Origin: Defluviitalea phaphyphila
Lineage (GTDB): Bacteria > Bacillota > Clostridia > Lachnospirales > Defluviitaleaceae
Direction of reading: 5' to 3'
Assembly (NCBI RefSeq): GCF_001466305.1
Contig: NZ_JWID01000013.1
Location: forward strand, 1-45,069
Length of the DNA stretch: 45,069 bases
Both the position numbers and the translations under genes were made by a program. Position 1 is the stretch's first letter; each line of letters opens with the position of its first letter. Below, piece after piece: positions 1-45,069 of the stretch. The notes below the pieces were generated by a model. It searched no databases. It was not told the DNA's origin and saw only the letters and a list, made by a program, of their open reading frames with translations.

Positions 1-91
1 CCTCCTTAATCTTAGAGATAATTATATCTTATTTCCCTACATTCTTAAATGATCATTTTATTACATTTTTATTGTATCATTTATAAAGGAG

Positions 92-121
92 GTTTGAATT
101 CCTTATAGGTAGGCTAGAAAT
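92..121 (-). repeat. Solitary decayed CRISPR repeat
   Basis: A single repeat-like unit reads GTTTGAATTCCTTATAGG at its left end and TAGGCTAGAAA at its right end. It matches the repeats of the array at 44885 apart from a C-to-G change in the tag, one internal T, and loss of the last base. No second copy or spacer follows. Thirteen bases later the leader hairpin begins, so almost all of the leader between repeat and hairpin has been deleted. It reads as the relic of a former array. Bases 1-91 to its left show no feature I can support. Confidence 0.75.
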
Positions 122-132
122 GATATTTATTG

Positions 133-182
133 CCGTCGACCCCCCCGGGATTTTTCCCCTACTAGAGGTCGACGACTTTTTT
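133..182. repeat. Leader-end hairpin element, copy 1
   Basis: An inverted repeat starts GTCGACC at 135 and ends GGTCGAC at 173. A C-rich and T-rich centre reads GGGATTTTTCCCCTACTAGA, and a T-run follows at 177-182. The same element occurs at the distal end of every complete leader in the window. This copy has the CCCCTACTA centre, also seen at 34331, rather than the GCACTACTG centre of the copies at 24283, 33537 and 37743. On the plus strand it looks like an intrinsic terminator. It lies 32 bases beyond the stop codon of the leftward pucR-like gene. Confidence 0.75.
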
Positions 183-205
183 AATTTTGTTAATTTATTA
201 AAATT

Positions 206-1360
206 TTACAATATCTCCTCTATATAAAAACCTAATAGTATTTTTAGATTATCGTTTAGGTTGTTAAAGTCGCAGTCTATGATTTTTTTGATTTTATTGA
301 GGTGATAATGGACGGTGTTTCTGTGCAAAAATTCTTTTTCAGCCATGGTTTGTACTTTCCCATCTAATTCTAAATATTTTTTTAGGAAATCTACATACTG
401 GGTTTTATTTTCTTTATCATAAGCTTTAAGTTTTCCTACGGTTTCGTTATAAAATTCTATTATTGCAGTATAGTCATCAGAATTTAGCAGCAGCTTATAA
501 ATTCCTAATTCATCATAATATAATACCTTTTGCCTTCTTTTTCTGGCTAATCTAAGGGTTTCCATGGTTCTTTTAAAGTTTAGGGCTATTGTTTCTATTC
601 CTTTTCTATTATATCCTACTGCAATTGTTATACTATATTTATCTTCTTTTTTCCCACAAGTGGAAAGTATTTCATTTACTATATTTTTTATTTCTTTATC
701 TTTTAATGCGGATAAAACTAATATTAATTTCTTTTGATAAGAAAAAATAGTATATTTATAAGCCCCTCGATTGAGAATTCTTTCGCAGTGAAAATGCACC
801 ATATTAATATACTGGTCTTCATTATTTCTTTGAGTATTAATTTTTATTATGACAAGGGAAAATTTATCCTTTAAGTCATATCCGTATCTTGCAAGAACGG
901 GAAAATAGGTTTCTTCATCTTCTACTTGAAATATTGCATTTTTAAAGGCTTCTGTAATACTCATCTCAACCTGTTCACTTTTTATAATTTGATTACAAAA
1001 GTCCCTTGTTACATCTACTAAACGGGTTTTCCATGGTATTACAAAAAGTGGAAACTCATGTTTCTTACAGTATTCTATTACTTCTTCTGGTACATATTTT
1101 ATATAAGGACCTATATTAATTACTAAGGCACTGGCATTATATTTATGAAATCTTTTTACAAAATCTAGCATCCATTCTAAATCTTTTCTGCGAATTCCTG
1201 TTGTAAAAATCATCTCGTTTCCATGTAGAAATTCTGATACTTCTTCATCTTCTACAATGTGAATCCATTGAACTATACGGTCTAAGCCTTCTTCGCCAGC
1301 AATTAACTCTAATTGATAATTTTCATCTGCATTTTCTATTAATTTTTTTATAGTAATCAT
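206..1360 (-). CDS. pucR: PucR-family transcriptional regulator
   Basis: This 384-residue protein has the PucR layout. Residues 1-125 match the purine-catabolism regulatory N-terminal domain (IVQWIHIVEDEEVSEFLHGNE region), followed by a degenerate GGDEF-like middle. A C-terminal PucR-type helix-turn-helix lies around 335-384, with the motif EFLHRNTVHYHLNKIKKI. Such proteins regulate purine, allantoin or pyrimidine-type nitrogen catabolism, usually as activators. It is the last gene of the leftward hydantoin/pyrimidine cluster but sits beyond a strong terminator at 1399-1446, so it may be expressed by read-through or from its own promoter. AGAAGGAATAGTT precedes the ATG. The family call is firm. 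The effector is unknown, and control of the adjacent operon is inferred from position. Confidence 0.85.
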   Translation of the reverse strand: MITIKKLIENADENYQLELIAGEEGLDRIVQWIHIVEDEEVSEFLHGNEMIFTTGIRRKDLEWMLDFVKRFHKYNASALVINIGPYIKYVPEEVIEYCKKHEFPLFVIPWKTRLVDVTRDFCNQIIKSEQVEMSITEAFKNAIFQVEDEETYFPVLARYGYDLKDKFSLVIIKINTQRNNEDQYINMVHFHCERILNRGAYKYTIFSYQKKLILVLSALKDKEIKNIVNEILSTCGKKEDKYSITIAVGYNRKGIETIALNFKRTMETLRLARKRRQKVLYYDELGIYKLLLNSDDYTAIIEFYNETVGKLKAYDKENKTQYVDFLKKYLELDGKVQTMAEKEFLHRNTVHYHLNKIKKIIDCDFNNLNDNLKILLGFYIEEIL

Positions 1361-1398
1361 AACTATTCCTTCTCTCTCAATAGATAGGGTAAATTAAT

Positions 1399-1446
1399 AA
1401 AAATGAGGATTTGCATTAATTAGATTTAAGACAAATCCTCATTTTA
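1399..1446 (-). terminator. Intrinsic terminator after hyuC-like gene
   Basis: A near-perfect stem pairs AAATGAGGATTTG (about 1401-1413) with CAAATCCTCATTT (about 1432-1444). On the minus strand it is followed by TTTTTATT. It lies just past the amidohydrolase stop codon and separates that gene from the pucR-like gene. Confidence 0.8.
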
Positions 1447-1466
1447 TTGTATATTGATTTGATTTT

Positions 1467-2729
1467 TTATTCTGCATCTGCCTTTAATACTGCATTTAGC
1501 ATTACAGTGGCTCCACTAGTACATTGTTCTGGAGATGAATATTCTTCTTCACAATGAGATAGACCATTTTTAGATTGAACGAAAATCATGGTAGTAGGAA
1601 GCATATATGCTACAAATTGAGCGTCATGTCCTGCTCCCGAATGGATATATTGATGAGAAACTCCGCACTCTTCTGCTGCTTCTTTTACATAAGAAACTAA
1701 TTTTTCGTCCCAATATACAGTATCTCTATTCCACATTTTTTCAACTTTACAAGTACAACCTGCCCATGCTTTATTAGCACAGCTTTTAACAATAGCTAAT
1801 ACTTCTTCTAATACTTTTGGATCTTCATGACGAGCGTCAAAGGAAAAATCAAAGTAATCTGGTATTACTGTATGAACACTAGGATGACATACTACTTCTC
1901 CTGTTGTGTAAACTAAATCAGGATAACCTAATTTATCAATTTCTTCATGTAGATAGCATAGAGCCTGAGATGCAGCATAAAATGCATCTTTTCTTTTTTT
2001 CATAGGAAAAGTTCCTGCATGAGCTGCTTGACCGTAGAATTTTAAGCGATAATTAAACATACCTAAAACACAATCAACAACTCCTATATCATTTCCTGCT
2101 TCTTCTAAAATAGGCCCTTGCTCTATGTGAGTTTCAAACATACATAGGTATTTTTCAGGACTTAATCTATATTTTCTATCTCCTTTAAATCCAGACTTTT
2201 CTAAAGCTTCTCCAAAGGTGGTTTTACCATCTATAATGCTTTTTGATTTCATCATATCTTCTTCTTTAAATTTTTCTTTTATGTCATCTGGTAAATAGTC
2301 ATAACATACAATACCAGAACACATCATTGCTGGAGGATATAGAGAACCTTCTTCATTTGTCCAAATCATAGCTGTTATAGGATGTTTATGAGGAATTTTT
2401 TGTTCAGCAATGGTTTCTAACACTTCCATAGCAGATATAACTCCCAAAATACCGTCATAGTTTCCTCCATTTTTTACGGAATCTACATGGGAACCCATAA
2501 CAATTCTTTTCGCGTTTGGATCACTTCCTGGTAGGGTTGCATACATATTAGCAAGATCATCTACTTCTATAATTGCTCCTATAGCTTCCATTCGTCTTTT
2601 AAACTCATTTCTTGCCATTATAGCTTCCTTTGAAAGAGAATATCTTGTAATACCCCCGTTTCCTGTGGCTCCAAATTTTGAAAATGTTTTTATTTTATCT
2701 GTCATTCTTTCTAAACTACATTTATACAT
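1467..2729 (-). CDS. hyuC: Zn-dependent N-carbamoyl-amino-acid / allantoate amidohydrolase
   Basis: This is an M20-type hydrolase that would cleave N-carbamoyl-beta-alanine or N-carbamoyl amino acids to the amino acid, CO2 and ammonia, the last step after dihydropyrimidinase. Metal-site motifs are visible in order: MGSHVDSVKNGGNYDG, the EEG of TNEEGSLYPPAMM, THIEQGP, and a late GAGHDA. The total length of 421 residues is normal. I place the start at the ATG at 2729 (MYKCSLERM) because AAGGATGG lies upstream of it; the first in-frame ATG at 2741 overlaps that ribosome binding site. It lies downstream of hydA and preA on the same strand. Allantoate amidohydrolase is the main alternative, since the families cannot be separated by eye. 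Confidence 0.85.
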   Translation of the reverse strand: MYKCSLERMTDKIKTFSKFGATGNGGITRYSLSKEAIMARNEFKRRMEAIGAIIEVDDLANMYATLPGSDPNAKRIVMGSHVDSVKNGGNYDGILGVISAMEVLETIAEQKIPHKHPITAMIWTNEEGSLYPPAMMCSGIVCYDYLPDDIKEKFKEEDMMKSKSIIDGKTTFGEALEKSGFKGDRKYRLSPEKYLCMFETHIEQGPILEEAGNDIGVVDCVLGMFNYRLKFYGQAAHAGTFPMKKRKDAFYAASQALCYLHEEIDKLGYPDLVYTTGEVVCHPSVHTVIPDYFDFSFDARHEDPKVLEEVLAIVKSCANKAWAGCTCKVEKMWNRDTVYWDEKLVSYVKEAAEECGVSHQYIHSGAGHDAQFVAYMLPTTMIFVQSKNGLSHCEEEYSSPEQCTSGATVMLNAVLKADAE

Positions 2730-2753
2730 ATATACCACCATCCTTTTTATTTT

Positions 2754-3146
2754 TTAAGATTGTTCTGGAGTACGAAGACAATTTTCAAGTAGTTCTTGTA
2801 CTTCTTTATTTGATACATTGTAAGCAATTTCTTCACCAGTTAAGACTTCTATAACTAATAAAAACTCTGTACCCCAATCATGTAATTCTATTTTTTTTAT
2901 TTTTCCTTTTTGTTTCTCAATTTCTATTAAGTTATGATTTTTTTTGATAAATCCATATAAAATTCCTGTTGTAGGAACTTTAAAATTAAGTTTTTCAAAG
3001 AACTTAGGATTCATCTCAACCATGACTGGGATTTCTGTTATTCCGCCAGGTATTTTAAGTAAATCTTTAGTAATCGTACGAAACATTTGAGGTGTCAAAT
3101 ATTCTGATAATAAAATTCTTTTAATTCCTTTATATTTTTTTGTCAT
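2754..3146 (-). CDS. Small conserved-looking protein of the pyrimidine operon, unknown function
   Basis: I do not recognise this protein of 130 residues. It starts at the ATG at 3146 (MTKKYKGIKRIL), preceded by GGGAGGCT; an upstream in-frame ATG at 3173 lies before that ribosome binding site and is less likely. There is no signal peptide, membrane segment or cysteine cluster. The sequence is basic at the start with alternating charged and hydrophobic stretches, for example a segment around HDWGTEFLLVIEVLTGEEIAYNV that looks like beta strands. It lies tightly between preA and the amidohydrolase gene, so it is probably co-translated with them. A role in the same pathway, such as a small accessory or regulatory subunit, is inference only. 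Confidence 0.65.
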   Translation of the reverse strand: MTKKYKGIKRILLSEYLTPQMFRTITKDLLKIPGGITEIPVMVEMNPKFFEKLNFKVPTTGILYGFIKKNHNLIEIEKQKGKIKKIELHDWGTEFLLVIEVLTGEEIAYNVSNKEVQELLENCLRTPEQS

Positions 3147-3190
3147 TGTAGCCTCCCTTCTGCCCAAAAGCATAATAGAAAGTTAATATT

Positions 3191-4657
3191 TTAAACTATT
3201 TTTTTAATACGTTTACTTTCACCTATTGCCTGTGTAGGGCATACTAATCTGCATAAATGACATCCCACACATTTATCTCCTAGTAATTTAGGTTTACGAT
3301 TATTTGTGTCAAATGTAATTGCTTGATGACCACCGTCTGCACAAGAAATGTAACACCTGCCACAGCCTATACACTTATCTCTATTAAATGAGGGATAGAT
3401 AATGCTATTTCTATCTAATTCTTCTGCTGGTACTAAATTATCTAGTGCCATGCCTACCATATCAGAAATTTTTTCTATTCCATTTTCATACATAAATTTT
3501 AATGTTCCATCTATTAAATCTTCTATGATACGATATCCATATTGCATAACAGAAGTTGTAACCTGAATATTACTACAGCCTAATGCAATAAATTCTAATG
3601 CATCATGCCATGTTTCTATGCCCCCCATCCCACTAAAGGGAACATTTTTTAATTTTTCATTTTTAGCCATGTCGTGAATAAATCTTAAGGCTATGGGTTT
3701 TACAGCTTTTCCAGAGTATCCAGATACTGAGGATTTGCCAGCAATATTTAAATTTGGAGTTTTATTTTTTAAGTCTAGTCCTAGGATACTTTTTATGGTA
3801 TTTATTGCTGCAATCCCATCAGCTCCTCCCTCTATGGCTGCAATAGCTGGTATTTCCATATTTCCTATGTTAGGTGTCATCTTTGCAAGTACTGGCAGAT
3901 GGGTACCTTTTTTAGTATACTCAACATATGTTTTAACTAGTTCTGGGTCTTGACCAACATCAGAACCTAATCCATCACCGGACATATGGGGACAAGAGAA
4001 ATTACATTCAATAATATCAACTCCTGCTTCTGTAACCATCTTAGCTAATTTAGTCCATTCTTCTTTTGTTTGTCCCATAATGGAAGCAACAATTACTTTA
4101 TTTGGAAAATTTTCTTTTAATTTTTTTAGATATCCTAGATTTTCTTCTAAGGTATGTTCTGCAATTTGTTCTAGATTTCTAAATCCTACAAAGGGAGTTG
4201 ATTCCTTTCTTATAGCTTCAAAACGTGGGGATACTTCTTTTGGCTGTAAAATTCCAATGGTTTTAAATACAATTCCTCCCCACCCCATATTAAGGGCTTT
4301 TGCACACATATCATAATTACTTGCCACAACCGATGAGGATAAAAAGAAAGGATTTTCACAATGTACTCCTAAAAAGTCAATAGATAAGTCAGCTTTGGGA
4401 GTAATTTTTTCTCTTTTGTTTAATTCTTGTGCCATTTCATTTATCCTAATGGGAAAATCATAATGAATACACGCTTTTTCACATTCTTTATCAACACAAT
4501 TAATACAAGGTTCTATATCAACAATATTTTTAATATTTTCGTTTTCAAATCTAACTCCTCTTATCATTCTAGCTGGATCTACACCTTTTTTACATGCCAT
4601 GCTGCAAGGAGCAGCATGGCAGAGTAAACATCTAGCTGCTTCTTCTTTTATAATCAT
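3191..4657 (-). CDS. preA: Dihydropyrimidine dehydrogenase subunit PreA with extra N-terminal Fe-S domain
   Basis: PreA reduces uracil or thymine to the dihydropyrimidine using NADH with its partner PreT. The central part is a dihydroorotate-dehydrogenase-like FMN barrel with NFSCPHMSGDGLGSDVGQDP, AKMTPNIG, GKSSVSGYSGKAVKPIALRF and GGIETW, close to E. coli PreA as I recall it. The C-terminus has two ferredoxin motifs, CIGCGRCYISC and CVGCHLCRLVCP. The first 75 residues add another cysteine cluster (CLLCHAAPCSMAC and CINCVDKECEKAC) of the kind normally at the N-terminus of PreT/GltD-like subunits. No FAD/NAD-binding PreT gene lies in the window. AAGGAAGTGACGCC precedes the ATG. It is followed downstream by the unknown 130-residue gene. 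Confidence 0.9.
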   Translation of the reverse strand: MIIKEEAARCLLCHAAPCSMACKKGVDPARMIRGVRFENENIKNIVDIEPCINCVDKECEKACIHYDFPIRINEMAQELNKREKITPKADLSIDFLGVHCENPFFLSSSVVASNYDMCAKALNMGWGGIVFKTIGILQPKEVSPRFEAIRKESTPFVGFRNLEQIAEHTLEENLGYLKKLKENFPNKVIVASIMGQTKEEWTKLAKMVTEAGVDIIECNFSCPHMSGDGLGSDVGQDPELVKTYVEYTKKGTHLPVLAKMTPNIGNMEIPAIAAIEGGADGIAAINTIKSILGLDLKNKTPNLNIAGKSSVSGYSGKAVKPIALRFIHDMAKNEKLKNVPFSGMGGIETWHDALEFIALGCSNIQVTTSVMQYGYRIIEDLIDGTLKFMYENGIEKISDMVGMALDNLVPAEELDRNSIIYPSFNRDKCIGCGRCYISCADGGHQAITFDTNNRKPKLLGDKCVGCHLCRLVCPTQAIGESKRIKKIV

Positions 4658-4671
4658 GGCGTCACTTCCTT

Positions 4672-6024
4672 TTATGTCAGTTTTCTCTTTATGAATTTCC
4701 CCCAGCCATATTCTCCAACAAATTTTCCATTATCATAGACTAATTTGCCTCTTGAATAAGTTTGAACTGGATATCCGTGAAGGGTTATGCCTTCCCAGAT
4801 TGTATGGTCATAGTCTGAATGCATATTTTCACAGGTAATGGTAAAATCCTTATTTGGGTCATAAATTACGATATCGGCATCCTTTCCTACTGCAAGACTT
4901 CCTTTTTCTTGACAACCAAAAATCTTAGCTGGGTTAGTTGAACATAACTCCACTACTTTATTAAAAGAAAGTATTCCTCTATTGGCTTTATCGAGCATAT
5001 ATGGATACATATTCTCAATTCCTGCACAGCCATTTGGTATTTTTGTAAAATCATTTATTCCCCAATCTTTTTCACTTTGTAAGAAAGGACAATGGTCTGT
5101 TGCAATGGTATCTATATCTCCTCGTTTTATAGCTTCCCATAGGGCTTGTCTACTTTCTTCTCCTTTTATTGGTGGGGAACATACGAAATTTCTTCCGTCT
5201 TCTCTTTTATATACTTCATTTGTAAATTCTAAATAATGGGGGCAAGTTTCTGCATAAATCGGATATCCTTCTTCTTTTGCTTTTGTAACAGCTTCTACTC
5301 CTTGTTTATTTGCAAGGTGTACAATGTATAACTTAGCTCCTGTTGCTTTTGCCCATTGAATAGCTCTTAGATCAGCTTCTCCTTCAACAAACTCTGGTCT
5401 TGACATATAGTGATACCATGGACTTACCTTGCCTTCAGATAAATATTTTTTTACTAAAGTATTAACTATTTCATTGTTTTCTGCATGAACACTAATTATC
5501 GCATTATATTCTTTTGATTTTTCAAGAAGTTGATAAAAATCTCCATCACTTATGCGAAAATCATATACCATAAATACTTTAAAAGAAGGAACTCCATATT
5601 CTACTGCGTCTTTTATAGAATCAATTAAATCTCCATGTATGTCCTTTACTCCTATATGAAAAGCATAATCAACAGCTGCTTCTGGAGCACAAAGGGCATC
5701 TCTTCTTTTTATTACATCTACCATAGGTTCATTAAAATCTTGTAGTGCAAAGTCAAATACAGTAGTTGTCCCTCCACAGGCTGCTGCTCTAGTTCCTGCC
5801 CCATACCCATCGGCAGAAACTGTTCCTCCAAAGGGCATTGCCAAATGGGTATGGACATCTATTGCTCCAGGCAGTACATATTTGCCGCTAGCATCAACGA
5901 CTTTTTTACTTTCTATTTCTAGATTTTGTCCTATTTGAACTATTTTTTCATTATTAACGGCAATATCTGCTATAAAAGTTTCCGATGCTGTCACAATTTT
6001 GCCATTTTTAATTAATAAGTCCAT
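4672..6024 (-). CDS. hydA: Dihydropyrimidinase / D-hydantoinase
   Basis: This cyclic amidohydrolase opens dihydropyrimidine or hydantoin rings to N-carbamoyl compounds. At 450 residues it is the usual length. The binuclear metal site is visible: DVHTHLAMPFGG near the N-terminus, the likely carbamylated Lys in VPSFKVFMVYDF, SVHAENNE, LYIVHLANK and the catalytic Asp in TIATDHCPF. CPHYLEF and GCAGIENMYP are further family motifs. GGGGGTAATATT precedes the ATG. It lies between the ABC binding-protein gene and preA, which supports an import, reduction, ring-opening and decarbamoylation route. Substrate range (dihydrouracil versus hydantoins) cannot be told from the sequence. Confidence 0.92.
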   Translation of the reverse strand: MDLLIKNGKIVTASETFIADIAVNNEKIVQIGQNLEIESKKVVDASGKYVLPGAIDVHTHLAMPFGGTVSADGYGAGTRAAACGGTTTVFDFALQDFNEPMVDVIKRRDALCAPEAAVDYAFHIGVKDIHGDLIDSIKDAVEYGVPSFKVFMVYDFRISDGDFYQLLEKSKEYNAIISVHAENNEIVNTLVKKYLSEGKVSPWYHYMSRPEFVEGEADLRAIQWAKATGAKLYIVHLANKQGVEAVTKAKEEGYPIYAETCPHYLEFTNEVYKREDGRNFVCSPPIKGEESRQALWEAIKRGDIDTIATDHCPFLQSEKDWGINDFTKIPNGCAGIENMYPYMLDKANRGILSFNKVVELCSTNPAKIFGCQEKGSLAVGKDADIVIYDPNKDFTITCENMHSDYDHTIWEGITLHGYPVQTYSRGKLVYDNGKFVGEYGWGKFIKRKLT

Positions 6025-6042
6025 AATATTACCCCCTTCTTT

Positions 6043-7227
6043 TTAATCTTTCATAAAATTATCTTTTTTGTACACTAATACTAAGCCTGATCTTTGATAA
6101 ACTTGTGCTACTTGAAGTAAATCCATTCCTGCTGCATTTGCTGAAATAAGGTTTGATACCCAAGTTACACCAAAGTCCACTGTACCATTGTTTACTGCTG
6201 TAGTTTCAGCTATATCTCCACCACCTGGAATTATCTCAACATCTAATCCAACTTCTTCGTAATAACCTTTATCTAATGCTACATAGTATCCCATAAATTG
6301 TGCTTGAGGTAGCCATTTTAATTGTAATTTAACACTTGTTTTTTCAGGAGTTCCGATTTCTGATATGTCTTTTGATAGATTAGCAGCTTCCCAATATTGT
6401 GTATCTCTAATATCATCTAATGTCATATTAGCTAATCTTTCTGCTGCTGTACTATCATCAAGTTTTATATATGTTTGTGCTAGTTTTAAAGTTTGAGCCA
6501 TCGCTTCTTCATCCATAATTCCATAATCTTTTACTTCATTTCCTCTAGTATCTGTTTCTACTAATTTTTTAACTTCTTTTGCCATGTACAATTGGTGTTC
6601 GCTAGATACAGAAGAACCATATTTATATACTATCTCTGCAGCTTCTTCAGGATTTTCACAAGCATATTCCCATCCTTTTAAAGATGCATATATAAATGCT
6701 TTAACAGTATTAGGATTATTAGTTGCAAATTCTCTTGTAGTAAAGATGTTGTCCTCTAACATAGCTACGCCTTCATCATTCATGTCGATTATGCCTATGC
6801 TATCTCCATATCCATAGCCACCTTCATAATCATTTTTAACTAATCCTAATTCGTTATAAGTCATTGCTGATGCAAGGGTAATAGAATCATCATCAAAACC
6901 ATCCATTGTAAAATCCTGACTTAGAAAATCTGTTCCACAACCGTATTTTGTAAGCAATGCTTGAACTTCATATTCATTTCCTAATCCCCAGTTACCAACT
7001 TTTCCTTCTTCTGCGGCTTTAACAATTATTTCTTCGTTTGTCATTTCTTCTGTACTTTCTGATTCAGCTTCTTCGTTAGAAGATTCCACTTTTTCTGTAC
7101 TTTCTTCAGTTGATTCACTACTGCTTGTTTCATTACCAGAACCTCCACAAGCTACTAAACTTACCATCATAATTAAAATCAAAAACATACTTAAAGTTTT
7201 TTTCCATTTTTTTATTATTTTTTTCAT
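6043..7227 (-). CDS. ABC transporter lipoprotein binding protein (NMT1/SsuA-like), apparently circularly permuted
   Basis: A basic start, hydrophobic core and lipobox VSLVAC (Cys27) mark a lipoprotein, followed by a Ser/Glu-rich linker to about residue 62. The rest is an NMT1/THI5-like solute-binding protein with the halves exchanged. The stretch that normally opens the mature protein, KLQLKWLPQAQFMGYYVALD, lies at about residues 300-319 and runs to the C-terminus at YKKDNFMKD. The part that normally follows it, KVGNWGLGNEYEVQALLTKY, comes first at about 76-95. Joining the C-terminal end to residue 70 or so would restore the usual order. The open reading frame is intact. It precedes hydA and follows the permease genes, so it should bind a pyrimidine, hydantoin or related ligand. 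Confidence 0.85.
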   Translation of the reverse strand: MKKIIKKWKKTLSMFLILIMMVSLVACGGSGNETSSSESTEESTEKVESSNEEAESESTEEMTNEEIIVKAAEEGKVGNWGLGNEYEVQALLTKYGCGTDFLSQDFTMDGFDDDSITLASAMTYNELGLVKNDYEGGYGYGDSIGIIDMNDEGVAMLEDNIFTTREFATNNPNTVKAFIYASLKGWEYACENPEEAAEIVYKYGSSVSSEHQLYMAKEVKKLVETDTRGNEVKDYGIMDEEAMAQTLKLAQTYIKLDDSTAAERLANMTLDDIRDTQYWEAANLSKDISEIGTPEKTSVKLQLKWLPQAQFMGYYVALDKGYYEEVGLDVEIIPGGGDIAETTAVNNGTVDFGVTWVSNLISANAAGMDLLQVAQVYQRSGLVLVYKKDNFMKD

Positions 7228-7289
7228 ATTTATTCTCCTTTCTTATTTTTAATTTTTAGAATATTTTATTTAAACTAGAAGGACGATAT

Positions 7290-8095
7290 TTATTCCCGTC
7301 CTTTTAGTAAAATACTTTCAATAAAAATCAATATAACGTACATGATAATTCCTAATAAACAAGCTACTACAATATAAGCCCAAGCCGTTGCAAATTGAGC
7401 TTGTAATATGTTTTCTCTAATCTGTCTTCCTATCCCTATAACTTTTTCAGCAAAATATTCGCTTACTAAAGCTCCTATAACACTGGCTGGTACACTAATT
7501 CTTAATGCTGTAAATACATAGGGTATACTATTTGGCAATCTTAATTTTAGAAAAACCGTTAGGGGTGAAGCTGCATAACTTTTCATTAAATCTTCAGAAA
7601 AAGGTTTTAATTCTACTAAACCCCTATAGGCATTTATACTCATACACGCTGTACAGACAATCATAACAACCAGCATTTTTGCAAACATGCTTCTAAAATC
7701 TACATCACTACTAATTTTTTTGTTAAGTTGTTCATTACAGGAGCTAAGGCTATTATAGGTATAGCATTAAAAGCTGAAGATAAAGTTAGACCTCCTGCTC
7801 CCCATTTGGGAAATATAGTTGCAATTACGGCAATAAGATATCCAATAATAGAACCTAAAAACAATCCTCCTAAAGCTACTATTATAGTGGCTTTTAAATT
7901 AATCATGATTTTGCCTATATTATCAAAAATAATTCCATTTATTTTGCTTGGAGGTGGAAGTGTATTTGTATCTGTATTAAATAAAATATTTAATCCTCCT
8001 GTTTGCCATAGTAAAAATATTAATAATCCAAATAAAAGAGGATATAAAACTATAGTAAAATTTTTAAATTTAGGATTTTCTACTATCTTTCTCAT
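7290..8095 (-). pseudogene. ABC transporter permease, split by a one-base frameshift
   Basis: Two adjacent ORFs (7700-8095, 131 residues; 7290-7688, 132 residues) are the N- and C-terminal halves of one permease of the SsuC/TauC type. The first half ends AFNAIPIIALAPVMNNLTKK and then goes out of frame; the second carries the EAA-like loop region MKSYAASPLTVFLKLRLPNS. The break is at a run of seven T on the plus strand (7715-7721). One extra base there would give a single frame of about 265 residues reading through KKISSDVDFRSMFAKML. It could be a true mutation, transcriptional slippage at the homopolymer, or a sequencing undercall. The first half has a good GGAGGG site. The partner permease upstream is intact. 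Confidence 0.85.
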
Positions 8096-8125
8096 ATTAC
8101 CCTCCTTTCTCTCTTTCCTAGCTAT

Positions 8126-8944
8126 CTAATTTTTTTTTAATCGATTATGAGGCGATATGATTTTTTCGATAATTCCCATTAGCACATAGCTTAAAATCCC
8201 TATGGCAGCACTTATTACTACAATTTGCCAGAATACATATCTTGTCATGGATCCTTTAAGGGATTGAGAAAGTAAACATCCTAATCCTAAATCCCCTTGC
8301 AATGTATCAACGATAATAGAGGCAGTTATTGCTAGAGGTGCTGCTATTTTTAATCCTGTGAAAAAATAAGGTATTGCTGCAGGTATTAAGGTTTTCGTGT
8401 AAATTTGAAAAGTTGTAGCAGCATAGGAATACATAAGCTCATGTTTTTCTTTTTCTACTGATTTAAATCCTGCTAGGGTATTTGTTGCTACGGGATAAAA
8501 GGTTAAAATTGCTGCAATCCAGATTCTACTTTTATTGATATCCCCTGTAATTGCTAAAATAATTGGTGCCATTCCAAGAATAGGAATCATTTGAATAAGC
8601 ATTAAGTAAGGAAAAGCTATTTTTTCTATAATTCCTGATAAATTCATTAATAATGCTAAAATAAAGCCCCATATCATTCCTAAAATAAAACCTTCTACGG
8701 ACCTTATTAAAGTTGCTTTGGCATTCATTAGTACTAACTGAATAGCTGTATTTTCTCCATCTATTTTATTTACATCAAATACTGAAGCTATGATTTTCCA
8801 AAAGTGAGGAAGTACCTTTTCTGGTGATCTAATTTCTGGAGATAGTTCCACTAATAAAGCTACTATCTCCCAACCAATAAAGAATAAAAGAATCCATACA
8901 ATATTGACCATATATTTTGATTTTAAAAATTTTTTTATTACCAT
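8126..8944 (-). CDS. ABC transporter permease
   Basis: This 272-residue inner-membrane protein has about six hydrophobic segments and the cytoplasmic coupling loop of the SsuC/TauC permease family, around ELMYSYAATTFQIYTKTLIP. It would form the membrane channel with the second permease encoded just downstream (7290-8095, frameshifted) and be energised by the ATPase encoded just upstream. Two different permeases in one operon suggest a heterodimeric channel. The ribosome binding site is the G-run in GAGGGGGTATGATAA. The substrate is inferred from the pyrimidine/hydantoin enzymes in the operon. Confidence 0.88.
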   Translation of the reverse strand: MVIKKFLKSKYMVNIVWILLFFIGWEIVALLVELSPEIRSPEKVLPHFWKIIASVFDVNKIDGENTAIQLVLMNAKATLIRSVEGFILGMIWGFILALLMNLSGIIEKIAFPYLMLIQMIPILGMAPIILAITGDINKSRIWIAAILTFYPVATNTLAGFKSVEKEKHELMYSYAATTFQIYTKTLIPAAIPYFFTGLKIAAPLAITASIIVDTLQGDLGLGCLLSQSLKGSMTRYVFWQIVVISAAIGILSYVLMGIIEKIISPHNRLKKN

Positions 8945-8947
8945 TTA

Positions 8948-9724
8948 TCATACCCCCTCAAAACTGTTTCTCACCTTTGCAATTAAAGCGGTATATTCCG
9001 GTGTATTTTTTATTTCTATAGTTCTTGGTCTTGGAAGATCTACATTAATTACTGCTGATAATCTTCCTGGATGGGGAGATAAAACACAAATTTTGTCTGA
9101 AAGAAATACGGATTCTGATATATTATGAGTAACAAAAATAATAGTTTTGTTTGTTTTTCTCCAAATATTTAATAAATCTTCGTGGAGTTTTTCTCTTGTA
9201 AATTCATCTAAAGCTGAAAATGGCTCGTCCATTAATAAAATTTCAGGGCGAATAACTAAGGCTCTTGCAATCCCTACTCTTTGCTGCATACCTCCACTTA
9301 GTTGCCTTGGATAATGTTCCATAAATTCTTTTAGCCCAACCATCTCAAGCATAGCTTCTGCTCTTTCTTTTCTTTCTGCTTTTGGAACTTTCATAATTTC
9401 TAAGGGAAGTTCTACATTTTTTCTGACATTTCTCCAATCATATAAAACAGGACTTTGGAAAACTATACCGTACTTCTTTTTAAGTCTTGCTTCTTTAGGA
9501 GTTTCTCCACCAATTTCAACACTTCCTGAAGTGGGTTGTAATAAGTCTGCAATTATTCTTAATAATGTTGTTTTCCCACAACCAGAAGGTCCTAATAAAG
9601 ATACAAATTCTCCCTTGTTAATGTCTAAAGAGACACTTGTTAGGGCTGTTACTTTTTGTGTTCCATTATCAAACTCCATCCCTACATTATTTAAGACTAT
9701 TTCTTTTTCTATGGTATTCTTCAT
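8948..9724 (-). CDS. ABC transporter ATP-binding protein (SsuB/TauB-like)
   Basis: First gene of the pyrimidine/hydantoin operon. The nucleotide-binding domain is complete: Walker A GPSGCGKTT, Q-loop FQSPVLYDWRNV, signature LSGGMQQRVGIARAL, Walker B ILLMDEPFSALD and the switch His in IIFVTHNISE. The C-terminal LSPHPGRLSAVINVDLPRPR segment is typical of the SsuB/TauB nitrate-sulfonate-taurine group. I use the ATG at 9724 (MKNTIEKE), which is preceded by GGAGATG at suitable spacing; the longer frame would start at TTG at 9739. A promoter, a palindrome and a terminator-like hairpin lie upstream (9782-9896). Confidence 0.92.
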   Translation of the reverse strand: MKNTIEKEIVLNNVGMEFDNGTQKVTALTSVSLDINKGEFVSLLGPSGCGKTTLLRIIADLLQPTSGSVEIGGETPKEARLKKKYGIVFQSPVLYDWRNVRKNVELPLEIMKVPKAERKERAEAMLEMVGLKEFMEHYPRQLSGGMQQRVGIARALVIRPEILLMDEPFSALDEFTREKLHEDLLNIWRKTNKTIIFVTHNISESVFLSDKICVLSPHPGRLSAVINVDLPRPRTIEIKNTPEYTALIAKVRNSFEGV

Positions 9725-9781
9725 TTTTATCATCTCCAATCTCTTTACTTAACAAGGTTATTTATAATTCTCTTTAAATTT

Positions 9782-9808
9782 AAAAAGGCCTATGATTTCT
9801 CATAGGCC
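9782..9808 (-). terminator. Intrinsic terminator or attenuator ahead of the ABC/pyrimidine operon
   Basis: A perfect 9-bp stem GGCCTATGA/TCATAGGCC (9787-9795 with 9800-9808) has a four-base loop and, on the minus strand, is followed by TTTTTAAATTT. It could end the chemotaxis gene transcript. However, the only convincing promoter for the ABC operon lies upstream of it (9829-9858), so it would also sit in that operon's 5' leader and could act as an attenuator. Confidence 0.75.
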
Positions 9809-9828
9809 CCTTTACCTTTGTTGAAACA

Positions 9829-9896
9829 AGTATACTATATTAATTTAAAAATTACAAGTATCAATTGAACACATATTATTGTGCAGTTGCACAATG
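9829..9896 (-). promoter_or_regulatory. Promoter with upstream palindrome for the pyrimidine operon
   Basis: On the minus strand TTGTAA (plus 9853-9858) and TATACT (plus 9829-9834) are 18 bases apart. About 20 bases upstream of the -35 lies the palindrome ATTGTGCAGTTGCACAAT (9879-9896), two 8-bp half-sites around two bases. This is the placement expected of an activator site. The PucR-type protein at the operon end is the obvious candidate, by inference. Confidence 0.5.
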
Positions 9897-9929
9897 GGTT
9901 AGTTTCCTTAAACAATAAAAAGGCATAAT

Positions 9930-11336
9930 TTAAAGCTTAAAAGTATTTACAATTTCCATTAATTTTATAGCAACTTCATTTAAATTTTGAGCAGTTGATG
10001 CCACTTCTTCTGATGATGCAGTCAATTCTTCAGAAGATGCTGCTACTTCTTCTGTGGCTGATGAGTTTTCTTCCGTAACAGCACTTACTTGTTCTACTCT
10101 TTCCATAACAATATCTTTAGACTTTACAATGCCCTTCATAACGCTATAGGTTTTCTCCATAAGAGGTGCTATATTTTCAACAGAAATTAATATATCTTCA
10201 AGGGTTTTTACAGTATTCCCAACGGATGTTGCTTGTTTTTTTACAGATTCTTCTACATTCCTTGATGTATTTATTACTTCATCTACATCTTTTGCAATAT
10301 AGGAAACAAGATTTGCAATTTTTTCAGTGGAATGTTTAGATTCATCTGCCAATTTACGTATCTCTTCTGCTACGACTGCAAAACCACTTCCATGTTCTCC
10401 TGCTCTTGCTGCTTCTATAGCTGCATTAAGGGCTAGTAGATTTGTTTGTTCTGATATTCCCGATATTATTTCTGTAATACCACTGATTTCTTTTACTGAA
10501 TTTGTTAATGTTTCTACTTTATTTGCCACTAATGCAAAGGAATTTTTTATTTCTTCTATAGATTTTTCTAAGACATTCATTTCTTCTCTACCTATATTTG
10601 TACTTTTCTTTGTATTCTCTGTCTCATTTTTTATATCTTCTAATCTTTTATATACATTATCAATATTATCTGTTAATTCTGATAGAGAATCTGCAATATC
10701 TGATAAATCTTGTGTCTGATTTATAGCACCACTTGCCACTTGCTGCATCGCCGATGCCAGTTCCTGTGATGATACAGACATTTCTTCCGATATATCTGAA
10801 AGACTCTTAGATTGAGATGTTAAACTGCTAGAATTATCCTGTACTTCACCTAGTGCTTTTTTCATATTTTTAATTACTTTCGCTAAAAAACGGTTCATTT
10901 GAGCAAATTCATTCTTACCATCTTCATCTAAATCAACCATAAAATCATAATTCGACAATCTTTCTAAAACACCATTAATTTGAGATATGAATCTTTTAAT
11001 CACATACATCAAATATAAAATCATTATCGTTATAATAATAATTATTGCTAGTGATAATTTGCTAAATAAACTTCTTGAATTTCTATATAATTCATTAGCA
11101 TTATTAACCATATTTTTTATTTCTGTTTGATTTAAAGTTTCTAAATTTTTATGTAATACATTCATGTCATTATTTAATATGGTCATATTCTTTAAAGATA
11201 AATAGACTATATATCCTGTTGAAACTACTGTAAATACTAATATCATAAGTAATATAAAATCTATTTTAATATTTTTTAAAAATTTATTATTTCTTTTTAT
11301 ATTATTCCCTTTTCTAGTTATACCCTTCTCTACCAT
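9930..11336 (-). CDS. Methyl-accepting chemotaxis protein
   Basis: This transducer has 468 residues. Two membrane helices lie at about 28-49 and 93-113 and enclose only about 40 extracellular residues, too short for a standard ligand-binding domain. A HAMP-like stretch follows, then a long coiled-coil signalling domain with the conserved hairpin tip around [20 protein letters not shown] and [15 protein letters not shown]. Ser/Glu/Ala-rich heptads typical of methylation helices appear near the C-terminus ([18 protein letters not shown]). TTAGGAGGGCATTAAA precedes the ATG. A c-di-GMP-I riboswitch and terminator lie directly upstream, so expression is probably gated by c-di-GMP. The ligand is unknown; with so small an outer loop it may sense membrane state or work with a partner. 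Confidence 0.93.
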
Positions 11337-11448
11337 TTTAATGCCCTCCTAAGTATGTTTAAACATAATTTTTTAAATATTCATTCTACTTATTTCTTGC
11401 TTGCCATTTAAAATTCCCCCTTTTCTTTTTAAATTTAACTATTTTGTC

Positions 11449-11478
11449 AAAAAAAAAAGCCTTTTTTACTAAAGGCTT
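11449..11478 (-). terminator. Riboswitch expression-platform terminator
   Basis: On the minus strand the stem AAGCCTTT/AAAGGCTT (11457-11464 with 11471-11478) is followed by about ten T. It comes shortly after the c-di-GMP aptamer and ahead of the chemotaxis gene, as expected of a transcriptional expression platform. Confidence 0.85.
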
Positions 11479-11496
11479 AAAGAACTTAAAACTTTT

Positions 11497-11572
11497 TTGC
11501 AACTGGCTGCCATAGTTTCCCCTTAGGCCCTTTAGCTTTGCGTCCCTGCTTTTCAACAGGTTTGCCACTATA
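11497..11572 (-). ncRNA. c-di-GMP-I (GEMM) riboswitch
   Basis: On the minus strand the sequence runs GGCAAACCTGTTGAAAAGCA, then GGGACGCAAAGCTAAAGGG, then CCTAAGG and ATGGCAGCCAGTTGC. These are the hallmark elements of the GEMM-I aptamer: the GACGCAAAGC core, the tetraloop stem with GAAA-like loop, and the terminal GGCAGCCAGTTGCC-like helix. GEMM-I RNAs commonly control chemotaxis and motility genes in Clostridia. A terminator follows, then the chemotaxis gene. Whether c-di-GMP turns expression on or off depends on how the terminator competes with the terminal aptamer helix, which I could not resolve. Confidence 0.9.
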
Positions 11573-11739
11573 TGTATATACTTTACTTAGTATATTTGTA
11601 ATAGGACTTTTATCTTACTATTGTATTATATCATATATGTATGCATTTTTGTTGAAAATTATCGATTTTTGCCTAATTTTTAGTTGTCGAATAGTTATCA
11701 TATTAAAATTAATCAAATAATAAAATATACCTAAAAGTA

Positions 11740-11768
11740 TTGACATAATTTTGAATATGTTGTATATT
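11740..11768 (+). promoter_or_regulatory. Sigma-A-type promoter, rightward
   Basis: TTGACA (11740-11745) and TATATT (11763-11768) are 17 bases apart. It faces the lipoprotein gene at 12086, implying an untranslated leader of roughly 310 bases. The remaining non-coding stretch (11573-11952) is very A+T-rich, and apart from this promoter I see no structured element there. Confidence 0.6.
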
Positions 11769-11952
11769 TATGCGGGGTTAGGACTTATATGAATATAAAA
11801 TAAATTATTGAATAGTTATTATAAATATATTAAATATTTATTTTTTAGTTTATAAATTAAATCTTTAACTTCTTTAAGTAGTTAAACTAATCAAGTAAAA
11901 TTTTTATAATTTTAGGCGTTAAATTATTTATAGATATGTTTATCAAACTTAG

Positions 11953-12072
11953 GTAATTTATAACTCCGGAAATGTAAAAATCAAGTTTTAATATAAATAA
12001 ATAATAAAATATGTAATTTATAACTCCGGAATTATAAAAAGCCAAGTTTTGATATAAATAAAAAAATAAAAA
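11953..12072. repeat. 60-bp tandem duplication upstream of lipoprotein gene
   Basis: Two copies of about 60 bases start at 11953 and 12013 with GTAATTTATAACTCCGGAA and continue through AAGTTTTRATATAAATAAA. Each copy contains a TTATAA...CCGG...TTATAA-like interrupted palindrome, best preserved in the second copy. The pair sits directly ahead of the ribosome binding site of the 12086 gene, so it may be a doubled operator or a recent slippage duplication. Confidence 0.8.
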
Positions 12073-12085
12073 GGAGAGGAATTTA

Positions 12086-12745
12086 GTGAGAAATAAAAAG
12101 TTTTTATCAATCTTACTAGTATTAATATTTTCAATATCTATATTTTCAGGATGTGGTAAAAAGGAGAAAGAGATTACATTAGGAACTTTTGAAAATAACA
12201 AATATTCAAATGATTATTTTGGTTTTACAATGGAATTCCCAGAAGACTGGCATATTGCAACTGATGAAGAAAGAGAGGCTTTAATGGCTGCAACTGCAGA
12301 AATAGTATCAAAAGTTGATGAAGATTTAGCAGAAGATATAGATTTAGCTTCACAAGAAACTTTATATTTAGCATTGGCATATAAATATCCACCATTAGAA
12401 TATACAGGAGGTTTCAATCCAAATATCAGTTGTAAAGCTAACAATTTAGGATTAATCGATAGTGTTATAATAAAAACTGGAAAAGATTATTTAGAATATT
12501 CAAAAGAAGCACTAGAGGAAACAGATTTAGGATATAAAATTGGTGATATAAGTACAGAAAAAATTGGAGATACAGATTTTTATGTACTTGATGTATCTTT
12601 AGAAAGTCCAGTAATAACTGTTTATCAAAAGTATTATGTAAAGATAATTGATAAATATGCATTATCATATTTATTAACATATTCATCAGAAGAAGAAAAA
12701 AATGAATTAACAGACATACTAAATACAGTAAGCTTTGAAAAATAA
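12086..12745 (+). CDS. Putative lipoprotein, unknown function
   Basis: This protein has 219 residues, and I do not recognise a specific family. It begins at GTG, with AAGGAGAGG at good distance. An N-terminal signal sequence with lipobox ISIFSGC (Cys23) predicts a lipid-anchored exported protein. The mature part has KYSNDYFGFTMEFPEDWHIA, a motif seen at the start of many small Firmicute envelope proteins with a PsbP/DUF-like fold, then acidic alpha/beta sequence ending NELTDILNTVSFEK. It is the only plus-strand gene in the left third of the window. A rightward promoter lies at 11740, a doubled 60-bp element immediately upstream and a terminator at 12795. Confidence 0.85.
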   Translation: MRNKKFLSILLVLIFSISIFSGCGKKEKEITLGTFENNKYSNDYFGFTMEFPEDWHIATDEEREALMAATAEIVSKVDEDLAEDIDLASQETLYLALAYKYPPLEYTGGFNPNISCKANNLGLIDSVIIKTGKDYLEYSKEALEETDLGYKIGDISTEKIGDTDFYVLDVSLESPVITVYQKYYVKIIDKYALSYLLTYSSEEEKNELTDILNTVSFEK

Positions 12746-12794
12746 ACTAAAAACTTAAATGATAAGCAAATATAATAAAATACATAATCAGTAA

Positions 12795-12826
12795 TTGGAG
12801 AGGGTTTTTATTCCTTCTCCATTTTT
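12795..12826 (+). terminator. Intrinsic terminator of the lipoprotein gene
   Basis: GGAGAGGG (12797-12804) pairs with CCTTCTCC (12813-12820) with one mismatch around an A/T loop, followed by ATTTTTAG on the plus strand. Confidence 0.75.
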
Positions 12827-12863
12827 AGTTTGCAAACTTAATAATTAATCTTTAATTAAAAAA

Positions 12864-13307
12864 TTAAATTATATCTTCAACTATATAGAGCATTTTTGTT
12901 TCTGGAATAAAAAGAAAATATATTTTTGAATTGTCTTCTTTTATTTCTGTGTAATATTTGTATTCTTTATTATAGTCGGGAATGGGAATATTTTTCTTTG
13001 AGATATCAAAGTTATTAAGTATCTTATCTATTTCTGCTTCTATTTGAACATTTTTCCCATCTATCCAATCTAAAGCCTTATTAATTTCTTCTTCATTTTT
13101 ATACTCAAATATGTGATACTTTTCTCCATCACCATGAAAATTAGCCCCACTATCTGTAGAATAAACTTCTTTATATGAGTTTGGAAGTTTAATATCCCAA
13201 TTTAAATTAATTATTTTTGCATAATTGTTTGTTTTCATATAAAAAAATACTCCAGAAAGAATGACAAATAATAAAAGAATACTTATTAATTTTAGTGGCT
13301 TTTTCAT
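12864..13307 (-). CDS. Small membrane-anchored protein, unknown function
   Basis: This protein has 147 residues. A basic N-terminus and one hydrophobic helix (about residues 6-23, LKLISILLLFVILSGVFF) suggest a signal anchor with an extracellular C-terminal part. There is no lipobox cysteine. The outer part is rich in Lys, Glu and aromatic residues (SYKEVYSTDSGANFHGDGEK region) and resembles small secreted clostridial proteins of unknown function. GAGAGGAGATAGATA precedes the ATG. It converges with the lipoprotein gene at 12086 and is not obviously linked to either neighbouring operon. Confidence 0.75.
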   Translation of the reverse strand: MKKPLKLISILLLFVILSGVFFYMKTNNYAKIINLNWDIKLPNSYKEVYSTDSGANFHGDGEKYHIFEYKNEEEINKALDWIDGKNVQIEAEIDKILNNFDISKKNIPIPDYNKEYKYYTEIKEDNSKIYFLFIPETKMLYIVEDII

Positions 13308-13410
13308 TATCTATCTCCTCTCAAATTTTGAATATTTAAATTATATCATATAATTTTTCTTTTGAATATATTAACCTAGATACATGTTAATTGAAAAATT
13401 GTTAAACTAT

Positions 13411-13459
13411 AAAACAAAAAAATCTATGAATTAGCTAAAATATCTAATCCATAGATTTT
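13411..13459 (-). terminator. Terminator at the end of the sugar/nucleoside operon
   Basis: AAAATCTATGAATTAG (from about 13419) pairs with CTAATCCATAGATTTT with one mismatch. On the minus strand it is followed by TTTTTTTGTTTTA. It lies just past the TauE/SafE stop codon and closes the long leftward operon. Confidence 0.8.
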
Positions 13460-13470
13460 GTCTTAATATA

Positions 13471-14172
13471 TTATAAAAATACACTCACTCCGGAAATTAA
13501 TACTAATATATTTGCCATTTTCATAAATTTTTCTTGTGATATCTTTTTATGAATTAAGTTGCCCAATATTACTCCTACTGCTAAAGGAATAAATAAAAAC
13601 ACTGTAAGTTTAATTTCACTTGTAGTAATAAAAAACCAGTTTTGCAAAACAAATATTGAACACAACATTACCCAAATAGTAGAAGAAGTAGCTCGAAATT
13701 CTTCTTTATCTTTAGTCATAGAAACAAGAACTACTACAAGTAAAGGGCCTCCTGATGTAAATAATCCCTGAGCTATACCGGCAAAAATTAAAATTATTTT
13801 TGTTAAAAAATCAGGTACTGTTATTACCTTTTTTATAAATAGATTTTTTAAAGCTATTGCTATAATCATTACTCCATATAATACTATCAATAATTCACGA
13901 TTTACATGGGAATATATAATATATGCTAGAAACATTCCTATAACAAGCCATGTTGTAGTTTTCTTTAATGCATCTATATTAATTTTTTTATAATCTTTTA
14001 AAACTATATAACCACTTGATGCTAAAGCTATAAAATTTAAAACTATTCTAGCTGAATCCATACCAATAAGTCGAATAAACATTGGCATAGCCAGCATACT
14101 TCCTGCAAATCCAGTCATTGCTTGCACAATATTACTTAAAAATGTGATGAGTAACAATATAAAATATTTCAT
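13471..14172 (-). CDS. TauE/SafE-family anion exporter
   Basis: This integral membrane protein has 233 residues and about seven or eight hydrophobic segments. Family landmarks are the N-terminal MTGFAGSMLAMPMFIRLIG segment and the matching repeat later, GLFTSGGPLLVVVLVSM. TauE/SafE proteins move sulfite, sulfonates or other small organic anions out of (sometimes into) the cell. It is the last gene of the leftward operon and its only exporter-like member, so it may remove an anionic end product of the pathway. A sulfonated product is one possibility but nothing else in the operon proves sulfur chemistry. Confidence 0.8.
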   Translation of the reverse strand: MKYFILLLITFLSNIVQAMTGFAGSMLAMPMFIRLIGMDSARIVLNFIALASSGYIVLKDYKKINIDALKKTTTWLVIGMFLAYIIYSHVNRELLIVLYGVMIIAIALKNLFIKKVITVPDFLTKIILIFAGIAQGLFTSGGPLLVVVLVSMTKDKEEFRATSSTIWVMLCSIFVLQNWFFITTSEIKLTVFLFIPLAVGVILGNLIHKKISQEKFMKMANILVLISGVSVFL

Positions 14173-14291
14173 CTCTCTATCCCTTTATATATTTAATTTT
14201 TATATCTATATTTAAATTAATCCCCGTTTTTAAAACATATAAGCTTATATAAATTTATAAAAAATAATAACTTACCTGATATATAGTTTTA

Positions 14292-15434
14292 TTATTTTAA
14301 ACTCTCAAACAAATCTTTAACAGTTTCTTTTTCTAGTTTTACAGGATTTAGACCCATACATCCATGCTGCATAGCATCTTTTGTCATTTTTTCTATTTCT
14401 TCAGATTTCATATCATAATCAGATAAATCCATTTTTGTCTCTAATTGAATAAATAACTTATCTAATTTATCCTTCATTTTAGATATTGCTTCTCCTATGG
14501 TATTATCTGATTTATCTAAATAATCTACCAATAATTTAATATTTTTACCCTTATCTCCAACATAATCAAGTGCATTTTTTTGAATAACTGCACATGCTAA
14601 ACCATGAGGAATACTGTATTGACTTGTAAGCTGGCATCCCATAGCATGTCCTATTGTTCCACAGCAGTGACTCATAGCCATGCCTGCAAGTAATGCTGCA
14701 AAAGACATATTACTTCTTGCTTTAATATTTTCTCCATCTATTCTAGCTAAGTTTAGATTATCTAAAATTAGTTCTATAGCATGAATAGCCATAATATTAG
14801 TTAATGGATTTTCGATGGTTGATACTAAAGATTCAAGTGCATGACTTAATGCATCTAAACCAGTTGAAACTGTAACACTTGGCGGCATTCCAACAGTCAA
14901 TAAAGGATCAATTATGGCTACCTTAGGTATAATCAAATCTGAAGTAATACTTTCTTTTAAATTTGTTTCTTCATCTGTTATTACAGAGTATTTAGATACT
15001 TCAGAACCTGTACCTGCTGTAGTAGGAACTGCTATTATAGGTAGTGCTTGTTTAATTGGAAGTTTATTTTCTGCAGAATCGTAGTATTCTTTTACATCAT
15101 GAGGAGTATAGGCCAAAACAGCCGCTCCTTTAGCACTGTCAATAGGGCTTCCCCCTCCAAAGACTACTAATCCATCTCCCTTATGGTCTTCTACAAATTT
15201 TTTTAATTTCATTACTAAATCACTTGTAGGATTAGGTAGTACTTCATCAAAAATTGTAACATTTTTAATTTTTTCTATTGCTTCTTTTATAGCAGGTATT
15301 TGAATAAGAACTTTATCTGTTACAACAATAGGATTTTTTATTCCTAATGCTTCTATATAATCTTTCATTTTATCTACTGAATGTTGACCAAATTCAATCT
15401 TTGTTGGACAATAAAATTCAAAAGAATCTAACAT
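14292..15434 (-). CDS. Iron-containing alcohol dehydrogenase
   Basis: This group III (Fe-dependent) NAD(P)H alcohol dehydrogenase has the normal length of 380 residues. The nucleotide-binding motif GGGSPIDSAK is at about 93-102. The metal ligands are present: Asp194 and His198 in TGLDALSHAL, His263 in TIGHAMG and His277 in SIPHG. These enzymes reduce short aldehydes such as lactaldehyde, glycolaldehyde or butyraldehyde. In this operon it follows an aldolase, so it most likely reduces the aldehyde released with DHAP and regenerates NAD+. It is separated from the upstream nhaC-like gene by a large stem-loop (15483-15529). Confidence 0.92.
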   Translation of the reverse strand: MLDSFEFYCPTKIEFGQHSVDKMKDYIEALGIKNPIVVTDKVLIQIPAIKEAIEKIKNVTIFDEVLPNPTSDLVMKLKKFVEDHKGDGLVVFGGGSPIDSAKGAAVLAYTPHDVKEYYDSAENKLPIKQALPIIAVPTTAGTGSEVSKYSVITDEETNLKESITSDLIIPKVAIIDPLLTVGMPPSVTVSTGLDALSHALESLVSTIENPLTNIMAIHAIELILDNLNLARIDGENIKARSNMSFAALLAGMAMSHCCGTIGHAMGCQLTSQYSIPHGLACAVIQKNALDYVGDKGKNIKLLVDYLDKSDNTIGEAISKMKDKLDKLFIQLETKMDLSDYDMKSEEIEKMTKDAMQHGCMGLNPVKLEKETVKDLFESLK

Positions 15435-15482
15435 AATTTTCTCTCCTTATTTTATATATTTCATAATTAATTTAATCTATAT

Positions 15483-15529
15483 AATATTGACTCCAATGTA
15501 AAACTAATCTTAACATCGGAGTCAATATT
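15483..15529 (-). other. Long intercistronic stem-loop
   Basis: AATATTGACTCCAATGT (15483-15499) pairs with ACATCGGAGTCAATATT (15513-15529), a 17-bp stem with two adjacent mismatches and a 13-base loop. No T-run follows on the minus strand. This fits an mRNA-stabilising or processing element between the transporter and dehydrogenase genes better than an intrinsic terminator. Confidence 0.7.
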
Positions 15530-15543
15530 ATAATTAATAATTT

Positions 15544-17013
15544 TTATACTTCTGCATTTTCAATTTTTTTAGCACTCAAATGCTTGTATGTGCCAATTCC
15601 TGTAATTGCTAAGGTTATTGCTACAAAAGGAGTTATCCAGTTCATAACTGCCCAAATAGCATAATCTGCTGTACTAACACCTAGAGTCGTAGCAAAGAAT
15701 ATACCTGCTGGTGTCCATGGCATTAATACTTCAAGTAATGTTCCTGTATCTTCTGATGTTCTAGATAATACTCTTCTATCAATATTATATTCGTCGTATT
15801 TTTTACCCCAGATTTCTGCTAATAAGAAACTACAAGCACCTCCATTAGCTGTAGTAGCTATTAATACAAAACCTGTAATTATAGAAGCAATGATAATAGA
15901 TGCTCTTGATTTACATTTTTTAAATATTGTTGCTGCAGTCACTGTCATTGCATTAATACTTTTTAATATTCCTACGGCAAATAAAATTATAACTAATATA
16001 GCTAATAAACTACCAAAATTCCAGAAACCGCCTCTTTCAAAGTATCCTAGTATATAAACTTCTCCATCTACTGGTTGAGAATATGAATACCAATTTACCA
16101 TATTAAGTTTAAATCCAGAATTAAATCCAGTTAAAACTTGTGCAAATGAAAAGTTTTGGAAAATAATTGCATTTAAAAATGAAATAATAGTTGCTACAAT
16201 CAATACTGGAATAGCTGGTTTTTTCCAAAGAGAGCCAAATAATACAATAACCAATGGAATTAATAAAAACACATTGAAGTTAAATATTCCTGATAAATCT
16301 TGTAATAATGCGACAACTTCTGGAGTATTTAAATTGGTATTTGTTGCTGGGAAAATAAATCCACAAATCGTGTATATAACAATACTTATTAAGGTTGCAG
16401 GCCCTGTTGTCCATACCATTGAACCTACATGGTCATATAAATCTACTTTACAAGCCATGGCAGCAATATTAGTTGCTGCTGATATAGGGGATAATTTATC
16501 TCCAAAATATGCTCCACTAACTACTGCCCCTGCTACGATTGCTGGATTAGCTCCAAGTGCTGTTCCAACTCCCATCATAACTATACCTATAGTTGCTCCT
16601 GAACCCCATGACATTCCTGTAAAAATGGAAAAAATAACTGGTAATATTAAAGCCATCAAATATATTAATCTTGGATGAATAAGTTTAATTCCATAATAGA
16701 TAAGCATTGGTATTAAACCACTCATAATAAATCCTGCAATCAATGGCCCGATAACTAATAATATAAGAAATCCTGGCACTACATCTTGTATACTTTTTAT
16801 CCCTGCTTTTAATATGTCATCCCATTTTTTATTTGTGAATGCTAATATATATAATGTCATTATAATCGCTGCAAAAAACATTACTGATTCTACAGACTGC
16901 TTATATTCAGGTTTTCCTACTAAAACTGGAACAAATAAACCAACTAAAATTACAACAATAAATATAAGAGTTGCCATCATTTGTTTTTTTACTGTGATTT
17001 CTTTATTAAACAT
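15544..17013 (-). CDS. nhaC: NhaC-family Na+/H+ antiporter or Na+-coupled transporter
   Basis: This membrane protein has 489 residues and about 12 hydrophobic helices. NhaC/IT-superfamily motifs are present: FSIFTGMSWGSGATIGIVMM, GAVVSGAYFGDKLSPIS near the middle, and RTSEDTGTLLEVLMPWTPAG near the C-terminus. Family members exchange Na+ for H+ or couple Na+ to organic acids such as malate and lactate. It is the only transporter besides TauE in this catabolic operon, 27 bases downstream of the nucleoside hydrolase gene, so a role in substrate uptake or product/ion exchange is plausible. GGGGGTCTTACA precedes the ATG. Confidence 0.88.
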   Translation of the reverse strand: MFNKEITVKKQMMATLIFIVVILVGLFVPVLVGKPEYKQSVESVMFFAAIIMTLYILAFTNKKWDDILKAGIKSIQDVVPGFLILLVIGPLIAGFIMSGLIPMLIYYGIKLIHPRLIYLMALILPVIFSIFTGMSWGSGATIGIVMMGVGTALGANPAIVAGAVVSGAYFGDKLSPISAATNIAAMACKVDLYDHVGSMVWTTGPATLISIVIYTICGFIFPATNTNLNTPEVVALLQDLSGIFNFNVFLLIPLVIVLFGSLWKKPAIPVLIVATIISFLNAIIFQNFSFAQVLTGFNSGFKLNMVNWYSYSQPVDGEVYILGYFERGGFWNFGSLLAILVIILFAVGILKSINAMTVTAATIFKKCKSRASIIIASIITGFVLIATTANGGACSFLLAEIWGKKYDEYNIDRRVLSRTSEDTGTLLEVLMPWTPAGIFFATTLGVSTADYAIWAVMNWITPFVAITLAITGIGTYKHLSAKKIENAEV

Positions 17014-17040
17014 TGTAAGACCCCCTATAATTTTATAGTT

Positions 17041-17928
17041 TTATTCCATTTTGGATATCATTTCATAAAATAATGCATTAAACTTATCAATATCAATGAT
17101 TTTATCTGGTATATCTACCACATTTACCATACTATCATCCTTAGTTCCATCTTCATCAATTTGTAGCCAACCTGTCTTTAAATTTTCTTCAATTTTACAT
17201 AATCTCTTTTGTGAAGTACTAAATAATTCTGGATTTGTTAAATAAATTGCTGTGCAAAGGTCCCAGTTAATAAATACTTTTCTATTTCCATAAGCTGCGT
17301 TAATAGATTTTATCCAATCTGAAACAATAGGTCTACTCCATCTCATAAACTTTGTATCTATTTTTAACATTTCATCTAAGTCTTCTAATTTATAAATAGC
17401 ATCTTGTGTGCATTGAGCAGTAAGAATCGATAAATTAGGACAATTATATAATACTTTTGCAGCTGACTTATAATCTACAGAGAAGTTAAGCTCATTTAAC
17501 AAAGATCCATTAAGATATAATGGTTCTGTAATGCCCCCCATAACAATTAATCTATCAATTTTGTTAAAAAAATCGGGGTCTTTTGTGTACGCCCCTGCAA
17601 TATTACAAAGAGAACCAATAGCTAATATGGTAATCTCTCCTGGAGCTTCATTTACAGCTTTTACTAAATAATCTACTGCTTCTGAATCATAACTTTCAGG
17701 CCATCTACCTCCTTTGTAAATAGGTACATCTGTAATGCCTAAATCTTCCCACATTTGCTTTGTATTACTGTAAACTACATGTAGTGCGTTATTAGCAAAT
17801 GTGCAAGTTACAGCTAATAGATCAATGTCTTCATGAGTGTATAGATATGCAAAGGTAAATCCATCATCTATATCACTTTTTCTCACCCCCATAGTATTAT
17901 CAAAATCTAAAATTACCTTCTTCTTCAT
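17041..17928 (-). CDS. Nucleoside hydrolase (IunH/RihB-like)
   Basis: This protein has 295 residues. Its N-terminal Ca2+-site Asp cluster reads LDFDNTMGVRKSDIDDGF; compared with the usual DTDPGxDD it carries six extra residues between the second Asp and the Asp pair, a known-looking variant of the family. Later family features are the central LAIGSLCNIAGAY and RLIVMGG motifs. The enzyme would hydrolyse an N-ribosidic bond, giving a base and a free ribose-type sugar. It is encoded 29 bases after the GntR/epimerase/DhaL ORF. In this operon the sugar released could feed the isomerase, epimerase and kinase. The true glycoside is unknown. Confidence 0.88.
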   Translation of the reverse strand: MKKKVILDFDNTMGVRKSDIDDGFTFAYLYTHEDIDLLAVTCTFANNALHVVYSNTKQMWEDLGITDVPIYKGGRWPESYDSEAVDYLVKAVNEAPGEITILAIGSLCNIAGAYTKDPDFFNKIDRLIVMGGITEPLYLNGSLLNELNFSVDYKSAAKVLYNCPNLSILTAQCTQDAIYKLEDLDEMLKIDTKFMRWSRPIVSDWIKSINAAYGNRKVFINWDLCTAIYLTNPELFSTSQKRLCKIEENLKTGWLQIDEDGTKDDSMVNVVDIPDKIIDIDKFNALFYEMISKME

Positions 17929-17957
17929 AACTTTTGACCCCTTTCTTAGTAGTTTTT

Positions 17958-20156
17958 TTACTTCCAGGTTTCTAAAAACGCACTCAAAATCAAATATATT
18001 GAGTGGCTACCTGCATCTAAATATCCTACACTTTTTTCTTGTAAAAATTTAGCTCTTCCTCTTGTAGCCTTCATTTCCATGGTTGCTAAAGAACCTTTAT
18101 GAGCACCTTCTTTTGCACATTCCATAACATCTAGAAGGTTGTCCCCTTCAAACACATCACAAGCATCTTTTGCACCATATAGGGCATCTAACATAGTTTT
18201 TTCTCCACGTTTTGTTCCTGTTAAATCGGTAATTGCATTAATTGTGTTCTCAATGCTCTTTTTATATACTTCAACATCTAATTCTTCTTTTTCTTTTAGT
18301 AAAGTTGACATCTGAATAAATAGTAAGCTAAATATAGGCCCTGATGCTCCCCCCATACTTTCAAGCATTGCATATCCTATAGTTTTTAATACTTCACTGC
18401 CTGTAGCTGAATCATCTAACTCTTGTACTTTTTCATAAGCCCTTTGAAAACCTCTAGAAATTGTTGTCCCATGGTCTCCATCTCCAGCTTCAGAATCTAG
18501 CTTACATAAATATTCTGCATTTTCCTTAAATAAAGCGTTTAAATTAGCTGCTAGTTCTTTATATTTATTTTTTACACCAATTATTGATCGTATATGTTTA
18601 AGTCCTTTTTCCGCTTCTTCATATGGGTCTCTATTTTTCCCATTCCATATAAATAATGAATTTCCTACTTCAGTTCCGCTCTCTACGAAGCTTTCCATAT
18701 CTAAATATCCTCTATAATTATTCTTTTTCAAGATATCTATAATTTTTTTCCAATCAATATGTCCTGTTCCCGGAACTCCCCTGTGATTTTCACATATGTG
18801 AATACATCCTATATATGATATATTTTTTTCTAAAGCCTTATAGATATCATCTTCTTCAATATTCATATGGAAGGTATCTACTAACAGCTTTACATTATCT
18901 AGATTAATCATTTTCAAAAATTCTACTGCTTCTTCAATTCTATTAAAGAAATCTGTTTCAAATCTATTAATCACTTCAATATTTAAACCTATATTTTTTT
19001 CTTTTGCATACATTCCCACTTCTTTTAATACTTTAGATGCATTCTTCCATCTTATTTCCCTTGGGGTATCTGAGAATTTTTGCCATGGAGCATATAGTAC
19101 TCCATTTAGATATAATCCGCCTCCATCAGCAACTAAATCTACACATTTTTTTAAATAATCTGTTGCATTTTTTCTAATGTTTTCATCTTCACTACTTGGG
19201 TCGGTATCTTCTGTTACTCCTGTACCACAAATAACATCCAATCCTAAATCATTTGCTAATTTTAAAGCTTTTTGTATTTTTTCTTCTGTACTTCCGAACA
19301 AAGATATTTCTACTCCATCAAAACCTATCTCTTCTACTTTCTTTATATGAGGTAAAATATCATCTGTCCAATTTTTGCAAAACATAGACATGTGTACAGC
19401 TACTTTCATATCGATCCCTTTCTTTCTTCTTTTATTTTTCACATTTGCCTGTGCCATTGTTGTTTCTTCATAAACTACCGGATTATTTGAGTTATCATAA
19501 GCAATGGATTTTTTTAACATCAACTTTTTTTCAGGTTCAACATTCAAAACTTTAGCATCTTCTGGATTTTCAATGATTTCTTCATAAATCTTTAGTCTTT
19601 TAACACATTTGATATCAAAATTCATTTCCAAAACCTTAAATATAGATTGTCCCATACCTGCAACTGATAAATATTCCTTAGTAAAACTAGGTGCTAGGTG
19701 TTTTGGAATATAAGACCTTGTTATCCACATGGGTTGATTATCTATAAATCTTACTCTTTCTAAAAAGAAACATTCTTCTTTTTCTTTAATACCTATACGT
19801 TTGGCTAACTGTGCATTTGCTTTTATAACTTGAAACTTTTTAACCTTTGTTGTAGGTACATGACCTTCTTTCATTACTTGAGTTGTAAAACTATTCATCC
19901 AAGTCCAATCATTGTTGTATAAATCATTAACAAAAGTTCCTACACCTGGAACAGTGCGAATAATCCCTTTGTCTAGTAAAACTTTGTAAGCTTTTCTAAC
20001 AGTGACTCTGCTCACATTATATTGTTGCTGCGTTTTTAGCTCACTATTCATGGGTTCGCCTCTTTTTAAAATCCCCTGTTTAATTTGTTTTTCAATATCT
20101 TCTGCTATTATTTTATATTTAGGTATTGAACGTTTCTTTTTATTTATTTTTATCAC
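17958..20156 (-). CDS. Composite ORF: GntR/UTRA regulator - ketose 3-epimerase-like barrel - DhaL kinase domain
   Basis: One 732-codon frame holds three units. Residues 1-240 are a GntR winged helix (NVSRVTVRKAYKVLLDKGI) with a UTRA ligand domain. Residues 250-525 are a TIM barrel of the tagatose/allulose 3-epimerase group. Its catalytic set E394, D427, H453, E488 has the same spacing (33, 26, 35) as the classical quartet. Residues 528-732 are DhaL, with D554, D559 and D561 in LDSEAGDGDHG and MGGASGP at 601-607. M250 (base 19409) has its own AAAGGG site. One added A in the A-run just before (GTGAAAAATAAA) would stop the GntR part, so the first junction may be a frameshift or sequencing artefact. 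The barrel-DhaL join has no internal start and looks genuine. Start is GTG, overlapping the aldolase gene. Confidence 0.85.
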   Translation of the reverse strand: MIKINKKKRSIPKYKIIAEDIEKQIKQGILKRGEPMNSELKTQQQYNVSRVTVRKAYKVLLDKGIIRTVPGVGTFVNDLYNNDWTWMNSFTTQVMKEGHVPTTKVKKFQVIKANAQLAKRIGIKEKEECFFLERVRFIDNQPMWITRSYIPKHLAPSFTKEYLSVAGMGQSIFKVLEMNFDIKCVKRLKIYEEIIENPEDAKVLNVEPEKKLMLKKSIAYDNSNNPVVYEETTMAQANVKNKRRKKGIDMKVAVHMSMFCKNWTDDILPHIKKVEEIGFDGVEISLFGSTEEKIQKALKLANDLGLDVICGTGVTEDTDPSSEDENIRKNATDYLKKCVDLVADGGGLYLNGVLYAPWQKFSDTPREIRWKNASKVLKEVGMYAKEKNIGLNIEVINRFETDFFNRIEEAVEFLKMINLDNVKLLVDTFHMNIEEDDIYKALEKNISYIGCIHICENHRGVPGTGHIDWKKIIDILKKNNYRGYLDMESFVESGTEVGNSLFIWNGKNRDPYEEAEKGLKHIRSIIGVKNKYKELAANLNALFKENAEYLCKLDSEAGDGDHGTTISRGFQRAYEKVQELDDSATGSEVLKTIGYAMLESMGGASGPIFSLLFIQMSTLLKEKEELDVEVYKKSIENTINAITDLTGTKRGEKTMLDALYGAKDACDVFEGDNLLDVMECAKEGAHKGSLATMEMKATRGRAKFLQEKSVGYLDAGSHSIYLILSAFLETWK

Positions 20157-21006
20157 CCCATTTATTGCAATATTTATCAGCTACATTTTTAACATCTTTA
20201 TATCTTAGCTTCATTCCTTCTAAATCTTCTTCACATATATACTTACCCCATACACTTCTACCTACTGCATAACCACATGCACCTGCTTTTCCGGCAATCT
20301 CAAGTTGTTCTTTAAATTCATCAAAGGGAACGCCAGAACTTAAAAGAATCCATGGAGTATCCAAAATCTCGTCAATTTCTTTACAAATCTCTAAATTTTC
20401 TTCATAACTATTTTCCTTTATATTTCCAGGAAATAATATCTTATATATATCTACATTAAACTTCTTTAATCTAGTTAACATTGCTTTTGTAAGTCTAAGT
20501 TGGTCTTTTTGCTCATACTCATGTAATATAGGTTCTAATAAAAAAGGAATATCAAATTTTTCACACTCATCTTGAACATATTCTATTACTTTGTCCATTT
20601 TATCTGCTAAACTTGTTTCAGGGTTATATAAAACAAATAGTTTTACCATATTACATCCATTTTCACCTAATTCTTTTATTGAAATATCTGTTGTAAGATA
20701 ATCAGCTCCGGATGCAATTTTTGTCATATTATAATCAAATCTTTCAATGCCAACTACGGCTTTTTCCATTTCTAAATGCTGATCTAATTTACTATCATCA
20801 AAAAAGTAAAATGTATCTATTAAAACTGCTGATGTCATATCTTTAACTGCTTGTATCAATCTGATTTTTTCTTCTAATACATCTTCTTTGGCTGTGGATT
20901 TTGATTTTTCTTCCATTGCTTTTGTAAAAACATCACGATGGTCTATGGCAAAGATATGAAATATGCCATCTTTTGTAAGTGATTTTATCTTCTCTTTTTT
21001 TGTCAT
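20140..21006 (-). CDS. Class I (LacD-like) sugar-phosphate aldolase
   Basis: This 288-residue protein looks like the LacD/tagatose-bisphosphate aldolase group and its relatives such as YihT. It has FAIDHRDVF near the N-terminus, LLEPILHEYE in the middle, the probable Schiff-base Lys189 in NVDIYKILFPGN, and phosphate-loop-like LSSGVPFDEF and GYAVGRSVWG near the C-terminus. It would split a ketose 1-phosphate or bisphosphate into DHAP and an aldehyde. The isomerase gene ends one base before its start and its own end overlaps the GTG start of the composite regulator ORF, so translation is coupled. The exact sugar is not readable from sequence. Confidence 0.82.
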   Translation of the reverse strand: MTKKEKIKSLTKDGIFHIFAIDHRDVFTKAMEEKSKSTAKEDVLEEKIRLIQAVKDMTSAVLIDTFYFFDDSKLDQHLEMEKAVVGIERFDYNMTKIASGADYLTTDISIKELGENGCNMVKLFVLYNPETSLADKMDKVIEYVQDECEKFDIPFLLEPILHEYEQKDQLRLTKAMLTRLKKFNVDIYKILFPGNIKENSYEENLEICKEIDEILDTPWILLSSGVPFDEFKEQLEIAGKAGACGYAVGRSVWGKYICEEDLEGMKLRYKDVKNVADKYCNKWGDKNK

Positions 21007-21007
21007 T

Positions 21008-22399
21008 TTAACACCTCTTGTATTTTTCTATATTTATTACAGGTATATCCATTTCCTCTGCTAACTTATTTAACATTTCTCCTATTCTACCTGGACATAT
21101 TATCAAATGATGTTCTATTCCATTTCTAAAAATAGTATCTACTATATCTTCTACTGTGTATGTTTCACCTAAATAGGTAAAATGATTAAGATAGCCTCTA
21201 GTTCCACTATATCCTCCACTTGACTTTTGAACTTCACATTCAAAACTTAAAAGTTTATGATTATTACTGTATCTTAGAACTGTTACATCTCCTACTTTAA
21301 AATGATAATCATAAGATAATCCCATTAATTCTCTATTTGGATTTTTTCTATCAAGCATAGGATGGTTTATTATCTTAACTCCTTCATTAGGCTGCAGGTC
21401 TTTGCTTCCTATCCCACAATGCCAAAGTAATAAACTTCCTGTTTCTTCATCAATACTTGTTAAATCCATAAGTGTTGGTACTTTTCCTGATAATTCTTTT
21501 GCCATTAACAAGGAAATAGCACCACCTATATCTCCTTCACAGGCTGTAGGAATATTAAGTTCGCTTCCTAATAGGCTATATATTACACAAGGTACAATCT
21601 TAAAAGCATCTTGAAAATCTGGCCAACAAGTACCTGCTAGACAATCTATCTTATTATCAAGTAAATATTTTTTTAATACTACGTATACTTTTGCACTATT
21701 TATAATTGATTTTTCTTGGGTTTGTACTATATTACATGAATTTAAAATCAAATTCTTTGCTTCTTCTATTTCTTTTTCAGTTACATCTTCTACATTTTTA
21801 ATAATATAATCCATATCAAAATGTATAAATTCCATATTAGGAAAAAGTTCATTGATATTTTGATTTTCTAAATTGTAGAATGTTGGTGCTACATCTCCTA
21901 ATATCCCAATGGTGGCATTTTCTATATTTTTTTTAGCCTTAGCAACCCTTAGGTTAATTTCTAGCCTATCCTTTACAAGTTTATCGTTAACATTTCCATA
22001 ATACCAATCGCAATAAACGGCATTATCAAATTTTCTTTGGGCAATACTAGCAAACATATTAGCAGATACAGCTGCATTTAGTTGAATATCCCCTTCTTTA
22101 TATGGTTCTTTAGGAAACCAAAGGCCTATTCTATATGATACGTCATCAAAACACATCATAATATCTCCAGTGGAAAAATCTGCTATGAATATTATTAGAT
22201 AATCTATTTTTTCAAGTTCAAAATATTTTTTTGCTGCCAAAGCCCCTTCTGCATTTTTAATAGGACCATAAGAAATAACATCACAATCTAACTTATTAGA
22301 AAATTCTTTTAATTCTTTTAGGGCTTTTTCATGTAATTTGTATTGTATTCCATAGTAATTATCACTATGGGTAATTAGAAATCCTACTTTTCCTCTCAT
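21008..22399 (-). CDS. L-fucose/L-arabinose isomerase-like sugar isomerase
   Basis: This protein has 463 residues. Features fitting the FucI/AraA fold family are the N-terminal Rossmann-like GKVGFLITHSDNYYGIQYK, a central NMFASIAQRKF segment, a metal-site-like CEGDIGGAIS, LWHCGIGS and the C-terminal GRIGEMLNKLAEE. It would interconvert an aldose and its 2-ketose in the cytoplasm. The gene is second in the operon, after dhaK-like and before the aldolase. AAAGGAGAATAATAA precedes the ATG. It is too divergent for me to name the sugar. Family assignment is moderately firm. Confidence 0.75.
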   Translation of the reverse strand: MRGKVGFLITHSDNYYGIQYKLHEKALKELKEFSNKLDCDVISYGPIKNAEGALAAKKYFELEKIDYLIIFIADFSTGDIMMCFDDVSYRIGLWFPKEPYKEGDIQLNAAVSANMFASIAQRKFDNAVYCDWYYGNVNDKLVKDRLEINLRVAKAKKNIENATIGILGDVAPTFYNLENQNINELFPNMEFIHFDMDYIIKNVEDVTEKEIEEAKNLILNSCNIVQTQEKSIINSAKVYVVLKKYLLDNKIDCLAGTCWPDFQDAFKIVPCVIYSLLGSELNIPTACEGDIGGAISLLMAKELSGKVPTLMDLTSIDEETGSLLLWHCGIGSKDLQPNEGVKIINHPMLDRKNPNRELMGLSYDYHFKVGDVTVLRYSNNHKLLSFECEVQKSSGGYSGTRGYLNHFTYLGETYTVEDIVDTIFRNGIEHHLIICPGRIGEMLNKLAEEMDIPVINIEKYKRC

Positions 22400-22413
22400 T
22401 TATTATTCTCCTT

Positions 22414-23412
22414 TTATCTAAATAATGGTCCATCTGCTTTATAATCATAATATTTAAGAATTTCATCATCACTTTTACATAAAGCAATTGAAAAACCAGC
22501 CATTTCTTGAGTAGTTACATATGTCCCAACCCAATTTCTAACAACATTTATACCTCTTTTATTTAAATATTTCTCAATTTCATCATATATAGTATATAGC
22601 TCTAAATATGTTAAAGATCCTGCATTGTTTACTAATACTAATACATCATCTCCTTTTACAAAGGGCTTATCTTCTACAATAATATCTAACATATATTCTA
22701 CTAATTCATGGGCTGTAGGTAATTTCATTCGATGTGCTCCAGATTCACCATGCACTCCCATTCCAACTTCTATTTCATCCTCAGGTAATTCAAACATCTT
22801 AAGTCCAGTTTCTGGATTTGTTCCACCGCTTATGGCTGTACTTAATGCTCTTGTATTATCTCTTACTTTTTCAGCTAATCGAATCAAATCATCTATATTC
22901 ATTCCATCTTCTGCTGCCCCACAAACAACTTTAAATGGGAAAAATAATCCTGCACTTCCTCTTCTCTCTGTTTCCATTCCCTTTGGTGCACTAGAAACAT
23001 CATCCCAAAGAACTACCATTTTAGGTTCTATTCCTTCTGCCTTTGCTAACATTAATGTCATTTTAGCGTTTAGAATATCACCTTCATGAGAAGATACAAG
23101 TATTAATATGTCTTTATGCCCATAGTCATGTAATTTTTTTACCGCTTTAATCATTTCTACTGATGATGGTGCTGTAAAAATTTGTCCACATACATTAGCA
23201 TCAAATAATCCTTCTCCAACTAAATCAATCATAGCTGGTTCATGTCCTGAACCATTTCCAATGATAACTGCTACTTTCTTAGGATCTTTTTTATTCTTAC
23301 GATATAATATATTGCCTTCTAAAACTACTCTGTCTTTATGTGATTTAGCATATCCTGATAACATATCAGTTAATAAGTTCTTTTTATCATTGATTATCTT
23401 CTTCATGTTCAT
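22414..23412 (-). CDS. dhaK: DhaK-type ketose kinase subunit
   Basis: This protein has 332 residues and the normal DhaK layout. GNGSGHEPA at 53-61 contains His57 (equivalent to the active-site His56 of E. coli DhaK). SSHEGDILN carries Asp112. GMGVHGESG contains His221, matching the His that covalently binds the ketone substrate. It needs a DhaL partner; the DhaL domain is present three genes downstream inside the composite ORF, and no phosphotransferase DhaM was found, so an ATP-dependent kinase is likely. First gene of the operon, read from the GntR-controlled promoter at 23488-23516. DhaK-type kinases also phosphorylate erythrulose, apiulose and similar ketoses, so dihydroxyacetone need not be the substrate. 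Confidence 0.88.
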   Translation of the reverse strand: MNMKKIINDKKNLLTDMLSGYAKSHKDRVVLEGNILYRKNKKDPKKVAVIIGNGSGHEPAMIDLVGEGLFDANVCGQIFTAPSSVEMIKAVKKLHDYGHKDILILVSSHEGDILNAKMTLMLAKAEGIEPKMVVLWDDVSSAPKGMETERRGSAGLFFPFKVVCGAAEDGMNIDDLIRLAEKVRDNTRALSTAISGGTNPETGLKMFELPEDEIEVGMGVHGESGAHRMKLPTAHELVEYMLDIIVEDKPFVKGDDVLVLVNNAGSLTYLELYTIYDEIEKYLNKRGINVVRNWVGTYVTTQEMAGFSIALCKSDDEILKYYDYKADGPLFR

Positions 23413-23434
23413 AACATCTCCTTGTGATTATGAT

Positions 23435-23472
23435 AATACATGTATTTATGTTATTTTTTTAATACATGTATT
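23435..23472 (-). promoter_or_regulatory. Two GntR-type operators
   Basis: The perfect 12-bp palindrome AATACATGTATT occurs at 23435-23446 and again at 23461-23472, centres 26 bases apart. Both lie between the promoter and the dhaK start codon, so bound repressor would block early elongation. Their form fits HutC/UTRA-type GntR proteins; the GntR domain encoded in the same operon is the likely ligand-responsive repressor. A partial match (AATACATGTTA) occurs near 23726. Confidence 0.7.
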
Positions 23473-23487
23473 ATGTATCGTACTGAT

Positions 23488-23516
23488 ATTATATAAAATA
23501 AAAAAATTTTGGTCAA
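23488..23516 (-). promoter_or_regulatory. Promoter of the dhaK operon
   Basis: On the minus strand TTGACC (plus 23511-23516) and TATAAT (plus 23488-23493) are exactly 17 bases apart. It is the best promoter in the region and points into the operon. Between here and the terminator at 23802 the sequence is extremely A+T-rich and no other feature was seen. Confidence 0.75.
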
Positions 23517-23801
23517 TTGTGAACTTTTCACTTATATTCTTGTCGTTTTTTGTCTATTTTTCTCTTATCTTTTGTTTATTTATTTTATATTATTAATTTT
23601 AAACAAATATTATACTATTTATGAAGATGTTTTTTGTTTATTTTTTATATGTATTTTGTATGTAATATACCTATACTAATATTTTACATTATATATATTG
23701 TTTAATATACAATTATGACATAAATAATACATGTTATATTTGACATAAAATTAAAAGGATTTTTTAAACAAATATATTGTTATATAACCAAATTTACCAA
23801 A

Positions 23802-23870
23802 CAAAAAAATAGCCGCCACTTTCTAGTATTATGCTAAATACGATGAAACAATATACTAGAAAGGACGACT
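23802..23870 (-). terminator. Strong terminator beyond CRISPR array 1
   Basis: An 18-bp stem pairs AGCCGCC-CTTTCTAGTAT (23811-23829, one bulged A) with ATACTAGAAAGGACGACT (23853-23870). The outer part uses G-U pairs on the minus-strand RNA. Seven T follow on the minus strand. It should end the leftward precursor-crRNA transcript and shield the sugar operon. Confidence 0.8.
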
Positions 23871-23926
23871 AATTATATCAGAAAATAAAACATGTATTTT
23901 AATTTTATATTTAAAATTGAGTAAAA

Positions 23927-24159
23927 ATTTCAAATTCCTTATAGGTAGTTTCCAAACTCTCTGAAGATAAGTATGAAGGTAGTAGGAAATACAAATTTCA
24001 ATTCCTTATAGGTAGTTTCCAAACGATATTCATTATGCTTCTTGTTTTGTATCACAAAATAAGTTTCAATTCCTTATAGGTAGTTTCCAAACTTACTGTG
24101 TATTTACCACAAAAAGATGGAAGTTTATTGTTTCAATTCCTTATAGGTAGTTTCCAAAC
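23927..24159 (-). CRISPR. CRISPR array 1: four repeats, three spacers
   Basis: The 30-base repeats start GTTTCAATTCCT and end TAGTTTCCAAAC on the plus strand, at 24130-24159, 24063-24092, 23995-24024 and 23927-23957. The last, farthest from the leader, is decayed (inserted A, lost first base). Spacers are 37, 38 and 37 bases. Read on the minus strand, repeats end ATTGAAAC, the usual 8-base 5' tag of type III and I-B crRNAs. The leader is at 24160-24330, so transcription is leftward. The array is immediately downstream of the type III effector operon. Confidence 0.95.
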
Positions 24160-24330
24160 CATTGGGTTGCTGTGTTTATCGCTATTTTATATTTTCTACG
24201 TCTTTTAAAAAAATCCTTCTTTTTTTATATATTTTTTTATAAAATATTTATTTTTCGGGGTTTGTTGGTTAAATTGAATTCCGTCGACCCCCCGGGATTT
24301 TTGCACTACTGGAGGTCGACAGATTTTTAA
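24160..24330 (-). promoter_or_regulatory. CRISPR leader of array 1 with terminal hairpin
   Basis: About 165 bases nearly identical to the leader at 33413, differing at only a few positions (for example AATATTTATT versus AATGCTTATT, TTGGTT versus TAGGCT). A minus-strand TATAAAAT lies about 26 bases before the first repeat. The distal end is the GTCGACC/GGTCGAC hairpin (24283-24320) with a plus-strand T-run at 24324-24328. It ends 55-65 bases from the stop codon of the Cmr3-like gene. Confidence 0.88.
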
Positions 24331-24384
24331 TTTTATAATAATACATATTTAAATCTTTATCAACTTTTAAAAATAAAATTTTAT

Positions 24385-25257
24385 TTATACATTATTCAAG
24401 ACAAATTTCCCTTTTACTAAAGAAAATTTATTATCAAAATAGCTTTGTCCTTTTAGTATCTTACTGCCGGGGTAAATGCAAAATACAGCTTGTTTGTCTT
24501 CTTTATAAACTGAATTTTCATATATAAGTCCATATTTCCCCTTTATTCTAAGGTCTATTTCTTCAGGTTTTAGCTGTAAATAATTCTTTAAACTAATAGT
24601 TTCATCTTCATCATTCTTTTTTATGGTACCATCAACATTAATTCCCCAATTACTTAATTCATTTTCAACAGTTTCTCCATTTAAAGTTTCTACTAATTTC
24701 ATATAACCCAATCCATAGCGAGTATCTCCACCAATAAATATTTCTGAAAATATATCATTAACATCAATATTAGCTTCTCTATTTTCTAAACCTAATAATC
24801 CTATCCAGTAAAGCTGTTCCCCTGTGAGTTTATCTCTTTGACAAATAAATTCTGTCATATGAAGGCTTTCATCTTTAGCAGCTCTCATAGAAGATTCGAT
24901 TGATGTTGAAACAAAACTATCAACAAATCTTAATAGAAATTCATCTTCTGAATATTTTATTTTTTCATCTTGGCTTTTAAAATAAAATAATCCATTTTCG
25001 TATTGGGGATATAAAACTTTATAATTATCACCTTCTTTAAATGCTGGGAAAAAACAAGTTATAGTTTTTAATCTATCTCCAATCTTTTTTATCTCTTGTA
25101 CATTATTAACTTTTTGTTTTGTAATATAAGTATTGGTTAAGGCACCCCATATAGTATTTCCATTAATAAATAAGTTTGTTTGACTCAATACACCATATTT
25201 ACTTTTTCCTAAATAAACAGGCTGCTCCTGTTTAAATATAAGCTTGTACCATTTCAT
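24385..25257 (-). CDS. Type III CRISPR RAMP protein, Cmr3/Cas5-like
   Basis: The protein has 290 residues and is the last gene of the effector operon. RAMP features include an N-terminal beta strand (WYKLIFKQEQPVYLG), the mid segment NTIWGALTNTYI, a glycine-rich IFIGGDTRYGLGYMKL near 190-205 and YPGSKI near the C-terminus. This is like Cmr3, which caps the complex and holds the crRNA 5' tag. Its ATG overlaps the stop of the small-subunit gene by four bases (ATGA). Position and length favour Cas5/Cmr3 over another Cas7. Confidence in RAMP is high, in Cmr3 moderate. Confidence 0.8.
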   Translation of the reverse strand: MKWYKLIFKQEQPVYLGKSKYGVLSQTNLFINGNTIWGALTNTYITKQKVNNVQEIKKIGDRLKTITCFFPAFKEGDNYKVLYPQYENGLFYFKSQDEKIKYSEDEFLLRFVDSFVSTSIESSMRAAKDESLHMTEFICQRDKLTGEQLYWIGLLGLENREANIDVNDIFSEIFIGGDTRYGLGYMKLVETLNGETVENELSNWGINVDGTIKKNDEDETISLKNYLQLKPEEIDLRIKGKYGLIYENSVYKEDKQAVFCIYPGSKILKGQSYFDNKFSLVKGKFVLNNV

Positions 25258-25730
25258 GCACTTTTGCCCCCATTGTTATCTTCCATTGACTTAAGATGGT
25301 ATCTAGCATAAGTTAATATCCTTTCTAAAACGCTTCTGAAAAAAAGAAGTTCATCTAAATTTTTAGGAAGTTCCTCAAAAAATTTTTCTATATTTTTATT
25401 TAGTCCGTCTTTTGATAATCCCATTGCATTTATTAAATCTTTACCATCTTCGGATTTTATAATTTTTTCAATAAATATTTTCTCAACGTAATTTATTTCA
25501 TTTTTCTCATTTTTTGTATTTTTTTGTTTTTGTTTATTATCTTTATTATTTTCATTTTTCTTATTTTTACTTTTCCTAGACCTGCAATAAACAAAATATG
25601 CATAAACTCCATCATTGATTAAAATACCTAATAATTTTTCTAATTCATTCTGCACTCCTTTAGCGTTTGCTTCTTTAGCTATATCATAGGAAATTTTATT
25701 TATTAGCACATCAAGATTATTTTCAGCCAT
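25254..25730 (-). CDS. Type III CRISPR small subunit, Cmr5/Cas11-like
   Basis: This is a 158-residue, mostly helical protein. The first helix pair (LEKLLGILINDGVYAYFVYC) and the C-terminal helix (ERILTYARYHLKSMED) resemble Cmr5. In between lies a Lys/Asn-rich low-complexity stretch (about residues 50-78) without obvious structure. Cas11 subunits stack along the crRNA-target duplex inside the effector. It overlaps the Cmr4-like gene by eight bases at its start and the Cmr3-like gene by four at its end. Assigned mainly from size, helical character and position between cmr4- and cmr3-like genes. Confidence 0.75.
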   Translation of the reverse strand: MAENNLDVLINKISYDIAKEANAKGVQNELEKLLGILINDGVYAYFVYCRSRKSKNKKNENNKDNKQKQKNTKNEKNEINYVEKIFIEKIIKSEDGKDLINAMGLSKDGLNKNIEKFFEELPKNLDELLFFRSVLERILTYARYHLKSMEDNNGGKSA

Positions 25731-27090
25731 TATTTTGTGCCCCCTCTATATCACTGTTATCTTTATCATCTAAAACAACCTTCATCCTTCCAAATCCTCT
25801 TGTTGTAAGTCCTCCTATTCCTAAAGTTTCAAAATAAAATTTACTACTTAAAAGCATATTTTTTATATCTCCAATAGTAGGTAATATACCTTTGTCAAAA
25901 ATACTCTTATCAAAAATTCTTATATTTCCATAGAAAATTGTTCCTCTTGGGATTGCTTCTGAAGTAAATAGTCCCCCATCCTTTGCTGTACCTGTTATTG
26001 GGTCAATGGATACAGATGTTCTTACTTCTAAATTAGCATTTACAACCTGATTAAATATTTTATCTGGAACTAGAACTATATCTTCAGCCTTAATATTTAA
26101 TTCATTTTTTTTCTTATCATTACTATTTAATTCATCAGTATTTAATTTATCATTATTTGTACTGTCCTCATTAATTTTGAATTCATAATCCTTTAGTTTA
26201 TAATAAACCTTGTTTACATCTTCTGATTTTTTAACTTTTATATTTAACCAGCCAAGATTGATATACTCATTGCCTTCTTTATCATACTCATATGCATATT
26301 CTATTTCATCATCTTTTACTTCATTACCTGTTAAATGTTTTATCTTTTCTTTTGTAGTAATAAATTTTGTACCTAAACGTGTATAAACAGGAAATAAAAT
26401 AATCTCTAAATCAGAAAAGAATAATATTCCCTGCCATGAATTACTGTTTTTAGAATATCCAAAGGATTTACATACAATACATCTTCCACAATGTCCTTCT
26501 ATAAAATCTTTCTCTATATCGTCTTCTTTTATTTCTTCCTGTGGTAATTCATCTTGTCCAGCACAATAAATTGTGGAATAAATGCTGTGCTTTATTATTT
26601 CCATATTTTCATATATTTTATCTAAGAACTGTTTTATTTCTTTATCTTGTTCCGTTTCTCTATCTTTATACTCTTCAAAACATTCCCAAAAATCTTTCCA
26701 TTTCTTTTTACCTATATCCCAAAATATATGTCTAAATTTTAAAATAAATTGTCTAAAATTAGCTTTTTTAAGATCTTCTTTTTGCTTTTCTTCATCTTCA
26801 ATATGATAGCCTTTACCTTTCAAATAATCTATATAGGATTTTATGAAATCCTCTTTCCTTTTAAACTTTGACCAAGTATAATCTAAATCTTTCCATTTAC
26901 CTTGAAAATAAAGGGCACTATAAAATCTCCAAGTACCTGCAAGGGATGATCCAGGAATTTTTGGCACCCTATTTAGCGGGTCCCTCACTATAGTATTATC
27001 TACCCGTCCAATAGTATATCCTCCTGTACCTATATATATAGGATCTGTAGCTTTACTAAATATTTTAATTTCTTCAATCATGTTAGACAT
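25723..27090 (-). CDS. cmr4: Type III CRISPR backbone RAMP, Cmr4/Cas7-like
   Basis: This 455-residue protein is longer than typical Cmr4 (about 300). The N-terminus reads YIGTGGYTIGRVDNTIVRD followed by PKIPGSSLAGTWRFY, the Cmr4/Csm3 pattern. Asp31 in GRVDNTIVRD lines up with the catalytic target-RNA-cleaving Asp26 of Pyrococcus Cmr4. A cysteine motif CGRCIVCKSFG near 205 probably binds zinc. Near the C-terminus GIGGLTTRGFGRMKVV is the glycine-rich RAMP loop. Two charged insertions (about 65-180 and 290-330) explain the extra length. It starts two bases after the cas10 stop. As backbone it would slice target RNA at 6-base intervals, if active. Confidence 0.9.
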   Translation of the reverse strand: MSNMIEEIKIFSKATDPIYIGTGGYTIGRVDNTIVRDPLNRVPKIPGSSLAGTWRFYSALYFQGKWKDLDYTWSKFKRKEDFIKSYIDYLKGKGYHIEDEEKQKEDLKKANFRQFILKFRHIFWDIGKKKWKDFWECFEEYKDRETEQDKEIKQFLDKIYENMEIIKHSIYSTIYCAGQDELPQEEIKEDDIEKDFIEGHCGRCIVCKSFGYSKNSNSWQGILFFSDLEIILFPVYTRLGTKFITTKEKIKHLTGNEVKDDEIEYAYEYDKEGNEYINLGWLNIKVKKSEDVNKVYYKLKDYEFKINEDSTNNDKLNTDELNSNDKKKNELNIKAEDIVLVPDKIFNQVVNANLEVRTSVSIDPITGTAKDGGLFTSEAIPRGTIFYGNIRIFDKSIFDKGILPTIGDIKNMLLSSKFYFETLGIGGLTTRGFGRMKVVLDDKDNSDIEGAQNNG

Positions 27091-27092
27091 TT

Positions 27093-30000
27093 TTAAACCT
27101 CCCTCAAAGCTTTATGCCAGAATTCATACATATCTAAAAACATCAATATACTTTTTATAAATTTTTCATTTTCTAAATTTAAAATATTATCTATGAAATT
27201 TGCTTCTGTATTATCATCTTGGTTAATACCAAAAATTTTATATAGTTTTGAAACAATATCCTCGTTATTTTTCAATTCAAGAGTGTTATAGAATAAAACA
27301 GCACAGAATTTTTTAAACTCATCATAGTTTTTACCTTCTATTACCTGCCAATCATACATTTTGGAATATAAAAGACTTATAAGATTATTTAATTTTGTTT
27401 TGAAATTATCATGAAAAATCTCTTTAAATGCTTCAAACTTTTCCCATTCTTCCCAAGTATACGGTCTATTATTTTTTAATTTTAAATATCTTTTATATGT
27501 TTCTTTATCATAATAGATATCATTTACCCTAGTATTAGTATCTATGAATTCAAAATCTACTGTATTCGGATAAATAGTGTATTTTACATCTTTAGTAGTA
27601 TTAGAATCTAATGGAATAGAGAATTTTTCTTCATTATTTAAAAAGAAAAATTCAAAACCTTCATCATCACTAGTTTTATAAAGAGAATAAAACTGACATA
27701 TCCCATCCTTTGTTTTACTAGAAATTTTACATTTACAAGGCAACTTTTTCATTTCATTTTTATCTAAAATCAAAGCCGTTTTTTCTATATCTTCCGGTCT
27801 TTCTAATTGTCTTTCCATTTTTCTTAAAGCTTTTATACCTATGTATAGAGGCATTTTATAATCTTGAACAACAACACCTATATGTAAAGGCAGCTTCCCA
27901 TATACCAATTTAAAGTGCTTCATATATATTTCCTGCACTTTTGTAATAAAATCCTGTGTTTTATCAGCAGGAATTATAAGCTGGGTTGATATAGGACTTG
28001 GAGATGTTATGGTAAATACAGGTTTGTATTTACATATTTCAACTAAATTATCTTTGTTTAATGTAATTTTTGTCTTATCATCATTAACTTTTTCTATTGT
28101 TATTAGTTTTAAATAATTCTTTAATTCGTCGACATCTTGATTATTATTTATAATTTCTTTTGCACTATCATCTCTAAAGATAAATTTTTTAGCTTTTGAA
28201 AGAGAAGTTATAAGTAGAATATTCCCACTTTTATAATAAAAATCTAATTCTTTGTATTTATATAGTCCTTCTGGATAACTTTGGTCTACTCTAAAAATAA
28301 GTCTGTAAGTTCTATACTTTTCATTATCTAAATCTAAAAGTTTGTATGCATTTTGGTTTACTTCTTCCATAAAGTTTTGAGTACTATCCCATATACGTTT
28401 AAGCCTTGCTGGTGAAGGAGATTTAGTTATGAGGAGCTGAAAAAGTAGTTTAGAAAACAACTCTATATGTTCATCAGTCATCTGATCAAATTTAATTTCT
28501 CCAGTACTAACATTAATAATTTCTTTTTCTGAATTAAATAAACTTATCCATCCTTTATCTGCAGCTGGATTAATAAAAATCTGTTTAAAAAGATCTTTTA
28601 GTGTTTCATTATGCCTACAACATCCATCAAATGCATCATATGCAATTCCAATTATATTTTTAGGACTATTTTTACCTACAATATATCCAAGTAACCAATT
28701 TTTACATAATTGTAGCTTATCTATACGATGCATTTTTTCTTCTATATAATCTAAAGCCACATATAAATTATTTAAATCATCATTTTGAGGAATTTTCCCT
28801 TCTAAATTGGATAAATTATCTCTGATATCATCTATATGCTTTTTAATTTTATCAGATACATTCTGTCTATAAATATATTCTTTTATGTCTTCACATAATT
28901 TGTCCATCGTATATCTGATATTTTTAAATTTTTCAAGTTCGTTATTTAAATTTCTTAATTTACTATAGCATATATTTGTCTCTTTTATATTAAATTTGTT
29001 GAACTTATCTCTTTGCTCTTTTATCAAATTAATGATTTCTTCACTAAAAATAATCCGATTGCAAAACATATTTTCTATAAAATATTTTATATATTGATAT
29101 CCATCAACTTGAACATTTTCATGCATTTTTAAACTACTCATCATTTCCCCATTAAGCCACAAATCTAAATCAAACTTGAAGGTTATAAGGGCAATTTTAC
29201 CATTATCACTTTGCAATTCACCTGTCCATATGGTTTCTTCCTCTAAATTATCAAACCAGTTTTTAACTCTTGACTGTCTTCTCTTATTGCAAATATCACA
29301 TACATGGTAATCTCCATCAAAAGTTTCTGCAGTCCTTACACCACAAATCTGACATATATTATTACTAGCTTTTTTTACTTCGGGAAAACTGTATATCTTT
29401 TTATTTAAAAAATTATCTCTTGAATTTTCAAGTAATTTTGAAAGAGTTAAAAGACCTCTACTTTCTTCGGTACATAAAATATAGGGAAATACTTCTGAAT
29501 CACTTTCTTCTTTAAAAATCTCATATATTTCTTTTTCTAATAAAGATAAGTCACTATGTATATTATAAAAATTAGATGAACTATTGGTTTCTATTTTTTC
29601 TCCCTTAATATTTTCTGGAGCAAGAAAATAAATGCCTGTTTCATCTCTATATATCTCATTACCAAAGGCATATTTTATTTCTATTAAATTTTTAACATTA
29701 TTATCAATTTTTTTTATAATTTCTTTGTAACCTTGTATATAACTACATTTTAGTGCTTTCTCATAAAGGGATTTTTTATCATATTGAACTCCAAGTATAC
29801 ACCATTTTATATCCTGTGGATTTTCTTGATATGTATTATATTTATTATTATCTAATACTATTGCTGCTAAAGCACTTTTAAACATAGTAGCAGTCATATA
29901 TGCCTGATCCCAAAGACTGACATCATTTATAGGATATCGGTCATCACTTAAAAGATGGCTATACCACTGCTTTATATTTTCAAATATATATTTTCTTATT

Positions 30001-30611
30001 TTTCCCCAACATGGATCTGTAAAATAATTATTTTTATCTAAAAAGTAAAAAAGATTTTCAAAAAAATTTTTTCTCTTTTCATCTAAATACATAGAATTAA
30101 TTTCCTCTTTAAAACTTCCAAAGGCATTAGAAAGCCATAATATATTAAGCTTTTGTCCTGCATTAGGACTTCCTTTGTCAATACCAGAATTTATATTCTC
30201 ACACCCTCTAGCAAAAACCTTTTCTACAAATTTTTTATTGCTCACATTACCTTTCATTATTTCAATAAATTCAATTTTACTTTCTGTAATATTAATCTCT
30301 GTATTTAAAATATTAATCTTTGTATTTAAAATAAATTTAAGTAATTCGTCACTACTATCTTCAGATGAACTACTTTTTTTTATTCTCATATCAAATTCAT
30401 AAATTTTTTTATTATAGTATTCATCATATTTGCTAAATTTTTCATATCCAAATCTATTTTTAAATTGAGTTTCATCTATATCAGGTTTAACCTTACCCTT
30501 CCAACCACCAAAACCAACATGAGTTTTTCCTAAATTAAATAAGAGAGCCGCTGTTTCAGCTTTTAAAATTTCTGTACTGTTATCTTTTAACTCATATATT
30601 TTATTAGCCAT
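27093..30611 (-). CDS. csx11: Cas10 of the Csx11 / type III-C kind, with both active sites lost
   Basis: This is the large subunit, 1172 residues. The usual N-terminal LLHDIGK reads ALLFNLGK (F25-N26), removing the HD pair. A second HD-domain motif, usually LWDHS, reads LWDQA (D235-Q236). A zinc knuckle has C420, C423, C438 and C441. A coiled-coil stretch lies at about 535-640. SPSPARLKRIWDSTQNF (731-747) and KLPLHIGVVVQDYKMPLYIG (906-925) are typical of Csx11. Where active Cas10 has GGDD before LLALLP, this has ITSPSPISTQLIIPAD (868-883). So neither DNA cleavage by HD nor cyclic oligoadenylate synthesis is expected. RBS GGGGAGGTAGTAG precedes the ATG. Family call rests on recalled motifs and gene order. 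Confidence 0.88.
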   Translation of the reverse strand: MANKIYELKDNSTEILKAETAALLFNLGKTHVGFGGWKGKVKPDIDETQFKNRFGYEKFSKYDEYYNKKIYEFDMRIKKSSSSEDSSDELLKFILNTKINILNTEINITESKIEFIEIMKGNVSNKKFVEKVFARGCENINSGIDKGSPNAGQKLNILWLSNAFGSFKEEINSMYLDEKRKNFFENLFYFLDKNNYFTDPCWGKIRKYIFENIKQWYSHLLSDDRYPINDVSLWDQAYMTATMFKSALAAIVLDNNKYNTYQENPQDIKWCILGVQYDKKSLYEKALKCSYIQGYKEIIKKIDNNVKNLIEIKYAFGNEIYRDETGIYFLAPENIKGEKIETNSSSNFYNIHSDLSLLEKEIYEIFKEESDSEVFPYILCTEESRGLLTLSKLLENSRDNFLNKKIYSFPEVKKASNNICQICGVRTAETFDGDYHVCDICNKRRQSRVKNWFDNLEEETIWTGELQSDNGKIALITFKFDLDLWLNGEMMSSLKMHENVQVDGYQYIKYFIENMFCNRIIFSEEIINLIKEQRDKFNKFNIKETNICYSKLRNLNNELEKFKNIRYTMDKLCEDIKEYIYRQNVSDKIKKHIDDIRDNLSNLEGKIPQNDDLNNLYVALDYIEEKMHRIDKLQLCKNWLLGYIVGKNSPKNIIGIAYDAFDGCCRHNETLKDLFKQIFINPAADKGWISLFNSEKEIINVSTGEIKFDQMTDEHIELFSKLLFQLLITKSPSPARLKRIWDSTQNFMEEVNQNAYKLLDLDNEKYRTYRLIFRVDQSYPEGLYKYKELDFYYKSGNILLITSLSKAKKFIFRDDSAKEIINNNQDVDELKNYLKLITIEKVNDDKTKITLNKDNLVEICKYKPVFTITSPSPISTQLIIPADKTQDFITKVQEIYMKHFKLVYGKLPLHIGVVVQDYKMPLYIGIKALRKMERQLERPEDIEKTALILDKNEMKKLPCKCKISSKTKDGICQFYSLYKTSDDEGFEFFFLNNEEKFSIPLDSNTTKDVKYTIYPNTVDFEFIDTNTRVNDIYYDKETYKRYLKLKNNRPYTWEEWEKFEAFKEIFHDNFKTKLNNLISLLYSKMYDWQVIEGKNYDEFKKFCAVLFYNTLELKNNEDIVSKLYKIFGINQDDNTEANFIDNILNLENEKFIKSILMFLDMYEFWHKALREV

Positions 30612-30635
30612 CTACTACCTCCCCTTTTGCCTTAT

Positions 30636-31844
30636 TTATTCAATTGTCCATCCTTCATATTCCTTTAACTCATCTTGATTTCGTTTTATTATAGTTTTAT
30701 CTTTCATCTCAAACTGACCCCATCCATATTTTCTTTTTGCTCCAATCCCTTCTTCTTGAAGTTTTTCAAGAGATTTTATTATAAAATCTAAATCTTCTTC
30801 TGCCTCTTTTCTCATCTCTTCTTTATTTTTGCTAAATATAATATCAAAAGGTGTGTAGACTAATATAAGATTTGCCTTTTCTCCTTTAGGTACTACCTCA
30901 AAATATATTGGGGCTTCTCCTGCTCTTTTTTCCCTTGAATGTCTATTTATAATCTCTATGTTAATTTTGTTAAAATACATGGGATAAAAAGTAAGCCTAC
31001 CTTTTTGAATTTTAAACTCTTCTTTATCTTTTATATTTTGATTTATCCAATCTATTATTTCATTTACAATATTTTCGTGATTTTTTGAAGCCAATATGCT
31101 ATCAATTGTTTTTTTAGTAATCTTTCCACCAAAATTTAGCAAAATAAAATTAATAAATTGGGCTGCTATTTCTTTTTTTGTTTTATCCGTCAGACTACCT
31201 AAATTCTCACTATTGAATAATTTTTTTAATAGTTCATTTAATGTTTTTATTTCATCATTCCCACTGCCAAAAATTCTTAAATATTTTATTAATTCACTGA
31301 TTAAATTATTTTTATCTTGATTAATTGATTCATATATTACTTCAGCTGCACATACTGAAAGTTTCCCTTTTATTCCACTACCTCTTGCCATGGGAGTTTT
31401 GGTAGCTTTATCTTTTAAAATAGGATTGTTTATATAATAATATTCTTCATCATCACGGGAAAAATAGGGCTGTTTAAGTGTAATGTTTGTAAAAATTGCT
31501 AATGTATATGGTATAGAAGGTTCAACAATATTGCTCTTTAAATACTCGATATCAAGTTTTTCTATATTTTCATTTTCCCAATTTTTTTGATTAAATAATA
31601 TTATATATTCTTTTAATATTTCTCTTACTTTTTTTTGAAATTTTTTTTCTTCTTCTTTATCTTCTGGATTTAATATTTCGCTTTTTATAACAAATAACAT
31701 CTTAGATAGACCATAACATTTTAATTTATCGTAATAATTAGATATATAATTAAATATATCCTCTTTTTTATTTTCTTTGTTTTTTAAATTTTCTTCCAAT
31801 TTTTTTTTAACAATCAAAAATTCATCATATACGTAATCTTTCAC
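30636..31844 (-). CDS. Type III CRISPR RAMP protein, Cmr6/Cas7-like
   Basis: Lysine-rich RAMP of about 403 residues. The central motif NITLKQPYFSRDDEEYYYIN followed by NPILKDKATKTPMARGSGIKG matches RAMPs seen in Csx11-containing loci, and GIGAKRKYGWGQFEM near the C-terminus is the glycine-rich RAMP loop. I favour the GTG at 31844 (reading KDYVYDEF) because AGGTGGTGG lies just upstream; longer starts at 31919 or 31880 would overlap the Cmr1-like gene. It sits between the cmr1-like and cas10 genes, the order expected for III-C-type operons as I recall them. Cmr6 forms the 3' end of the backbone in Cmr complexes. Confidence 0.8.
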   Translation of the reverse strand: MKDYVYDEFLIVKKKLEENLKNKENKKEDIFNYISNYYDKLKCYGLSKMLFVIKSEILNPEDKEEEKKFQKKVREILKEYIILFNQKNWENENIEKLDIEYLKSNIVEPSIPYTLAIFTNITLKQPYFSRDDEEYYYINNPILKDKATKTPMARGSGIKGKLSVCAAEVIYESINQDKNNLISELIKYLRIFGSGNDEIKTLNELLKKLFNSENLGSLTDKTKKEIAAQFINFILLNFGGKITKKTIDSILASKNHENIVNEIIDWINQNIKDKEEFKIQKGRLTFYPMYFNKINIEIINRHSREKRAGEAPIYFEVVPKGEKANLILVYTPFDIIFSKNKEEMRKEAEEDLDFIIKSLEKLQEEGIGAKRKYGWGQFEMKDKTIIKRNQDELKEYEGWTIE

Positions 31845-31863
31845 CTTTATTTCCACCACCTTT

Positions 31864-32910
31864 TTAATAATATAAGCCATCGAGAAGTAAAAATCCTGTT
31901 TTAAAATTGCCACTATCATCTTTTCCTACATACGGCAATACCTTTGAACCTTGAGTCCCTTCCTTTGTTGTACCAAAAACTTTATGCCTTAGATATCCTT
32001 TTATTACATTCCTATATTCTGTTTTTTCTTTTAAAACATCCGTTATATAACTTTTATATGTGCTTTCTACATATTTTTTTATCGCTTTATTACTTTTTTT
32101 ATTTTTAAAAGGTTCAAATTCTTCATTAGTTTCTGCTAATACTACTAATTGCCCTTTATTATCATTTATTCTATATTTTATATTTTCAAAGTGCTTTTTT
32201 ATATCATACTCTTTTTTATTTTTTATGGTAATGGATTTAGTAAACTTAGCATATTTTTTTAAATTTACTTCCTGTTTTATAGATTCATCAATAACCTCTA
32301 ATACTTCCACTCTACCAAAACCAAGATTCCATTTACCACCTAAATAACCTACTTCATTTATAAAATACAGAAGTGGATAGAAATAATCTTCTAAAAGAAG
32401 TTCATTTACTTTAAACTTCACAGAAAGTTTTCCTATATAAAGTTTAGAAGGAAGAAACCAACATTTAGCTTTTTTATTATTTTTTTTAATTTCTATTTTA
32501 ATTTTTTTTATTTCTGAAATATTATTTTTTATATCTGTAATTTTTTCTATAGTTATATTCCCTTTAAAATTCTCACAACCAAATAAAAGATCGGACCATT
32601 TTTTTATTTTAAAAGTTTTTTTGTATTCCTCTAAAATCATTTCATCCCAAGAAGAATCTTTAGGATTTTCAAATAATTTCTTTAATATAATTTCATTAAT
32701 CTTTGGTTTAGAATCTTCTTTATTAGTATTTTTTGTTGATTCATCTATTTGATCCATCGTAATTTTTTTATCATTTAACACATTTACAACATCTAACCAA
32801 AAACGCATACATCCTAAAATTGCAGACGGTCTTATTTCTGTGAAATCTTGTATTGCGTTTCCAAAATAAATAGGAGTTAAGGTGTTAAATTTAACTTTTA
32901 TAGTTTTCAT
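31864..32910 (-). CDS. cmr1: Type III CRISPR RAMP protein, Cmr1/Cas7-like
   Basis: First gene of the effector operon, 348 residues. It begins with the Cmr1 pattern KVKFNTLTPIYFGNA and EIRPSAILGCMRFWLDVV. The glycine-rich GYLGGKWNLGFGRVEVLEV lies near residue 200. Cmr1 binds the 3' end of the crRNA-target duplex. The ATG at 32910 follows GGGGTGTCT; the frame could open six bases earlier at GTG within that site. The ~200 bases upstream to array 2 contain the array terminator and extremely A+T-rich sequence, and a promoter for the operon is probably there but I cannot define it. Confidence 0.87.
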   Translation of the reverse strand: MKTIKVKFNTLTPIYFGNAIQDFTEIRPSAILGCMRFWLDVVNVLNDKKITMDQIDESTKNTNKEDSKPKINEIILKKLFENPKDSSWDEMILEEYKKTFKIKKWSDLLFGCENFKGNITIEKITDIKNNISEIKKIKIEIKKNNKKAKCWFLPSKLYIGKLSVKFKVNELLLEDYFYPLLYFINEVGYLGGKWNLGFGRVEVLEVIDESIKQEVNLKKYAKFTKSITIKNKKEYDIKKHFENIKYRINDNKGQLVVLAETNEEFEPFKNKKSNKAIKKYVESTYKSYITDVLKEKTEYRNVIKGYLRHKVFGTTKEGTQGSKVLPYVGKDDSGNFKTGFLLLDGLYY

Positions 32911-33085
32911 AGACACCCCTTCAATTCAATAATGATATTTTATTACCACTATAAATAGACAAATTTATATCATAAATATAAATAATTTGCTTTTATTTTA
33001 TCATATTTAACAAGAAAATCAATATTTCTCCTTTTTATTTTAAATAAATTTCGAATTTATCTACAATTCTCAAAATAATTAAAAC

Positions 33086-33116
33086 ATAAAAAAAGAACTA
33101 CTTTTCGCAGTTCCTT
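33086..33116 (-). terminator. Terminator beyond CRISPR array 2
   Basis: On the minus strand AAGGAACT (plus 33108-33115) can pair with AGTTCTTT (plus 33092-33099, one G-U pair), followed by a T-run (plus 33088-33094). It begins one base past the last array repeat, so it would end the pre-crRNA before the effector operon. Confidence 0.6.
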
Positions 33117-33412
33117 ATTTCAATCCTTATAGGTAGTTTCTAAACAGCATTGGAAGTTTCAATGTGAAAATATAGAATATATGTTTCAATTCCTTATAGG
33201 TAGTTTCTAAACAAGTACTTGAAACTTATTATGGTAATTTAGAAGTTTAGTTTCAATTCCTTATAGGTAGTTTCTAAACAAAATATAATTAAAAATTTAT
33301 TGATATTTATATAAATTGTTTCAATTCCTTATAGGTAGTTTCTAAACTGGTATTACAAAATGGGGTTTAGACTCCAATGAATGTTTCAATTCCTTATAGG
33401 TAGTTTCTAAAC
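33117..33412 (-). CRISPR. CRISPR array 2: five repeats, four spacers
   Basis: Repeats start GTTTCAATTCCT and end TAGTTTCTAAAC on the plus strand, at 33383-33412, 33318-33347, 33250-33279, 33183-33212 and 33117-33145. The last is shortened by one T and has lost its first G. Spacers are 35, 38, 37 and 37 bases. The repeat differs from array 1 at one position near the end (TCTAAAC versus TCCAAAC). The leader is on the right, so it is transcribed leftward toward the effector operon. Repeat 3' ends carry ATTGAAAC as crRNA tag. I found no match between spacers and other parts of this window by eye. Confidence 0.96.
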
Positions 33413-33581
33413 CCATTGGGTTGCTGTGTTTATCGCTATTTTATATTTTCTACGTCTTTTAAAAAAATCCTTCTTTTTTTATATATTTTTTTATAAAATG
33501 CTTATTTTTCGGGGTTTGTAGGCTAAATTGAATTCCGTCGACCCCCCGGGATTTTTGCACTACTGGAGGTCGACGGATTTT
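33413..33581 (-). promoter_or_regulatory. CRISPR leader of array 2 with terminal hairpin
   Basis: Full-length leader. Near the repeats CCATTGGGTTGCTGTGTTTA, then a minus-strand TATAAAAT (plus 33438-33445), then long T-rich tracts, TTTGTAGGCTAAATTGAATT and the hairpin 33537-33574. On minus-strand RNA the hairpin stem is 12 bp including CCGTCGACC/GGTCGACGG and one G-U pair. A plus-strand T-run follows. It ends about 50 bases from the stop codon of the gene at 33629. Confidence 0.88.
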
Positions 33582-33628
33582 TTAGTTTTATTAATTTATG
33601 AATTTGAAAATTTAATATCCTATTTAAA

Positions 33629-34174
33629 TTAATTATCTTTGCTTATTCTCATTATTGGGTCTTGGTCGTGAAAAGCAATGCATATAGGTATTTTAACTGT
33701 ATTAGCTATCTCTGATACTACTTTTGCAAAAACACAAACAGTTCTTGCAACTAAATATAAAGTACTTCCAATAGCCTTATCAGTTGAATCAAATCCATTT
33801 TCTAAATAAATATCTCCATAACTTTTTAAATCTGGGCCATCAATTACTTCGTTCCAATCACATGCCCAGTCATCGTCTTCTTCTTCTAATGAATTATACT
33901 CTTCACATATAAAAAATCCACTGTTCCATTCATTATCTAGATCATATTCATAATAGATAGCCTTTGCCGAATTTTGATTAGCTATATCTATGGATTGTAT
34001 CAATCCTTCTTTAAGTCCTTGCTCAAAAGCTTCTAAATTTACACTTCTAATTTTTTCTACCTGCTCTTTTCCTGCTAATTTTAAACATAATGAAGAATAT
34101 TTTTCTTCTATTTTTTCTAAATCTCCTTCAAATAATTCATTTTGCATTTCTTCTAAGTATTGAAATATTTCCAT
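33629..34174 (-). CDS. Acidic protein of unknown function directly behind a CRISPR leader
   Basis: I do not recognise this protein of 181 residues. It starts MEIFQYLEEMQNELFEGDLE at the ATG at 34174, preceded by AAGAAAGGATGG; the frame is open further upstream into leader sequence, but that part is not protein-like. It is acidic (EYNSLEEEDDDWACDWNEV) with a more hydrophobic C-terminal helix (STLYLVARTVCVFAKVVSEI) and no signal peptide. It lies between two CRISPR leaders, both pointing leftward like the gene. The ribosome binding site lies in a decayed repeat, and the upstream leader is the nearest promoter. A defence, anti-defence or cargo function would be guesswork. Confidence 0.75.
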   Translation of the reverse strand: MEIFQYLEEMQNELFEGDLEKIEEKYSSLCLKLAGKEQVEKIRSVNLEAFEQGLKEGLIQSIDIANQNSAKAIYYEYDLDNEWNSGFFICEEYNSLEEEDDDWACDWNEVIDGPDLKSYGDIYLENGFDSTDKAIGSTLYLVARTVCVFAKVVSEIANTVKIPICIAFHDQDPIMRISKDN

Positions 34175-34179
34175 TAAAC

Positions 34180-34378
34180 CATCCTTTCTTATAGATAGGC
34201 TAGAAACCCATTTGTTTGCTGTATTTATCACTATTTTATATTTTCTACATCTTTTTAAAAAATCCTTCTTTTTTTATATATTTTTTATAAAATGCTTATT
34301 TTTTGGGTTTTGTAGGCTAAATTAAATTCCGTCGATCCCCCGGAGTTTTTCCCCTACTACAGGTCGACGACTTTTTTA
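34180..34378 (-). promoter_or_regulatory. CRISPR leader with a single decayed repeat
   Basis: Leader sequence from CCATTTGTTTGCTGTATTTA (34207) to the hairpin 34331-34368 (GTCGATC...GGTCGAC, one stem base changed, CCCCTACTACA centre) and T-run 34371-34376. The repeat (34180-34207) keeps TATAGATAGGCTAGAAAC but has lost its tag end, which now reads as the AAGGATGG ribosome binding site of the 33629-34174 gene. No spacer or second repeat remains. By leader and repeat sequence it belongs with the copies at 92 and 44885. Confidence 0.82.
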
Positions 34379-34747
34379 TTTTTCTATTTTTTATTTCTCG
34401 CTGCCTTGCAATTTATTCCACTGAATAAAATCATAATTCAAAAATACAGCTAATAAAATTTAATTTATATTTATCGATTATTTTTAGGTTAAATTTCCAT
34501 GATAAAATACTAGCTTCTACCTCTGAAGATGGCTATTCCAAATATGTAATGTATATAAATATAAGAAAATTAGCCTTTCAATAAATAAATTTATAATTTA
34601 TTTTTAAAACTGGCAAATAATATTATTAATAAAAAATGATGCTTTATACTTGCCTTACTTTTTTCTTGAATTCAAACACTGCTTGTTATAGAATTATAAA
34701 TATTGTTTTAGTTATGATGGATTTTCATGTGGAGGTCATAGAGATAT
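34379..34747. promoter_or_regulatory. Non-coding stretch with putative promoter for the antiterminator gene
   Basis: No gene was seen in these 369 bases. A plus-strand TTGAAT (34666-34671) and TAGAAT (34689-34694), 17 bases apart, could drive the GlcT-like gene at 34748. The rest is A+T-rich without clear structure. Confidence 0.45.
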
Positions 34748-35578
34748 ATGGATAGCTATATTATTAAAAAAGTCTTAAATAATAATGTTGTTATTGCTAA
34801 TAAAAAAGGAGAAGAATATGTTCTAGTTGGTAAAGCTATAGGTTTTAATACAAATAAAGGGAAAACTATAAGTGAAAATCAAATAGAAAATATATTTATT
34901 AAGCAATCTAAAAAAAACAGGGATAATTTTAATAAAGTATTAAACAAAATCAATAATCATATTGTTGGTATTTCCGAGGAAATTATTTCTTTATGTGAAA
35001 AAGAATTAAAGGTAAAGCTTAATGAGTCTATACATATTTCTCTTCCAGACCACATAAATTTTGCAATTATAAGAACAAAAGAAGGTATAAAAATAGAAAA
35101 TCCTTTTTATAACGAGATACAAGCTTTATACCCTTTAGAATTTAAATTAGCTAAAAAAGCTTTAGATATGATAAATACAGCTTTTAAAATCAACCTTCCA
35201 ATGGATGAAGCTGCTTTTATATGCATGCATATTCATGCTGCTGTAGGTGATCAAAATGTAGGAGATACCCTTGCCTATACTAAAAAAATTGGAGAAGTTA
35301 TAGAGTTTTTATATAATCTCTTAGATGTAGAAATAGATAAAAGTTCCTTAACTTATATAAGAACCATTACACATCTAAATTTTATGATAGATAGGGTTAA
35401 AAACAAAAAATGTATTAAAAATCATCTGCTTGACATCATTAAAAAAGAATACTATAATTATTATAATATAGCTATTAAAGTTGCTATTAAAATAGAAAAC
35501 TTGTTTTCTATAAAAATACCAGAAGATGAGCTTGGCTATATAACTCTTCATATTAGTAGAATTAAAAATTATAATTAG
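34748..35578 (+). CDS. glcT: BglG/LicT/GlcT-family transcriptional antiterminator
   Basis: This protein has 276 residues. The N-terminal RNA-binding CAT domain spans about 1-57 (YIIKKVLNNNVVIANKKGEEYVLVG). Two PTS-regulation domains follow. PRD1 has the conserved His residues in ESIHISLPDHINFAI and AFICMHIHAA; PRD2 has TITHLNFMI and LGYITLHISRI. Such proteins bind an RNA hairpin overlapping a terminator and let transcription continue when their PRDs are suitably phosphorylated. A strong terminator lies directly downstream (35596-35655) ahead of the ptsG-like gene, the classic target arrangement for GlcT. GGAGG lies 12 bases before the ATG. Confidence 0.9.
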   Translation: MDSYIIKKVLNNNVVIANKKGEEYVLVGKAIGFNTNKGKTISENQIENIFIKQSKKNRDNFNKVLNKINNHIVGISEEIISLCEKELKVKLNESIHISLPDHINFAIIRTKEGIKIENPFYNEIQALYPLEFKLAKKALDMINTAFKINLPMDEAAFICMHIHAAVGDQNVGDTLAYTKKIGEVIEFLYNLLDVEIDKSSLTYIRTITHLNFMIDRVKNKKCIKNHLLDIIKKEYYNYYNIAIKVAIKIENLFSIKIPEDELGYITLHISRIKNYN

Positions 35579-35595
35579 TGTTACTATTAAATTAG

Positions 35596-35655
35596 GCACG
35601 AGTTAAAGAGTATATCTAATGATTTTTAGGTATAGTCTTTAACTCGTGCTTTTTT
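35596..35655 (+). terminator. Terminator between glcT- and ptsG-like genes, probable antitermination target
   Basis: A perfect 14-bp stem pairs GCACGAGTTAAAGA (35596-35609) with TCTTTAACTCGTGC (35636-35649), with six T after it. It could simply end glcT, but its position before ptsG suggests a conditional terminator relieved by the GlcT-like protein. I could not define the competing antiterminator hairpin. Confidence 0.82.
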
Positions 35656-35725
35656 ATTATAAATTTTTACATCATTTTTATTTTGGAAATAATAAAATTC
35701 TATTTATTTTAAGGAGGTATTAACT

Positions 35726-37738
35726 TTGAAAAAACTTTTTTCTGTACTTCAAAAAATAGGTAAATCTCTGATGTTGCCTGTATCAGTATTACCTGCAGCT
35801 GGTCTTTTATTAAGATTTGGTCAACCAGATTTATTAAACATTCCCTATATGGCTCAAGCAGGTGATGCTATATTTACTAATCTTCCAATGATTTTTGCTG
35901 TTGGTGTCACCATAGGATTTTCTGGTGGAGAAGCAGTGGCAGCTTTAGCAGCAGTAGTTGGTCAGTTAATATTACAAGCCATTATTAAAGTTGCTAGTGC
36001 TAATGCTGCATTAGCATTAGCAACAAAAACAGCATCTGAACTTGGTGTATCTTTAGATGCATTTATGCAAACTCCTGCCTATGCTGATATTGTTTCAAAA
36101 ACAACGATTAATATGGGGGTATTTGGTGGAATTATCATCGGTTTAATTGCTGCTATTTTATACAATAAGTTTCATGATATTAAATTGCCTCAAGTATTAG
36201 GCTTCTTTGGTGGAAAAAGATTTGTTCCAATTATTACATCTTTTGCAGCTTTAATTTTTGCTTCTATAGGTGTTAAAATTTGGGCTCCTATACAAGACGG
36301 AATTAATGTATTCTCTCAATGGGCAAGTTCCTCTGTATTTGGACCTGCATTATATGCTGCTGGTAAAAGGTTACTTATTCCTGTAGGTTTGCATCATATG
36401 TATTATCCAACATTCCTTTATCAAGTAGGTGAATATGTATCTAACGGTGTTTCTTACTTTGGAGATACAGCAAGGTATTTTCATGGAGACCCAACTGCCG
36501 GAAGATTTATGGCTTCAGAGTTTCCTGTATTAATGTTTGGACTCCCTGGAGCAGCTACAGCTATGATAGCAACCGCTAAAAAAGAAAATAGAAAAAAAAT
36601 ATCTGGTATGATGATATCTGCAGCTTTTGTAGCTTTTTTAACAGGTATAACTGAACCTATAGAGTTTTCATTTATATTCGTAGCACCTATATTATTTGTA
36701 TTCCATGTAGCCGCTGCTTTTTTATCTGGTATATTAACAAGTATTCTAAATATAAGACTTGGCTATACTTTCTCAGCTTCATTTATTGATTATTTATTAG
36801 GTTTTAAATTTGCTGGTCATCCTCTTCTTATCTGGTTTGTAGGAATCGCTTATTTTGCATTGTATTTCTTCGTATTTTATGCTGTAATAAAAGCAACTGA
36901 TGCTAAAACACCCGGTCGAGAAGATGAAACTGATGATGCTAAAGCTTCCCTTAACTTTACTAGAAGTGAAAAAGCGGCTAAAGTCTTAGAAGCCATAGGT
37001 GGAAAAGATAATATCGAAGTTTTAGATGCTTGTATAACAAGATTAAGACTTACTTTAAAAGATATATCCCTTGTTAATCAAGGTACATTAAAATCTTTAG
37101 GTGCAGCTGGAGTTATGATTAGTGGAAATAATGTTCAAGCAGTATTTGGAACAGAAGCTGAAAAGATTAAAGATGATATAAAAGCCATTATCTCTAATGG
37201 TGGCTATATTTCATCAACTAATGAAACTGAAAAGATAGAAGAAAAAGTCGATACCAAAACACCTGTAAACTCAGTATCTGAAATAAACTTAGCATGTCCA
37301 TTAGATGGTAAAGTTGTGGAATTATCAGAAGTTCCAGACCAAGTCTTTGCAGGAAAAATGATGGGAGATGGTTATGCTATTATACCAAAGGATAATAAAG
37401 TATATGCACCAATAGATGGAAAAATTGAAGTTTTATTCCCAACTAAACATGCTATAGCTATTAAAACATCTGAAGGCTTAGAAGTATTAATTCATATAGG
37501 TATTGATACAGTTAATTTAAAAGGAGAAGGTTTTATAGCTTATGTTAATCAAGGAGATACCGTCAAAAAAGGAGATTTATTGTTAGAATTTGATACTGCT
37601 ATTATTAAAGAAAAAGCAAAAAGTCATATTACACCAGTAGTACTAACAAACATGGATATTGTTTCAGATATAAGTGTGAACTTCGGAGACAAAACTCATG
37701 GCGATAAAGTAGTAACCGTACAAGTTAATAAGAATTAA
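35726..37738 (+). CDS. ptsG: PTS EIICBA transporter, glucose / N-acetylglucosamine type
   Basis: This sugar-importing phosphotransferase has 670 residues. The IIC membrane domain covers about 1-395, with LMLPVSVLPAAGLLLRFG and GITEPIEFSFIFVAPILF. The IIB phospho-Cys is about C436 in LDACITRLRL. The IIA domain ends with phospho-His about H590 in VLIHIGIDTV. The start codon is TTG with AAGGAGG at ideal spacing. A terminator stands upstream and a GlcT-like gene precedes it, favouring glucose. NagE-type GlcNAc transporters look alike, so sugar choice is not certain. Its stop codon lies within a short stretch shared with CRISPR leader ends, immediately followed by the hairpin element at 37743. Confidence 0.9.
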   Translation: MKKLFSVLQKIGKSLMLPVSVLPAAGLLLRFGQPDLLNIPYMAQAGDAIFTNLPMIFAVGVTIGFSGGEAVAALAAVVGQLILQAIIKVASANAALALATKTASELGVSLDAFMQTPAYADIVSKTTINMGVFGGIIIGLIAAILYNKFHDIKLPQVLGFFGGKRFVPIITSFAALIFASIGVKIWAPIQDGINVFSQWASSSVFGPALYAAGKRLLIPVGLHHMYYPTFLYQVGEYVSNGVSYFGDTARYFHGDPTAGRFMASEFPVLMFGLPGAATAMIATAKKENRKKISGMMISAAFVAFLTGITEPIEFSFIFVAPILFVFHVAAAFLSGILTSILNIRLGYTFSASFIDYLLGFKFAGHPLLIWFVGIAYFALYFFVFYAVIKATDAKTPGREDETDDAKASLNFTRSEKAAKVLEAIGGKDNIEVLDACITRLRLTLKDISLVNQGTLKSLGAAGVMISGNNVQAVFGTEAEKIKDDIKAIISNGGYISSTNETEKIEEKVDTKTPVNSVSEINLACPLDGKVVELSEVPDQVFAGKMMGDGYAIIPKDNKVYAPIDGKIEVLFPTKHAIAIKTSEGLEVLIHIGIDTVNLKGEGFIAYVNQGDTVKKGDLLLEFDTAIIKEKAKSHITPVVLTNMDIVSDISVNFGDKTHGDKVVTVQVNKN

Positions 37739-37787
37739 ATTCCGTCGACCTCCGGGGTTTTTGCACTACTGGAGGTCGACAGAGTTT
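37733..37787. repeat. Leader-end hairpin detached from any array
   Basis: This copy has the most perfect stem, GTCGACCTCC/GGAGGTCGAC (37743-37752 with 37771-37780), and the TTTTTGCACTACT centre of arrays 1 and 2. The 16 bases AATTAAATTCCGTCGA, beginning in the last codon of ptsG, match the leader at 34208-34378. There is no leader body or repeat. A plus-strand T-run (37785-37789) makes it a plausible terminator for ptsG. It lies only eight bases from the stop codon of the convergent mannosidase gene. Confidence 0.8.
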
Positions 37788-40415
37788 TTAAAACTTAATT
37801 AAAATTGTTTGTACTTCATTTTTCTTTACTGCTTGGTTAATTTTCGTATCTTCTAATTTTAGTTCTGTCTTAATTTCCTCATTTAGATTAGTTTTATAAA
37901 CTGATTTAACTTCTTTATTAAATCTATACTTAGCTGTTTTTTCACCATCAGTACCATTAAAATATCTAATGATTAAGCCATCATCTTGTTCTGCTTTTTT
38001 TACAACGCTTAAAACTATATCAATATCTTCTTGCTTAAATAAGCTGTATTCATAGGGTAATTGTATTTCACTGCTATTTAATTTCATAGCATTATATGGC
38101 ATTTTATTATAGGTGTAAATTGGAGTTAAAAATTCTTTGGCTGCTCTAGCTATATTTGCTTTTAATGTAGATTTTTGATGACTAATTAATGCAAAGTGTA
38201 GTTCTATATTGCCAAGCATTTGAGAGTTAGGTGTTTTAAGCTTAATACCTGAAGGACGGCCGGGTCTACGTAATAATTCTTCCTTCCCAAGAACTCCAAC
38301 ACTTCTAAATAGGGTTAATGCAATTATATCATAATCTTCTCCAACTATTTCAAATTCCCTTGTACTATTAGATAATACTGCTAATCCATGTTCGTCATTA
38401 GATAATCCTACATAACTAAGCATTGGATAAATGGAATCTGGACGTTCATCCCAATCTTCTTTTTCCCAAACTTCCATAGCAGAATCTATAACAGGTCTTT
38501 TAATACTTCCAAATTGATTATCGGAAATGGAAAATTTTGATTTAATATTAGTTGGAATTAATGCTCTTACTCTATGATCCTTTGCATTGTTATTTATATT
38601 CATACGAACATCTATAATAGGACTATTTATGGGTACTTTTAATTCAATTTTAATATCAATGGTACTATCACATACTTTATTTTTTCTACTTTCTAAATCC
38701 TTTGGAACATCTAGAGTATAATCAATATTTACATAGGCAAAGTAGTCATTTTGTTTTATTTCATAATTAGCTTTTATCTTATCGCTTTTTACTATAAAAT
38801 CATTTTCTAAGGGTGAGTAATCGTATTCATCACCGTCATCAGAGCCATCTTCTATAACTAAAACTTGGTCAAATATTTTATCTGATTTCTTATCATATAA
38901 TTTGATACTTCCATTTTCATTTACTGAAATTTTATAGTAATCTGTTTCTATTTCCTCTACTTTTTTTATATCTTTAACTTCTAATAATCTTTCATCTTTT
39001 ATCTCTTTTATAAGATATGATTTATACCCCATGGCTTTTATATTATCCTTAAGTTGTAGTGTGTATTTTATAAAAGGATCATAATTTCCATAGTGTACGA
39101 TTTGTCTGTCAATTAAACCAGGATCTATAATTTCTTTATTAATAATATCAAAGTTAATAGTATTTCCATTAGTATCTACTAACTCAAAATTTTTCATTTT
39201 TGTAATGATTTCTGCTTCTGTTATTACTTCTCTTTCATATGGAAGAAGGTTAAATAAAACTAATTTATCTAATGCTATGTCTGTTGGAATAGCATCTGCA
39301 ATTTTTCTCATATAAAAATTAATTAATTGGTCTACTCTTTCTTCTGCAATAAAGAAACGGGACATAATTTCTTTATGGACTTTATCTGAACAACAACATC
39401 CAATGCTATCATGGGCATGATTTTTCATAATCTCTTTCCATATTAATTCTATTAAACCGCTATGATATTCAAAACCTAAACTATAGGCTAGGGCTGCAAG
39501 GGGTTCTAAAATATTTGTAATTTTATTTTCAATACGAGCATTGGCTGCCTTAATATCCATTCTTGTGGAGTAAATACTTCTATGAACTCTCATGTATTTT
39601 CCATCAAGGAATTCACCTTTTAATACTGGCAATTCTTCATTTTTTCCTAATTGTTCAAATATTTTTTCGTATCGACTTAAGAAGAATTCTCTCTCTGGAT
39701 ATAACTTTTTAAGTTTTCTTATTACTTCGAATATATTTTTTTGAATTGGCATCTGGTCATGTCCATTGGGAATAATAATATGATCAGTAGTAGCTCCTTT
39801 ATCTAATACAGAGAAATATTTATCCATTCTAGTTTTAAGCTGTTCTTCATCAACAGGGAGATATTTACCTATGGCATAACCTAGAGGTAATAATTGTGTT
39901 AATACCTTTGAGCCTGTATCACTTTCCCAATAAAATTCTGTTTTATTAGTTCCGTGGCGTTCTGATGTCCCACGCCAAAAAATAGCACGATTAATATCAA
40001 AACCATTAAGAATCTGTGGTAGCTGTGCTGATTGTCCAAAGGAATCTGGAAGATATCCTATTTTCATAGGTTGTCCAAATTCTTTTGAATCCTTTATTCC
40101 ATATAAAAGATTACGAAGAATAGACTCTCCTCCTACTACCATTTCATCTGTTTGAGTATACCAAGGTCCTATAATAAGCTTTCCTTCTTTTACTAATTTC
40201 TTTAATCTTTCTTTATTTTCAGGTTTTACTTGAAAATAATCTTCTAAAATAGCAGTTTGACCATCTAAAACATAATATGGATAATCATCATTGTTTTCTA
40301 ACATATCTAATATTTCTTCCATATTATTGACTAAAAGAATTCTTGATTCTTCTGTTGAAAAATACCATTCTCTATCCCAGTGCATATGAGGAACTATATG
40401 AACGTTTTTCTTCAT
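37788..40415 (-). CDS. mngB: GH38 alpha-mannosidase, MngB-like
   Basis: This cytoplasmic glycoside hydrolase has 875 residues. The GH38 metal and catalytic motifs are visible: PHMHWDREW (His12, Asp14), the nucleophile Asp124 in GYLPDSFGQSAQLPQ, and NHAHDSIGCC further on. Similarity to E. coli MngB extends over the catalytic domain as I recall it, and the preceding gene is a MngA-like PTS transporter. The probable reaction is hydrolysis of phosphorylated 2-O-alpha-mannosylglycerate to mannose 6-phosphate and glycerate. Other alpha-mannosides are possible. There is no signal peptide. It lies 79 bases downstream of the PTS gene in one leftward operon. Confidence 0.9.
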   Translation of the reverse strand: MKKNVHIVPHMHWDREWYFSTEESRILLVNNMEEILDMLENNDDYPYYVLDGQTAILEDYFQVKPENKERLKKLVKEGKLIIGPWYTQTDEMVVGGESILRNLLYGIKDSKEFGQPMKIGYLPDSFGQSAQLPQILNGFDINRAIFWRGTSERHGTNKTEFYWESDTGSKVLTQLLPLGYAIGKYLPVDEEQLKTRMDKYFSVLDKGATTDHIIIPNGHDQMPIQKNIFEVIRKLKKLYPEREFFLSRYEKIFEQLGKNEELPVLKGEFLDGKYMRVHRSIYSTRMDIKAANARIENKITNILEPLAALAYSLGFEYHSGLIELIWKEIMKNHAHDSIGCCCSDKVHKEIMSRFFIAEERVDQLINFYMRKIADAIPTDIALDKLVLFNLLPYEREVITEAEIITKMKNFELVDTNGNTINFDIINKEIIDPGLIDRQIVHYGNYDPFIKYTLQLKDNIKAMGYKSYLIKEIKDERLLEVKDIKKVEEIETDYYKISVNENGSIKLYDKKSDKIFDQVLVIEDGSDDGDEYDYSPLENDFIVKSDKIKANYEIKQNDYFAYVNIDYTLDVPKDLESRKNKVCDSTIDIKIELKVPINSPIIDVRMNINNNAKDHRVRALIPTNIKSKFSISDNQFGSIKRPVIDSAMEVWEKEDWDERPDSIYPMLSYVGLSNDEHGLAVLSNSTREFEIVGEDYDIIALTLFRSVGVLGKEELLRRPGRPSGIKLKTPNSQMLGNIELHFALISHQKSTLKANIARAAKEFLTPIYTYNKMPYNAMKLNSSEIQLPYEYSLFKQEDIDIVLSVVKKAEQDDGLIIRYFNGTDGEKTAKYRFNKEVKSVYKTNLNEEIKTELKLEDTKINQAVKKNEVQTILIKF

Positions 40416-40494
40416 TCTAAATACTCCTTTATAAAAATTATTAAGTTCTATTAGTTTCTTAACAAACTGATATAGTATTTAATTTTTCATAAAT

Positions 40495-42411
40495 TTAATC
40501 ATTATCCTTAGCTTTTTTTAATTTATGTGCACGGGTAATTACTAATAAAGCTGCTGAAACAGCGGCACCTATTAAGGCAGCACCTAGCCATATAAAACCA
40601 GCTTGAACAAATGGTGCACCTTCTAATACAACTAAGGAGAAGATTCCTGCTCCTGGAACACTTAAACCAATATTTGAACTAGTTACAATTGCTCCAGTAA
40701 TAGCTGAGCCTATGCATAATGAAGGAATAACTCTAAATGGGTCTTCTATCATAAATGGGATTGCACCTTCTGTAATACCTGCTAAACCTAATAACCAAGT
40801 TGATTTACCAACTTCCCTTTCATGTTCTTCAAAATACTGTTTAAATAAAAGTGTGGCTGCTGTTACGGAAAATGCGGATACCATTTTAACAGACGCAAAG
40901 GTTGCATAAGGAACATAATTCCCATTAGCCATAGCTCCAATGCAAAAGGTATATGCAGCTTTATTTATTGGACCACCTAAGTCAAAGGAAACCATAATTC
41001 CTATTACTGCACCTAATAAAATTGCATTAGTTCCTGATAGATTATTTAACCAATCTAGTAATAATTGATTTAAACCTGCTACTGGACGACCAAATACTAA
41101 TAACATTAAAATTCCAACGGCTAATGACCCTAAAACAGGATATACCCAAAAGCTTATAAATCCAGCAAAAGTTCCTTTAGGAGAGATAGTTTTCTTTAAA
41201 TATTTCATAATATATCCCGCTAAGAAACCACCAAGCATCCCACCTAGGAATCCACCGTTAATTAAATTAGCAGCGACTCCTGCGGCAAAACCTGGTCCTA
41301 GAGCTGGTTTATCTGCTATAGCATAAGCCATATATCCAGATAAAATAGGTACCATTAATGTTCCTAGCATATTGCCACCTAATTTACGAAACATCCATAA
41401 CCATGAACCTTCTGTATTATATAATTCTTGTAATCCAAAGCCTTGAGCTACTAAAACAGCAAAGGCTAGTATCATACCTCCTGCAACAATAATTGGAATA
41501 ATATAAGATATCCCAGTTAAAATTGAATTTTTAAGTTCACTTTTTAAAGAAACTTTATCTCCACTATTTACATTTTCTTGGGGTTTGTATTCTTTTTTAC
41601 CTTCTTGTTCAGATAGTTTAAGAGCTTTTTTAATTACTCCTTTGGCATCTTTTAGGGGAGTAGCTACTGTTGTTTTATAAATTGGTAGATGTTGATATCT
41701 TTCTTCTTCTTTTACTGCAACATCATTTGCAAAAATTACAACATCTGCTTTTTTTAATTGTTCTTGGGTATGACGGTCTTCTATTCCGTTTGCCCCTTGT
41801 TTTTCAACATAAATTGTAACTCCTAATTCCTTAGCAGCTATTTGTAGGGATTCTGCTGCCATATAGGTATGGGCAATCCCCGCTGGACAGGCAGTTACTG
41901 CTAAAATTGTTTTATTTGAATCATTATTAGTTTTAACAGTGGTTTTTTCTTCTTTCTTTTTATTTAAGTTTTCATATAGTTCATTAGCATTACTTGAATT
42001 TAATAATTGTTCTCTATATTTGGGATTTGCCATGTTTTCAGCAAGAGTGGATAATACTTTTAAATGAGTTGAACCAGCTTCTTCTTCTGGAATAGCTAAT
42101 AAAAATACAAGTTCTACTTTATTATTTGGATCAATACTTTCCCAATTTTCGATTGGTTTTTTTAATTTTGCAACAGCAAAGGAGGCTTCTTTTACAGCTT
42201 TTGATTTTCCATGAGGAATTGCAAGACCACCTTCTAGACCTGTGGGTGATAACTTTTCACGGTCTAATACTGCTTTTAGAAATTCCTTTTTTGAACTAAT
42301 TTTACCCTCTTTGTATAATTGCTCTACTAATTGAGCTATTAAATCTTCCTTGCTTTTAACATCAAGATCAACTGATATTAATCTTGAATTAGTAAGGGAT
42401 TTAAGGTCCAC
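40495..42411 (-). CDS. mngA: PTS fructose-family EIIABC, MngA-like
   Basis: Three domains in fructose-family order. IIA spans about 1-145 with phospho-His in GGLAIPHGKS (about residue 67). IIB follows with phospho-Cys in VTACPAGIAHTYMAAESL (about residue 175). IIC occupies the C-terminal 350 residues with many membrane helices and DLGGPINKAAYTF and GITEGAIPFMIEDP. I use GTG at 42411 (reading MDLKSLTNSRL), eight bases after AAGGAG; a GTG at 42420 would touch the binding site. Paired with the MngB-like mannosidase it probably imports and phosphorylates mannosylglycerate. FruA-like fructose uptake is the alternative if context is ignored. Confidence 0.88.
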   Translation of the reverse strand: MDLKSLTNSRLISVDLDVKSKEDLIAQLVEQLYKEGKISSKKEFLKAVLDREKLSPTGLEGGLAIPHGKSKAVKEASFAVAKLKKPIENWESIDPNNKVELVFLLAIPEEEAGSTHLKVLSTLAENMANPKYREQLLNSSNANELYENLNKKKEEKTTVKTNNDSNKTILAVTACPAGIAHTYMAAESLQIAAKELGVTIYVEKQGANGIEDRHTQEQLKKADVVIFANDVAVKEEERYQHLPIYKTTVATPLKDAKGVIKKALKLSEQEGKKEYKPQENVNSGDKVSLKSELKNSILTGISYIIPIIVAGGMILAFAVLVAQGFGLQELYNTEGSWLWMFRKLGGNMLGTLMVPILSGYMAYAIADKPALGPGFAAGVAANLINGGFLGGMLGGFLAGYIMKYLKKTISPKGTFAGFISFWVYPVLGSLAVGILMLLVFGRPVAGLNQLLLDWLNNLSGTNAILLGAVIGIMVSFDLGGPINKAAYTFCIGAMANGNYVPYATFASVKMVSAFSVTAATLLFKQYFEEHEREVGKSTWLLGLAGITEGAIPFMIEDPFRVIPSLCIGSAITGAIVTSSNIGLSVPGAGIFSLVVLEGAPFVQAGFIWLGAALIGAAVSAALLVITRAHKLKKAKDND

Positions 42412-42524
42412 GATAATCACTCCTTATGGATTTCTTATATCTACTTAACATTATAAAATTAAAAAAAATAATAAATTTAATTTTAAAATTTATATACTTA
42501 ATATCTTTTGTCTTATAAAATCAT

Positions 42525-42538
42525 GTGTATTTATACAC
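42525..42538. promoter_or_regulatory. Palindrome upstream of the mngAB-like operon
   Basis: GTGTATTTATACAC is a perfect palindrome about 115 bases before the mngA-like start codon, between the terminator at 42566 and the gene. Its size and symmetry suit a GntR-family operator (MngR regulates the E. coli genes), but no regulator gene is next to it. Confidence 0.4.
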
Positions 42539-42565
42539 GAAATAATTGATGATTTATCCAATTTA

Positions 42566-42616
42566 TAAAAAAAAGCAAATGAATGAGATAGATTAAATCT
42601 ACCTTTCATTTGCTTA
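42566..42616 (-). terminator. Intrinsic terminator of the acetyltransferase transcript
   Basis: AAGCAAATGAA (from 42573) pairs with TTTCATTTGCTT (ending 42615) with a self-complementary inner part (TAGATTAAATCTA), and on the minus strand eight T follow. It lies between the GNAT gene and the mngAB-like operon. Confidence 0.8.
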
Positions 42617-42767
42617 GTTTTATCTATATACCATAATAAAATACTTTGTTTAACAATATTTTTGTGATATCTAATCACAATATTTATTTTTTAAAGTTTA
42701 TCTCACTTTAAATGCTTTAAATCATATTTTGTAAGTGCCTCTTCCTGATATCCATATCAATAAAAAC

Positions 42768-42815
42768 AGAGTTTGTGGGCTAAATTAAATTGTCATCAAT
42801 CCCCAGATTTTTTTA
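42768..42815 (-). repeat. Heavily decayed CRISPR leader end
   Basis: GAGTTTGTGGGCTAAATTAA, then ATTGTCATCAATCCCCAGAT and a T-run, aligns with the distal leader part (GGGTTTGTAGGCTAAATTGAATTCCGTCGACCCCC...) of the intact copies. The second hairpin arm is lost. It lies 23 bases from the GNAT stop codon, matching the placement of the other copies. Confidence 0.6.
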
Positions 42816-42837
42816 TTAATAATATGTTATTTGTTTT

Positions 42838-43326
42838 TTAATAGTTATATTCATATTTCCCTATTTTTATTTTTTGAGTAAATACTTCATTCTCTTTTGG
42901 CTTTCTTATCTCTATAAGATTTAAAACATTATATCCTCTTTTTAATAAAAATGGTATGATCTTATCATTATTAGGATGTACCCAGTTATAAACCGTATCT
43001 CCTCCTAGTTTTTTAGCTATTTTCTCTGCTTCCTCATATAATTTAGAAGCTATTCCTTTTCTTCTCGAATTATTAGAAACAAATATAGATTCTGCCCATA
43101 CTACACTACCATCTATCCTGCAAACTAAATATCCCAATAACTCATCATTATCTTCAGCAACAAATATGGGGAATTTTGCTTCCATATATTCTCTAAATTC
43201 CTCTTTTGCATACTCTATATTAGGAGACGCTTTTATCCCTTTAAGTGCTTTTAGTTCAACTCTAAATTGTGAAATTAATTTTGAAATTTTCTCTTCATCT
43301 TCAAATCGTGCTAATCTTATAATCAT
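42838..43326 (-). CDS. GNAT-family N-acetyltransferase
   Basis: This protein has 162 residues with the Gcn5 fold. MIIRLARFEDEEKISKLISQ forms the start, ELLGYLVCRIDGSVVWAESI the central strands, and SNNSRRKGIASKLYEEAEKI the acetyl-CoA pyrophosphate loop (R/Q-x-x-G-x-G/A form, here RRKGIA). YNWVHPNNDKIIPFLLKRGY completes the domain. AGGAGGAAATT precedes the ATG. The substrate is unknown, as for most GNAT proteins. It lies between a start-less ORF and a decayed leader, and is probably expressed singly. Confidence 0.88.
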   Translation of the reverse strand: MIIRLARFEDEEKISKLISQFRVELKALKGIKASPNIEYAKEEFREYMEAKFPIFVAEDNDELLGYLVCRIDGSVVWAESIFVSNNSRRKGIASKLYEEAEKIAKKLGGDTVYNWVHPNNDKIIPFLLKRGYNVLNLIEIRKPKENEVFTQKIKIGKYEYNY

Positions 43327-43352
43327 AATTTCCTCCTGATATCTTGTACTTA

Positions 43353-43646
43353 TTACACATATATTGCTACTACCATTAATGTTATCCCTGCTACTAAAAA
43401 TATAATCCTAGTTTTAAAATTCCAATCTCTTGAGTTTTTTAAGTTTACTATATAATGTCTTTTGATATTATTAGGCAAATTATAAATTACTTCTATTAAA
43501 TTATCTTTTAATTCTTTAACTATAATATGAATATCTCCATATATATTTTTACCTGTATAATGATGCTCAGAATTTATTACTTCTTTTTTTAAAAATACAT
43601 CCTCAAAAAATGCTCCCTTTGTGAAAAAGATTTTAAAATAAAAAAA
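43353..43646 (-). pseudogene. Open frame without start codon, probable gene remnant
   Basis: A frame of about 97 codons is open from a stop near 43647 to the TAA at 43353. It reads KGAFFEDVFLKKEVINSEHH, then GKNIYGDIHIIVKELKDN, and ends in a hydrophobic helix FLVAGITLMVVAIYV, a likely C-terminal membrane anchor. The only ATG is inside that helix and no GTG or TTG has a fitting ribosome binding site. It may be the 3' part of a decayed gene or a gene using an unusual start. The stretch 43650-43840 shows nothing further. Confidence 0.4.
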
Positions 43647-43841
43647 CTAAGTGAATAATTTTAAAATTAAACTTTTTAACATAAACCTTCTCCATATTTA
43701 TTTCTAAATATATTTAAGATATTTTAAATTATAGCATACTTAAACTGATTAAAAACAACATCTTATAATTAAATAAGTCTAAAGATATCTAAAATTTTTA
43801 GATAATTTTAACAATAAAATTTAATCTTTTAAAAATATAAA

Positions 43842-43884
43842 TAAAAAATAATCCTCTCTTAATTAGAGAAGAAATTATTAATGT
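43842..43884 (-). terminator. Intrinsic terminator of the DUF4846 gene
   Basis: On the minus strand AATAATTTCTTCTCT pairs with AGAGAGGATTATT (with G-U and an internal loop), followed by TTTTTTATTT. It starts ten bases after the stop codon. Confidence 0.65.
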
Positions 43885-43893
43885 TTTAAAATT

Positions 43894-44856
43894 TTAGTAA
43901 GAGGACTCACCTTCAAATCGCTTTAAATCATCTTTTGAAAATGTCCATTCTGGTGTTTTAAGTACATCTCCAAAATTTAATGAATACCAAGGACTTATTT
44001 TTTCATTTTGTAAGTTTTTTAGTAAATGAATATCCTGTGCTGGCATATAACTCTGAGCTAATAAAAACAGCTTTTCTCCAGTTTCTTTGTTTTCAGCCAT
44101 ATCTACTACAATAACACAATGTCCAGGACTTCCCCCCTGTATGAAAACATCTCCTATTTTCATCTCTTCAATAGGGACTGATACCATTTCTTGTGATAAG
44201 GAAAGAGTTCCTGCATAAGAAAATACCATATCCAGATATTTTCTAAACGACTGATAATCATTTAAATTATCTGCCCTTTTTACCCAACTGACATTATTTC
44301 CATCAATAGCAATTCTATATCCTTCCATCCACTTTTTATAATCTGCTCTAAAGCCATTGGTAAAATTAAAATGGATTTCATCAAATCTTTCCTGACTATA
44401 TAGATATTCAGCTCTTAACCTTATTACTGCATCTGCACACTGCTGCAGGTCTCTCTCCCCGATATCCATATCAATAACAGCATCATAAACATTAGCTGTT
44501 TTAGTCTTTCCATTATAATAGTGTACCTTTTCTCCATGGGGCTTTAGGGGTAAATTCCTAAGATAATAAGCAAAAGAATCTTCTTTTACATCAATTCTTT
44601 CATAGCCCTCAGGCGTTGGTATTCTATCCTGTATTACCATACCTTCTAGGTTTAAGATTACTCTTTCTTCTCTTTCTTCTATTTCTTTGGAAATAACTTG
44701 TTCTTTTTCATCACTACTAACTGTTTCTTCTTGATTTGGGTTTTCTGAAATTTCTGTTTTATCACTATCTAACTCTGTTTGTGTACAGCCTGAAGTTAAA
44801 ACTAATAATGCAATAATTGCTGCAATTAATAATTTTATATGAACTTTATAATTCAT
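43894..44856 (-). CDS. DUF4846-type lipoprotein
   Basis: This exported lipid-anchored protein has 320 residues; the signal peptide ends in the lipobox VLTSGC (Cys24), followed by an acidic, Ser/Glu-rich linker to about 65. The body has features I associate with DUF4846: a start around RIPTPEGYERIDVKEDSFAYYLR, YDAVIDMDIGERDLQQCADA, FTNGFRADYKKWMEGYRI and the late GDVFIQGGSPGHCVIVVDMA, whose Gly-His-Cys could be functional. No activity is known to me. It sits right behind CRISPR array 3 on the same strand and could be transcribed from that leader. Confidence 0.82.
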   Translation of the reverse strand: MNYKVHIKLLIAAIIALLVLTSGCTQTELDSDKTEISENPNQEETVSSDEKEQVISKEIEEREERVILNLEGMVIQDRIPTPEGYERIDVKEDSFAYYLRNLPLKPHGEKVHYYNGKTKTANVYDAVIDMDIGERDLQQCADAVIRLRAEYLYSQERFDEIHFNFTNGFRADYKKWMEGYRIAIDGNNVSWVKRADNLNDYQSFRKYLDMVFSYAGTLSLSQEMVSVPIEEMKIGDVFIQGGSPGHCVIVVDMAENKETGEKLFLLAQSYMPAQDIHLLKNLQNEKISPWYSLNFGDVLKTPEWTFSKDDLKRFEGESSY

Positions 44857-44884
44857 TTTCTTCCTCTTTTCGTACTAATATTCT

Positions 44885-44981
44885 GTTTCAATTCCTCATA
44901 GGTAGGCTAGAAACTATTTATGAAAAATATTTATACTTGTGATTTTTGCGGGTTTCAATTCCTCATAGGTAGGCTAGAAAC
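44885..44981 (-). CRISPR. CRISPR array 3: two repeats, one spacer
   Basis: Two identical 30-base repeats (44885-44914 and 44952-44981) start GTTTCAATTCCTCATAGG and end TAGGCTAGAAAC on the plus strand, around a 37-base spacer. Minus-strand reading ends ATTGAAAC as in the other arrays, but the other half of the repeat differs from arrays 1 and 2. The leader follows on the right. This is a minimal array that could still make one crRNA. Confidence 0.88.
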
Positions 44982-45069
44982 CCATTTGATTGCTGTATTT
45001 ATCGCTATTTTATATTTTCTACGTCTTTTTAAAAATTCCTTCTTTTTTTATATATTTTTTTATAAAATG
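44982..45069 (-). promoter_or_regulatory. CRISPR leader of array 3, cut by window edge
   Basis: CCATTTGATTGCTGTATTTA and the following 68 bases match the leader at 34208 closely and those at 24160 and 33413 less closely. The minus-strand TATAAAAT box is kept. The sequence ends before the hairpin region. Confidence 0.85.

Follow-up and report, generated by a model that had tools for sequence, protein, structure and literature searches.

Type III CRISPR-Cas immunity is usually explained by two outputs of Cas10, its DNase activity and its synthesis of cyclic oligoadenylates. What, then, could a type III complex do if its Cas10 retained neither? The question is posed by an operon in Defluviitalea phaphyphila, within a stretch of 45,069 nucleotides (assembly GCF_001466305.1, contig NZ_JWID01000013.1, positions 1 to 45,069; herein referred to as the window), where an initial annotation had read a Cas10 that has lost both its nuclease and its cyclase signatures.

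The operon lies wholly on the minus strand in the order cmr1-cmr6-cas10(csx11)-cmr4-cmr5-cmr3, which is identical in relatives, and all six of its open reading frames are intact. PADLOC recognizes two genes of the Cas7 group, cmr1 (31864-32916; E 3.1e-53) and cmr6 (30636-31919; E 7.3e-67), the Cas7 backbone gene cmr4 (25723-27090, 455 aa; Cmr4 E 8.8e-39, with TIGR02580 at 101 bits against a cut-off of 87), the Cas11 gene cmr5 (25254-25730; III-C Cmr5 E 6.7e-27) and the Cas5 gene cmr3 (24385-25257; E 2.1e-60). The 1172-aa product of cas10 (27093-30611) is assigned to Cas10c by PADLOC (E 2.9e-117) and to Csx11 by the NCBIfam model TIGR02682 (477.3 bits, cut-off 248.95), an identity with which its AlphaFold2 model agrees. 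A Csx11-family Cas10 with substituted palm residues, a Cmr-type backbone in a single operon and a locus free of CARF and SAVED genes are the marks of type III-C, whereas type III-B is marked by a Cmr2 with a GGDD cyclase motif, which the window Cas10 lacks; by its gene content, the locus encodes a complete type III-C effector. A 200-aa open reading frame adjoining the upstream array (33629-34231, minus strand) was considered as a linked effector and set aside, having no family match and no homologue in other III-C loci. Elsewhere in the window, a single 732-aa open reading frame (17958-20156, minus strand) whose neighbours encode Dak1 and an aldolase combines GntR, UTRA and DAK2 domains with a TIM barrel of the xylose-isomerase-like kind, and is either an unusual regulator/isomerase/kinase triple fusion or the result of lost stop codons.

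The N-terminal region of the window Cas10 carries substitutions at each HD-nuclease position that we compared (all codons given for this protein are on the minus strand). ALLFNLGK had been noted in the place of the HD pair, and alignment bears this out: F25-N26 (30534-30539) stand opposite the HD of LLHDIGK in the Csm1 encoded by the same genome. The reading of LWDQA (residues 233-237) as a replacement for LWDH holds equally, with Q236 (29904-29906) occupying a position that is histidine in three complete relatives and that aligns to the second histidine of ISLYHH in the same-genome Csm1 (hhalign E 0.14, weak alone). Position 138 is aspartate in the three complete relatives, where it is taken as the HD-domain Asp ligand, and glutamate here (E138; 30198-30200), so that a third ligand is likely altered besides F25-N26 and Q236; the comparison covers the HD pair and positions 138 and 236 of the domain. 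The sole HD dipeptide of the protein, at residue 1067, is near the C terminus and far outside the HD domain, and an alignment with 85 Csx11 relatives places no intact site elsewhere in the protein. Because FN and Q recur across 16 independently assembled sequences, chance or sequencing error can be excluded as the origin of the altered motif. The protein keeps the four cysteines of the Cas10 zinc finger (C420, C423, C438 and C441; 29289-29354), which are invariant in 42 sequences and lie in a region that aligns with the Cys region of III-D Cas10.

Structure prediction recovers a whole Cas10 fold around these substitutions. The full-length AlphaFold2 model (42-sequence input; mean pLDDT 78.5, pTM 0.83) is matched by VIA-align to a Cmr2 lacking its HD domain (Z 20.2 over 413 residues at 3.9 A) and to full Csm1 (Z 15-19); a PDB sequence search with the window Cas10 gave no Cas10 match. 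When residues 1-268 (29808-30611) were predicted separately (pLDDT 85.9), the top 35 VIA-align rows were without exception N-termini of Csm1 (Z 7.7-11.7 over some 160-180 residues at close to 3 A), and the next family, Cas2/3, followed at Z 5.0. Residues 12-13 of the model start opposite Csm1 residues 1-2, and from these range ends we place F25-N26 roughly opposite Csm1 residues 14-15, where the HD pair usually lies. The Csm1-type match, together with F25-N26 near the HD position, indicates that in the predicted structure the HD fold is kept and its catalytic, metal-binding pair is gone; the N-terminal domain is thus modelled as a dead HD fold rather than as one with a misplaced motif.

The palm domain tells a similar story. 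The 1172-aa protein contains no string resembling GGDD. Single-sequence hhalign against Csm1 was too weak to align the palm and the III-D Cas10 of the same genome served instead, placing S872-P873-I874-S875 (27987-27998) at its GGDD (E 2e-4), in agreement with the alignment of relatives. The initial annotation, which had put SPSPI (residues 870-874) at this place, was right to within two residues, and its premise that cyclase loss is already established for III-C stands as well: the literature calls III-C cyclases inactivated, and GGDD was found in none of the 24 Csx11 proteins of the phylum. Alignment, structure prediction and phylogeny all support a Cas10 in which both the HD and the cyclase sites are dead.

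To collect those proteins, 398 genomes of the phylum, Bacillota, were searched by profile; 23 of them encode Csx11, which with the window protein gives the 24. The HD pair is missing from 15 of the 24, which have FN (five), AL (two) or H followed by another residue (eight) at its position; nine have the pair, and only three (from genomes G157, G243 and G167) retain all four positions, that is, H, D and the equivalents of D138 and H236. A second set of 71 loci was drawn from named genomes with LW[DE]Q-type patterns and is biased against LWDH proteins, so its proportions are not frequencies. Searches of genome contigs recovered relatives with an alignment query (a single-sequence query matched nothing), and a scan of IMG/VR with the Csx11 alignment gave no match. 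FN is found in 16 of the 86 combined Csx11 proteins, a motif-biased pool, and its carriers, a good many of which are MAGs, belong to Bacillota, Aquificota, Gracilibacteria, Paceibacterota, WOR-3 and Neomarinimicrobiota. When the motif columns were left out of the tree, the window protein fell inside a 26-row group (SH-aLRT 100) in which no member has the HD pair, and the complete HD site requires one change. Proteins that share only 35-40% identity over their length still show strong conservation of FNLGKTH and GCENINSGIDKG. FN is thus conserved and has not drifted, a hint of some constraint beyond mere loss.

Loss of both Cas10 activities was therefore present as first read, but it is not exceptional; among the III-C sets surveyed, it is the state met most often. 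The literature implies as much (PMC11229360, PMC8730458): Hoikkala et al. 2024, scoring mainly the HD pair, reported that III-C lacks a cyclase site and that an HD domain can be recognised in half of III-C systems (PMC11229360), which leaves half without both. Two further observations concern the relatives themselves. Genome G171, which matches Thermosyntropha lipolytica DSM 11003, carries two complete III-C loci (L034, L035), with an FN Cas10 in one and an AL form in the other. In Thermoanaerobacter thermocopriae, and likewise in one MAG of Hydrogenothermaceae and two of Planctomycetota (L113 9968-13337, L116 9935-13511, L163 and L160), the cas10 gene is broken up over several frames; these split genes are either pseudogenes or assembly errors.

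The RNA-slicing residue of the backbone is kept. Asp31 of Cmr4 (codon 26998-27000, minus strand), which the initial annotation had described as retained, is present in the window and invariant in III-C Cmr4 (77/77) whatever the state of the accompanying Cas10, and the same Asp is found in a III-A Csm3 control; with this residue in its Cas7 backbone, the complex would have the catalytic Asp expected of a slicer. Neighbour clustering over 82 III-C loci finds the six core genes in 63 to 82 of them, followed by Cas3-like genes in 14 and by Cas6-like and Cas1-like genes in nine each (labels by eye), and no accessory effector gene recurs beside the core in these 82 loci.

Two CRISPR arrays bracket the operon, one upstream with five repeats, the first divergent (33118-33412, minus strand, leader at the high-coordinate side), and one downstream with four (23928-24159, minus strand). 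Both are short, with degenerate first repeats. Their leaders of ~170 bp (33413-33590 and 24160-24335) are near-identical, and each ends in a strong hairpin with a GTCGACC/GGTCGAC stem (z of roughly -2.7 to -4.7 relative to shuffled sequences), after which comes a T-run; near-identical leaders of this kind suggest that array plus leader was duplicated around the operon. Three spacers, searched singly, found no phage target, and a search for self-targets of the spacers in selected stretches of the genome gave only the short matches expected in AT-rich DNA. Another contig of the genome (C37; L082, 8139 bases) consists mostly of further arrays of the III-C repeat family with a like leader type, their repeats ending in GCTAGAAAC rather than TTTCC/TTTCTAAAC; it also carries a gene pair, one member of which encodes an AAA_21 ATPase, and a fragment in which this pair is duplicated in part.

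The operon is one of several CRISPR systems in this genome, the rest of which was covered by targeted searches and selected stretches. These contain four Cas6 genes, a III-A locus whose Cas10 has LLHDIGK and YAGGDD, a III-D locus in which two CARF-HEPN proteins are encoded next to a Cas10 with LGGDD, and a I-B locus with cas1 and cas3. Both the III-A and the III-D Cas10 look active. The observation that no CARF effector is nearby holds at the III-C locus but not genome-wide, given the two CARF-HEPN genes beside the III-D Cas10; genes for cyclic-oligoadenylate signalling are present in the cell, outside the III-C complex.

We hypothesize that the III-C complex is a crRNA-guided slicer of target RNA, acting through Cmr4 on a Cas10 scaffold with RNA cleavage as its only direct output, and we regard this as probable. 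The crRNAs would come from the flanking arrays, matured presumably by a Cas6 from another locus of the genome, and would guide the assembled complex onto complementary transcripts, which the Cmr4 copies would cleave through Asp31. Cas10, with neither a working HD nuclease nor a cyclase, would be structural, holding the 5' end of the complex and probably reading tag/anti-tag pairing, so that neither DNA cleavage nor cyclic-oligoadenylate synthesis would be expected and sequence-specific RNA cleavage would be the sole direct output. Of the two roles suggested by the initial annotation, a pure RNA slicer or an RNA-binding regulator, the invariant Cmr4 Asp makes slicing the best output left to the complex, and nothing positive speaks for the regulator. 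By analogy with the III-B complex of Pyrococcus, in which a Cmr2 HD/palm double mutant still sliced target RNA in vitro and Cmr4-D26N did not (PMC7192623), slicing is a strong biochemical prediction. A role in defence is more tentative: a Pyrococcus III-B strain with a mutated Cmr2 HD and a deleted csx1 lost anti-plasmid immunity although its Cmr4 was intact (PMC7192623), and slicing alone may therefore defend only weakly.

Target binding might instead recruit a separately encoded effector (a nuclease, a protease or another protein), with the FN/E/Q pocket as a docking or allosteric site, in a manner comparable to III-E Cas7-11 and its protease. The strong conservation of FNLGKTH and GCENINSGIDKG is what one would expect of a former HD pocket under selection, yet such conservation could simply maintain the fold, and the neighbourhood of the 82 III-C loci offers no recurring candidate, which leaves recruitment an unlikely explanation. 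In a related form, the dead pocket (F25-N26, GCENINSGIDKG and Q236) would have become a conserved site at which an unlinked partner or a ligand binds, and a Cas10 with neither activity would in this way still trigger a second output of the complex, an idea we hold to be slightly less likely still. That the substitutes (FN, HM and AL) are clade-specific and conserved might also mean that the altered pockets perform a different catalytic chemistry and that Cas10 is still an enzyme; however, the metal-binding DD is missing from every relative, HD, D138 and H236 are all replaced in the window protein, and in the AL sub-clade part of the motif is missing outright yet the Cmr4 Asp is kept, and we consider this highly improbable.

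The company that the operon keeps allows a further interpretation, in which the complex is a brake: by slicing viral transcripts and giving no signal, it would shorten the activation of the III-A and III-D complexes of the same cell and limit self-toxicity. The genome does hold III-A and III-D Cas10s with GGDD along with the two CARF-HEPN effectors, and canonical Cas10 occurs in 5/6 same-clade genomes of the phylum compared with 23% of background genomes (p 0.004). We nevertheless set this co-occurrence aside as evidence, as it is not significant when the comparison is made with Cas6-bearing genomes (5/6 vs. 73/173, p 0.09; 10/17 for all III-C genomes, p 0.21), and the repeats linked to III-C are not those of the III-A and I-B systems of the same genome; a brake therefore seems to us improbable. 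Least likely of all is that the locus is decaying and non-functional: the lost catalytic motifs and the short arrays with their degenerate first repeats could be read in this way, but the six reading frames are intact, the motifs are conserved over six phyla and the Cmr4 Asp is invariant.

The slicer that we favor resembles known systems in part. Nothing places the locus outside type III-C (Csx11/Cas10c, formerly MTH326-like), with which it shares a Csx11 above the curated cut-off, an inactivated palm, Cmr1/3/4/5/6, the absence of a CARF effector at the locus and CRISPR arrays alongside, and within which it belongs to the sub-clade with FN for HD. The III-B Cmr systems (such as that of Pyrococcus furiosus) have the same six-subunit plan and Cmr4 Asp, but their Cmr2 has GGDD and often HD, and the window protein has neither. 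In III-E Cas7-11 (gRAMP), Cas7 domains cleave RNA without cyclase or DNase, as predicted here from the genes; III-E is, however, a single fused protein without Cas10, whereas the window encodes a multi-subunit plan with a Cas10 scaffold. Types III-G and III-H share the inactivated cyclase and are otherwise the opposite, having kept HD and lost the Cas7 Asp, and are hence predicted DNA cutters (PMC12669027).

The double-dead Cas10 is thus a known, under-studied condition of III-C and not a new system. Csx11 was named an inactivated Cas10 in 2011 (PMC3150331), Koonin and Makarova hold that the role left to an inactivated Cas10 is purely structural (PMC8730458), and the literature searched, outside which most subscription papers lie, yielded no biochemistry of any III-C complex. 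To this we add the clade with conserved FN, the rarity of complete HD sites (3/24), the constancy of the Cmr4 Asp (77/77) and the lack of a recurrent effector across the 82 loci, figures for which the literature searched gave no published counterpart. The III-C relatives that have neither of the Cas10 outputs let one ask, in a test set by nature, whether slicing of RNA is by itself enough to defend the cell, and why such systems keep Cas10 at all.
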